Shown here: positions 1-32,550 of the stretch, one piece after another
Numbering within the stretch: position 1 is the first letter of the stretch
Layout: each line of letters begins with the position of its first letter
Notes under the pieces: generated by a model
Seen by the model: only the letters and a program-made list of their open reading frames with translations
What the model was told of the DNA's origin: nothing
Database searches by the model: none
Origin: Parcubacteria group bacterium GW2011_GWD2_42_14
GTDB lineage: Bacteria; Patescibacteriota; Minisyncoccia; Phycocordibacterales; UBA12088
Assembly: GCA_000998045.1 (NCBI GenBank)
Contig: LCCS01000008.1
Location: 1-32,550, forward strand
Direction: 5' to 3'
DNA length: 32,550 bases
Program-made: the position numbers and the translations under genes

Positions 1-58
1 CCATTGCAGCTGCATCACGACGGACGCGAGGCATGTGGGGATTTTTTGTGTATGCCAT
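1..58 (-). CDS. N-terminal fragment of a gene running off the left edge, possibly transposase-like
   Basis: On the minus strand an ATG at 58..56 opens 19 codons to the window edge, reading MAYTKNPHMPRVRRDAAAM. A good -10 box (TATACT) lies 8 nt upstream. From memory, this start resembles the first residues of HTH/integrase-type (IS481-like) transposases in CPR genomes, but 19 residues cannot settle it. It is divergent from the glycosyltransferase operon that follows. Confidence 0.4.
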   Translation of the reverse strand, partial: MAYTKNPHMPRVRRDAAAM

Positions 59-66
59 ATGACGCT

Positions 67-72
67 AGTATA
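67..72 (-). promoter_or_regulatory. -10 box TATACT of the edge gene
   Basis: TATACT on the minus strand ends 8 nt before the ATG of the fragment at 1-58, which predicts an almost leaderless transcript. No convincing -35 is visible. Confidence 0.35.
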
Positions 73-105
73 GTGCGTCCAAGCTATTGAACCATTACGA
101 AAAGA

Positions 106-134
106 TTGACGAGATTATTTTTCTGTGCTAAGAT
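106..134 (+). promoter_or_regulatory. Candidate promoter of the glycosylation operon
   Basis: TTGACG (106-111) and TAAGAT (129-134) are separated by 17 nt, which fits a housekeeping sigma factor. The predicted start is near 141, giving a leader of about 117 nt that contains the inverted repeat at 189-209. Confidence 0.4.
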
Positions 135-188
135 TAAAAAATACATTAGATAGCAGTCCCGAATCATTGTCTAGACTGACTTAACCCA

Positions 189-209
189 TTTGAAAACGTT
201 GTTTTCAAA
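189..209. promoter_or_regulatory. 9-bp inverted repeat in the operon leader
   Basis: TTTGAAAAC and GTTTTCAAA are perfect arms around a 3-nt centre, 48 bp before the first glycosyltransferase start. It could be an operator or a leader hairpin. No U-run follows, so a terminator is less likely. Confidence 0.4.
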
Positions 210-257
210 AGAACCTCGATATTTTTAGTAGAAGGCGCACAGATAACCTGTAGTTTT

Positions 258-1013
258 ATGAATACAAAAACAAAAAAAATAGTTGCACTTGTTCCGTGTC
301 ACAACGAAGCTGAAGGTGTGGAAAAAGTTGTACAGGGTTTCTTTGACGAAGTGAAGAAAAATACAGGCTACTCTCTAGAAGTAATTGTTATTGATAATAA
401 CTCCAATGACGCAACAGCGCAGGTGGCACGAGACGCTGGGGCAATAGTTATCCATGAAGCAAAAGTTGGAAAGGGTAACGCTATCAGAAAAGGTTTTGAG
501 TCTGTGCCACACGACGCTGACTACGTGGTCATGATTGACGGTGATAACACCTATCAGTCACACGAACTATTCCGACTTATTGAGCCTCTGAGCTCACGCT
601 TTTGTAACGTTGTGATAGGGTCACGACTAACGGGAAAAATATCCGAGGGCGCGATGTCCTCCTTTAACAGGTTTGGAAACTGGATGTTTTCTTTTCTTGT
701 ACGATTTTTTTATAATGCCAATGTGACCGATGTACTCACGGGGTATTTTGCATGGAATTACCAAGCTCTAATGCGTTTGCACCCACATCTCGTTGCTCGG
801 GACTTTGGGATAGAAATGGACATGGTGACCAAGATGGCTGTTTTGGGTGAAAGTATCTCTTGTGTACCCATTACTTATACGTACAGGAGCGGTGTATCAA
901 ACTTGCATCCTGTAAGAGATGGAATACGTATCTTGATGGTTTTTGTACGAAATCTATTTTGGAAATCAGATATGTCGTACGTGGTATTTACACCAAAACT
1001 ATTTAAGTCATAA
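258..1013 (+). CDS. GT2 family glycosyltransferase, polyprenyl-phosphate sugar synthase-like
   Basis: This is a 251-aa GT-A fold enzyme of the DPM1/undecaprenyl-phosphate mannosyl- or glucosyltransferase group. Visible family features are the N-terminal VPCHNEAEG stretch, a VIDNNSNDAT segment, GKGNAIRKGF, and the metal/nucleotide-binding DGD at about residues 94-96 followed by VIGSRLTG. Enzymes of this group move a sugar from a nucleotide donor to a lipid phosphate at the cytoplasmic membrane face; the donor cannot be read from sequence. No terminal membrane pair of the type seen in some homologues is evident, although a hydrophobic patch lies at about residues 135-150. It is the first gene of a plus-strand operon, and the next gene starts 13 nt after its stop. 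The start is the first ATG in frame and lacks a Shine-Dalgarno sequence. Confidence 0.85.
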   Translation: MNTKTKKIVALVPCHNEAEGVEKVVQGFFDEVKKNTGYSLEVIVIDNNSNDATAQVARDAGAIVIHEAKVGKGNAIRKGFESVPHDADYVVMIDGDNTYQSHELFRLIEPLSSRFCNVVIGSRLTGKISEGAMSSFNRFGNWMFSFLVRFFYNANVTDVLTGYFAWNYQALMRLHPHLVARDFGIEMDMVTKMAVLGESISCVPITYTYRSGVSNLHPVRDGIRILMVFVRNLFWKSDMSYVVFTPKLFKS

Positions 1014-1026
1014 CGTAGCGTGTTGT

Positions 1027-2871
1027 ATGAAGATTACCTACGTCGCCATGAATTATCCACCTCATACTGGAGGTCTTGAACTTGTTGCACAAAAACAAGC
1101 GCAGAGTGCGCATGACGCAGGGCACGAGGTCACGGTGGTGACGTTTGCACATCAGCGAGAACAGTTAGGGGCAAATAATGAAAACGGCATAGTCGTAAAA
1201 CGGGTATTTGGTTTACATTTTTTTGAAACATATTTTGGGGTCCCATTTAGTATAGGAGGTGTAGGGATGATACGGACCCTTCGCAGAGAAGTGCGACGTG
1301 CGGATATCGTGCACCTGCATGACGTATTTTATATGACGTCGTGGTTTGCCTACCTGTTTGCACGTCTCTACCATAAGCCCATCCTGCTTACACAGCATGT
1401 TGCCTTAGTGGATCATCCAAGTCGCATTGTACGTAGTGTACAAAAACTGGTGTACCGTATATTTGGTACGCTCATTTTTAAGGCAAGCGAAGTCGTTATT
1501 GTGTATAATCCCATCGTCAAAAATTACTTGCTCCATGCCGGTGTGCCGGAGCAGAAACTACTTGAGGTGCGTAATGGTATAGATGTACATGCGTATGGTC
1601 GCGTGGGTAATGAAGAAAAAAACAAGCTCCGAGAAAAACTGGGTCTTCCACTCCACAAAACACTCATCCTTTTTGTGGGAAGATTTGTTCCCAAGAAAGG
1701 GTATAGGGAGTTGTACGAAGCTCGTGACAATGCGTTGTATGAAATTGTCTTCGTAGGCACGGGGATATTACCACACGCATGGTATCACGAGCCTGGGGTG
1801 CATATTCTTGGGGAACGTTCTCAACAAGAAATGAGTGATATATATACAGCGGCTGATATCTACGTAGCACCAACGAAGGGAGAGCTCTTTACCCTTGCAA
1901 TGCAAGAAGCTCTTGCAAGTGGTTTGCCAGTAATCACTACCTACGAAAAGGAGTATGATTCAGAAGATTTAGATACAAGCAAGATTGTACTCTGTAACCC
2001 AACCCCCAAGGAATTGAAGGACGAAATAATAAAATGCATTGCGGATACTGCACACATGGAGGACATGAGCGCATATTCACGTAGTCTTGCTGAGAATCGG
2101 TTTTCTTGGGATAAAAACATAGAAAGTGTACTTGCACTATATCGTACGCTGGAACAACGAAGTAAAATAGTGAAGGTTACGACGAGCTGGGATGATGGAC
2201 ATGTTCTTGATGTTCGTGTTGCAGAACTTCTTAAAACGTACGGCATACAAGGAACATTTTATATTGCTCCCCGTAACCATGAGTTGAAGGAAGAAGATCG
2301 GTTGAGTGATGAACAGATCAAAATGCTTGCTCAAGAATTTGAAATTGGAGCGCATACTATGTCACATCGATCGCTTGTACATCTCGAAGACAAAGATGCA
2401 TTTTTTGAAATTCGTGATTCACGCCAATACCTTGAAGCTTTGGTATCTAAAAAAATAACAAGCTTTTGTTACCCGCGAGGTGCCTATCAAAAGAAACACA
2501 TTACTATGGTCAAAGATGCTGGATTTTCACTTGCGCGTACGGTACAGCGTTTTTCTACTCGACCAGACCGAACTTCTGCGCTTGAAACGCACACATCTGT
2601 GCACACGTATGACCATTGGTCTGACGTATGGGGTGTCCTCGTGCTTGCTCGAGGTAATCTTCGAACGTTTTTTTCATTGTATCGAAAATGGGATAAAATT
2701 GCAGTTGCGATTTTTGAACGAGTACGAGAACAAGGGGGCGTGTTTCATTTGTGGGGGCACAGCGGGGAGCTGCGAGATCATAATGACTGGAATCGTTTAG
2801 AGAATGTTCTTCGGCATATTGGAGGACGAGAAGGCGTACAGTATGTAGATAACAAAGAAATCTATGGATAG
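1027..2871 (+). CDS. Fusion of GT4 glycosyltransferase and NodB-type polysaccharide deacetylase
   Basis: The ORF track starts at 943, but that would put 71 nt inside the previous gene. The ATG at 1027 gives MKITYVAMNYPPHTGG, a textbook GT4 N-terminus, so I use 614 aa. Residues 1 to about 372 form a two-domain GT4 enzyme: acceptor loop PPHTGGLE, VGRFVPKKGY, and the C-terminal EX7E-type segment GELFTLAMQEALASG. Residues from about 382 form a carbohydrate esterase family 4 domain with SWDDGH (D389, D390), the zinc-ligand motif H443-xxx-H447 in GAHTMSH, and FCYPRGAY. All three motifs look intact, so both halves could be active. The likely job is adding a sugar and then de-N-acetylating it, or working on a neighbouring residue, during glycan assembly. 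No signal peptide is present, so the deacetylase should be cytoplasmic, unlike most exported CE4 enzymes. It overlaps the next gene by 8 nt. Confidence 0.85.
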   Translation: MKITYVAMNYPPHTGGLELVAQKQAQSAHDAGHEVTVVTFAHQREQLGANNENGIVVKRVFGLHFFETYFGVPFSIGGVGMIRTLRREVRRADIVHLHDVFYMTSWFAYLFARLYHKPILLTQHVALVDHPSRIVRSVQKLVYRIFGTLIFKASEVVIVYNPIVKNYLLHAGVPEQKLLEVRNGIDVHAYGRVGNEEKNKLREKLGLPLHKTLILFVGRFVPKKGYRELYEARDNALYEIVFVGTGILPHAWYHEPGVHILGERSQQEMSDIYTAADIYVAPTKGELFTLAMQEALASGLPVITTYEKEYDSEDLDTSKIVLCNPTPKELKDEIIKCIADTAHMEDMSAYSRSLAENRFSWDKNIESVLALYRTLEQRSKIVKVTTSWDDGHVLDVRVAELLKTYGIQGTFYIAPRNHELKEEDRLSDEQIKMLAQEFEIGAHTMSHRSLVHLEDKDAFFEIRDSRQYLEALVSKKITSFCYPRGAYQKKHITMVKDAGFSLARTVQRFSTRPDRTSALETHTSVHTYDHWSDVWGVLVLARGNLRTFFSLYRKWDKIAVAIFERVREQGGVFHLWGHSGELRDHNDWNRLENVLRHIGGREGVQYVDNKEIYG

Positions 2872-5092
2872 TAAAAAAACAGTCTTGTTTGTTGCTCCGT
2901 ACTTTCCTCCACACAGTGGAGGGGTGGAACGCTATGTTTCAGAGATAGTAAAAAATATAGATAAAGATACATGGAATCCTGTCGTACTTACGACAAGTGA
3001 CGGGGGGCAGGATACTCGTGAGGAGTTTGCGGGGTGTATGGTGCATCGTCTTCAATACGACTTTCAAGTATCAAACACACCTTTTTCATTTCAGTGGTTC
3101 TTGAAGGTGCGGTATCTTCTCCGGGATGTAGCACCAGATGTGGTGAATGTGCATATGCCAGTTCCAGGGTTAGGTGATGTGACGGCACTCGTTCTGCCTC
3201 GCGCAATTCCGCTTGTGGTGACGTATCACGGAGAAAGTATGAAAAAGGGTTCACTTGTTGCTGATGTGCTGGTATGGCTGTACGAACATGTACTGCTTCG
3301 TTATGTGCTCCACAGAGCACGACACATCATTTGTTCTTCAGATTCTATACGTCTCCATTTCCTCAAATCGTACATGCATAAAAGTACCACCATACTCCCG
3401 GGAGTTGATACGGAAGTATTTGTTCCCAATGAAAAAATAAAGAACAGCAAGCCAACGGTGTTGTTTGTCGCGGGACTTGGTAAAGGTGACGACCATAAGG
3501 GGTTGAAAATTCTGCTACGAGCTATAAAAAAAGTGCGAGCTGTCATACCTGATGTACAGCTTGTTGTGGTGGGGGATGGTACGAGAAGATCGTACTTTGA
3601 AAAAAAAGTTATTGAACGTGGACTGGAAGAGGTGGTGCAATTTAAGGGGAGACTTCATGGTCGAGCACTGGTGGAAGAATACCAAAAAGCGCATCTTTTT
3701 GTATTGCCGACAAAGAACGAAAGTTTCGGTATGGTTATTGCTGAGGCGATGGCAACAGGGTTACCTGTAGTCAGTACCCAGGTTGGTGGTGTTCCGCTTT
3801 TGGTTGACACGGGGGTCACCGGCACGTTAGTGGAGGTGGATGATACGAGTGCACTCACTGCGGAAATTATTTCGTTCCTTAGAGACCCTGAAAAAAGCAC
3901 TGCATTTGGTATTGCGGGAAGAAAAAAAGTCGAAGAAGGATTTAGTTGGGTACAGCGCGCAAAGGCATATGCAACTGTGTTTACTGAAGCAGAGACGCGA
4001 CACCAGACCATTGCACATATCGTTGGGTATTACCCACCTCACCTCGGTGGTATGGAAGTGGTCGCCAGTGAGGTTGCAAAAGAGCTTGCGCGCAAAGGGT
4101 ATGATGTTCGTGTTTTTACCAGTACCTTGGGGGGGAAAATAGTAGAAACCGTCGAACGGCATAAGAATTACATTCTACGCAGACTACAGAGTAGCGAGTT
4201 TGCACATACGCCGATTTTGTGGAGCTTACCTTTTCATCTTTTGGTATTGCCACAAGGCACCATACTCCACGTGCACCTTGCGCAAGCAGGCATTCCTGAG
4301 ATTGCATTACTTGTTGCAAAGATACGAGGCTTCCGTACAGTGATACATTTTCATCTTGATGTTGAACCTTCTGGGAAACTTGGTCCGCTGTTTCTTCAGT
4401 ATAAAAAACACGTACTCGGTATTGTGTTGCGCAGAGCTGACCGTGTTCTTACCTTCTCAGAGGAACAGAAGGAGTTTATACATACCACGTATGCGGTTCA
4501 GAGGGATGTCATCCACACCATCCCGAATGGAATAGGGTCTGTATATTTTAAGATTATGCATACAAAAAAAAGTGACGTGGTACGCCTTTTGAGTGTGGGA
4601 CGTCTCACTGTACAAAAACGAATTGATAGAATAATAGCAATGTTCCCGCTCCTTACGTTTGACGCAAAGCTTACTATTGTGGGAGAAGGTGAAGACAGAG
4701 AAGCATTAGAAATACTTGCTGCAAAAACAGCTCCTAAAAAAGTAATTTTTACAGGTAAAAAATCACCAAAGCAGGTACGTAATCACTATCGTAATGCGGA
4801 CATCTTCCTCATCCCTTCAGATAAGGAGGGCATGCCTATGGTAGTGCTTGAGGCTATGGCTGCAGGTGTTCCTGTTGTTGCTTCAAATGTGTTCGGGCTC
4901 CGTGAGGTGGTTGGAGGTGTAGGTGAGTTGGTAGATAACCCTAGCCCAGAGTCGTTTGCAAATACACTCAATGTCTTAGTACGAGATGAAGAGAAACGTA
5001 ATGCAATGCGAGAACGAGGGAGAGCTTTTACGCGTGAACTCTCTTGGCCGGTAGTCGTATCTAAAATCGAAGTGGTGTACACAAATATATGA
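2864..5092 (+). CDS. Tandem GT4-GT4 glycosyltransferase fusion
   Basis: The 742-aa protein contains two complete GT4 glycosyltransferases in series. The first (about residues 1-372) opens with VAPYFPPHSGGVERYV and carries NESFGMVIAEAMATG. The second (about 380-742) opens with VGYYPPHLGGMEVVA and carries KEGMPMVVLEAMAAG. Each half is of normal GT4 length and keeps its own nucleotide-sugar EX7E-like region, so this is a bifunctional enzyme rather than a decayed duplicate. The halves are clearly diverged, which argues for two different linkages. The start ATG lies inside the last codons of the deacetylase fusion and the stop overlaps the next gene by 4 nt (ATGA), which indicates translational coupling. 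Substrates cannot be inferred. Confidence 0.85.
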   Translation: MDSKKTVLFVAPYFPPHSGGVERYVSEIVKNIDKDTWNPVVLTTSDGGQDTREEFAGCMVHRLQYDFQVSNTPFSFQWFLKVRYLLRDVAPDVVNVHMPVPGLGDVTALVLPRAIPLVVTYHGESMKKGSLVADVLVWLYEHVLLRYVLHRARHIICSSDSIRLHFLKSYMHKSTTILPGVDTEVFVPNEKIKNSKPTVLFVAGLGKGDDHKGLKILLRAIKKVRAVIPDVQLVVVGDGTRRSYFEKKVIERGLEEVVQFKGRLHGRALVEEYQKAHLFVLPTKNESFGMVIAEAMATGLPVVSTQVGGVPLLVDTGVTGTLVEVDDTSALTAEIISFLRDPEKSTAFGIAGRKKVEEGFSWVQRAKAYATVFTEAETRHQTIAHIVGYYPPHLGGMEVVASEVAKELARKGYDVRVFTSTLGGKIVETVERHKNYILRRLQSSEFAHTPILWSLPFHLLVLPQGTILHVHLAQAGIPEIALLVAKIRGFRTVIHFHLDVEPSGKLGPLFLQYKKHVLGIVLRRADRVLTFSEEQKEFIHTTYAVQRDVIHTIPNGIGSVYFKIMHTKKSDVVRLLSVGRLTVQKRIDRIIAMFPLLTFDAKLTIVGEGEDREALEILAAKTAPKKVIFTGKKSPKQVRNHYRNADIFLIPSDKEGMPMVVLEAMAAGVPVVASNVFGLREVVGGVGELVDNPSPESFANTLNVLVRDEEKRNAMRERGRAFTRELSWPVVVSKIEVVYTNI

Positions 5093-7485
5093 GCATACGA
5101 GAATTACGTGTTACAAAAAAAACATTTCTTCACGTAAGTGTTGCGTGGATGGTTTTGTTTGTGTTGCTTGCAAGTACCTCGCTTAATCCATTCGGAATTC
5201 TATACCTTGTCGGTATTCCACTCATGGTATTTTTTCCTGGGTACCTCACGGTTTTGATGCTACCTCTCGACAAACTCAATAGTGCCTCGCGCACAGTTTT
5301 TTCTGTAGGGTTGAGTATCCTATGGCTTCTTACGATAGGTTTGTTTGGAAACTGGGTTTTGCCGTATCTCTCAGTAGATCGCCCACTAGATACAGCATCT
5401 ATTCTTTTTGAGATGGTGGTGCTCATAGGCACGCTTGTATATATGGTATATCAGAGATTTACTCCTCGGTTCATAACCGTACCTCGCTATGTAGTAGGAC
5501 ACACACGTTTTGATGTGGTCGTAGTGTGCATAGCAGGCGCTTTTTTTGTTCTCAGTATTGTAGGACCACTTCGTCTCAACAATGGAGGAGGGAATGAGTA
5601 TGTTATGGCACTTCTCTTTGGACTATCCCTTTTCAGTGTATACCTGTTTCGAAATGCAGAGAGAGTAAGTACCAACGTGCTACCCTTCCTCATCTATCTC
5701 GTCTCCCTTGCGTTACTTCTCATGACTTCGCTTCGAGGGTGGTTTATTTCAGGTCATGATATTCAGCGTGAGTTTTTTGTGTTTCAACTTGCCAAAAACG
5801 CGGGACTCTGGAGCCATTCCATGTATGTCGATGCATACAATGCATGTCTCTCTATTACGATACTACCTACCATGCTTGCTAATGCTTTGCATGTACCCGA
5901 TGTGTATGTGTATAAGGTTGTTTTTCAGATGATTTTTGCACTCGTAGCGGTTATCGTTTTTCTCCTTAGTCGAAAATGGTTAGAACAAAAAACAGCGGTG
6001 CTTGCAACTCTCTTCTTTGTCATATTCCCAACCTTCTTTCAAGATATGCCTTTTCTTGTGCGCCAAGAGATAGCATTCCTCTTTTTTGGGCTCATGCTTC
6101 TCGTGCTCTTTGAGGAAGCAATAGTGCTCTGGCTTCGGCAGGCAATCTTTATGTGTATGGGAATAGGAGTTATTTTGTCCCACTACTCTACGACATACAC
6201 GGTACTGTTTATCTTTGGGTTGGTAAGTATCTCTATGGTGTTTTTAGCTAAGACGGGGGTAGGTGCTGCACGTACCTTGGCACGTATCTCACCTGCAAAT
6301 GTGCAATTCTTCTCACAGAAAAAAATAACCGTAACCATGGTGACCGTTCTCTTTCTGCTCAGTGTGCTTTGGACTAGTGTCATCACTGACACTGACGGAC
6401 ACGTCAAAGAGGTCGCAGGTAATATTTGGTACGCGATTCAAGGAGGTTTTGATGGGAGCGCACATTCTCCTGATGTGTTTGTCTTCTTTACATTTTCTCG
6501 AGGCACCACGCACAAAACCCTTCCAGAGTATGTGAGTACTGTAGTCAACGAGATGCGCGAAGAAAATCCTGATAGGTACTATGCTTCAAGTACATATGAA
6601 ATGTATCGGTTCTCTCCGAGAGTAGAGCAAGAAGTCCCTCCTACCGCACTTGGTGCGGTAGCTTTTGGTAGCATACCCCTTGGTGAGCTTGTCATTAGCT
6701 TTGGAAAAGTATTGGCGAAGGTGATGCAGGTGACTGTGCCTATAGGATTGCTCTTCGTGCTCTTTCGTAAAAAATGGATACGAAATGTGGACGGGGAGAT
6801 GTATTTACTGGCTGTGTATAGTATCGTGTTTATCGTGCTCTGTATCGTGGTACCTCTGCTTTCACGAGAGTACGGCGTGTTCCGCGCTATGCAACAATCC
6901 ATGTTTGTTTTAGCTCCTTTTATGGTGGTTGGTACGCTTGTAGTCGCAAAAGGTTTTGCATGGATAGCAGAATGGTGGTTCGCATTGTTTAAACTCACTC
7001 CTCGACAGATAGATACTGAGTACGTGTTTCGCTTCTCGGGACTTCTGATGATTCTTTTCTTTCTGTATGCGACAGGTTTCTTGACCCAGCTGGTGGGAGG
7101 CAATATCCCTGCAGTACATCTCAACAACCTGGGAAATGATTTTGACCACTATGTCGTTACTCCTGATGAAGCAGTTGCTATTGAGTGGCTGGAAAGCAGG
7201 GTGGAAGAAGACCGAAAACGTACTGGCATGGTGCCTCTCATACATGCTGATAGGTTTGGTAAAAAGAAGCTGGAAGCGGTAGTTGAGACGCCAATTTCAG
7301 GAGATATTTTTCCCGGAAGTATTCAGAAAGATGCATATGTTTTTGTCGGACCCGCAGTGCTCAAGGGAAGAGTCGCAGTCCTTATGTATGATGGAGATTT
7401 GTTGCGGTATGAGTATCCTGTAGAGTTTCTGGAAAAAAACAAAGAAGTGGTGTTTAGAAACGCTACGGTTCGTATATATAAGTAG
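5089..7485 (+). CDS. DUF2206-like polytopic membrane protein of the glycosylation operon
   Basis: This 798-aa protein is strongly hydrophobic, with roughly a dozen transmembrane segments, and ends in a soluble C-terminal part of about 130 residues. The first 100 residues contain a PGYL segment after a hydrophobic hairpin, as in DUF1616-type proteins. The segment around HDIQREFFVFQLAKN, followed by YNACLSITILPTM, recalls DUF2206 proteins, which often accompany cell-surface glycan genes in archaea and CPR. A role in glycan polymerisation, ligation or lipid-linked sugar transfer is plausible but unproven. It is the last gene of the four-gene operon and overlaps the previous gene by 4 nt. Confidence 0.65.
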   Translation: MSIRELRVTKKTFLHVSVAWMVLFVLLASTSLNPFGILYLVGIPLMVFFPGYLTVLMLPLDKLNSASRTVFSVGLSILWLLTIGLFGNWVLPYLSVDRPLDTASILFEMVVLIGTLVYMVYQRFTPRFITVPRYVVGHTRFDVVVVCIAGAFFVLSIVGPLRLNNGGGNEYVMALLFGLSLFSVYLFRNAERVSTNVLPFLIYLVSLALLLMTSLRGWFISGHDIQREFFVFQLAKNAGLWSHSMYVDAYNACLSITILPTMLANALHVPDVYVYKVVFQMIFALVAVIVFLLSRKWLEQKTAVLATLFFVIFPTFFQDMPFLVRQEIAFLFFGLMLLVLFEEAIVLWLRQAIFMCMGIGVILSHYSTTYTVLFIFGLVSISMVFLAKTGVGAARTLARISPANVQFFSQKKITVTMVTVLFLLSVLWTSVITDTDGHVKEVAGNIWYAIQGGFDGSAHSPDVFVFFTFSRGTTHKTLPEYVSTVVNEMREENPDRYYASSTYEMYRFSPRVEQEVPPTALGAVAFGSIPLGELVISFGKVLAKVMQVTVPIGLLFVLFRKKWIRNVDGEMYLLAVYSIVFIVLCIVVPLLSREYGVFRAMQQSMFVLAPFMVVGTLVVAKGFAWIAEWWFALFKLTPRQIDTEYVFRFSGLLMILFFLYATGFLTQLVGGNIPAVHLNNLGNDFDHYVVTPDEAVAIEWLESRVEEDRKRTGMVPLIHADRFGKKKLEAVVETPISGDIFPGSIQKDAYVFVGPAVLKGRVAVLMYDGDLLRYEYPVEFLEKNKEVVFRNATVRIYK

Positions 7486-7494
7486 ACTGCTTAC

Positions 7495-7617
7495 TAATTT
7501 GAAATTTTTAATTTACAATTTGTAATGAATTTTTCAATGATTAAATTTGAAAAAATACGTTTTACTTAAAAAATTAAAGCATTAATGCGTTCAATAAAAA
7601 TTAAAAATTTCAAATTA
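7495..7617. repeat. AT-rich 20-bp inverted repeat after the operon
   Basis: Arms at 7495-7514 and 7598-7617 are perfect reverse complements over 20 bp, with an 83-bp A+T-rich spacer. They lie between the operon stop and the next gene. As RNA this could act as a weak terminator or processing signal; as DNA it resembles an intergenic palindromic repeat. Confidence 0.55.
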
Positions 7618-7670
7618 AAAATTACTGTTATGACCCACGAGAAGTGTAGAATTGAAAAAAGTTAAATGGT

Positions 7671-8858
7671 ATGAAAATATTACGCATTACGAGTCTGGGA
7701 TATGAGAGTGGTGGAGCTGAAAACAGTATGGTTTTGCTTAACCCTTTACTCACCACAATGGGGCATACCGTTAAAATTTTATCGAGTGATGCGGGAAAGG
7801 AAATGACGCACTTCAGTGACTTCGAGTTTCTTGCACTTGAGCCCCAGCCATTTTTATTGCGCATATTCTATAGAGCATGGTACCCGCATTCCTACCGCGC
7901 ACTCAAAAAGGTACTACGTACCTATAAACCAGATATTGTGCAGTTGCACACTATGTACTCGGTTTCGCCGTCTGTCTTGTTCTTGCTTAAAGACTACCCT
8001 ACGATAATGACCGTCCATGGTGCGGAGGAGTATACATCAAACTTACTCTTGTGGGCATACCCGAGAAATTTCTTTAAAAAAGGTACCGAGGTGTTTGAGA
8101 AGCAATATCTGAATATCCGAGGATGGGTACATTTTCTGTATAACAAGTTTGTTGTACGACCTGTTTACAAGTATGCATGTAAGAATGTAGATACGTTTTT
8201 GGTAATGAGTAGCTACATGCAAGACAAGTTGCGCGAAGAGGGGATAGAAAGTGTGTGTATACAGAATGCGACAGAACTATTTGCATACAAAGAAATTGAG
8301 AAGAGCCATAAAAATATCTTGTACGCAGGCAGGCTTGAAAAGATTAAAGGTGTGGAGTATCTCTTGCAGGCTATGTCGTGTGTCGTAAAGGCAGAACCGG
8401 AAGTGACGCTCACCATAGCAGGAGAAGGTGAGTATCGAGGTGTCTTGGAAGATGTGGCGCGAGAGCTTGGTGTAGAAAAGAGTGTCACCTTTGTAGGTCA
8501 TAAAACAAGAGACGAACTCCGAGAGTTGTACGAGTACGCAACAGTAGTTGTTGTTCCGTCTGTATGGCCTGAGCCTTTTGGGAAAGTGGGAATTGAAGCG
8601 ATGAGTGTCGGTAGACCTGTTATCGGAAGTGATGTCGGGGGTGTTTCTGAATGGCTCAAAGATGGAGCAACGGGTTTCTTGGTACCGCCTCGCTCTGCTG
8701 AGGCACTTGCTGAAAAGTGTCTGCTTCTTTTTCGAGACACAGAACTTCTTACAAGATTATCAAAACAGGCAGTACAAAACGCTCAAGCATTTTCGATTGA
8801 GGTGTATGCCTCACGTGTCGTAGAGCTGTACGAGTCTATACGACAAAAGTATCAGTAA
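7671..8858 (+). CDS. GT4 family glycosyltransferase
   Basis: This 395-aa enzyme has both Rossmann-like halves of a GT4 (GT-B) glycosyltransferase. The N-terminal loop SGGAEN takes the place of the GG motif that contacts the donor, a VQLHTMYS and VHGAEEY region follows, and the C-terminal donor site shows LYAGRLEKIKGVEYLL and PEPFGKVGIEAMSVG with EX7E-like spacing. Its function should be transfer of an activated sugar to a growing glycan at the cytoplasmic face. It is separated from the upstream operon by 185 bp holding an inverted repeat, so it probably has its own promoter; a TAGAAT at 7647-7652 is a weak -10 candidate. It ends 4 bp from the convergent flippase gene with no visible terminator between them. 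Confidence 0.85.
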   Translation: MKILRITSLGYESGGAENSMVLLNPLLTTMGHTVKILSSDAGKEMTHFSDFEFLALEPQPFLLRIFYRAWYPHSYRALKKVLRTYKPDIVQLHTMYSVSPSVLFLLKDYPTIMTVHGAEEYTSNLLLWAYPRNFFKKGTEVFEKQYLNIRGWVHFLYNKFVVRPVYKYACKNVDTFLVMSSYMQDKLREEGIESVCIQNATELFAYKEIEKSHKNILYAGRLEKIKGVEYLLQAMSCVVKAEPEVTLTIAGEGEYRGVLEDVARELGVEKSVTFVGHKTRDELRELYEYATVVVVPSVWPEPFGKVGIEAMSVGRPVIGSDVGGVSEWLKDGATGFLVPPRSAEALAEKCLLLFRDTELLTRLSKQAVQNAQAFSIEVYASRVVELYESIRQKYQ

Positions 8859-8862
8859 GAAG

Positions 8863-11016
8863 CTATCGTGGTGAAAGGAGGAACTCTCGTTTGGTCGCTT
8901 CCGCTAACTCTAAGAACCATCGCTTGATACCAAGATTGTTTGCGTAAAGTGGTCCAATAGGCCCCGAAGGAGTGTTGTTCACGTCCACTATGTAGAGCAA
9001 CCCGTCGTCTTTTGATCGTAAGGCGTCGAGTTCACCATACTCAAGCCCCATTTTTTTGCAAAAAAGTACCACTTTTTCCTGCTCATCCTTGGTGAGTGCT
9101 TCATCGGTTTCTAAAAAAGTTGCGCCAACGGTAAAATTAAAAATGTCATCAATCTCTTTATATCGTTCCAGAACCACAGGTATGGTGTCATTAAAAATAT
9201 GTATACGTAAGTCAGTTGCTCTATTGTTTTTGTTGACTGTATCAATAAGTTTTTGATAGACATACCCTTCTTCTGGCTCACGTGGGCATGGTAGAACTAC
9301 CCCATCATGGACAGCGTTGACGTTTGATTTGCGGACGCACACACCAGTATGTGTTCGTGGATCAAGTGACATCTTGTGCCCAAAGACCTCTTCAAATACT
9401 TCATCTACGTGTTTTTTGCTAATGTCTGTGCAATGTAAGTTTATGACACGCTGTGTTTTGCTGCGCTCCAAGAGTACGGGGTACTCTTTTCTGTATGTTG
9501 CATCCTCAAAAAAGATACAGATGTCGCTCTGTTTTTTTGGATTGGTAATTATTTTCCATCCTAGGTAGTGGCAAATTTTATAAAGCGTATGAAATGTTTT
9601 TGGCGCTTCAGGATAAAAAAGAATAGTCTTGGGTTCATGTCCGGGTCGTCGTCGAGCACGATAGTATGCTTTTTTCCCCGCAAGGAACGCTTTGAACGGC
9701 CAAATGAAGTAATCGTTAAGTCGTGCTCGTATTCGAGACGGTAGGTTTTTGAATGTGAAAAACGTGTTCCTGTTGTCGTGAGGTGCGAGACCTATATACG
9801 CGACGTGACTCACAATAATAGCGAATACGTTTCCCCCAATAAGCGCTAATCCCGCTCCTTCAAGCCCACGAGGAAGTAGGAAGTATGCCAAAAGTAGCGT
9901 ACTTCCTGCATAGGTGACGCTACGGATGATGAGTGCGCGGATAGCGTTTGAGAGTCGAAAGAGTGAACCATAGAGTACGGAGATGGTCACAAGGATACTG
10001 TTGAGTACTGCAATGTTTAGAAACGTAGTCCCGGAGAGGGTATAGCTTGAGCCAAAGAGTGCAAGAATGTATTTGTTGATAAGCAGGAGCAGAAGTACCA
10101 GAGGCGTCAGCAATAGTGTGGTAGTGGTGAGTGACTGTTGAATATTTTTAGGAATGCTTTTTTCATCGTGCGAACCCTCGGCAAAAAGGGAACGCATTGT
10201 ACTTGCAGGAATCACGTACAGAAATCCGGCAATCATAACTACCACGTAGTAGTACGCTGCTTGTTCAGCACCAAGTATATTGGTAACAAGGATGGGGAGT
10301 AGGGCAAGGGGTAGGAAATTAAAGATATCAGCTACGTAGTTGCCTGCGCTGTATTTCCAAAAACGTTTTATGACGGACGTATCGAACACGAAAGAGGGAC
10401 GGTAAAAAAAATGTTGCATAAGAAGCATCACGCTCAGCACTAACCCTACCACTTGAGACAAGGAAGCTGCACTAAATATTCCGATTGCACCAAATTCTAC
10501 AAAGGCAAACGGAAGAAGTACCTTTACCATACTGAACACAATGGTCACTATAAAGGTGTATACCGTGTGTCTGTATGCAAGAAAAACCGCCTCGGTGTAT
10601 ACATTGAGAGCGGTCATGGTGGTAAAGAATATGAAGAGAAACGCTATAAGTGTATTCTCTTGTATAAAGGCAAGCGAAGGAGATATATATTTTACAGAAA
10701 GCACAAACGTACCAGAGAGAACTACTGAAAATAGTGCAATAATTCCAAAACCTGTAGAGATGGCAGCATTTTTGTTTTTTTCGTGAGAAAGAAATCGTAC
10801 CGTGGAAGAGTCATATCCAATGAGAGAGAAGACTCCTAGCATACCTACGGTAGAGATAAGTGTTGCAGCAATCCCCACAGATTCGACTGCATATAATCGC
10901 GCCGTGAATATCCAAAATAAAAATCCAAAAAGAGATGCTATTGCAGTTGCAAGCATTGGATAGAGTGAGTTTCGTAGGAGTATGTTTGCGTAATACCTAA
11001 GAAATACTTCTTTCAT
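8863..11016 (-). CDS. Wzx/MOP-type flippase fused to an ATP-grasp-like domain
   Basis: The 717-aa product has two parts. Residues 1 to about 450 carry many hydrophobic helices in the pattern of polysaccharide flippases of the MOP exporter superfamily (start NILLRNSLYPMLATAI, then SSTVRFLSHEKN), which move lipid-linked glycans across the membrane. Residues from about 463 are soluble and read like an ATP-grasp enzyme: TGVCVRKSN and AVHDGVVLPCP, YVYQKLID, DLRIHIFND, and the metal-binding end segment LYIVDVNNTPSGP. ATP-grasp enzymes join a carboxylate to an amine through an acyl phosphate, so the fused domain may decorate or sense the glycan or its carrier. The soluble part should face the cytoplasm. 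A TATAAT box lies 9 nt before the start. The substrate and the reason for the fusion are unknown. Confidence 0.75.
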   Translation of the reverse strand: MKEVFLRYYANILLRNSLYPMLATAIASLFGFLFWIFTARLYAVESVGIAATLISTVGMLGVFSLIGYDSSTVRFLSHEKNKNAAISTGFGIIALFSVVLSGTFVLSVKYISPSLAFIQENTLIAFLFIFFTTMTALNVYTEAVFLAYRHTVYTFIVTIVFSMVKVLLPFAFVEFGAIGIFSAASLSQVVGLVLSVMLLMQHFFYRPSFVFDTSVIKRFWKYSAGNYVADIFNFLPLALLPILVTNILGAEQAAYYYVVVMIAGFLYVIPASTMRSLFAEGSHDEKSIPKNIQQSLTTTTLLLTPLVLLLLLINKYILALFGSSYTLSGTTFLNIAVLNSILVTISVLYGSLFRLSNAIRALIIRSVTYAGSTLLLAYFLLPRGLEGAGLALIGGNVFAIIVSHVAYIGLAPHDNRNTFFTFKNLPSRIRARLNDYFIWPFKAFLAGKKAYYRARRRPGHEPKTILFYPEAPKTFHTLYKICHYLGWKIITNPKKQSDICIFFEDATYRKEYPVLLERSKTQRVINLHCTDISKKHVDEVFEEVFGHKMSLDPRTHTGVCVRKSNVNAVHDGVVLPCPREPEEGYVYQKLIDTVNKNNRATDLRIHIFNDTIPVVLERYKEIDDIFNFTVGATFLETDEALTKDEQEKVVLFCKKMGLEYGELDALRSKDDGLLYIVDVNNTPSGPIGPLYANNLGIKRWFLELAEATKREFLLSPR

Positions 11017-11025
11017 AATACATTT

Positions 11026-11031
11026 ATTATA
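11026..11031 (-). promoter_or_regulatory. -10 box of the flippase gene
   Basis: A consensus TATAAT on the minus strand ends 9 nt before the ATG at 11016, implying a leader of 0-3 nt. It is divergent from the promoter at 11111. Confidence 0.5.
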
Positions 11032-11110
11032 ACACGAGATATGGAAAAACGCAAACAGATACTGGTGTGCGAGTCCTTAGGTAAGAACGTGTTATTACGA
11101 TATCGTACGG

Positions 11111-11116
11111 TATACT
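11111..11116 (+). promoter_or_regulatory. -10 box of the glycosidase gene
   Basis: TATACT ends 7 nt before the ATG at 11124, which predicts a leaderless mRNA. No good -35 is visible. Confidence 0.45.
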
Positions 11117-11123
11117 GGAAAGC

Positions 11124-12413
11124 ATGGGGATTCAAAAGGAACACAACGCGTTAGAACGAAAGAGGAAGAGACAACTCAACCTCATACTTATAATTACAGG
11201 TATACTTGCTTGTGTAGGATTGGTGTATCTATACTACGATGTTGATTTTAGAAGGATTCCATATATAGAAGAGTTGGAACGTAAGGAACTTGACCTTGAG
11301 ATAGATATCGAGGTACCTCCTATACCAGATGAACTACAAGACCAGAAACCGGTAACCACTCCAGAATATGTGGTTCCAGAACGAAGAGCGAAGAAGCTCA
11401 ACTACACGTTTGGAATCGCGTTAGGAGAGAGAATGTCTGTAGTAAGTGAAAAAGAATTAGAGAAAGTACTTGATGATATCAAATCACTTGGAGTGGGATG
11501 GATACGTGTCGACATGGCATGGAATAGTATTCAGCCGACATCCAAGGACGTCTTTGTGTGGGAACCGTTTGATAGAATTGTGCGCGAAGCTCGTGACCGG
11601 GGAATAGCAGTGCTACCTATTATTACGTATACGCCAGAGTGGGCCAGAGATGCATCTTGTGGTACGAGCAAGTGCCCACCTGCAAACTCGGAAGAATTTG
11701 CAGAGTTCGCTCGAACTGCTGTACTACGGTACGCCCCACAAGGTGTGCATGTGTGGGAAATCTGGAATGAGCCCAATATAAGAAAGTTCTGGGCAAGCGG
11801 AGCGGACTATGCTCGGTATACAGATTTACTGAAACATACATACATAGCCATTCATGAGGTAGATGGAGAGGCAATGGTATTGAGTGGTGGACTCGCTCCT
11901 ACTGATACCAAAGGAGGTAATATCACTGCTCGTGAATTTTTGGAAGGAATGTATGAGCATGGAGCAGGGGGATATTTTGATGCGTTAGCATTTCATCCGT
12001 ACTCGTTCCCGCTTGGTCCCAATGATTTGGATAAGACCAATGCTTGGTCGCAGATGGCAGAAACAGAATGGAATCTGCGAGCAAGTATGCGCGAGCATGG
12101 TGATGCGCATAAAAAGATTTGGCTCACCGAGTATGGTGCACCGACTGGAGGCCCAGGGAGTATCGCTTCAAATAGTACGCATGTACCGTGGTCAATACCC
12201 GATCATGTAACAGAGGAGTATCAAGCCAAGTTGCTTGAACTTGCGATACAAGCACAGAGAGACCACGCATGGACAGGTCCGCTTTTCTGGTACAGCTATC
12301 AGGACTTAGGGACCAGTGAATCTACAGTAGAAAACTTTTTCGGTATTATTCGTTTTGATGGTTCACATAAATCTGCGTACTATAGGCTGAGAGACCTCCT
12401 TATTGTACAGTAA
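11124..12413 (+). CDS. Membrane-anchored clan GH-A glycoside hydrolase (GH39/GH5-like)
   Basis: The 429-aa protein starts with a basic stretch and one transmembrane helix (about residues 18-38), followed by an acidic/proline linker to about 90 and a TIM-barrel hydrolase domain. The catalytic pair of clan GH-A retaining enzymes is visible: IWNEPN with acid/base E216, and LTEYGAP with nucleophile E336. The WNEPN form and the barrel layout resemble GH39-type proteins such as PslG, a glycosidase that works with exopolysaccharide assembly. The N-in anchor places the catalytic domain outside the membrane. With the flippase and glycosyltransferases next door, trimming or release of a surface glycan is likely; the exact linkage is unknown. 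It stops one base before a 179-bp inverted-repeat element. Confidence 0.8.
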   Translation: MGIQKEHNALERKRKRQLNLILIITGILACVGLVYLYYDVDFRRIPYIEELERKELDLEIDIEVPPIPDELQDQKPVTTPEYVVPERRAKKLNYTFGIALGERMSVVSEKELEKVLDDIKSLGVGWIRVDMAWNSIQPTSKDVFVWEPFDRIVREARDRGIAVLPIITYTPEWARDASCGTSKCPPANSEEFAEFARTAVLRYAPQGVHVWEIWNEPNIRKFWASGADYARYTDLLKHTYIAIHEVDGEAMVLSGGLAPTDTKGGNITAREFLEGMYEHGAGGYFDALAFHPYSFPLGPNDLDKTNAWSQMAETEWNLRASMREHGDAHKKIWLTEYGAPTGGPGSIASNSTHVPWSIPDHVTEEYQAKLLELAIQAQRDHAWTGPLFWYSYQDLGTSESTVENFFGIIRFDGSHKSAYYRLRDLLIVQ

Positions 12414-12592
12414 ATAAGACCTACGCAAGCAGCGCACCACAAGAGTACTTCATTTTTGTAACGCCTGCGGCGAACAAAAAATGGTCGCATTTCATCGTTG
12501 CGCTACACAAAATGCTACTTACCGTACGATTTGTACGCCTCGCAGTATTTTGCTTGCGCGTCTTGAACAGCATCTGCTTGCGTAGGTCTTAT
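12414..12592. repeat. MITE-like element with 19-bp terminal inverted repeats
   Basis: ATAAGACCTACGCAAGCAG at 12414-12432 is the exact reverse complement of 12574-12592, and the whole element is 179 bp. Inside are a hairpin at about 12451-12483 (CATTTTTG...CAAAAAATG around CGCC/GGCG) and a second one at 12487-12515. It contains no ORF. It fills the complete gap between the glycosidase stop and the next start. No clear target-site duplication is visible, so mobility is inferred from the terminal repeats alone. As RNA it would fold into a long stem and could terminate or stabilise the upstream message. Confidence 0.55.
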
Positions 12593-12597
12593 ACTAT

Positions 12598-13320
12598 ATG
12601 AAAAAATTACTGCAGCTATTTACTGGAATCGTATTGCTCGGCACACTTGGTTTCTTCATGTTGCGAGAGACACTTCCTCCGTGTAGTGACGAAATAATCA
12701 GTACTACCTATATAGCTGTAGTTACAGCGATTGCTCTTGAATCAGAACCCTTCAAGGATTTGCTAGAAGGTAATGAGACATGCACGAGTGGAGGAATAGC
12801 GTATACCGTAGGAAATCTTGAAGGGAAGAATATTCTTATGTTTTTAAGTGGTGTGGGGCCTGATGAGGTAGAAAAAGTGATTCGCCAAACACTGACTACG
12901 TTTACAATCGATAGGGTAGTATTTTCTGGCGTAGCTGGTGGTGTTGATACAGCACTTCAGCTTGGTGATACTGTTGTTGCACGGGAATGGTTGGATGTAA
13001 GAACAGGGGAGCGAGTTACAACAGATGCAGATCTGATAAAAAAAATGGAACAATTTGAAGGTGTACGTGTGGTTCCTCTAGGAGCAACGGTGGACTCGTT
13101 TGTATCAGACCGAACGACACTTCCAAATGGAGTAAGTGTCGTAGATATGGAAACCGCAACCATAGCACTACTTGCGAAAGAGTTTGGTGTACCATTTCTA
13201 GCATTTCGAAGTGCCAGTGATTTTGCTGATGATGGAGGAACTGATGCAACATTTCGCATTGCCGCAGAGGCAAGTGCGAGTGCTACTGTTCGATTTATTC
13301 TTGAAAGTGAGTTAAATTGA
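12598..13320 (+). CDS. Exported MTA/SAH nucleosidase-like protein (phosphorylase superfamily)
   Basis: The 240-aa protein begins with MKKLLQLFTGIVLLGTLGFF, a signal or anchor segment, and then carries a PNP/UDP phosphorylase-fold domain. The match to MtnN-type nucleosidases is good: AIALESEP with a glutamate (E50) at the position of the catalytic E12, FSGVAGGVD, and VDMETATIALLAKEFGVPF with E185, followed by RSASDFADD with D208. MtnN cleaves the glycosidic bond of methylthioadenosine, adenosylhomocysteine and deoxyadenosine. The family is normally cytosolic, so the leader is unusual and suggests nucleoside salvage outside the membrane. The domain is about 205 aa, somewhat shorter than E. coli MtnN. 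A TATACT lies only 2 nt before the ATG, too close to serve this start, so the promoter is uncertain. Confidence 0.7.
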   Translation: MKKLLQLFTGIVLLGTLGFFMLRETLPPCSDEIISTTYIAVVTAIALESEPFKDLLEGNETCTSGGIAYTVGNLEGKNILMFLSGVGPDEVEKVIRQTLTTFTIDRVVFSGVAGGVDTALQLGDTVVAREWLDVRTGERVTTDADLIKKMEQFEGVRVVPLGATVDSFVSDRTTLPNGVSVVDMETATIALLAKEFGVPFLAFRSASDFADDGGTDATFRIAAEASASATVRFILESELN

Positions 13321-13335
13321 GTAGGTTGTGTTTTG

Positions 13336-13367
13336 TCACTTTAGCACACGGTCGTGTGTTAAAGTGA
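13336..13367. promoter_or_regulatory. Palindrome site 1 of a three-copy operator family
   Basis: Fifteen-base arms (TCACTTTAGCACACG and its near-exact complement, 14 of 15) flank a GT centre. It lies between the stop of the nucleosidase gene and the stop of the convergent PaaX-like gene. The same CACGGTCGTG core occurs at 14001-14030 and 29873-29900. Here it could also function as a bidirectional terminator. Confidence 0.55.
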
Positions 13368-13379
13368 TGTTTATGCAAA

Positions 13380-13973
13380 TCACTGTACTTTGTGTATTTT
13401 AAATTTTTTTCTTAGTACTGATTCATCGTCAATATATGTTACCTCCATACATCGAATGTATTTTCGAGCTTCATACGCCTCAATAACAAACTCTAATTCT
13501 CTCCTACAATCATGCGGATATACGAAAACTGAGTGTTGTAATTCAACAAATCCCATTGTTTTCAATCTGTTAAATAAAATTTCTCTTAGTGCACGTTTCT
13601 TTTCTGGAATGTCGTACATAACTACATACCATTTGCCATCCCACTTCTTTTTTTTACTCAATGTAATGTTCTCAAGTTTGTAGTGAAGTGTTGTTCGTCG
13701 CCCTTCATGAGTAAGTATCATAGTTGTTGTGCCGTCCTTGTTTTTCTTTTTTTCTACCAAATGAGACTGATACAGTGACTCTACGGCACGATGTAATGTT
13801 GCTCTATGTATTTCTTTCCATTCTTTAGACAGTGTGCGTATTATTTGCCATTGCTTATCCGGTCTACGCGTAAGCCCGAGTCCAATACCTGCATACAGCA
13901 GCAGTAACACCTTCTTCTTTATGGCACCCATGCGTTGGTGAGTGGTGCTGTCAAAACGTACCTTTTTGATCAT
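13380..13973 (-). CDS. PaaX-like transcriptional repressor with Cas2-like C-terminal domain
   Basis: The 197-aa protein has an N-terminal winged-helix part (about residues 15-90, ending LTHEGRRTTLHYKL) and a C-terminal ferredoxin-like part (about 112-190) beginning KWDGKWYVVMYDIPE and continuing LKTMGFVELQHSVFVYP. That C-terminal block is what databases often label Cas2, but the architecture is that of PaaX-type repressors, and there is no cas1 or CRISPR array in the window. It should act as a DNA-binding regulator. A perfect 14-bp-arm palindrome lies 28-57 bp upstream of its start, and a second copy lies 13 bp past its stop, which suggests autoregulation. A TACTAT -10 box ends 6 nt before the ATG, implying a leaderless message. 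Confidence 0.75.
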   Translation of the reverse strand: MIKKVRFDSTTHQRMGAIKKKVLLLLYAGIGLGLTRRPDKQWQIIRTLSKEWKEIHRATLHRAVESLYQSHLVEKKKNKDGTTTMILTHEGRRTTLHYKLENITLSKKKKWDGKWYVVMYDIPEKKRALREILFNRLKTMGFVELQHSVFVYPHDCRRELEFVIEAYEARKYIRCMEVTYIDDESVLRKKFKIHKVQ

Positions 13974-13979
13974 GCGCTA

Positions 13980-13985
13980 ATAGTA
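13980..13985 (-). promoter_or_regulatory. -10 box of the PaaX-like gene
   Basis: TACTAT on the minus strand ends 6 nt before the start codon. A -35 spaced 17 nt away would overlap the palindrome at 14001-14030, so a bound repressor would block this promoter. Confidence 0.4.
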
Positions 13986-14000
13986 CCATAAGTCAAAGTT

Positions 14001-14030
14001 TACTTTAGTACACGGTCGTGTACTAAAGTA
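14001..14030. promoter_or_regulatory. Palindrome site 2: probable PaaX-like repressor operator
   Basis: TACTTTAGTACACG and its exact complement flank GT, giving perfect 14-bp arms. It sits between the divergent starts of the PaaX-like gene and the SdrD-B surface protein gene, just upstream of the TATAAT at 14058, so it could control both. Confidence 0.65.
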
Positions 14031-14057
14031 TGATTTTGGGTAATGTCTATGTGGTTA

Positions 14058-14063
14058 TATAAT
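14058..14063 (+). promoter_or_regulatory. -10 box of the SdrD-B protein gene
   Basis: A consensus TATAAT lies 51 nt before the ATG at 14115. The -35 region is weak (TTTGGG-like) and adjoins the palindrome at 14001-14030. Confidence 0.4.
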
Positions 14064-14114
14064 TTCTTTTACAATGGTTTCAGCATTGGAATTATTTTTG
14101 TGTAATAAATCATT

Positions 14115-16070
14115 ATGAATAAGAGAAATGTTTTCAAAAAACTACCTATTGTTCTTGGAGTGTTTTTTATTTTTTCTTGGGGAATGTGGGTCTCTGCAGA
14201 AGAGGTACCTGGTTCGCTATCTGGAGTCATATTTAAAGATGTAAATGGAAACACTGTACAAGATTCGGGTGATGGGGGACAAGTGTGGAATGTATTCCTC
14301 ACGGGGACTGTGAGTATATCGACCACAACAAGCTCAAATGGTTCGTATTCCTTTACTGAATTACCGGCTGGCACGTACCAAGTGTGTGAAGCGTACGATT
14401 CCAAATGGATGCAAACACTGCCGAACGATACGTACGACTGTGGCAACGGGTACTTTGGGTATGAGATTGTGATGTCAGGTGAGCCTATTACGGGACTGGA
14501 CTTCGGGAATTTTCAAGGTGGACGCATTCATGGAAAAGTATATGACGATGCGAATCAGAACGGTGAGGATGACGAAGAAGAAATAGTTTTGGAAAATTGG
14601 CTTGTGTACCTTGATGCAAATAACAGTGGAGGATTCGATGAAGACGGGGAGATATCTGCTGTAACAGGTGTGGACGGAAGGTACTTATTTTCTAATCTCG
14701 GACCTGGGACGTACACCATTCGAGAGTTGGTAAAAAAAGGGTGGGTGCGTACAGACCCAACCGCAGGAGATACAGGAACCGGAGGAATGGAGGATGGTAG
14801 CTATGATGTGGCAATGACGAGTAACGGAAATAAAAGTGAACGCAACTTTGGTAACTATGAGTCGGAAGTGAAAAACACCTCTCCCTATAGTACGGATATC
14901 TCTGTGACAACACAGATCGACACATCTATTGAGGTGTTACTGGGTGAACTCACTGATAGTGACGGTGACACGCTTACCTATTCTATTACGACACCTCCGG
15001 TTCACGGAACACAGAGTGCGATTGCGGGGAACAAGGTTGTATATACACCTACGACTGGTTTTGTAGGGAATGACTCTTTTCAGTTTACTGCGTTTGATGG
15101 AGCTGTATACGGTAATGTCGCTACGACTACCGTGATTATTCTTGAAGAAGAAGTGACTGATGTATGCTCAAATATTGAAGGTGTGCAGAGCGTTATCCCT
15201 CCTGGGTATGTGAGCTTGCGGGGTGAATGTACGAAAGAAATATCAGATACACAAGGATCTGGTGGGGGACGGTGCCTGAACTGTGATACTGAGCGTGAAC
15301 CAGAAAGTAGTACCGATACTGCACCGAGAGCACCTGAGATAGAAGTAACGACACAAGATTCGAAAGAACCATCTGTGGTGCGGCGTGTAGAAACAGATCT
15401 CCAACTTGCGGACCTACAAGCTAAAAAAGTAGATACTCCGGCGGGAATGGCAGAAATAGTATGGAACACGAATCTTCCTGCACAGGGTCTCGTTGTGTGT
15501 AGTCTGACCTCAAAAGAACTTGATCGTGATGCTCCGCACTTTGGATATGAATGGAGTACCAAAGTAGTGATTAGTAGTACTAGAGAGCATCGTGTTCCGC
15601 TTACGCATTTAGTACCCGGTCCGCACTATTGTCGTGTTGCCAGTCGAGTATCAAACGATGATATGTGGGTACTTTCAGATGAACTGCTCTTTTATTCAAA
15701 AGGACAACCACTACAGACTGAAAAAGTTTCAGATGAGAAAGAAGTTGCAGAAGAAGTAATTGAAGAAGAAGGGGATCAACCTCAGGAAGAAGACAGTGTC
15801 ATGCAACTGGCAAACGTATTTACTGCTCTTGGAGATGTCGTATCTCTTAAGGCATGTGGTACGGTCTGGTGGGTATGGATGTTCGTTGGTTTCGCACTTC
15901 TTTTTGTAACCGTGTCTTTTCCGTTGACGCGGACGATGCAGGCCATGCTTGGCGCACTCATACTCGCACTTCTCCTCACACTTACCGTTGGTTGGTCATG
16001 TTCAAGTATTCCCCTAGGTGTACTTAGTATCGGGTTACTCATACGATACGCCCTTTTGAAGGGGAGGTAA
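14115..16070 (+). CDS. Surface protein with two SdrD-B domains, a cadherin-like domain and C-terminal membrane anchor
   Basis: This 651-aa protein starts with a signal peptide (hydrophobic residues 9-27, ending VSAEE). Two SdrD-B type domains follow, at about 33-125 (GVIFKDVNGN...AGTYQVCE) and 128-240 (KVYDDANQNGEDD...GPGTYTIREL). A tandem Ig/cadherin-like domain lies at about 250-345 (DSDGDTLTYSI...FVGNDSFQFTAFDG), then a Thr/Ser/Pro-rich stretch, an FN3-like domain at about 440-530, and an acidic linker. The last 75 residues hold two or three membrane helices separated by short loops. It should be a stalk-like protein displayed outside the cell. It is divergent from the PaaX-like repressor, with a shared operator-like palindrome between them, so it is a likely regulatory target. 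Confidence 0.8.
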   Translation: MNKRNVFKKLPIVLGVFFIFSWGMWVSAEEVPGSLSGVIFKDVNGNTVQDSGDGGQVWNVFLTGTVSISTTTSSNGSYSFTELPAGTYQVCEAYDSKWMQTLPNDTYDCGNGYFGYEIVMSGEPITGLDFGNFQGGRIHGKVYDDANQNGEDDEEEIVLENWLVYLDANNSGGFDEDGEISAVTGVDGRYLFSNLGPGTYTIRELVKKGWVRTDPTAGDTGTGGMEDGSYDVAMTSNGNKSERNFGNYESEVKNTSPYSTDISVTTQIDTSIEVLLGELTDSDGDTLTYSITTPPVHGTQSAIAGNKVVYTPTTGFVGNDSFQFTAFDGAVYGNVATTTVIILEEEVTDVCSNIEGVQSVIPPGYVSLRGECTKEISDTQGSGGGRCLNCDTEREPESSTDTAPRAPEIEVTTQDSKEPSVVRRVETDLQLADLQAKKVDTPAGMAEIVWNTNLPAQGLVVCSLTSKELDRDAPHFGYEWSTKVVISSTREHRVPLTHLVPGPHYCRVASRVSNDDMWVLSDELLFYSKGQPLQTEKVSDEKEVAEEVIEEEGDQPQEEDSVMQLANVFTALGDVVSLKACGTVWWVWMFVGFALLFVTVSFPLTRTMQAMLGALILALLLTLTVGWSCSSIPLGVLSIGLLIRYALLKGR

Positions 16071-16127
16071 GCTGTTTATAAGCTGTGGGCACCTTGTGTA
16101 TAAGTTTCTGAAAACTAGAGGATAAAG

Positions 16128-16162
16128 AATTACAGTATTAATCTAGTATTAATACTGTAATT
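16128..16162. terminator. Bidirectional terminator between convergent surface-protein genes
   Basis: AATTACAGTATTAAT and its perfect complement (15-bp stem, 5-nt loop) are followed on the plus strand by a T-rich tail (TTATTTTCT). The site lies between the stops at 16070 and 16188. Confidence 0.65.
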
Positions 16163-16187
16163 TATTTTCTTAGAAATTGTGTAAAGC

Positions 16188-19106
16188 TTAGAACGGTAGC
16201 CAGGAGAATGAAGAGGTGATTCGGTTACGTACAGTACTCCAGAGACCTCGTGTCGATGGTGAAGCGAATGACTCACTTACCGCAGCCACCTGTGTTGGTT
16301 TCGGTGTAGGAGGTGTTACGTCCTCATCGCGTATAGGTTCTGACTCTACAGCCACGGCGATGTGTGTCGAAGGTTCGGTCTCAGTAGGGGCTACACCAAA
16401 CCGTTCAAATTCTTCCTCGGGAATGTCGATTCTTCTTTCTATGAAGTTTCGCGTACGAGTTTTAAATTCTTCTATTTCGTTTTTCTGTTCATCAGTAAGA
16501 GAGAAGTCTAAGTCACTGCACCATATCTCATTGATTTTTTTCTGTGTTGTGAAGTATACGTATCCTGATGGAGTCGTCATGCCCCATGGTGCGAGTACTG
16601 TATCTGCATAGCGCACTTGGAAGTCGCGGACAGCATTGTAGGTATCCTCGTCATACGTGTTGTTTATGGTGAGGTTCTTAAATCCCTCAATGGTTCGCAA
16701 GAAGAATTGCAACTTTCCAACTTCTTGAGGATTGTTATTCTCATCGAGGTACTTAATGTATGTCGTAAGGAGAGGTGAGCACACTTTTGGTGTTACCTCT
16801 TCTTCATTAGCACTTACACGCACTGCTACCGAAGCGACAGGGGAGTCTACGGCATTTCCAAGACTGTGCTCGTAGTCGGGATGTCTGTCAGTGCCCGAGA
16901 TAAATGCTTTGTTGGTGTACACTCCAGGGGTGGTAGACCCATTAAAGAACGCGTCGTAGGAAACTACGATAGTTTCGTGACTTTTAATGACATCAAGCCC
17001 CCATCTCTGCTCATGCACCGGTTTGCCCGCCTCATCATAAATGGTATCAATCAACAGTGCATTGTAGACGGGGTCGCCCTTGTTGGTAATAGTTATTTCA
17101 TACGTGACGGAGCTAGACGCGAGTACGGTCTCTTGATCGGCGGTTTTTGTAATAGTGAGTTTTGCTGGTCCAAGTCGCAGTGCTCCACCACCTACATAGC
17201 CGAGTGTGGTGACACCGATAACCTCACGGTTGTTTGCTTCATCTGCGTCTTCTTCCTCACTATCTACTTCAAATTCTGTGGTAACGGTAGTTTGTGGAGA
17301 TACCGAACCGGAGAGACAGACAGGAAGAATAACTACAGAAGTATCTCCCGCATCAAGGTCGCCAACGTTATACCGTAGCTGACTACCTGTGCTCGTGCCG
17401 TTACCTGCAGATATTTCAATTGTTTGTTGATTTTTGTTGTAGACACCGCTCAATATAACATCGCTCGCATCACCGTCACCTAGGTTGTTGATGGTTACCT
17501 CATACGAGAAGCATGAACCACCTTGAAGCGCCCCTGAGTCAAGCGCACGCGTACCTACCCAGAGGTCTGGCTGTCCAAAGGTGATGTTGCCACTCCAGTC
17601 TCCAAAGATGTTAAAAATAGCAAGTACCCAGTTGCGACCGAGGACGTTTGTGTTTACCACGTTCACTATGTTTGCGGCAGCGGTTGCATCGCCTGTTTTT
17701 ATCGTGGCGTCACCATCAGCTGCTACTTCGTTATCGCCAGTGAGCGCAAATACTGACACGTTATTGTTAATTTCCGCAGTATTGTTGTTGGTAACAGTAA
17801 GGTTGTCGGTACTTCCCGCTGGGGTGGTAGCGAATCCTGACTCATCAAAGAAAATCTCGACTCCATCGGCTGTTTCTCGCCAGCTCATACCTTGAGGGAG
17901 GCCAAAGATTTCACCTGCCCAGTCACCATGAATGCGGAAGAGAAGGGAAAGGGAATTGCCAAAGATATTTTGATTCACCTTGTTTACTACGGTTGCGTTT
18001 GAAACAGCGTTACCTGTTTCAATAGAAGCTTGTGATCCTGAAGCGGTATTTCCTCCAGTGTCGGCCCCCACCGTGGTAGAGGAAGTAATGTTTGAAGTAT
18101 TGTTGTTGGTTACGGTCGTCTGACTACCCACTGCAGGGTTGCTCCCTTGTGCGAGCAGTTCGTTAAACCAGTCAGCGCCAGGGAAGATAATGTTACCTGT
18201 ACCAGCGTCGAAGTTGTTGACAGTCATGAGGAGATAGTTGCTGTCGGTGATATTGGTATTCACGAGGTTAAGTACGTTTGCCGATGCATAAGCATCTCCG
18301 GTGTGGACTGATGCGTCTCCGGCACTTGCGCTCGCACCGTTGTCTCCCGTGTTTGCAGTCACCGTGACATCATTGTTCACCACGGCATTATTCGTGTTGG
18401 TGATGGTCACGGTTGTCTCACTGTCTGGACATTCCTCGCCTAGGACACAACCTCCTTCTACAGGCGTGTCTCCCGTGAGTACTGAGAACCAGTTGCGCAT
18501 ATCAAGTGAGATGTTTCCGAGGAGCATATTCAAAAAGTAGAACAGTCCTGTTGAGTTAAAAATATTTGTGTTGATGACATTGACCACATTAGTACTACTG
18601 ACCGCATCGCCAGTATGTATCGTGGCAGAACCACTACTTGTGGTTGCGGTATTAGAACCAGTTTCAGCCGTTACCTCTCCTCCAAAATCCACTTCTGCAT
18701 CGTTGTTGTTGGTGACGGTCGTTTCAGAGGTGCCTGTTGCTGTGCCTGTTGCAACTGTAGCATCTGTTTCGTTGGTGTTTTGTGTCGTTGTACTTGTGAG
18801 TTCAGATGTTGCGTTTCCTGTGTCGACAAGTACATCTCCTTCTGCTTCAGGTAGTTCACCGTCTTCACCACCAGTGACTGCATCTTCTGTATTTGCGGTG
18901 GCTTCACCTTGATCACCGTCCTGTGTGGTAGACGCTGTTTCTTCTGGTTGCTCAACCGTTTCTAGAGTTTGTTCCTCGGAGTTTTGTGCATGAACATAAA
19001 ACTGTGTAGTCCCACTGAGTGCAAGGAGTCCGAACAAAAGGACTACAAAGCCCATGCGTAGACGTACCGCAATTCGTTTTTTATGAAAATAGTCTAGATA
19101 GTACAT
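16188..19106 (-). CDS. Large surface protein with repeated TGD modules, DUF11-like domain and PG-binding-like domain
   Basis: The track ORF begins at 19190, but that overlaps the upstream gene by 110 nt. The ATG at 19106 gives a basic start and signal segment (RMGFVVLLFGLLALSG), so 972 aa is preferred; 19055 is also possible. Track numbering is used below. After a Thr/Glu-rich stretch with a degenerate copy (93-140) come four modules at about 157-240, 258-345, 357-435 and 463-545. Each follows the pattern TVTNNN, V-x-A-x-TG-x-N-x-A, G-x-A-x-I-x-TGDA, NVVN-x-x-NTN, and an aromatic GDW/WF end. A CARDB-like domain (551-660) and a DUF11-like domain (TITKTADQ, about 685-790) follow, then a peptidoglycan-binding-like domain (about 815-895) of the kind common in CPR surface proteins. 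The C-terminus is RITSSFSWLPF. It should be an exported, cell-wall-associated structural protein. Confidence 0.75.
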   Translation of the reverse strand: MYYLDYFHKKRIAVRLRMGFVVLLFGLLALSGTTQFYVHAQNSEEQTLETVEQPEETASTTQDGDQGEATANTEDAVTGGEDGELPEAEGDVLVDTGNATSELTSTTTQNTNETDATVATGTATGTSETTVTNNNDAEVDFGGEVTAETGSNTATTSSGSATIHTGDAVSSTNVVNVINTNIFNSTGLFYFLNMLLGNISLDMRNWFSVLTGDTPVEGGCVLGEECPDSETTVTITNTNNAVVNNDVTVTANTGDNGASASAGDASVHTGDAYASANVLNLVNTNITDSNYLLMTVNNFDAGTGNIIFPGADWFNELLAQGSNPAVGSQTTVTNNNTSNITSSTTVGADTGGNTASGSQASIETGNAVSNATVVNKVNQNIFGNSLSLLFRIHGDWAGEIFGLPQGMSWRETADGVEIFFDESGFATTPAGSTDNLTVTNNNTAEINNNVSVFALTGDNEVAADGDATIKTGDATAAANIVNVVNTNVLGRNWVLAIFNIFGDWSGNITFGQPDLWVGTRALDSGALQGGSCFSYEVTINNLGDGDASDVILSGVYNKNQQTIEISAGNGTSTGSQLRYNVGDLDAGDTSVVILPVCLSGSVSPQTTVTTEFEVDSEEEDADEANNREVIGVTTLGYVGGGALRLGPAKLTITKTADQETVLASSSVTYEITITNKGDPVYNALLIDTIYDEAGKPVHEQRWGLDVIKSHETIVVSYDAFFNGSTTPGVYTNKAFISGTDRHPDYEHSLGNAVDSPVASVAVRVSANEEEVTPKVCSPLLTTYIKYLDENNNPQEVGKLQFFLRTIEGFKNLTINNTYDEDTYNAVRDFQVRYADTVLAPWGMTTPSGYVYFTTQKKINEIWCSDLDFSLTDEQKNEIEEFKTRTRNFIERRIDIPEEEFERFGVAPTETEPSTHIAVAVESEPIRDEDVTPPTPKPTQVAAVSESFASPSTRGLWSTVRNRITSSFSWLPF

Positions 19107-19602
19107 ACGTAAATGTGGTAGAGATTCTTGTGAATAGGCGAGCAAAGAAGGAAGTGTGTTCGGTACTTTCAAACTCTGTCGAACTTTCATTGGATGTCTC
19201 TGTTAAGGTGATAATGGTTGATGGTGATGTCGTGTAGACAACAGGTTCATCGGTAAATGTGTTTGTACCACTCGCGTTTTGTGTAGTACGTGCCTCTACT
19301 GTGGTTGTTGCAAATGATTTCTGGTTGTTGCTTATGACCGTACTTTCAATGCGCAGGTATCCGTCGGTAGATGTTTCGTGAATTTCTTCAACGACTTCAC
19401 CGTCTACTGTGGTTTTGATATCGACAGAAGATTTTGTTTCTCCTGTTACAATCTCACCATCCTCTGCCGTATTGCCACCGCTCCCTGCTCGAACCGTGAA
19501 GTTGTTCTGTACACTTCCTGCCTCTGCAGGTGAATAAACACAGAGAGCAGTGAGCACTAGTAGAGCTATTGTCGCTGCTGTGAATATATAATGTCCTTGC
19601 AT
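19081..19602 (-). CDS. Small exported protein with one TGD-like module
   Basis: The 173-aa protein has a clear signal peptide (FTAATIALLVLTALCVYSPAEA) and then SVQNNFTVRAGSGGNTAEDGEIVTGE, which is the same module as in the neighbouring large protein (NN-x-x-V-x-A-x-SG-x-N-x-A, then TGE). The rest is rich in Thr, Ser and Glu. Its end, RISTTFTYVLSRLFS, closely resembles the end of the 972-aa protein (RITSSFSWLPF), suggesting a shared C-terminal localisation or assembly signal. The stop overlaps the next gene's preferred start by 26 nt, consistent with co-transcription. The function is unknown. Confidence 0.65.
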   Translation of the reverse strand: MQGHYIFTAATIALLVLTALCVYSPAEAGSVQNNFTVRAGSGGNTAEDGEIVTGETKSSVDIKTTVDGEVVEEIHETSTDGYLRIESTVISNNQKSFATTTVEARTTQNASGTNTFTDEPVVYTTSPSTIITLTETSNESSTEFESTEHTSFFARLFTRISTTFTYVLSRLFS

Positions 19603-19628
19603 GGTACTTGTGTTCGAATTACCCTCCG

Positions 19629-19664
19629 TAAGGTCTCAACGTAAACTAAAGTGTGGAGACCTTA
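19629..19664. promoter_or_regulatory. 9-bp inverted repeat between two surface-protein genes
   Basis: TAAGGTCTC and GAGACCTTA flank an 18-nt loop in the gap upstream of the 173-aa gene. It may be an attenuator or mRNA-stabilising hairpin. Confidence 0.35.
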
Positions 19665-19671
19665 GTGGAAG

Positions 19672-19696
19672 GGGAAAAATAATAGATATTTTTCCC
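19672..19696 (-). terminator. Hairpin after the Gly-rich surface protein gene
   Basis: GGGAAAAATA and TATTTTTCCC form a perfect 10-bp stem with a 5-nt loop, 17 bp past the stop at 19713 on the minus strand. The arms are A/U rich and no long U-run follows, so it is probably a weak terminator that lets some transcription continue into the next gene. Confidence 0.45.
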
Positions 19697-19712
19697 TCCC
19701 CAGCTCGAAACA

Positions 19713-20816
19713 TTACCGAGTAATTCGTGTTACGTTTCGGTTCGCTACTCGCACAACACTTGCATATGAGTCAGCAAGTCCTGTAACGATTACGCCACCT
19801 TCAGCTCCGTGACCAGCATCGCCAGCATCACCAGTTGAACCAGTGTCGCCACCTTCAGCTCCGTCACCTCCTGCACCACCGTCATGTGCAGTAGCCATTG
19901 CGTCACCCCATCCGTCAGCGTCAGCGTCACCCCCTTCTCCACCTTCGCCTCCGTCTCCACCGTCACCTGCGTCTTCACCACTGGTTCCACTCTCTCCACC
20001 TTCTTCGCCGTCACCGCCGTTTGTAGTGTTGTTTCCAGTTTCAGCTTCGACTTCACCAGAGTTGTATTCCTCATCTGAGTTGTCATTGTTTACATCTACG
20101 TTTGTCTCAACAGGTACGTATGTTTTGGTGTACATCTCCCAGTGATTGTCGTCTATTAGGTCATCACTGCTAGATTCTTCTTCGAAGCTACTTCCACTTG
20201 TGTCAGTGAGTAGTCCATCCGTAGCCCATTCATCAGACTCTTGTGACCATTCTGCAAGATGTCGCTCGTAGTAGTTGTCTGCAGACTCGAAAGCCTCATC
20301 GTACATATCGCTCTCAGGAGTTATAGTTACTTCTGTAAGGTTGTCGTTTATGTCACTGTCAATGAGTACTGTTGCAAATGCATCTCCTGTGGTAATAGAA
20401 CCACCCATACCTCCGTTACCTCCGTTACCTCCGTTACCCGTATCACCTGTGTTGCCTCCCATACCTCCGTTACCGCCTTGTGCTCCGTAGCCACTTTCAG
20501 CAAGGGCTGCAGCACCGTCTCCAGCTGTAGCGTCACCTCCGTCACCTCCGTCACCAGCTTCACCTCCGTCACCAGCGTTGCTTCCACTGTTGCCACTCCT
20601 GCCACCCATTCTTCCCATTCCTCCGTTTGCAGTGTTATCTCCGGTGTTTGCTCGGACAGAAAATGTGTTTTCTACGTACGAGTCATTTGTGTTGTCTACG
20701 TCGACGTTTGTTGTAAAAGCGCCAAATGCCATTGCAGGTGCGGTAAAGATACCGAGTGCAAGAGCAGGAATAAGTGCAGTTGCTGCTACTTTATTCAAAC
20801 TTTTTTTTGTAGTCAT
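19713..20816 (-). CDS. Gly/Asp-rich surface protein: TGD modules with low-complexity inserts
   Basis: The 367-aa protein has a signal peptide (ALIPALALGIFTAPAMA) and two copies of the module seen in the next two genes. Copy 1 begins NVDVDNTNDSYVENTFSV, reaches ANTGDNTANGG and resumes at SITTGDAFATVLID. Copy 2 begins NVDVNNDNSDEEY, reaches AETGNNTTNGG and resumes at VIVTGLADSYASVV. Between the two halves of each module lies a Gly/Asp/Asn-rich stretch (GGDGGD, GNGGNGGMGG), so the low-complexity sequence is inserted at the same turn both times. The segment between copies is acidic (SSFEEESSSDD). Asp-Gly repeats suggest calcium or polymer interaction, but this is inference. It is the first gene of the minus-strand surface set, with an inverted repeat over its promoter region. 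Confidence 0.7.
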   Translation of the reverse strand: MTTKKSLNKVAATALIPALALGIFTAPAMAFGAFTTNVDVDNTNDSYVENTFSVRANTGDNTANGGMGRMGGRSGNSGSNAGDGGEAGDGGDGGDATAGDGAAALAESGYGAQGGNGGMGGNTGDTGNGGNGGNGGMGGSITTGDAFATVLIDSDINDNLTEVTITPESDMYDEAFESADNYYERHLAEWSQESDEWATDGLLTDTSGSSFEEESSSDDLIDDNHWEMYTKTYVPVETNVDVNNDNSDEEYNSGEVEAETGNNTTNGGDGEEGGESGTSGEDAGDGGDGGEGGEGGDADADGWGDAMATAHDGGAGGDGAEGGDTGSTGDAGDAGHGAEGGVIVTGLADSYASVVRVANRNVTRITR

Positions 20817-20852
20817 GTTAGTTATGTTAATTTTTTTTGTAATGATTTTTGA

Positions 20853-20888
20853 CTTTTTCTATCTATACCGTAGTAGTGATAGAAAAAG
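20853..20888. promoter_or_regulatory. 11-bp inverted repeat over the promoter of the Gly-rich surface gene
   Basis: CTTTTTCTATC (20853-20863) and GATAGAAAAAG (20878-20888) are perfect arms around 14 nt that include a minus-strand TATAGA -10 candidate (20862-20867). An operator for the surface-protein set is the likeliest reading. Confidence 0.45.
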
Positions 20889-21107
20889 GTTTTTAATAGG
20901 TACCGCTTGGTAAAGCGGAGTATCGACCAAATAGCAGGCTGTAATCACTCAGCGTGGTGTTACCTACAGCCCACACGAAATAATGTTTCCAGGATTGTCT
21001 CGTGTACTCTGCAGTGATGAGTGATGAAATATGTGGGAACAATACCAAGAAGGCATGAAGCTGAAATGAAGATAAAAAAAGTCCGAACTATTTTTGTTCG
21101 GATTTTT
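20889..21107 (+). ncRNA. Candidate structured noncoding RNA ending in a terminator
   Basis: No ORF explains this stretch. It contains several complementary pairs in order: CCGCTT/AAGCGG with a 4-nt loop (20903-20918), GGCTGTA/TACAGCC (20937-20971), CCCACA/TGTGGG (20970-21037, competing with the previous stem at two bases) enclosing CACGA/TCGTG, and finally a GC-rich terminator hairpin at 21082-21107. A plus-strand terminator with no plus-strand gene before it suggests a short RNA. It does not match the conserved cores of tmRNA, RNase P or SRP RNA that I can recall. No strong promoter is visible. Confidence 0.3.
21082..21107. terminator. Bidirectional intrinsic terminator
   Basis: TCCGAAC and GTTCGGA form a 7-bp stem with a 7-nt loop. 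On the plus strand TTTTT follows, and on the minus strand C then TTTTTTT follows. It can therefore end the candidate RNA on plus and any transcript reading through from folA on minus. Confidence 0.65.
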
Positions 21108-21187
21108 GTGGTGCAGTTATAGGTGTGTATTTGATATGCCTATGTTCATGAAATGTTGTGAATTGATACATGAAAAGAATAATTTTT

Positions 21188-21346
21188 TTAAAGCAGAAAT
21201 ATATACACGAATTGTGAGAAGGGCAGGCTACCCTTGGAAATGGAAACCAGCCTCTTGAAGAAGACTGCCGAGTTGCCCGCACCCTTCTCACACGCCATGT
21301 ACTTGTAGGATTTACACATACGGCACACTTCATCGTTGTCCGTCAC
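21188..21346 (-). CDS. Possible 52-aa protein with a CxxC motif, or a structured RNA
   Basis: From a GTG at 21346 an open frame of 52 codons reads VTDNDEVCRMCKSYKYMACE and continues with a Lys/Ser-rich part. Codon third positions look coding-like, and the CRMC pair plus a further Cys could bind metal. It is missing from the ORF track because it lacks ATG. The same DNA holds a 10-bp perfect inverted repeat, GTGAGAAGGG/CCCTTCTCAC (21214-21291), enclosing smaller complementary segments, so a 78-nt RNA fold is the alternative. It lies downstream of folA on the same strand and upstream of the bidirectional terminator. I do not recognise it. Confidence 0.3.
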   Translation of the reverse strand: MTDNDEVCRMCKSYKYMACEKGAGNSAVFFKRLVSISKGSLPFSQFVYIFLL

Positions 21347-21507
21347 AAAATATCTCTCGTAGTATTATTCATACAACTCGTTCTATTTTGTTCGGACGCC
21401 CTGAACTGTCTCTTCTGTGTAATTCTACTGATATTTGTGCCATACACGAGACGATTGAGTCAACATAAAAATCATGCTCTTTGCAAAATCTCTACAGTAA
21501 TTTTAAA

Positions 21508-21608
21508 AAAAGTTGAAAGTTTATAAAGTTCATAATGTTATAAAGTCGAAAGTGCGGTAACTCGTTACTCGTTACTCGTTACTCGGTAACTCGTAACTCG
21601 CTACTTTA
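21508..21608. repeat. Low-complexity gene-end repeat R1
   Basis: AAAGTTGAAAGTTTATAAAG-type sequence passes into tandem TTACTCG/TAACTCG heptamers. It overlaps the 3' end of folA and encodes its last residues. Related tracts occur at 23645, 27010 and 32005. Confidence 0.6.
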
Positions 21609-22093
21609 TCCATCGTTACGATGGAAAACCGAATCCCTTCAAATTCACCATCCTCACGAGCTATTTCTCTAAACTGACTTGCATCGTAGGCAGGAAAGTA
21701 TACATCTCCGTCGATCTCATCGTCCACGAGCGTGAGGTAAATACGCGTGGCGTAGGGAAGCGCAAGGGCAAATATTTCACCTCCACCGATGATAGTGATT
21801 TCTTCGGTATCAAGTTCCTTTGCTTTCTCCAACGCCTCCTCAAGCGAATGACACACCAGTACTCCATCGTGTGTCCACTCTTTGTTTCGTGTAATGACAA
21901 TCGAGGTTCTGTTGGGAAGTGCTCTACCTATCGAGTCAAATGTTGCACGTCCCATAATCATAGGGTGCCCCCATGTTACCTCCTTGAAGTGTTTCAAATC
22001 ACGTGGGATTTTCCAAAGTAGGTCATTATTTTTTCCTATAGCCCGCGTCTGCTTGCTCATGGCTACGACTAGGCTAATGATAGGTGTTTTCAT
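21572..22093 (-). CDS. folA: Dihydrofolate reductase
   Basis: The track ORF starts at 22123, but the internal ATG at 22093 gives MKTPIISLVVAMS, the normal DHFR start, and has a TATAAA box ending 6 nt upstream; this yields 173 aa. Family motifs are present: AIGKNNDLLWKIPRDLKHF with the catalytic acid D32, TWGHPMIMGRATFDSIG, and ITIIGGGEIFALAL for NADPH binding. The enzyme reduces dihydrofolate to tetrahydrofolate, which regenerates the cofactor oxidised by ThyA encoded 2 kb away. The last 11 residues (KVASYELPSNE) are translated from the low-complexity repeat R1, so the repeat has moved or replaced the original C-terminus. It is divergent from the cytidylyltransferase-like gene. Confidence 0.92.
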   Translation of the reverse strand: MKTPIISLVVAMSKQTRAIGKNNDLLWKIPRDLKHFKEVTWGHPMIMGRATFDSIGRALPNRTSIVITRNKEWTHDGVLVCHSLEEALEKAKELDTEEITIIGGGEIFALALPYATRIYLTLVDDEIDGDVYFPAYDASQFREIAREDGEFEGIRFSIVTMDKVASYELPSNE

Positions 22094-22099
22094 AGTTGT

Positions 22100-22105
22100 T
22101 TTATA
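22100..22105 (-). promoter_or_regulatory. -10 box of folA
   Basis: TATAAA on the minus strand ends 6 nt before the ATG at 22093, which supports that start over the one in the track and implies a leaderless message. Confidence 0.45.
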
Positions 22106-22182
22106 CCACTTTATACGGTGCATGTCTTTGTTGGAGGTAGTAAAAAGTGGCGATATACTCTACCTATAAAGTTACGGAAATC

Positions 22183-22818
22183 ATGCGAACGAGTACAAAA
22201 ATCAAAAAAGGGCACTCGGTAAATATAGAAAAAATTCTGAGTCGGTATTCCCACACACAGGATAGGTATATTGGCGATTATGATGAGCTTGAGTTAGTCG
22301 TTGAGGATCTCAAACAACAAGGCCTGCGTGTGGTGCTCACACAAGGTGTCTACGACCTTCTGCATGTTGGTCATGCAAAATATCTGGAGAAAGCCCTGAC
22401 CTATGGGGATGTGCTTATCGTTGGCGTAGACACTGACGAGTTTACTCGGGTACGGAAAGGTCCCAATCGTCCTGTCGTACCGTTTCAGGAAAGAATCAAC
22501 ATGCTCGCACATTTGCGCCATGTAACGATTCTGACTCAGCGAGATGTAGGGGTAGAGATAGGCGAGTTGATACGTGTCGTACGTCCCCATGTCTTGGTAA
22601 CCTCACTTTCGACAAAGGACTTTCCGAAGAAAGATGTACTTGCCTACAAAAAGTACTGCGAAGAAATAGTCACCTTGCCACAACAGGCTCCGACGAGTAC
22701 AACTGCGCGTATCAGATTCTTCACTATTGAGGGTGCCGATGAACTTGCTCGCGAGCTTACGCAGAAAATTCCCGAGGTGGTTTTGCATACGCTTAATAAT
22801 TTTAGAAAACCAGAATGA
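22183..22818 (+). CDS. Cytidylyltransferase-like nucleotidyltransferase
   Basis: The track ORF starts at 22147, but TATACT (22154-22159) and TATAAA (22165-22170) lie inside that extension, so the ATG at 22183 is preferred (211 aa); a GGAAA precedes it. The core is a cytidylyltransferase-like fold: GVYDLLHVGHAKYLEKAL with the H61-VGH nucleotide-binding motif, VGVDTDEFTRVRKGPNRPV, and PFQERINMLAHLRHV. This resembles the nucleotidyltransferase half of HldE/RfaE and glycerol-3-phosphate cytidylyltransferases, which activate a phosphorylated sugar or alcohol with CTP or ATP. The substrate is not readable. It is translationally coupled (ATGA) to the dCMP deaminase gene, so it may have a nucleotide-related role instead. 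Confidence 0.75.
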   Translation: MRTSTKIKKGHSVNIEKILSRYSHTQDRYIGDYDELELVVEDLKQQGLRVVLTQGVYDLLHVGHAKYLEKALTYGDVLIVGVDTDEFTRVRKGPNRPVVPFQERINMLAHLRHVTILTQRDVGVEIGELIRVVRPHVLVTSLSTKDFPKKDVLAYKKYCEEIVTLPQQAPTSTTARIRFFTIEGADELARELTQKIPEVVLHTLNNFRKPE

Positions 22819-23648
22819 ACCACCTTGTTGCATACGTTCCCGTCCTCCATGAAGGGTACGCGAAACTTTTCAAAAAGCATGGGGGAACGATATACCTTGT
22901 GGGGCCTGAGTTTGTCTCCGAAGAATTTCCACGATTGATACGGGACCTCCGGCAATTGTCAGTCTCGGATATGGTCCGTGCGGTACAAGGGCTTGAGATT
23001 TTCGAACATGTAGAAGTGTTGACGAAAGAGGTAATGGAAAAACTACAAAAGGAAAAGGCAACTATTATCATGCCCGATGAAGAGATAAGTCATGAACTTG
23101 CGTCCAAGTATTTTTCAGATTGCCCTGTAACGTACGAGAACGTATTTTTGCGCTGGGACAAACCTATTACGTTGCGGGAAACTGTTGTTGCACCAGATTG
23201 TGTTATTTCAACAAAAGAGCTAGATAAAAAGTTCATGCAGATTGCAAAGAACGAGGCGCAGAAGAGTGCTGATTGGTGGCGTCAGATAGGTTCGGTGGCG
23301 GTAAGTGAAGGAAAGGTACTCTACACAGGACACATTAAATATCTTCCCACAGACTACAATCTCTTTGCGGCAGGTAATCCACGAGATAACTTTGACGCAG
23401 GAGAACATTCAGAGATTTATACATCGCTACACAGTGAAGCGAGTATCGTGGCACAGGCTGCCAGAGATGGAGTAAGTCTTAAGGGTGCGGAAGTGTATGC
23501 AACCACATTTCCATGTGCAAACTGCGCCCGCCTCCTTGCGGAAGCGGGTGTAGTAAAAGTGTACTACAAAGATGGGTACTCCATGCTTGATGCTGAGGAT
23601 ATTTTCAAAGCGTACAAGATAGAAGTGGTGCTGGTACAAGAAAGTTGA
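22815..23648 (+). CDS. dCMP deaminase-like protein with an unknown N-terminal domain
   Basis: The 277-aa protein carries a zinc deaminase of the cytidine/deoxycytidylate family in its C-terminal half. H206-S-E208 (HSEASIVAQAA) supplies a zinc ligand and the catalytic glutamate, and PCANC (C234, C237) supplies the other two ligands. Deoxycytidylate deaminases turn dCMP into dUMP, the ThyA substrate, and the surrounding folA, thyA and dut genes support this. Residues 1 to about 125 form an extra domain starting MNHLVAYVPVLHEGYAKLF that I do not recognise; it looks alpha/beta and contains no catalytic motif I can name. A segment of about 45 residues (GHIKYLPTDYNLFAAGNPRD) sits before HSE, as in dCMP deaminases. 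It overlaps the upstream gene by 4 nt. Confidence 0.8.
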   Translation: MNHLVAYVPVLHEGYAKLFKKHGGTIYLVGPEFVSEEFPRLIRDLRQLSVSDMVRAVQGLEIFEHVEVLTKEVMEKLQKEKATIIMPDEEISHELASKYFSDCPVTYENVFLRWDKPITLRETVVAPDCVISTKELDKKFMQIAKNEAQKSADWWRQIGSVAVSEGKVLYTGHIKYLPTDYNLFAAGNPRDNFDAGEHSEIYTSLHSEASIVAQAARDGVSLKGAEVYATTFPCANCARLLAEAGVVKVYYKDGYSMLDAEDIFKAYKIEVVLVQES

Positions 23649-23768
23649 AAGTTTAATGTTGAAAGTTAAAAGTGCAAAGTTTCAAGTTCATAAAAGTAAC
23701 AAGTAAACCCCGTTGTTACGGGGTTTACTTGTTACTTTCTACTTTATGAACTTTATAACTTTTTACTT
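23645..23768. repeat. Low-complexity gene-end repeat R2 with terminator
   Basis: AAAGTTGAAAGTTTAATG-type units run between the convergent dCMP deaminase and HIT genes and contain the strong hairpin at 23694-23737. The right end encodes the C-terminus of the HIT protein. Confidence 0.6.
23694..23737. terminator. Strong bidirectional terminator
   Basis: AAGTAACAAGTAAACCCCG and its exact complement form a 19-bp perfect stem with a 6-nt loop. It lies between two convergent stops and would end both transcripts. Confidence 0.8.
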
Positions 23769-24220
23769 TTATACCCAAGTGCAGTAAGTATCTTTTCACC
23801 TCCTTCTTCTCGAGAGGCTCCAAAAATGAGCTGAGCATGGAGGTGGGTAACGGTGGCACCATTGTACCCTGTGTCACCCCAACGCATGACTATCGTGCCA
23901 CCCGCCATAGCATCATCTATTCGCACGTGGTTAAACATTTCAAACAAATTAACTTGTGCTTCAGGTGATAATTCCCAGAAACCAGTGCAATGCTTTTTAG
24001 AAATAAGGAGGTAGTGTTTTTTCACGCCATCATACGGAGCAAGGTTTTCTGTCAAAATCCAGTGTTCACTTTCTTTGAGTATCGGGTTTGTGTGGTACTG
24101 CATTAAATTTTCCACACAGAAGGGACATTTATTATCTGCGACAATTTTTTTCATTACCGCTATTTGGTGCGCCTGTCGCGCGTGGTCGAGATTTACATGT
24201 TTTTTGTCTTCCTTCGTCAT
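23753..24220 (-). CDS. HIT-family protein
   Basis: The 155-aa protein has a CPFC zinc-type pair (C32, C35) and the histidine-triad region THLHAQLIFG. The triad reads H126-x-H128-x-Q130, so the third position is Gln as in the GalT/Ap4A-phosphorylase side of the superfamily rather than the HxHxH of Hint proteins. HIT enzymes cleave or transfer nucleoside monophosphates through a histidine intermediate; the substrate here is not known. It begins 4 nt after the thyA stop on the same strand, so the two are likely co-transcribed. Its last residues (GYKSKKL) are encoded by repeat R2. Confidence 0.8.
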   Translation of the reverse strand: MTKEDKKHVNLDHARQAHQIAVMKKIVADNKCPFCVENLMQYHTNPILKESEHWILTENLAPYDGVKKHYLLISKKHCTGFWELSPEAQVNLFEMFNHVRIDDAMAGGTIVMRWGDTGYNGATVTHLHAQLIFGASREEGGEKILTALGYKSKKL

Positions 24221-24224
24221 ACTC

Positions 24225-25124
24225 TTAAATTGGAGTTGGGATAATCATATGCGGATGCGGATTATAGTCTGTGAGCGTAAAGTGTTCTCGTCGAGCGTCT
24301 AAAACAGTAGTGATTTTTTCATCCAGCGTAACAGTAGGGAAAGGACGAGGTTCTCGTTTCAAAAGCTCTTCAACAAAAGGAATCTGACTTTCATAGAGGT
24401 GTGCATCGGAAATAGTGTGTACATACTCTACAAAGGTGTATCCGATTTCACGAGCGATAAGCATACCAAGAGCCGCGTACTCAATCATGTTGAGGACTAC
24501 GCCGACAGGGACGTCACCGCTTCGTTGAAAATGATGCAGTGATAGTTCCTTTGTTTCAGGAAAAGCGAGGACATGTACCCAGCCGTGGCAGGGAGCGACT
24601 ACTACTTTGCGTTTTAATTCACTGTGTTGAAGAGCGTAGAACGGAATCCAAGGTGAAAGGAAGTGGGTGCGGAGATAGGGACGTTCCATAATTTGCTTGA
24701 TAAGGTGCTCAACTTGATTAAAGGGTGTTCCGTCGGCTTGGGGAAAGCTTGTCCATGCTGCGCCGTACGAACCGTCACCGAGGTCATGTTCAGGAAGGTC
24801 AAAGACCTCACATTTTTCTTTCGTAACCCATTTCTCCCAAAAGACTGCAGGGCAACCGTACTCCTTGAGCGACTCAAGTGTCCGAGCACCATGTAAAAAA
24901 CCGATAAGTTCTCCTAGTGCTCCGGGAAATGATTTGGTGTTGTCGCGAATGGGTTGCAATGGAAATCCATTACGCATATCGAAACGGAGTTGTGCTCCCA
25001 AAACCATAAGTGCGTCTTCTCCATGTATAGGGTGAATTCTTCTTCCTGTAGTAAGGATGCGTCGAAGTAAGTCTTGGTACTGTGTATCCGGTGTTCTCTC
25101 GTGTAGTGGTTTGTAGGTAATCAT
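24225..25124 (-). CDS. thyA: Thymidylate synthase
   Basis: The 299-aa protein is a folate-dependent thymidylate synthase. The catalytic site APCHGWVHVLAF places the nucleophile at C179, and the phosphate-binding and dUMP-binding block HHFQRSGDVPVGVVLNMIEY follows at about 197-216; an N-terminal FPGALGELIGFLHG region is also typical. It methylates dUMP to dTMP using methylene-THF and releases dihydrofolate, which FolA reduces. The usual PPCH is APCH and the usual LYQRS is HHFQRS, so it is somewhat divergent but keeps the catalytic Cys, Arg, Ser and Asp. It is divergent from dut and lies 4 nt upstream of the HIT gene. Confidence 0.92.
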   Translation of the reverse strand: MITYKPLHERTPDTQYQDLLRRILTTGRRIHPIHGEDALMVLGAQLRFDMRNGFPLQPIRDNTKSFPGALGELIGFLHGARTLESLKEYGCPAVFWEKWVTKEKCEVFDLPEHDLGDGSYGAAWTSFPQADGTPFNQVEHLIKQIMERPYLRTHFLSPWIPFYALQHSELKRKVVVAPCHGWVHVLAFPETKELSLHHFQRSGDVPVGVVLNMIEYAALGMLIAREIGYTFVEYVHTISDAHLYESQIPFVEELLKREPRPFPTVTLDEKITTVLDARREHFTLTDYNPHPHMIIPTPI

Positions 25125-25184
25125 AGGTAGGTATGTTGTTTCTGTACTAAGCTGGTAAGGTCGTCAATAGTGAGACTCGTTATG

Positions 25185-25203
25185 TATAATAGTATCATAT
25201 ACT
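25185..25203 (+). promoter_or_regulatory. -10 candidates of dut
   Basis: TATAAT (25185-25190) and TATACT (25198-25203) precede the ATG at 25207. The first gives a leader of about 10 nt. No clear -35 is visible. Confidence 0.4.
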
Positions 25204-25206
25204 CAC

Positions 25207-25635
25207 ATGACATTACCCTTGAAAGTACTCAGGATTGATTCCACAGTAAAACTTCCCACATATGGACATGCGGGGGATGCGGCATGCGACTTGTTTGCCG
25301 CGCACGAAGTCACGATAGCCCCCGGAGAACGGGTGCAGGTGGGCACAGGTGTCGCGTTTGAAATACCAGAGGGTTATGCCATGTTCATATGGGATAAGAG
25401 TGGGCTGTCTCACAAGCATGGGTTAAAAACGCTTGGTGGTGTTATTGATGCAGGGTATCGAGGTGAGGTGCAGGTGGGGGTTGTTAATCTGAGTGACGTT
25501 CCGTATACCATAGAAAAGAACCATAAAGTAGCACAAATGGTACTGCAAAAAATAGAAACCGTGGAGCTTGTGGAGGTTGAAGAACTCTCGGTATCTTCCC
25601 GTGGTGCGGGCGCTTTTGGGAGTACGGGTAAATAG
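25207..25635 (+). CDS. dut: dUTP diphosphatase
   Basis: The 142-aa protein shows all five motifs of trimeric dUTPases in order: HAGDAACDLFA (I), WDKSGLS (II), GGVIDAGYRGEVQV with the catalytic D81 and the uracil-stacking Y84 (III), HKVAQMVLQ (IV), and the P-loop-like SSRGAGAFGSTG at the flexible C-terminus (V). It hydrolyses dUTP to dUMP and pyrophosphate, keeping uracil out of DNA and feeding ThyA. The length is normal for the family. It is divergent from thyA and is followed 108 bp later by glyA. Confidence 0.93.
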   Translation: MTLPLKVLRIDSTVKLPTYGHAGDAACDLFAAHEVTIAPGERVQVGTGVAFEIPEGYAMFIWDKSGLSHKHGLKTLGGVIDAGYRGEVQVGVVNLSDVPYTIEKNHKVAQMVLQKIETVELVEVEELSVSSRGAGAFGSTGK

Positions 25636-25643
25636 GCGTACTA

Positions 25644-25649
25644 TATAAT
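25644..25649 (+). promoter_or_regulatory. -10 box of glyA
   Basis: A consensus TATAAT lies 94 nt before the glyA start. Transcription would begin about at the left arm of the leader hairpin at 25655. Confidence 0.45.
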
Positions 25650-25654
25650 ATGGT

Positions 25655-25699
25655 AGAACTTACGGAAACGGCGCGAACTGCATCCGTTACGTAAGTTCT
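25655..25699 (+). promoter_or_regulatory. Leader hairpin upstream of glyA
   Basis: AGAACTTAC (25655-25663) pairs perfectly with 25691-25699, and AACGG pairs with CCGTT inside it. The hairpin is near the predicted 5' end of the glyA mRNA. It does not match the THF riboswitch as I remember it; it could be a stability element or the terminator of dut. Confidence 0.4.
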
Positions 25700-25743
25700 A
25701 TAAATACTTTTCAAATTTTTTATACGATTTAATACAGAAATAC

Positions 25744-27009
25744 ATGGAGTATCCTTTTTTAGCAAAGCAAGACAAAATGATACATGACGCACTCTTGGGA
25801 GAGGAGCGACGAGAGGCAGAAGGGTTGGAACTGATTCCAAGTGAGAACTATGTGTCGCGTCCGGTACTCGAAGCTCTCGGTTCAGTGTTTACCAACAAAT
25901 ACTCAGAAGGGTATCCGGGGAAGCGCTACTACGGTGGGCAAACATACACCGACGTCGTAGAGACACTTGCGATAGAGCGGGCAAAGGAGCTTTTTAGATG
26001 TTCGTATGTAAATGTACAGCCACTCTCGGGCGCACCAGCAAACATTGGAACATACTTCGCACTCCTTGAGCCGGGGGACACTGTTCTTGGAATGGATCTT
26101 ACTCATGGTGGACACCTTACGCACGGCCACCCTGTAACAGCGATAACCAAAATATTCAACTTTGTACGGTACAAGATGAAGGAAGTGGAGACAGGGGAAA
26201 TAGATTATGATGAGATGCTCAAGGTCGCAAAAAAGGAAAAACCAAAGCTTATCCTGGCTGGCTTTAGTGCATACTCCCGTGAACTCGATTATGAGAAGTT
26301 TGTTGCTATTGGTCGCGAAGTAGGGGCGCTCGTTATGGCAGACATTGCACACATCGCAGGACTCATAGCAGGAGGTGTGGCAAAGAACCCTTTTGAAGCT
26401 GGGTTTGACCTTATGACGACGACGACCCACAAAACACTCCGTGGTCCCCGTGGAGGTATGATTATGGTACGAGAAGATGAGGAGATTGCAAAGAAAATAG
26501 ACAAGACTATTTTCCCAGGGCTACAGGGTGGTCCACATATGAACAACATCGCTGCAAAGGCTGTAGCATTTGGTGAAGCACTTCAACCATCATTCAAGGT
26601 GTATGCGGAGCAGATTTTGAAAAACGCAAAGGCAATGGAACGTGTATTGGAAGAGCGAGGCGTGCGCATGATAGGAGGAGGGACGAGCAATCACCTCATT
26701 CTCGCGGACGTTTTTGGCTCGCTGAATATCGGGGGAGCGGAAGCGGAAGCGGTACTTGATGAGGTGGGTATCACCGTCAACAAGAACGTGATAGCTGACG
26801 ATATCCGTAAGCCGATGAATCCTTCTGGTATTCGCTTTGGTACACCCGCTATGACAACACGTGGTTTTACCGAAGAGGACTCAGCTCGTGTAGCACACCT
26901 CATGATTGACGCTATGGAGCACAAAGATGACGCTATTAAGAAAAAAGAAATTCACACTGAAATACAAACCCTTGCAAAACACCACCCGATACCGGAGACG
27001 TTTGTGTAA
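25744..27009 (+). CDS. glyA: Serine hydroxymethyltransferase
   Basis: The 421-aa protein is a full-length PLP enzyme of fold type I. Visible SHMT motifs are ELIPSENYVS, YPGKRYYGG, QPLSGAPANI, MDLTHGGHLTHG, ADIAHIAGL, and the PLP-binding TTTTHKTLRGPRGG with the Schiff-base lysine at K230. It interconverts serine plus THF with glycine plus methylene-THF, and so supplies the one-carbon unit that ThyA consumes. With folA, thyA, dut and the dCMP deaminase it completes the thymidylate cycle. It has its own TATAAT promoter and a leader hairpin, and its 3' end runs into repeat R3. Confidence 0.95.
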   Translation: MEYPFLAKQDKMIHDALLGEERREAEGLELIPSENYVSRPVLEALGSVFTNKYSEGYPGKRYYGGQTYTDVVETLAIERAKELFRCSYVNVQPLSGAPANIGTYFALLEPGDTVLGMDLTHGGHLTHGHPVTAITKIFNFVRYKMKEVETGEIDYDEMLKVAKKEKPKLILAGFSAYSRELDYEKFVAIGREVGALVMADIAHIAGLIAGGVAKNPFEAGFDLMTTTTHKTLRGPRGGMIMVREDEEIAKKIDKTIFPGLQGGPHMNNIAAKAVAFGEALQPSFKVYAEQILKNAKAMERVLEERGVRMIGGGTSNHLILADVFGSLNIGGAEAEAVLDEVGITVNKNVIADDIRKPMNPSGIRFGTPAMTTRGFTEEDSARVAHLMIDAMEHKDDAIKKKEIHTEIQTLAKHHPIPETFV

Positions 27010-27098
27010 ACGAGGAACGAGTTTGTGAGTTCTGAGTAACGAGTTAGCGAATTGCGAGTTAAAAAGTTAAAAGTTCATAAAGTCGAAAGTTCGTAAAG
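27010..27098. repeat. Low-complexity gene-end repeat R3
   Basis: Directly after the glyA stop comes a mix of AACGAGT/GAGTTNN units and AAAGTT-type units. It shares GAGTTCTGAGTAACGAG (17 nt) and CGAGTTAAAAAGTT (14 nt) exactly with the tract at 32005-32100. Confidence 0.65.
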
Positions 27099-27208
27099 CA
27101 TGCCCCGAAGCTCTGCTCTGGTACTGGGGTGTAATGTTATAAGCCTGCCCTAAATGTCCCAACCTGCATCTATTAAATAAATTATACCCGTCTCTATACA
27201 CTAGTTCT

Positions 27209-27238
27209 TTGAATATTTATATAAATATCTGTTACTAT
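27209..27238 (+). promoter_or_regulatory. Candidate promoter of the 603-aa protein gene
   Basis: TTGAAT (27209-27214) and TACTAT (27233-27238) are 18 nt apart, with the predicted start about 26 nt before the ATG at 27271. Confidence 0.35.
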
Positions 27239-27270
27239 GTTTTTGTGAACTTAAGTTTAAAATTTTAAGC

Positions 27271-29082
27271 ATGTACAAATATAAAAACATGAACCCAGAA
27301 GTGGTTGAGAGAATAGTGTGGGGGATTCTGCTTGGAATAATTGCCGTACTGTCTTTCATGTATATGAATAGACCTAATCAGCGTATTCGCGTTATTGAAG
27401 ATTTAAACAATCCTGCTGAAATAACTCCTCTCGATTCGTCCTTGCTTGAAACACAATACTACCCATCTCCAAATGGTAGTCTTTCCTTTAATGCGCATTG
27501 GATTCAAGATAAAAATGTATGCCTATACGACGTTACTGATACTGATGGAAAATTAATTGATGTCACATCTATTTTGGGATTCAAGACTATATATTGCAGT
27601 TTTGAATCTGGTAAAAATAGTTCTTTTGAAAAATGGGTGGATGAAAATTCATTTTTAATAAGCGAAAATTATCGCACGATGTACTTAGTTGATCTGGTTA
27701 GTATGAGTGCTAAAGCATATGAAACTGGAAATCCGAACTATATATTTCGTGCTGTGAATGAATCATTTGATTATTGGGTTTTTCAAGACGGACCCACAGG
27801 TCCTTATGTGCTTCTAGATTCCAGTGCCAAAGTGATAAAAGTTATTGAAAATAAAACTTATAGGAGTGGTGATGGAGTATTAAACGATAAAGCAAATCAA
27901 GGATTTCTTTTTATTAGCAAAGTGAATAGTGCTGAAGGACTTTCTATATACTTTGATTTTCTACCTCTAGATTCAAAAATTCTTAAAAGAATACTGAAAA
28001 CAGAACCTGTTGAGGTTCCTGCAAGAGGGTGTAACTCGAATGGAAAATTTGAATCTGTTCCTGGTGAAATCATTTTTGTGCCTGGAGATTGTAGTAAGGT
28101 GGCAGATAAATACTTATCTACTGACGGCCGAGTTCATATCATAATTACTGATGATACAATGGCATACTGGAACACGTATGGGAGTCAGAAAAATGGCTTT
28201 ATAGTTACTAATCATCCATCGGACTGGTATAATCGACCTACCACAAATGGCTTATTAATGTCTAGTGACTCAGGTTTTATAGCAAATGGAATCCTCGCGC
28301 CAGGTGCCTATCCTGATGAATTTATTAGTATTGAATCTTACCCTACATCAAAAGATGTGGATGAATATTTTTCTGATGATGTTAACAACAAACAAATAGT
28401 AGAAAAAAAGTATATATCAATCGGAGCACACAACGCACTTTCTACCAAATCAACATATATAGATAAAAATTCTGGAACAAGAAAATTGTATTACGCCGCA
28501 TATATACAACAAGAAGGAAGAATATTATTAATTACTTCAATAAGGGAAGAAACAGCATCGACAACAAAATTTGAAAAAATATTTGATACTGTTGTTGGAA
28601 GTATAAAAATTATTGATGACAACAGTATTGGTGAAAAAGAAACTCTACCTGCAACAACAAGTCAAGCAGTTAAACCAATAGTGGTAACAAATATTCCTGC
28701 AGGTTGGACAACCTACACAAACGAAGAAAAACGATTTGGCTTTGCGTATCCAGTAAGTTGGGACATCTTTAAAAAGAATGACAATGATACTGACAAGTTT
28801 GGGTATGTGAATGTGTTTGGTGATGAGTATGAGTTTACGGCGACATATATAGAACATGGAATTGAACAAGATGGTGTAACCCTTAAACCGATTTCAGATG
28901 TCTATGTATCAGGAAAAAAAGCAAAAGCGTATGAAGCTAGTGTTGATGCTAACGTTGAGGGTGGACTGGAATTAATTGTAGGTGTTGCTAGTTGCAATTA
29001 CATAACATTTTTTGCATCCAATAAAACTTCGAATTCAAAAGACATGCTTTATAAATTAATCTCAACAGCGGTTTGCGAATAG
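27271..29082 (+). CDS. Membrane-anchored extracellular protein with a C-terminal PsbP-like domain
   Basis: The 603-aa protein has one N-terminal transmembrane helix (about residues 14-31: ERIVWGILLGIIAVLSFMYM). The following 300 residues look like beta-rich propeller-type repeats (PSPNGSLSFNAHW, WVDENSFLIS, YLVDL), with no motif I can assign. A segment ending FEKIFDTVVGSIKII (to about 450) has the pattern typical of the end of PsbP/MOG1-like domains, and a second such domain begins at FGFAYPVSWDIF (about 490) and runs to the end. It is more A+T rich than the genes before it, and the codon bias differs (many AAA, AAT, ATA). The start could also be the Met at residue 7. It probably lies on the outer membrane face; its function is unknown. 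Confidence 0.6.
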   Translation: MYKYKNMNPEVVERIVWGILLGIIAVLSFMYMNRPNQRIRVIEDLNNPAEITPLDSSLLETQYYPSPNGSLSFNAHWIQDKNVCLYDVTDTDGKLIDVTSILGFKTIYCSFESGKNSSFEKWVDENSFLISENYRTMYLVDLVSMSAKAYETGNPNYIFRAVNESFDYWVFQDGPTGPYVLLDSSAKVIKVIENKTYRSGDGVLNDKANQGFLFISKVNSAEGLSIYFDFLPLDSKILKRILKTEPVEVPARGCNSNGKFESVPGEIIFVPGDCSKVADKYLSTDGRVHIIITDDTMAYWNTYGSQKNGFIVTNHPSDWYNRPTTNGLLMSSDSGFIANGILAPGAYPDEFISIESYPTSKDVDEYFSDDVNNKQIVEKKYISIGAHNALSTKSTYIDKNSGTRKLYYAAYIQQEGRILLITSIREETASTTKFEKIFDTVVGSIKIIDDNSIGEKETLPATTSQAVKPIVVTNIPAGWTTYTNEEKRFGFAYPVSWDIFKKNDNDTDKFGYVNVFGDEYEFTATYIEHGIEQDGVTLKPISDVYVSGKKAKAYEASVDANVEGGLELIVGVASCNYITFFASNKTSNSKDMLYKLISTAVCE

Positions 29083-29171
29083 ATTTATATTTTGTTGGTT
29101 TGATGACATTTAGGAAGGGTTTATTGACCACCACGGTAGTAAATGAAAGAATTGAATTGGAAAGAGCGACA

Positions 29172-29309
29172 AAAACTAACGGTGCGAAAGTCGGGGAACA
29201 AGCCCGCAAACTAAATCTACTCTAGTACTGCAAAGCAGTACGTGCCGTAGGCACAAGAGTAGACTTGGTGTGCGGGTAAACTGGTTGTTGAGGATTGGCC
29301 CCGTTAGAG
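29172..29309 (-). repeat. Structured repeat C (inverted copy), candidate ncRNA or recombination site
   Basis: Nested stems fill this stretch: CTAACGG/CCGTTAG (29176/29301), CCCGCA/TGCGGG (29203/29271), TCTACTC/GAGTAGA (29216/29257), and two terminal hairpins, GTACTGC/GCAGTAC and GTGCC/GGCAC. Read on the minus strand it begins CTCTAACGGGG and ends near TTAGTTT, which matches the start and end of the plus-strand repeats at 29368 and 29973. There is no ORF. Confidence 0.6.
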
Positions 29310-29367
29310 ACCTAAAACAAAGATGACGTTCTATTTTTACGTCGCTTTTGCTTTGCACAGTAGATAA

Positions 29368-29471
29368 TATTAATGAGGTCGGACCTCATTAATACTCTAA
29401 CGGGATCGGGAGGAGAATTTAGGAGGTCGGACCTCCTAAACATAAGGAGGAGAAATAGTTTGGAAAGGGTG
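29368..29471 (+). repeat. Structured repeat A
   Basis: A 13-bp-arm palindrome (TATTAATGAGGTC, centre G) leads into CTCTAACGGGATCGGG, then a second palindrome with 11-bp arms (TTTAGGAGGTC), then TAGTTTGGAAAGGGTG. Bases 29376-29410 match 29981-30015 in copy B at 34 of 35 positions, and the last 16 bases are identical to 30066-30081. Only the middle hairpin differs. Confidence 0.7.
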
Positions 29472-29534
29472 GCTGACCCTTCGGCACCTGGGTTCGATTT
29501 ACAAATTATATATTTCTGATAGATTCTGTGACAG

Positions 29535-29798
29535 ATGTGGTTTTGGAAACTTTTCAATGAGAAAAAAATGACCTTAGAAACTTTTCTGAAGCGTGTCACG
29601 TATGCGTGTTTAGCTATGTGTTTGTTTTCAAGTCTATTTCTAATTTTGTTAACGGTATATTATCTGTCTTCTGTTGCAGCTAACGGTGCTGCCACTCGAG
29701 AAATAGGTGCCTGGTTTTTTCCCCGGGCAATTGGAGGATTGTTGTTGCTTATTGCCTCGTACATACCTGGTAAACTATGCAACCTTATCAAACGTTAA
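29535..29798 (+). CDS. Small two-helix membrane protein
   Basis: The 87-aa ORF lies between repeats A and B. It has two hydrophobic helices (about residues 22-46 and 62-80) and basic ends (EKKMTLETFLKR, KLCNLIKR). Either the first ATG or the Met at residue 12 could be the start. A good intrinsic terminator follows 18 bp after the stop, which supports real expression. Its position, alone between two homologous structured repeats, resembles a cassette. I do not recognise the family. Confidence 0.5.
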   Translation: MWFWKLFNEKKMTLETFLKRVTYACLAMCLFSSLFLILLTVYYLSSVAANGAATREIGAWFFPRAIGGLLLLIASYIPGKLCNLIKR

Positions 29799-29815
29799 CA
29801 AAAGTTCTTCAGTAC

Positions 29816-29843
29816 AAAGACCTGCACAATCGTTCAGGTCTTT
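29816..29843 (+). terminator. Intrinsic terminator of the small membrane protein gene
   Basis: AAAGACCTG and CAGGTCTTT form a 9-bp stem with a 10-nt loop, followed by a T-rich stretch ending in seven Ts. Confidence 0.6.
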
Positions 29844-29872
29844 AGTCTTTATAGGTTTTTTTCAAATCATCA

Positions 29873-29900
29873 CATTAACACACGGTCGTGTACTAAAGTA
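29873..29900. promoter_or_regulatory. Palindrome site 3 of the PaaX-like operator family
   Basis: The right half (CGTGTACTAAAGTA) and the CACGGTCGTG core are identical to site 2 at 14001-14030; the left arm is degenerate (10 of 14). No start codon lies directly beyond it on either strand, so it may be a remnant or may control a transcript of repeat B. Confidence 0.5.
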
Positions 29901-29972
29901 CTGTTTTTAAAATTATACAAATCTACTTGAAAGGAGGGGAATACTTGGCTTACCCTATTTCTATTCAAAGAT

Positions 29973-30081
29973 TATTAAGGAGGTCGGACCTCATTAATAC
30001 TCTAACGGGATTGGGCTAAAACAAAATAGCTATTTTGTTCGTCCGATAATAATTAGAAGGGGAAGTAGTTTGGAAAGGGTG
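29973..30081 (+). repeat. Structured repeat B
   Basis: This is the second plus-strand copy of the repeat at 29368. The first block has 13-bp arms with one mismatch around a central G, then CTCTAACGGGATTGGG. The middle is replaced by a different perfect palindrome (AACAAAATAG and complement, 30020-30039), and the end block TAGTTTGGAAAGGGTG is unchanged. Conserved ends with a swapped central hairpin suggest that structure is under selection rather than sequence. The rest of the gap from 29901 to 30243 shows no gene. Confidence 0.7.
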
Positions 30082-30243
30082 TTAGATTTCGTTTCTCAAA
30101 TACTAGAGCATGAAAAGTAGGAAATTATTGTACCCGTCCCCAATAACTTTGTTAATATACCAGCTTATCATTTACAAATATTATAGTCTTTATTTACAAC
30201 ATGCATTGTGTACTGTGAAAGTAATTAAATTAACAAAAGGTAT

Positions 30244-30281
30244 TTGACATATATAAACAATGGAATATTATGTTTATATAT
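30244..30281 (+). promoter_or_regulatory. Promoter and overlapping operator of the HTH operon
   Basis: TTGACA (30244-30249) and TATTAT (30266-30271) with a 16-nt spacer form the best promoter in the window. Perfect 11-bp inverted arms, ATATATAAACA (30249-30259) and TGTTTATATAT (30271-30281), cover the spacer, the -10 and the predicted start point. A dimeric DNA-binding protein here would block the polymerase, so autoregulation by one of the HTH proteins is likely. Confidence 0.65.
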
Positions 30282-30307
30282 TAATATGATTAATTATCAA
30301 TACATAC

Positions 30308-30529
30308 ATGGACACAAATAAACTTTTAGAATCTATTTCAAAAAAACTCGGCGTAATAATTGCATTAAATTTAGTATCAATGAATAGTAAAGCAACGGCG
30401 ACCGAAAACATTGAAATGTTGGATCGATTTGGTTTGTCACCTATAGAAATAGCAGAAATATTAAATACCTCAACAAATACAGTAAATGTAACAAAGAGTC
30501 GTATTAAAAGTAATAAAAATAAAAAATAA
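30308..30529 (+). CDS. Small sigma-70 region 4-like HTH protein
   Basis: The 73-aa protein has an N-terminal helix (NKLLESISKKLGVIIALNLV) and a C-terminal helix-turn-helix of the sigma region 4 type (ENIEMLDRFGLSPIEIAEILNTS, then TVNVTKSRIKS, residues about 33-68) with a basic tail. It should bind DNA but lacks any sigma region 2, so it cannot replace a full sigma factor. It is the first gene of a four-gene operon under the promoter/operator at 30244; the next gene starts 2 nt after its stop. It shares layout with the next two small proteins. Confidence 0.65.
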   Translation: MDTNKLLESISKKLGVIIALNLVSMNSKATATENIEMLDRFGLSPIEIAEILNTSTNTVNVTKSRIKSNKNKK

Positions 30530-30531
30530 TT

Positions 30532-30741
30532 ATGGAAAACAAACAACAATATTCACTGCAAGCTCTTGAATTAAAACTTCAGAAAGTTGCAAACCTTATA
30601 GAACATTTGATTGCAGTGGAGATGTATAAAGGTGGGGCAACACAACCTGATGTAGCTGTAAGTCTAAGTATGTCGGTAGGAAAAGTTAACAAACTAGTAA
30701 AAGGGGTTAAGTCTTTAAAAGAGAACAATGGCAAAAAATAA
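30532..30741 (+). CDS. Second small HTH protein of the operon
   Basis: The 69-aa protein has the same build as the gene before it: an amphipathic helix (LQALELKLQKVANLIEHLIAV) and then a helix-turn-helix (GGATQPDVAVSLSMSVGKVNKLVKGV, about residues 34-60) ending in Lys-rich sequence. Sequence identity with its neighbours is low, but the spacing of L-x-x-K-L, the turn and the recognition helix agrees, which suggests ancient paralogy and possibly a hetero-oligomer. Its stop lies 14 nt inside the next gene. Confidence 0.6.
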   Translation: MENKQQYSLQALELKLQKVANLIEHLIAVEMYKGGATQPDVAVSLSMSVGKVNKLVKGVKSLKENNGKK

Positions 30742-30937
30742 AAAACGAGTAGTTCTTACTCTTGAAGAAAAGTTATGCAAAGCAGTTCAAGTATTGTTTG
30801 TATTACACGCCCGTCAGATTGATATGAGTAACAAAGAAATACGAGAATTACTTGGTGGTGATCAAGCAGAAATTGATGCAGTGGCAAAAGTTATTAATAA
30901 GGCCATAAAACGATATGGGAAAAAGGTTGGAAAGTGA
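30728..30937 (+). CDS. Third small HTH protein of the operon
   Basis: The 69-aa protein repeats the layout: basic N-terminus, helix TLEEKLCKAVQVLFVLHARQ, then a helix-turn-helix-like segment (MSNKEIRELLGGDQAEIDAVAKVI, about residues 33-57) and a basic end. The HTH is less canonical than in the first gene. It overlaps both neighbours (14 nt and 23 nt), so translation is probably coupled and stoichiometry fixed. Confidence 0.6.
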   Translation: MAKNKKRVVLTLEEKLCKAVQVLFVLHARQIDMSNKEIRELLGGDQAEIDAVAKVINKAIKRYGKKVGK

Positions 30938-31625
30938 GATCCGTGAACATCTTATTGAGGTTCTCGGTTTAACTAAAGGTTCATTGGCCGCACGTATTTC
31001 TGAAATAAAACTTGAACATCCTCAACTTACACCTGCGGCCGCAGCTCAGATGTTTGCTAGACGGAAGAATAAATCAATAATGCGTTTTTTAAACGATGAA
31101 GATAAAAGGACTTTAGCTACGGTTATAAATACTGTTACTTCATCAACAGTAACTTCACGAGTATATAGTGTGCAAAATAAAAAAGTTAAATCGGAACCGA
31201 TCTTGAATTTTCATTCCGAAGATTGCTTTGTTAAAAGACACATACAAGAAATAAATGACACATATCATGCTGCTTGTTACACAGCTACGTTTATTCTCTG
31301 TAGGAAAGTGATGGAAAACCTAATAGTTCAGATACTTAAAAATAAGTTTCCGGAAAACAAGAGTCTTTTTGAAGATACCAAGAGTCGAAGGAACTTGGAT
31401 TTCAGTGTTGTTTTGGATAATCTATATAAAAAACGTACGGAGTTCTCTATTTCTGGCGGAAAGGTGATTGAGCGCATAAAACAAAAAACTACACCATTTA
31501 AAAGTGACGCTAATAACAAAGCTCATTCACTTTTTCATATAGCTTCTCGAAAGGAAATTGAGGAAGCTAACATTCAAGAAATTTTCGACTTGATTATAGT
31601 TGTAATGAAAGAAGTTGGTCTATAG
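30915..31625 (+). CDS. Protein with a C-terminal DUF4145/HEPN-like domain, last gene of the HTH operon
   Basis: The 236-aa protein has a helical N-terminal part (residues 1-70) with LGLTKGSLAARISEI and TPAAAAQMFARRKNKS, a Thr/Ser-rich linker (71-95), and a helical C-terminal domain (about 108-232). The latter resembles DUF4145, a HEPN-related family frequent in defence loci: AACYTATFILCRKVMENLIV matches the A-x-x-x-LCR-x-x-x-E helix, and DANNKAHSLFH (N200, N201, H204) matches the N-x-x-A-H loop near the HEPN active-site position. The strict HEPN R-x4-6-H is not present in that form (K196 and H204 are farther apart), so RNase activity is uncertain. The only usable ATG is inside the previous gene. 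It converges on the 73-aa gene with a 6-bp overlap. Confidence 0.6.
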   Translation: MGKRLESEIREHLIEVLGLTKGSLAARISEIKLEHPQLTPAAAAQMFARRKNKSIMRFLNDEDKRTLATVINTVTSSTVTSRVYSVQNKKVKSEPILNFHSEDCFVKRHIQEINDTYHAACYTATFILCRKVMENLIVQILKNKFPENKSLFEDTKSRRNLDFSVVLDNLYKKRTEFSISGGKVIERIKQKTTPFKSDANNKAHSLFHIASRKEIEEANIQEIFDLIIVVMKEVGL

Positions 31626-31841
31626 TTTTTCTTCAATATATTTCTGTGCATGAGAAGTGCCAAAACGTAAAGCTTCTTCATCTGAAATTTCTTTATCAAT
31701 ATTTTCAATAAACTTAACAACACCATCCCACCCATTATTGGTTTTTTGCATTACTTCCCACGCGACTGAGCAATGATTCTCCAGTCGATTGTGTATGTCT
31801 ACACAGATTTTATAGCCTTTATACATTGTTTCTTTTTCCAT
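31620..31841 (-). CDS. Small conserved-looking protein convergent to the HTH operon
   Basis: The 73-aa ORF opens MEKETMYKGYKICVDIH and includes AWEVMQK and an acidic helical end (SDEEALRFGTSHAQKYIEEKL). The pattern of beta strands followed by one helix is like small HicB-type or dsRBD-like folds, but I cannot assign a family. A TATACT box (31868-31873) and a copy of the operator half-site TGTTTATATA lie upstream, which suggests regulation linked to the HTH operon. Its stop overlaps the end of the HEPN-like gene by 6 bp. Confidence 0.5.
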   Translation of the reverse strand: MEKETMYKGYKICVDIHNRLENHCSVAWEVMQKTNNGWDGVVKFIENIDKEISDEEALRFGTSHAQKYIEEKL

Positions 31842-31852
31842 ATTGGCTTTCT

Positions 31853-31862
31853 TGTTTATATA
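31853..31862. promoter_or_regulatory. Operator half-site upstream of the 73-aa gene
   Basis: TGTTTATATA equals 10 of the 11 bases of the right arm of the HTH operon operator (30271-30281). It lies between the TATACT box and the ATG of the 73-aa gene. Only one arm is present, and the sequence is A/T rich, so chance is possible. Confidence 0.35.
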
Positions 31863-31921
31863 AATTTAGTATAGCATATACAAAACACATCATTTCTAAT
31901 GCGTCTCGTGCTAGCTCTAAC

Positions 31922-31944
31922 TGGCGGGGTATGTAGGACTCGAA
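31922..31944 (-). other. Isolated 3' end of a tRNA (possible attachment-site remnant)
   Basis: On the minus strand the sequence reads TTCGAGT (T loop), CCTAC (T stem 3' arm), ATACCCC (acceptor 3' arm), G (discriminator) and CCA. The matching 5' parts (GTAGG and GGGGTAT) are absent upstream, so this is a fragment and not a tRNA gene. Such 3' ends are typical integrase attachment sites, and this one bounds the A+T-rich region on its right. Confidence 0.5.
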
Positions 31945-31962
31945 CTGATTTTTATGGAAACC

Positions 31963-31985
31963 TGGTATGTTCAGTGAACATACCA
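31963..31985. repeat. 10-bp hairpin next to the tRNA fragment
   Basis: TGGTATGTTC and GAACATACCA are perfect arms around a 3-nt loop. No U-run follows. The rest of the gap from 31842 to 32162 holds repeat R4 and the terminator pair but no gene. Confidence 0.5.
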
Positions 31986-32004
31986 TGGTCCTGTTCGGCT
32001 TCGA

Positions 32005-32100
32005 GGCGAGTTACCGAGTTCTGAGTAACGAGAAAACGAGTTAAAAAGTTGAAAGTTTGTAAAGTTATAAATTTTGTAAAGTAGAAAGAAAGACGAGTTA
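32005..32100. repeat. Low-complexity gene-end repeat R4
   Basis: GAGTTCTGAGTAACGAG and CGAGTTAAAAAGTT are shared exactly with R3, followed by AAAGTTGAAAGTTTG-type units. It lies beyond the terminator of the minus-strand gene at the right edge. Confidence 0.65.
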
Positions 32101-32111
32101 GAAAATAAAAA

Positions 32112-32153
32112 CCGACTCAGGGGTGCTGAGTCGGGGAGAGCGTGTGTGCTCTC
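32112..32153 (-). terminator. Intrinsic terminator plus second hairpin
   Basis: On the minus strand GAGAGC/GCTCTC (32136-32153) is followed by CCGACTCAG/CTGAGTCGG (9-bp stem, 32112-32134) and then TTTTTA. The second is a clear intrinsic terminator for the gene at 32163. Confidence 0.8.
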
Positions 32154-32162
32154 AGGCGTGTA

Positions 32163-32550
32163 TCAGGAGGCAGATACGGTTTGGGTAACTTCTTTTACTC
32201 TATAACGAAGTGAAAGCAGTGGTGAAAACTCAAGTCGTTTCCAATCAACCTTACCACGAGGAACACGGTAGCCGTCTTTCCAAGTAATACCTTGTATCCA
32301 TGACGCCACAAAGTCGTCACTACAGCCGTACTTGAAGTATGCAACTTCATCAGCACGTACCACAAACTGCACGAGTGGTTTCAAGGTATAGGTAAGATGC
32401 TTTTGATGTCGATATGCTTTGAGCAGTCCAGCGTCGCTGTTTTCTACCTGCGCATACTCGCCAATAAAGTCAGCGCCATCAAGAGCAGTTTCCATAACCT
32501 GTACTTGTACCTTTTTGGTAGCTCCTTCAGAAATTGGTGGTACGTACGAC
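32163..32550 (-). CDS. C-terminal part of a protein of unknown function running off the right edge
   Basis: The track starts this ORF at an internal Met (32495), but the frame stays open to the window end with coding-like residues (SYVPPISEGATKKVQVQV), so at least 128 codons of a longer gene are present. Visible features are METALDGADFIGEYAQ, a Lys/Arg-rich middle (YRHQKHLTYTLKPL), several Trp and Tyr residues (SWIQGITWKDGYRVP), and a beta-rich look. I do not recognise the family. A strong terminator follows 10 bp after the stop. Confidence 0.65.
   Translation of the reverse strand, partial: SYVPPISEGATKKVQVQVMETALDGADFIGEYAQVENSDAGLLKAYRHQKHLTYTLKPLVQFVVRADEVAYFKYGCSDDFVASWIQGITWKDGYRVPRGKVDWKRLEFSPLLSLRYRVKEVTQTVSAS

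Follow-up and report, generated by a model that had tools for sequence, protein, structure and literature searches.

The repeats near position 29,300 of the window, by which we mean the whole stretch of DNA analysed (32,550 nucleotides, the entire contig C8 of a 1.08-Mb Parcubacteria genome in 44 contigs, labelled G000), belong in part to a family that is dispersed through this genome. The explanation that best fits the whole of the observations, and to which we assign a probability of about 0.8, is a family of tiny mobile elements that insert at start codons and whose short and long forms are both moved by a GIY-YIG nuclease. Such elements are common in candidate-phyla bacteria. The short form (105-140 bp) has a subterminal hairpin and no enzyme, and the long form (269-280 bp) has as its sole gene that of a GIY-YIG nuclease of 85-95 aa.

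The initial annotation of the locus had described three homologous structured repeats, A, B and, on the other strand, C, with conserved ends and exchanged central hairpins. We found that the repeats are real, and that they had been cut at the wrong points, with the boundaries inside-out: the end of C and part of the start of A are the two ends of one 105-bp unit. The features of the locus are as follows.

29300-29404, + strand: the true unit, a 105-bp short (non-autonomous-like) element, divergent or rearranged, with the inverted pair CCCGTTAGAGA...CTCTAACGGG and a closed fold (z = -6.84).
29300-29310, + strand: left inverted end CCCGTTAGAGA, which is the end of C.
29395-29404, + strand: right inverted end CTCTAACGGG, within the start of A.
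29368-29394, no strand assigned: subterminal palindrome TATTAATGAGGTCGGACCTCATTAATA, a separate dispersed family, in the spot that GGTCACTTCGTGACC-type hairpins occupy in other copies.
29969-30009, + strand: B, consisting of a second copy of the TATTAATGAGGTCGGACCTCATTAATA-type palindrome and a lone right end CTCTAACGGG (30000-30009) with no nearby left partner.
29295-29298, + strand: TTGG adjoining the left end; TTGG stands again after the right end of B, at 30011-30014, and the right end of A is followed by TCGG.
29437-29471, + strand: segment 83% identical to 30047-30081, with the last 16 bases identical (TAGTTTGGAAAGGGTG); the remainder of the A/B local duplication.
30047-30081, + strand: partner of 29437-29471.
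29203-29276, no strand assigned: core of C, a three-way-junction palindrome CCCGCA...TGCGGG of an unrelated dispersed family.
29535-29798, + strand: 87-aa open reading frame between A and B, a small membrane-like protein by inspection.

A and B do share their starts (41 of 43 bases identical between 29368-29410 and 29973-30015) as well as their last 16 bases, and their central palindromes differ, all as had been described. For C, the branched fold with its outer CTAACGG/CCGTTAG stem is real (29172-29310, + strand, z = -7.0), and the likeness to A and B holds for the CTCTAACGGG end and is otherwise limited to the six bases TAGTTT. The length of the 105-bp unit is that of a class common to 152 other copies. 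The family model matched its left end weakly (nhmmer, 29292-29328, E = 0.31), and a GGTCGGACC palindrome has replaced the hairpin stem next to its right end. Furthermore, the window copy does not lie at a start codon, its boundary bases are unpaired (C..A) and it has no clean target duplication; the TTGG before its left end and after the right end of B is only suggestive of a remnant of one. The 29300-29404 unit and the lone end at B are a divergent, rearranged member of the dispersed family, and we read the window copy as decayed and caught in the local A/B duplication, which also brackets the 87-aa frame. This frame had no Pfam match, the segment that A and B share at 29437-29471 and 30047-30081 had no further copy elsewhere in the genome, and the locus showed no synteny in five genomes of the same genus. 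A search of the window repeats against Rfam gave nothing near the gathering score, and ARAGORN found no tRNA or tmRNA where GGGTTCGAT at ~29488 had raised the suspicion of one.

Across the genome, CTCTAACGGG was found at 46 sites, against ~2 expected for a 10-mer. The sites mostly form inverted pairs ~115 bp apart, in which GTTAGAG is the left member and CTCTAAC the right. In 13 aligned copies the left TCCCGTTAGAGAC and the right GTCTCTAACGGGA are held in common, most have a hairpin (for example GGTCACTTCGTGACC) adjoining the right end, and the ends of the family are inverted over ~13 bp (YCCCGTTAGAGAY ... RTCTCTAACGGGR). A profile search of the genome returned ~25 copies. Among 15 long pairs outside the window, 12 begin a gene directly at its ATG; two of the others are the first of tandem pairs in which the second copy lies at the ATG, and one, on contig C21, has no more than a 5-codon frame after it. 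From their N-termini we take the host genes to be uvrA, ruvC, map, rnhA, tig, rlmB, ABC transporter genes and glycosyltransferase genes, and copies without an exact pair presumably precede secD, mscL and atpH. The host genes of most identified copies have canonical N-termini when read from that ATG.

The hairpins were then considered across copies. Stem statistics were used in place of a covariance model, since the stems are exchanged and not homologous. In 48 of 91 copies the right end is immediately preceded by a perfect stem of at least 6 bp, compared with fewer than one expected from shuffles, and these 48 copies have 22 different stem sequences. The earlier proposal of mobile sites with conserved ends and exchangeable hairpins was borne out on a larger scale, and the stems change on both sides. 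Short elements of this genome, among them C13:9664, C26:5595 and C7:57697 (given as contig:position), have small frames ...LTDGHFVTCL* whose stop falls within the right end and so immediately precedes the host ATG. The frame ending at the TAA of CTCTAACGGG contains stops in 45 of 95 copies, compared with 72 and 86 for the other frames. The ...LTDGHFVTCL* frames are suggestive of a leader peptide conserved in the short copies of this genome, but the open frame may simply follow from the hairpin sequence. Much shorter relatives (~43-70 bp) with CCCGTTAGAGG...CCTCTAACGGGG palindromes were seen at C9:3487, C9:10790, C25:12644 and C29:10916; some of them lie between GCAAGCC flanks, and they are not positioned at start codons.

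We collected 84 distinct complete short copies from named genomes of a public collection. Many Patescibacteria lineages are represented among them, as are records labelled Omnitrophota, Planctomycetota, Elusimicrobia, WOR-3, Auribacterota, Ratteibacteria and Deltaproteobacteria. The boundary bases of the short copies are complementary (T..A in 52, C..G in 30). Target duplication was scored for 83 copies, and an exact 4-bp direct duplication was present in 62 of them, against 15.5 expected when left and right flanks were shuffled. The duplicated bases are usually TGAA, TGAG or TGGA, with TGAA the commonest (29). Of 95 copies that directly adjoin an ATG, the 4-bp duplication is present in 61. 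The copy at C1:27394 stands between GTGAA on the left and ATGAA on the right, and the terminal A is therefore the element's own; it is this last base that rebuilds the ATG. Copies in other phyla that end in G leave GTG starts, for example before acetate kinase in record L139.

Empty sites were found in the same-genus genomes G001 and G003 at two places of one ABC-transporter operon. At the first, G001 reads GAAGAATGAGTCCGCTC, compared with GAAGCGTGA, the element TCCCG...GGGA and then TGACCCC in G000; the target here is a stop/start overlap, and both stop and start are preserved after insertion. At the second, G001 reads AAGTATGAGGATC, and G000 has two tandem copies (TCCC...GGGA) between AAATATGAG and TGAGAATAC. 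Together, these results indicate that the copies arose by insertion and not by descent. Insertion in many unrelated genes also argues for transposition rather than homing. As regards viruses as vectors, no complete short or long copy was found in IMG/VR.

In a crude gene call of the genome, ATGAA, ATGAG and ATGGA occur 338 times at starts, against 1243 occurrences outside genes and 7099 within them. Even when the sites inside genes are ignored, starts make up only 21% of the allowed sites, yet they hold nearly all of the intact copies. In other phyla, some copies are at TAAA or TTTA targets away from start codons, so the start-codon pattern may be part target preference and part selection.

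The lengths of the elements revealed the coding form. In the sequence collected at that stage, 152 of 168 pairs of ends were 100-139 bp apart and six were 269-279 bp apart, and these six are the GIY-YIG copies, five with a readable frame and one (L095) decayed. A search for the long form in 247 genomes of the order found it in 19, with no control match; the sampling of GIY-YIG elements lay mainly within one order. The 18 copies with a readable frame were translated, and Pfam PF01541 was matched with E = 3.2e-17 and 2.6e-16. Y11, Y13, R30, R32, H36, E56, E68 and N82 are invariant in these proteins and Y24 is nearly so; the invariant residues include those predicted for a GIY-YIG active site. 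The nearest solved structures are those of UPF0213 (1zg2, E = 7.5e-10; 1ywl, E = 6.9e-5) and SLX1 (7wme and 7cq2, E ~0.003). SLX1 is a structure-specific nuclease, and kinship with it fits the hairpin-forming ends.

The nuclease frame crosses the right end of the element, where it reads ...LKRFLSLTG; its stop codon is the TGA of GGGATGA, which overlaps the host start. It often crosses the left end as well, and in several copies it begins at the duplicated ATG as MNPVRD. From their N-termini, the host genes of the long form are presumably murG (twice, in different genera), topA, ftsW, fba and mscL; five of the 18 translated copies are not at an ATG. Wherever a long form has intact ends and its frame can be read, it encodes the GIY-YIG nuclease and nothing else, and no recognised transposase was found in the longer form. 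A long form (2565-2842) and a short form (3312-3437) less than 500 bp apart were observed outside Patescibacteria, in the Ratteibacteria record L185.

To relate the nuclease to the ends, we scored 247 genomes of the order for both (element-type GIY-YIG cut-off E <= 2e-38). Complete short copies were present in 35 genomes and an element-type GIY-YIG in 35, and 19 had both, compared with 5.0 expected (Fisher p = 4.5e-10). As a control, a Y1 transposase was present in 61 of the 247 genomes and overlapped with short copies in 9, compared with 8.6 expected. More distant GIY-YIG homologues have other inverted ends (TCCCGTACGARAT, ACCCCGTTAAGT, TTTACCCTGTTAAATA and others), matched left to right; the match exceeded the shuffle limit for 17 of 20, and convincing inverted ends were absent in three. 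Several of these distant elements also finish at an ATG, for example before KdsB-, MutM- and GatC-like proteins. The co-occurrence and the matched ends of the distant homologues indicate that ends and nuclease travel and vary together.

Whether the nuclease is a mere passenger, with a hidden transposase acting in trans on both forms, is the most serious alternative, one we regard as possible and rather unlikely. It would accommodate the 16 of 35 genomes in which short copies occur without an intact element-type GIY-YIG, and we know of no strand-transfer activity in GIY-YIG enzymes. However, the nuclease gene is the only gene in every intact, readable long form, its distant homologues keep matched but different ends, and it co-occurs with the short copies, which the Y1 transposase does not.

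The favoured reading, a start-codon-directed element moved by its own nuclease, runs as follows. Intact members enter a 4-bp site, usually TGAA, TGAG or TGGA, that belongs to an ATG start or to an overlap of stop and start such as ATGA. As the 4 bp are duplicated on insertion, the stop of the upstream gene is kept and the old start codon is left on the left of the element, while the terminal A recreates the ATG on the right, so that the host genes stay intact. We consider it most likely that the paired ends form a hairpin or cruciform, which the GIY-YIG nuclease cuts together with the target, and that it so mobilises both the short and the long forms. GIY-YIG nucleases are not, to our knowledge, able to join DNA, and integration would thus need host repair or another enzyme as its joining chemistry. 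The nuclease and its host gene would be translated by stop-start coupling.

The position of the copies also bears on an improbable explanation, namely that they are cis-acting RNA leaders or translational switches before start codons, spread by duplication or descent and not as insertion elements. A right end touching the ATG, a strong closed fold (z = -6.8), stems that change on both sides and the more often open frame ending at the TAA of CTCTAACGGG would all fit such a leader, but the 4-bp duplications match each host gene's own first codons, and insertion is also what the empty sites, the tandem copies, the variety of unrelated host genes and the copies with a nuclease gene inside them speak for. 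The elements may have acquired a regulatory effect later.

Still less probable are REP/REPIN-type palindromes moved by a Y1 (RAYT) transposase. The GGTCGGACC palindrome of A and B is dispersed and stands on both sides of a Y1-like gene on contig C30. However, this would account for the palindrome alone and not for the CTCTAACGGG ends, Y1 presence shows no association with the short elements, and Y1 elements, as far as we know, make no target duplication. Among the copies surveyed so far, no Y1 gene lies inside CCCGTTAGAGA...TCTCTAACGGG ends.

The suggestion in the initial annotation of attC-like recombination sites bounding cassettes draws on CTCTAAC/GTTAGAG, which do resemble R boxes, on conserved ends with variable hairpins and on the small frame bracketed by A and B, but can be set aside almost entirely, as the boxes run in the order GTTAGAG...CTCTAAC and not RYYYAAC...GTTRRRY, the complete units have 4-bp target duplications, lie one by one at scattered start codons and are missing from the matching sites of relatives, and the bracketing is a local duplication without a second instance in the genome. 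For an integron integrase, the best protein of the genome scored 88 bits with TIGR02249, below the cut-off of 265. Copies occur singly or as tandem pairs at start codons across contigs, and no array of cassettes separated by these sites was seen next to an IntI gene.

Compared with known systems, the elements resemble MITEs and small bacterial insertion sequences in their inverted ends, fixed-length target duplication, empty sites in relatives and short non-autonomous forms that share ends with a longer coding form. They differ in that the ~275-bp long form encodes a GIY-YIG nuclease and no known transposase, and in that the target is a start codon with both neighbouring genes kept. In form this is a MITE/insertion-element family, and its gene content and target match no family known to us. 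Integron attC sites are likewise imperfect palindromes with similar outer heptamers, and the elements here differ in their opposite box order, their target duplications and the lack of an IntI. UPF0213 (YhbQ-type) and SLX1 proteins share the single compact nuclease domain, whereas they are stand-alone cellular proteins not known within inverted ends. Penelope-like retroelements are mobile and use a GIY-YIG endonuclease, as here, but they also encode a reverse transcriptase, run to thousands of bases and belong to eukaryotes.

A 2024 review of prokaryotic MITEs has neither GIY-YIG nor start codons in its text (PMC10969869). A 2024 study of CPR rRNA genes described GIY-YIG genes in insertions unlike group I/II introns and, in the same lineages, further rRNA-gene insertions that are short (<200 bp) and uncharacterised (PMC11270868); the terms 'terminal inverted' and 'target site duplication' are absent from its text. 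Those insertions are in rRNA genes, whereas the elements here are at start codons; both kinds may be the same elements. In the literature within our coverage, outside which most subscription journals lie, we found no description of these ends, of NPVRD, or of a bacterial GIY-YIG with inverted repeats and start codons.

On balance, we lean towards a new class of DNA transposon, a ~275-bp element with a single-domain GIY-YIG nuclease as its transposase, paired hairpin ends and insertion at start codons that leaves the neighbouring genes functional. If the enzyme's role is confirmed, the element would be categorically new and perhaps the smallest autonomous DNA transposon known, driven by a nuclease class for which no such role in bacterial DNA transposons was known before. 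Many 'GIY-YIG nuclease' annotations in candidate-phyla genomes would then denote transposases, which would give a function to these widespread small genes, and the short forms would be their MITEs. Gene-start annotation would be corrected, and the elements would offer a very small tool for insertion at start codons. Precise insertion at a start codon, with the ATG rebuilt from the element's last base and a stop overlapping the host start, shows how transposons can survive in streamlined genomes that have little space between genes. As families of ends and of nucleases match each other, how the one is recognised by the other is open to direct test.

Several other palindrome families were observed in this genome. 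The GAGGTCGGACCTC palindrome of A and B occurs 11 times in it and flanks a Y1-transposase-like gene on C30 (8702-9388, 228 aa); at C30:8600-9422, AATTAATGAGGTCGGACCTCATTAAT palindromes, of the kind dispersed through the genome and present within A and B, stand immediately on both sides of this gene. Relatives of the CCCGCA...TGCGGG core of C were found at C7:50116, C21:9666, C24:19950 and C41:4257, and at C41:4394 of the same-genus genome G005. Several of these dispersed palindromes (CCGCACA...TGTGCGG) have two inner hairpins in a three-way, T-shaped arrangement, often with GCAAGC flanks, and their arms differ between copies by paired changes. A AACACACGGTCGTGTG-type palindrome is repeated in the window at 29870-29925, 13336 and 14002 and occurs again at C37:1360. 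Finally, a repeat with TGTACCCGTCCCCAATAAC at ~30109-30147 of the window is also present in G005, at C13:11955 and 14745.
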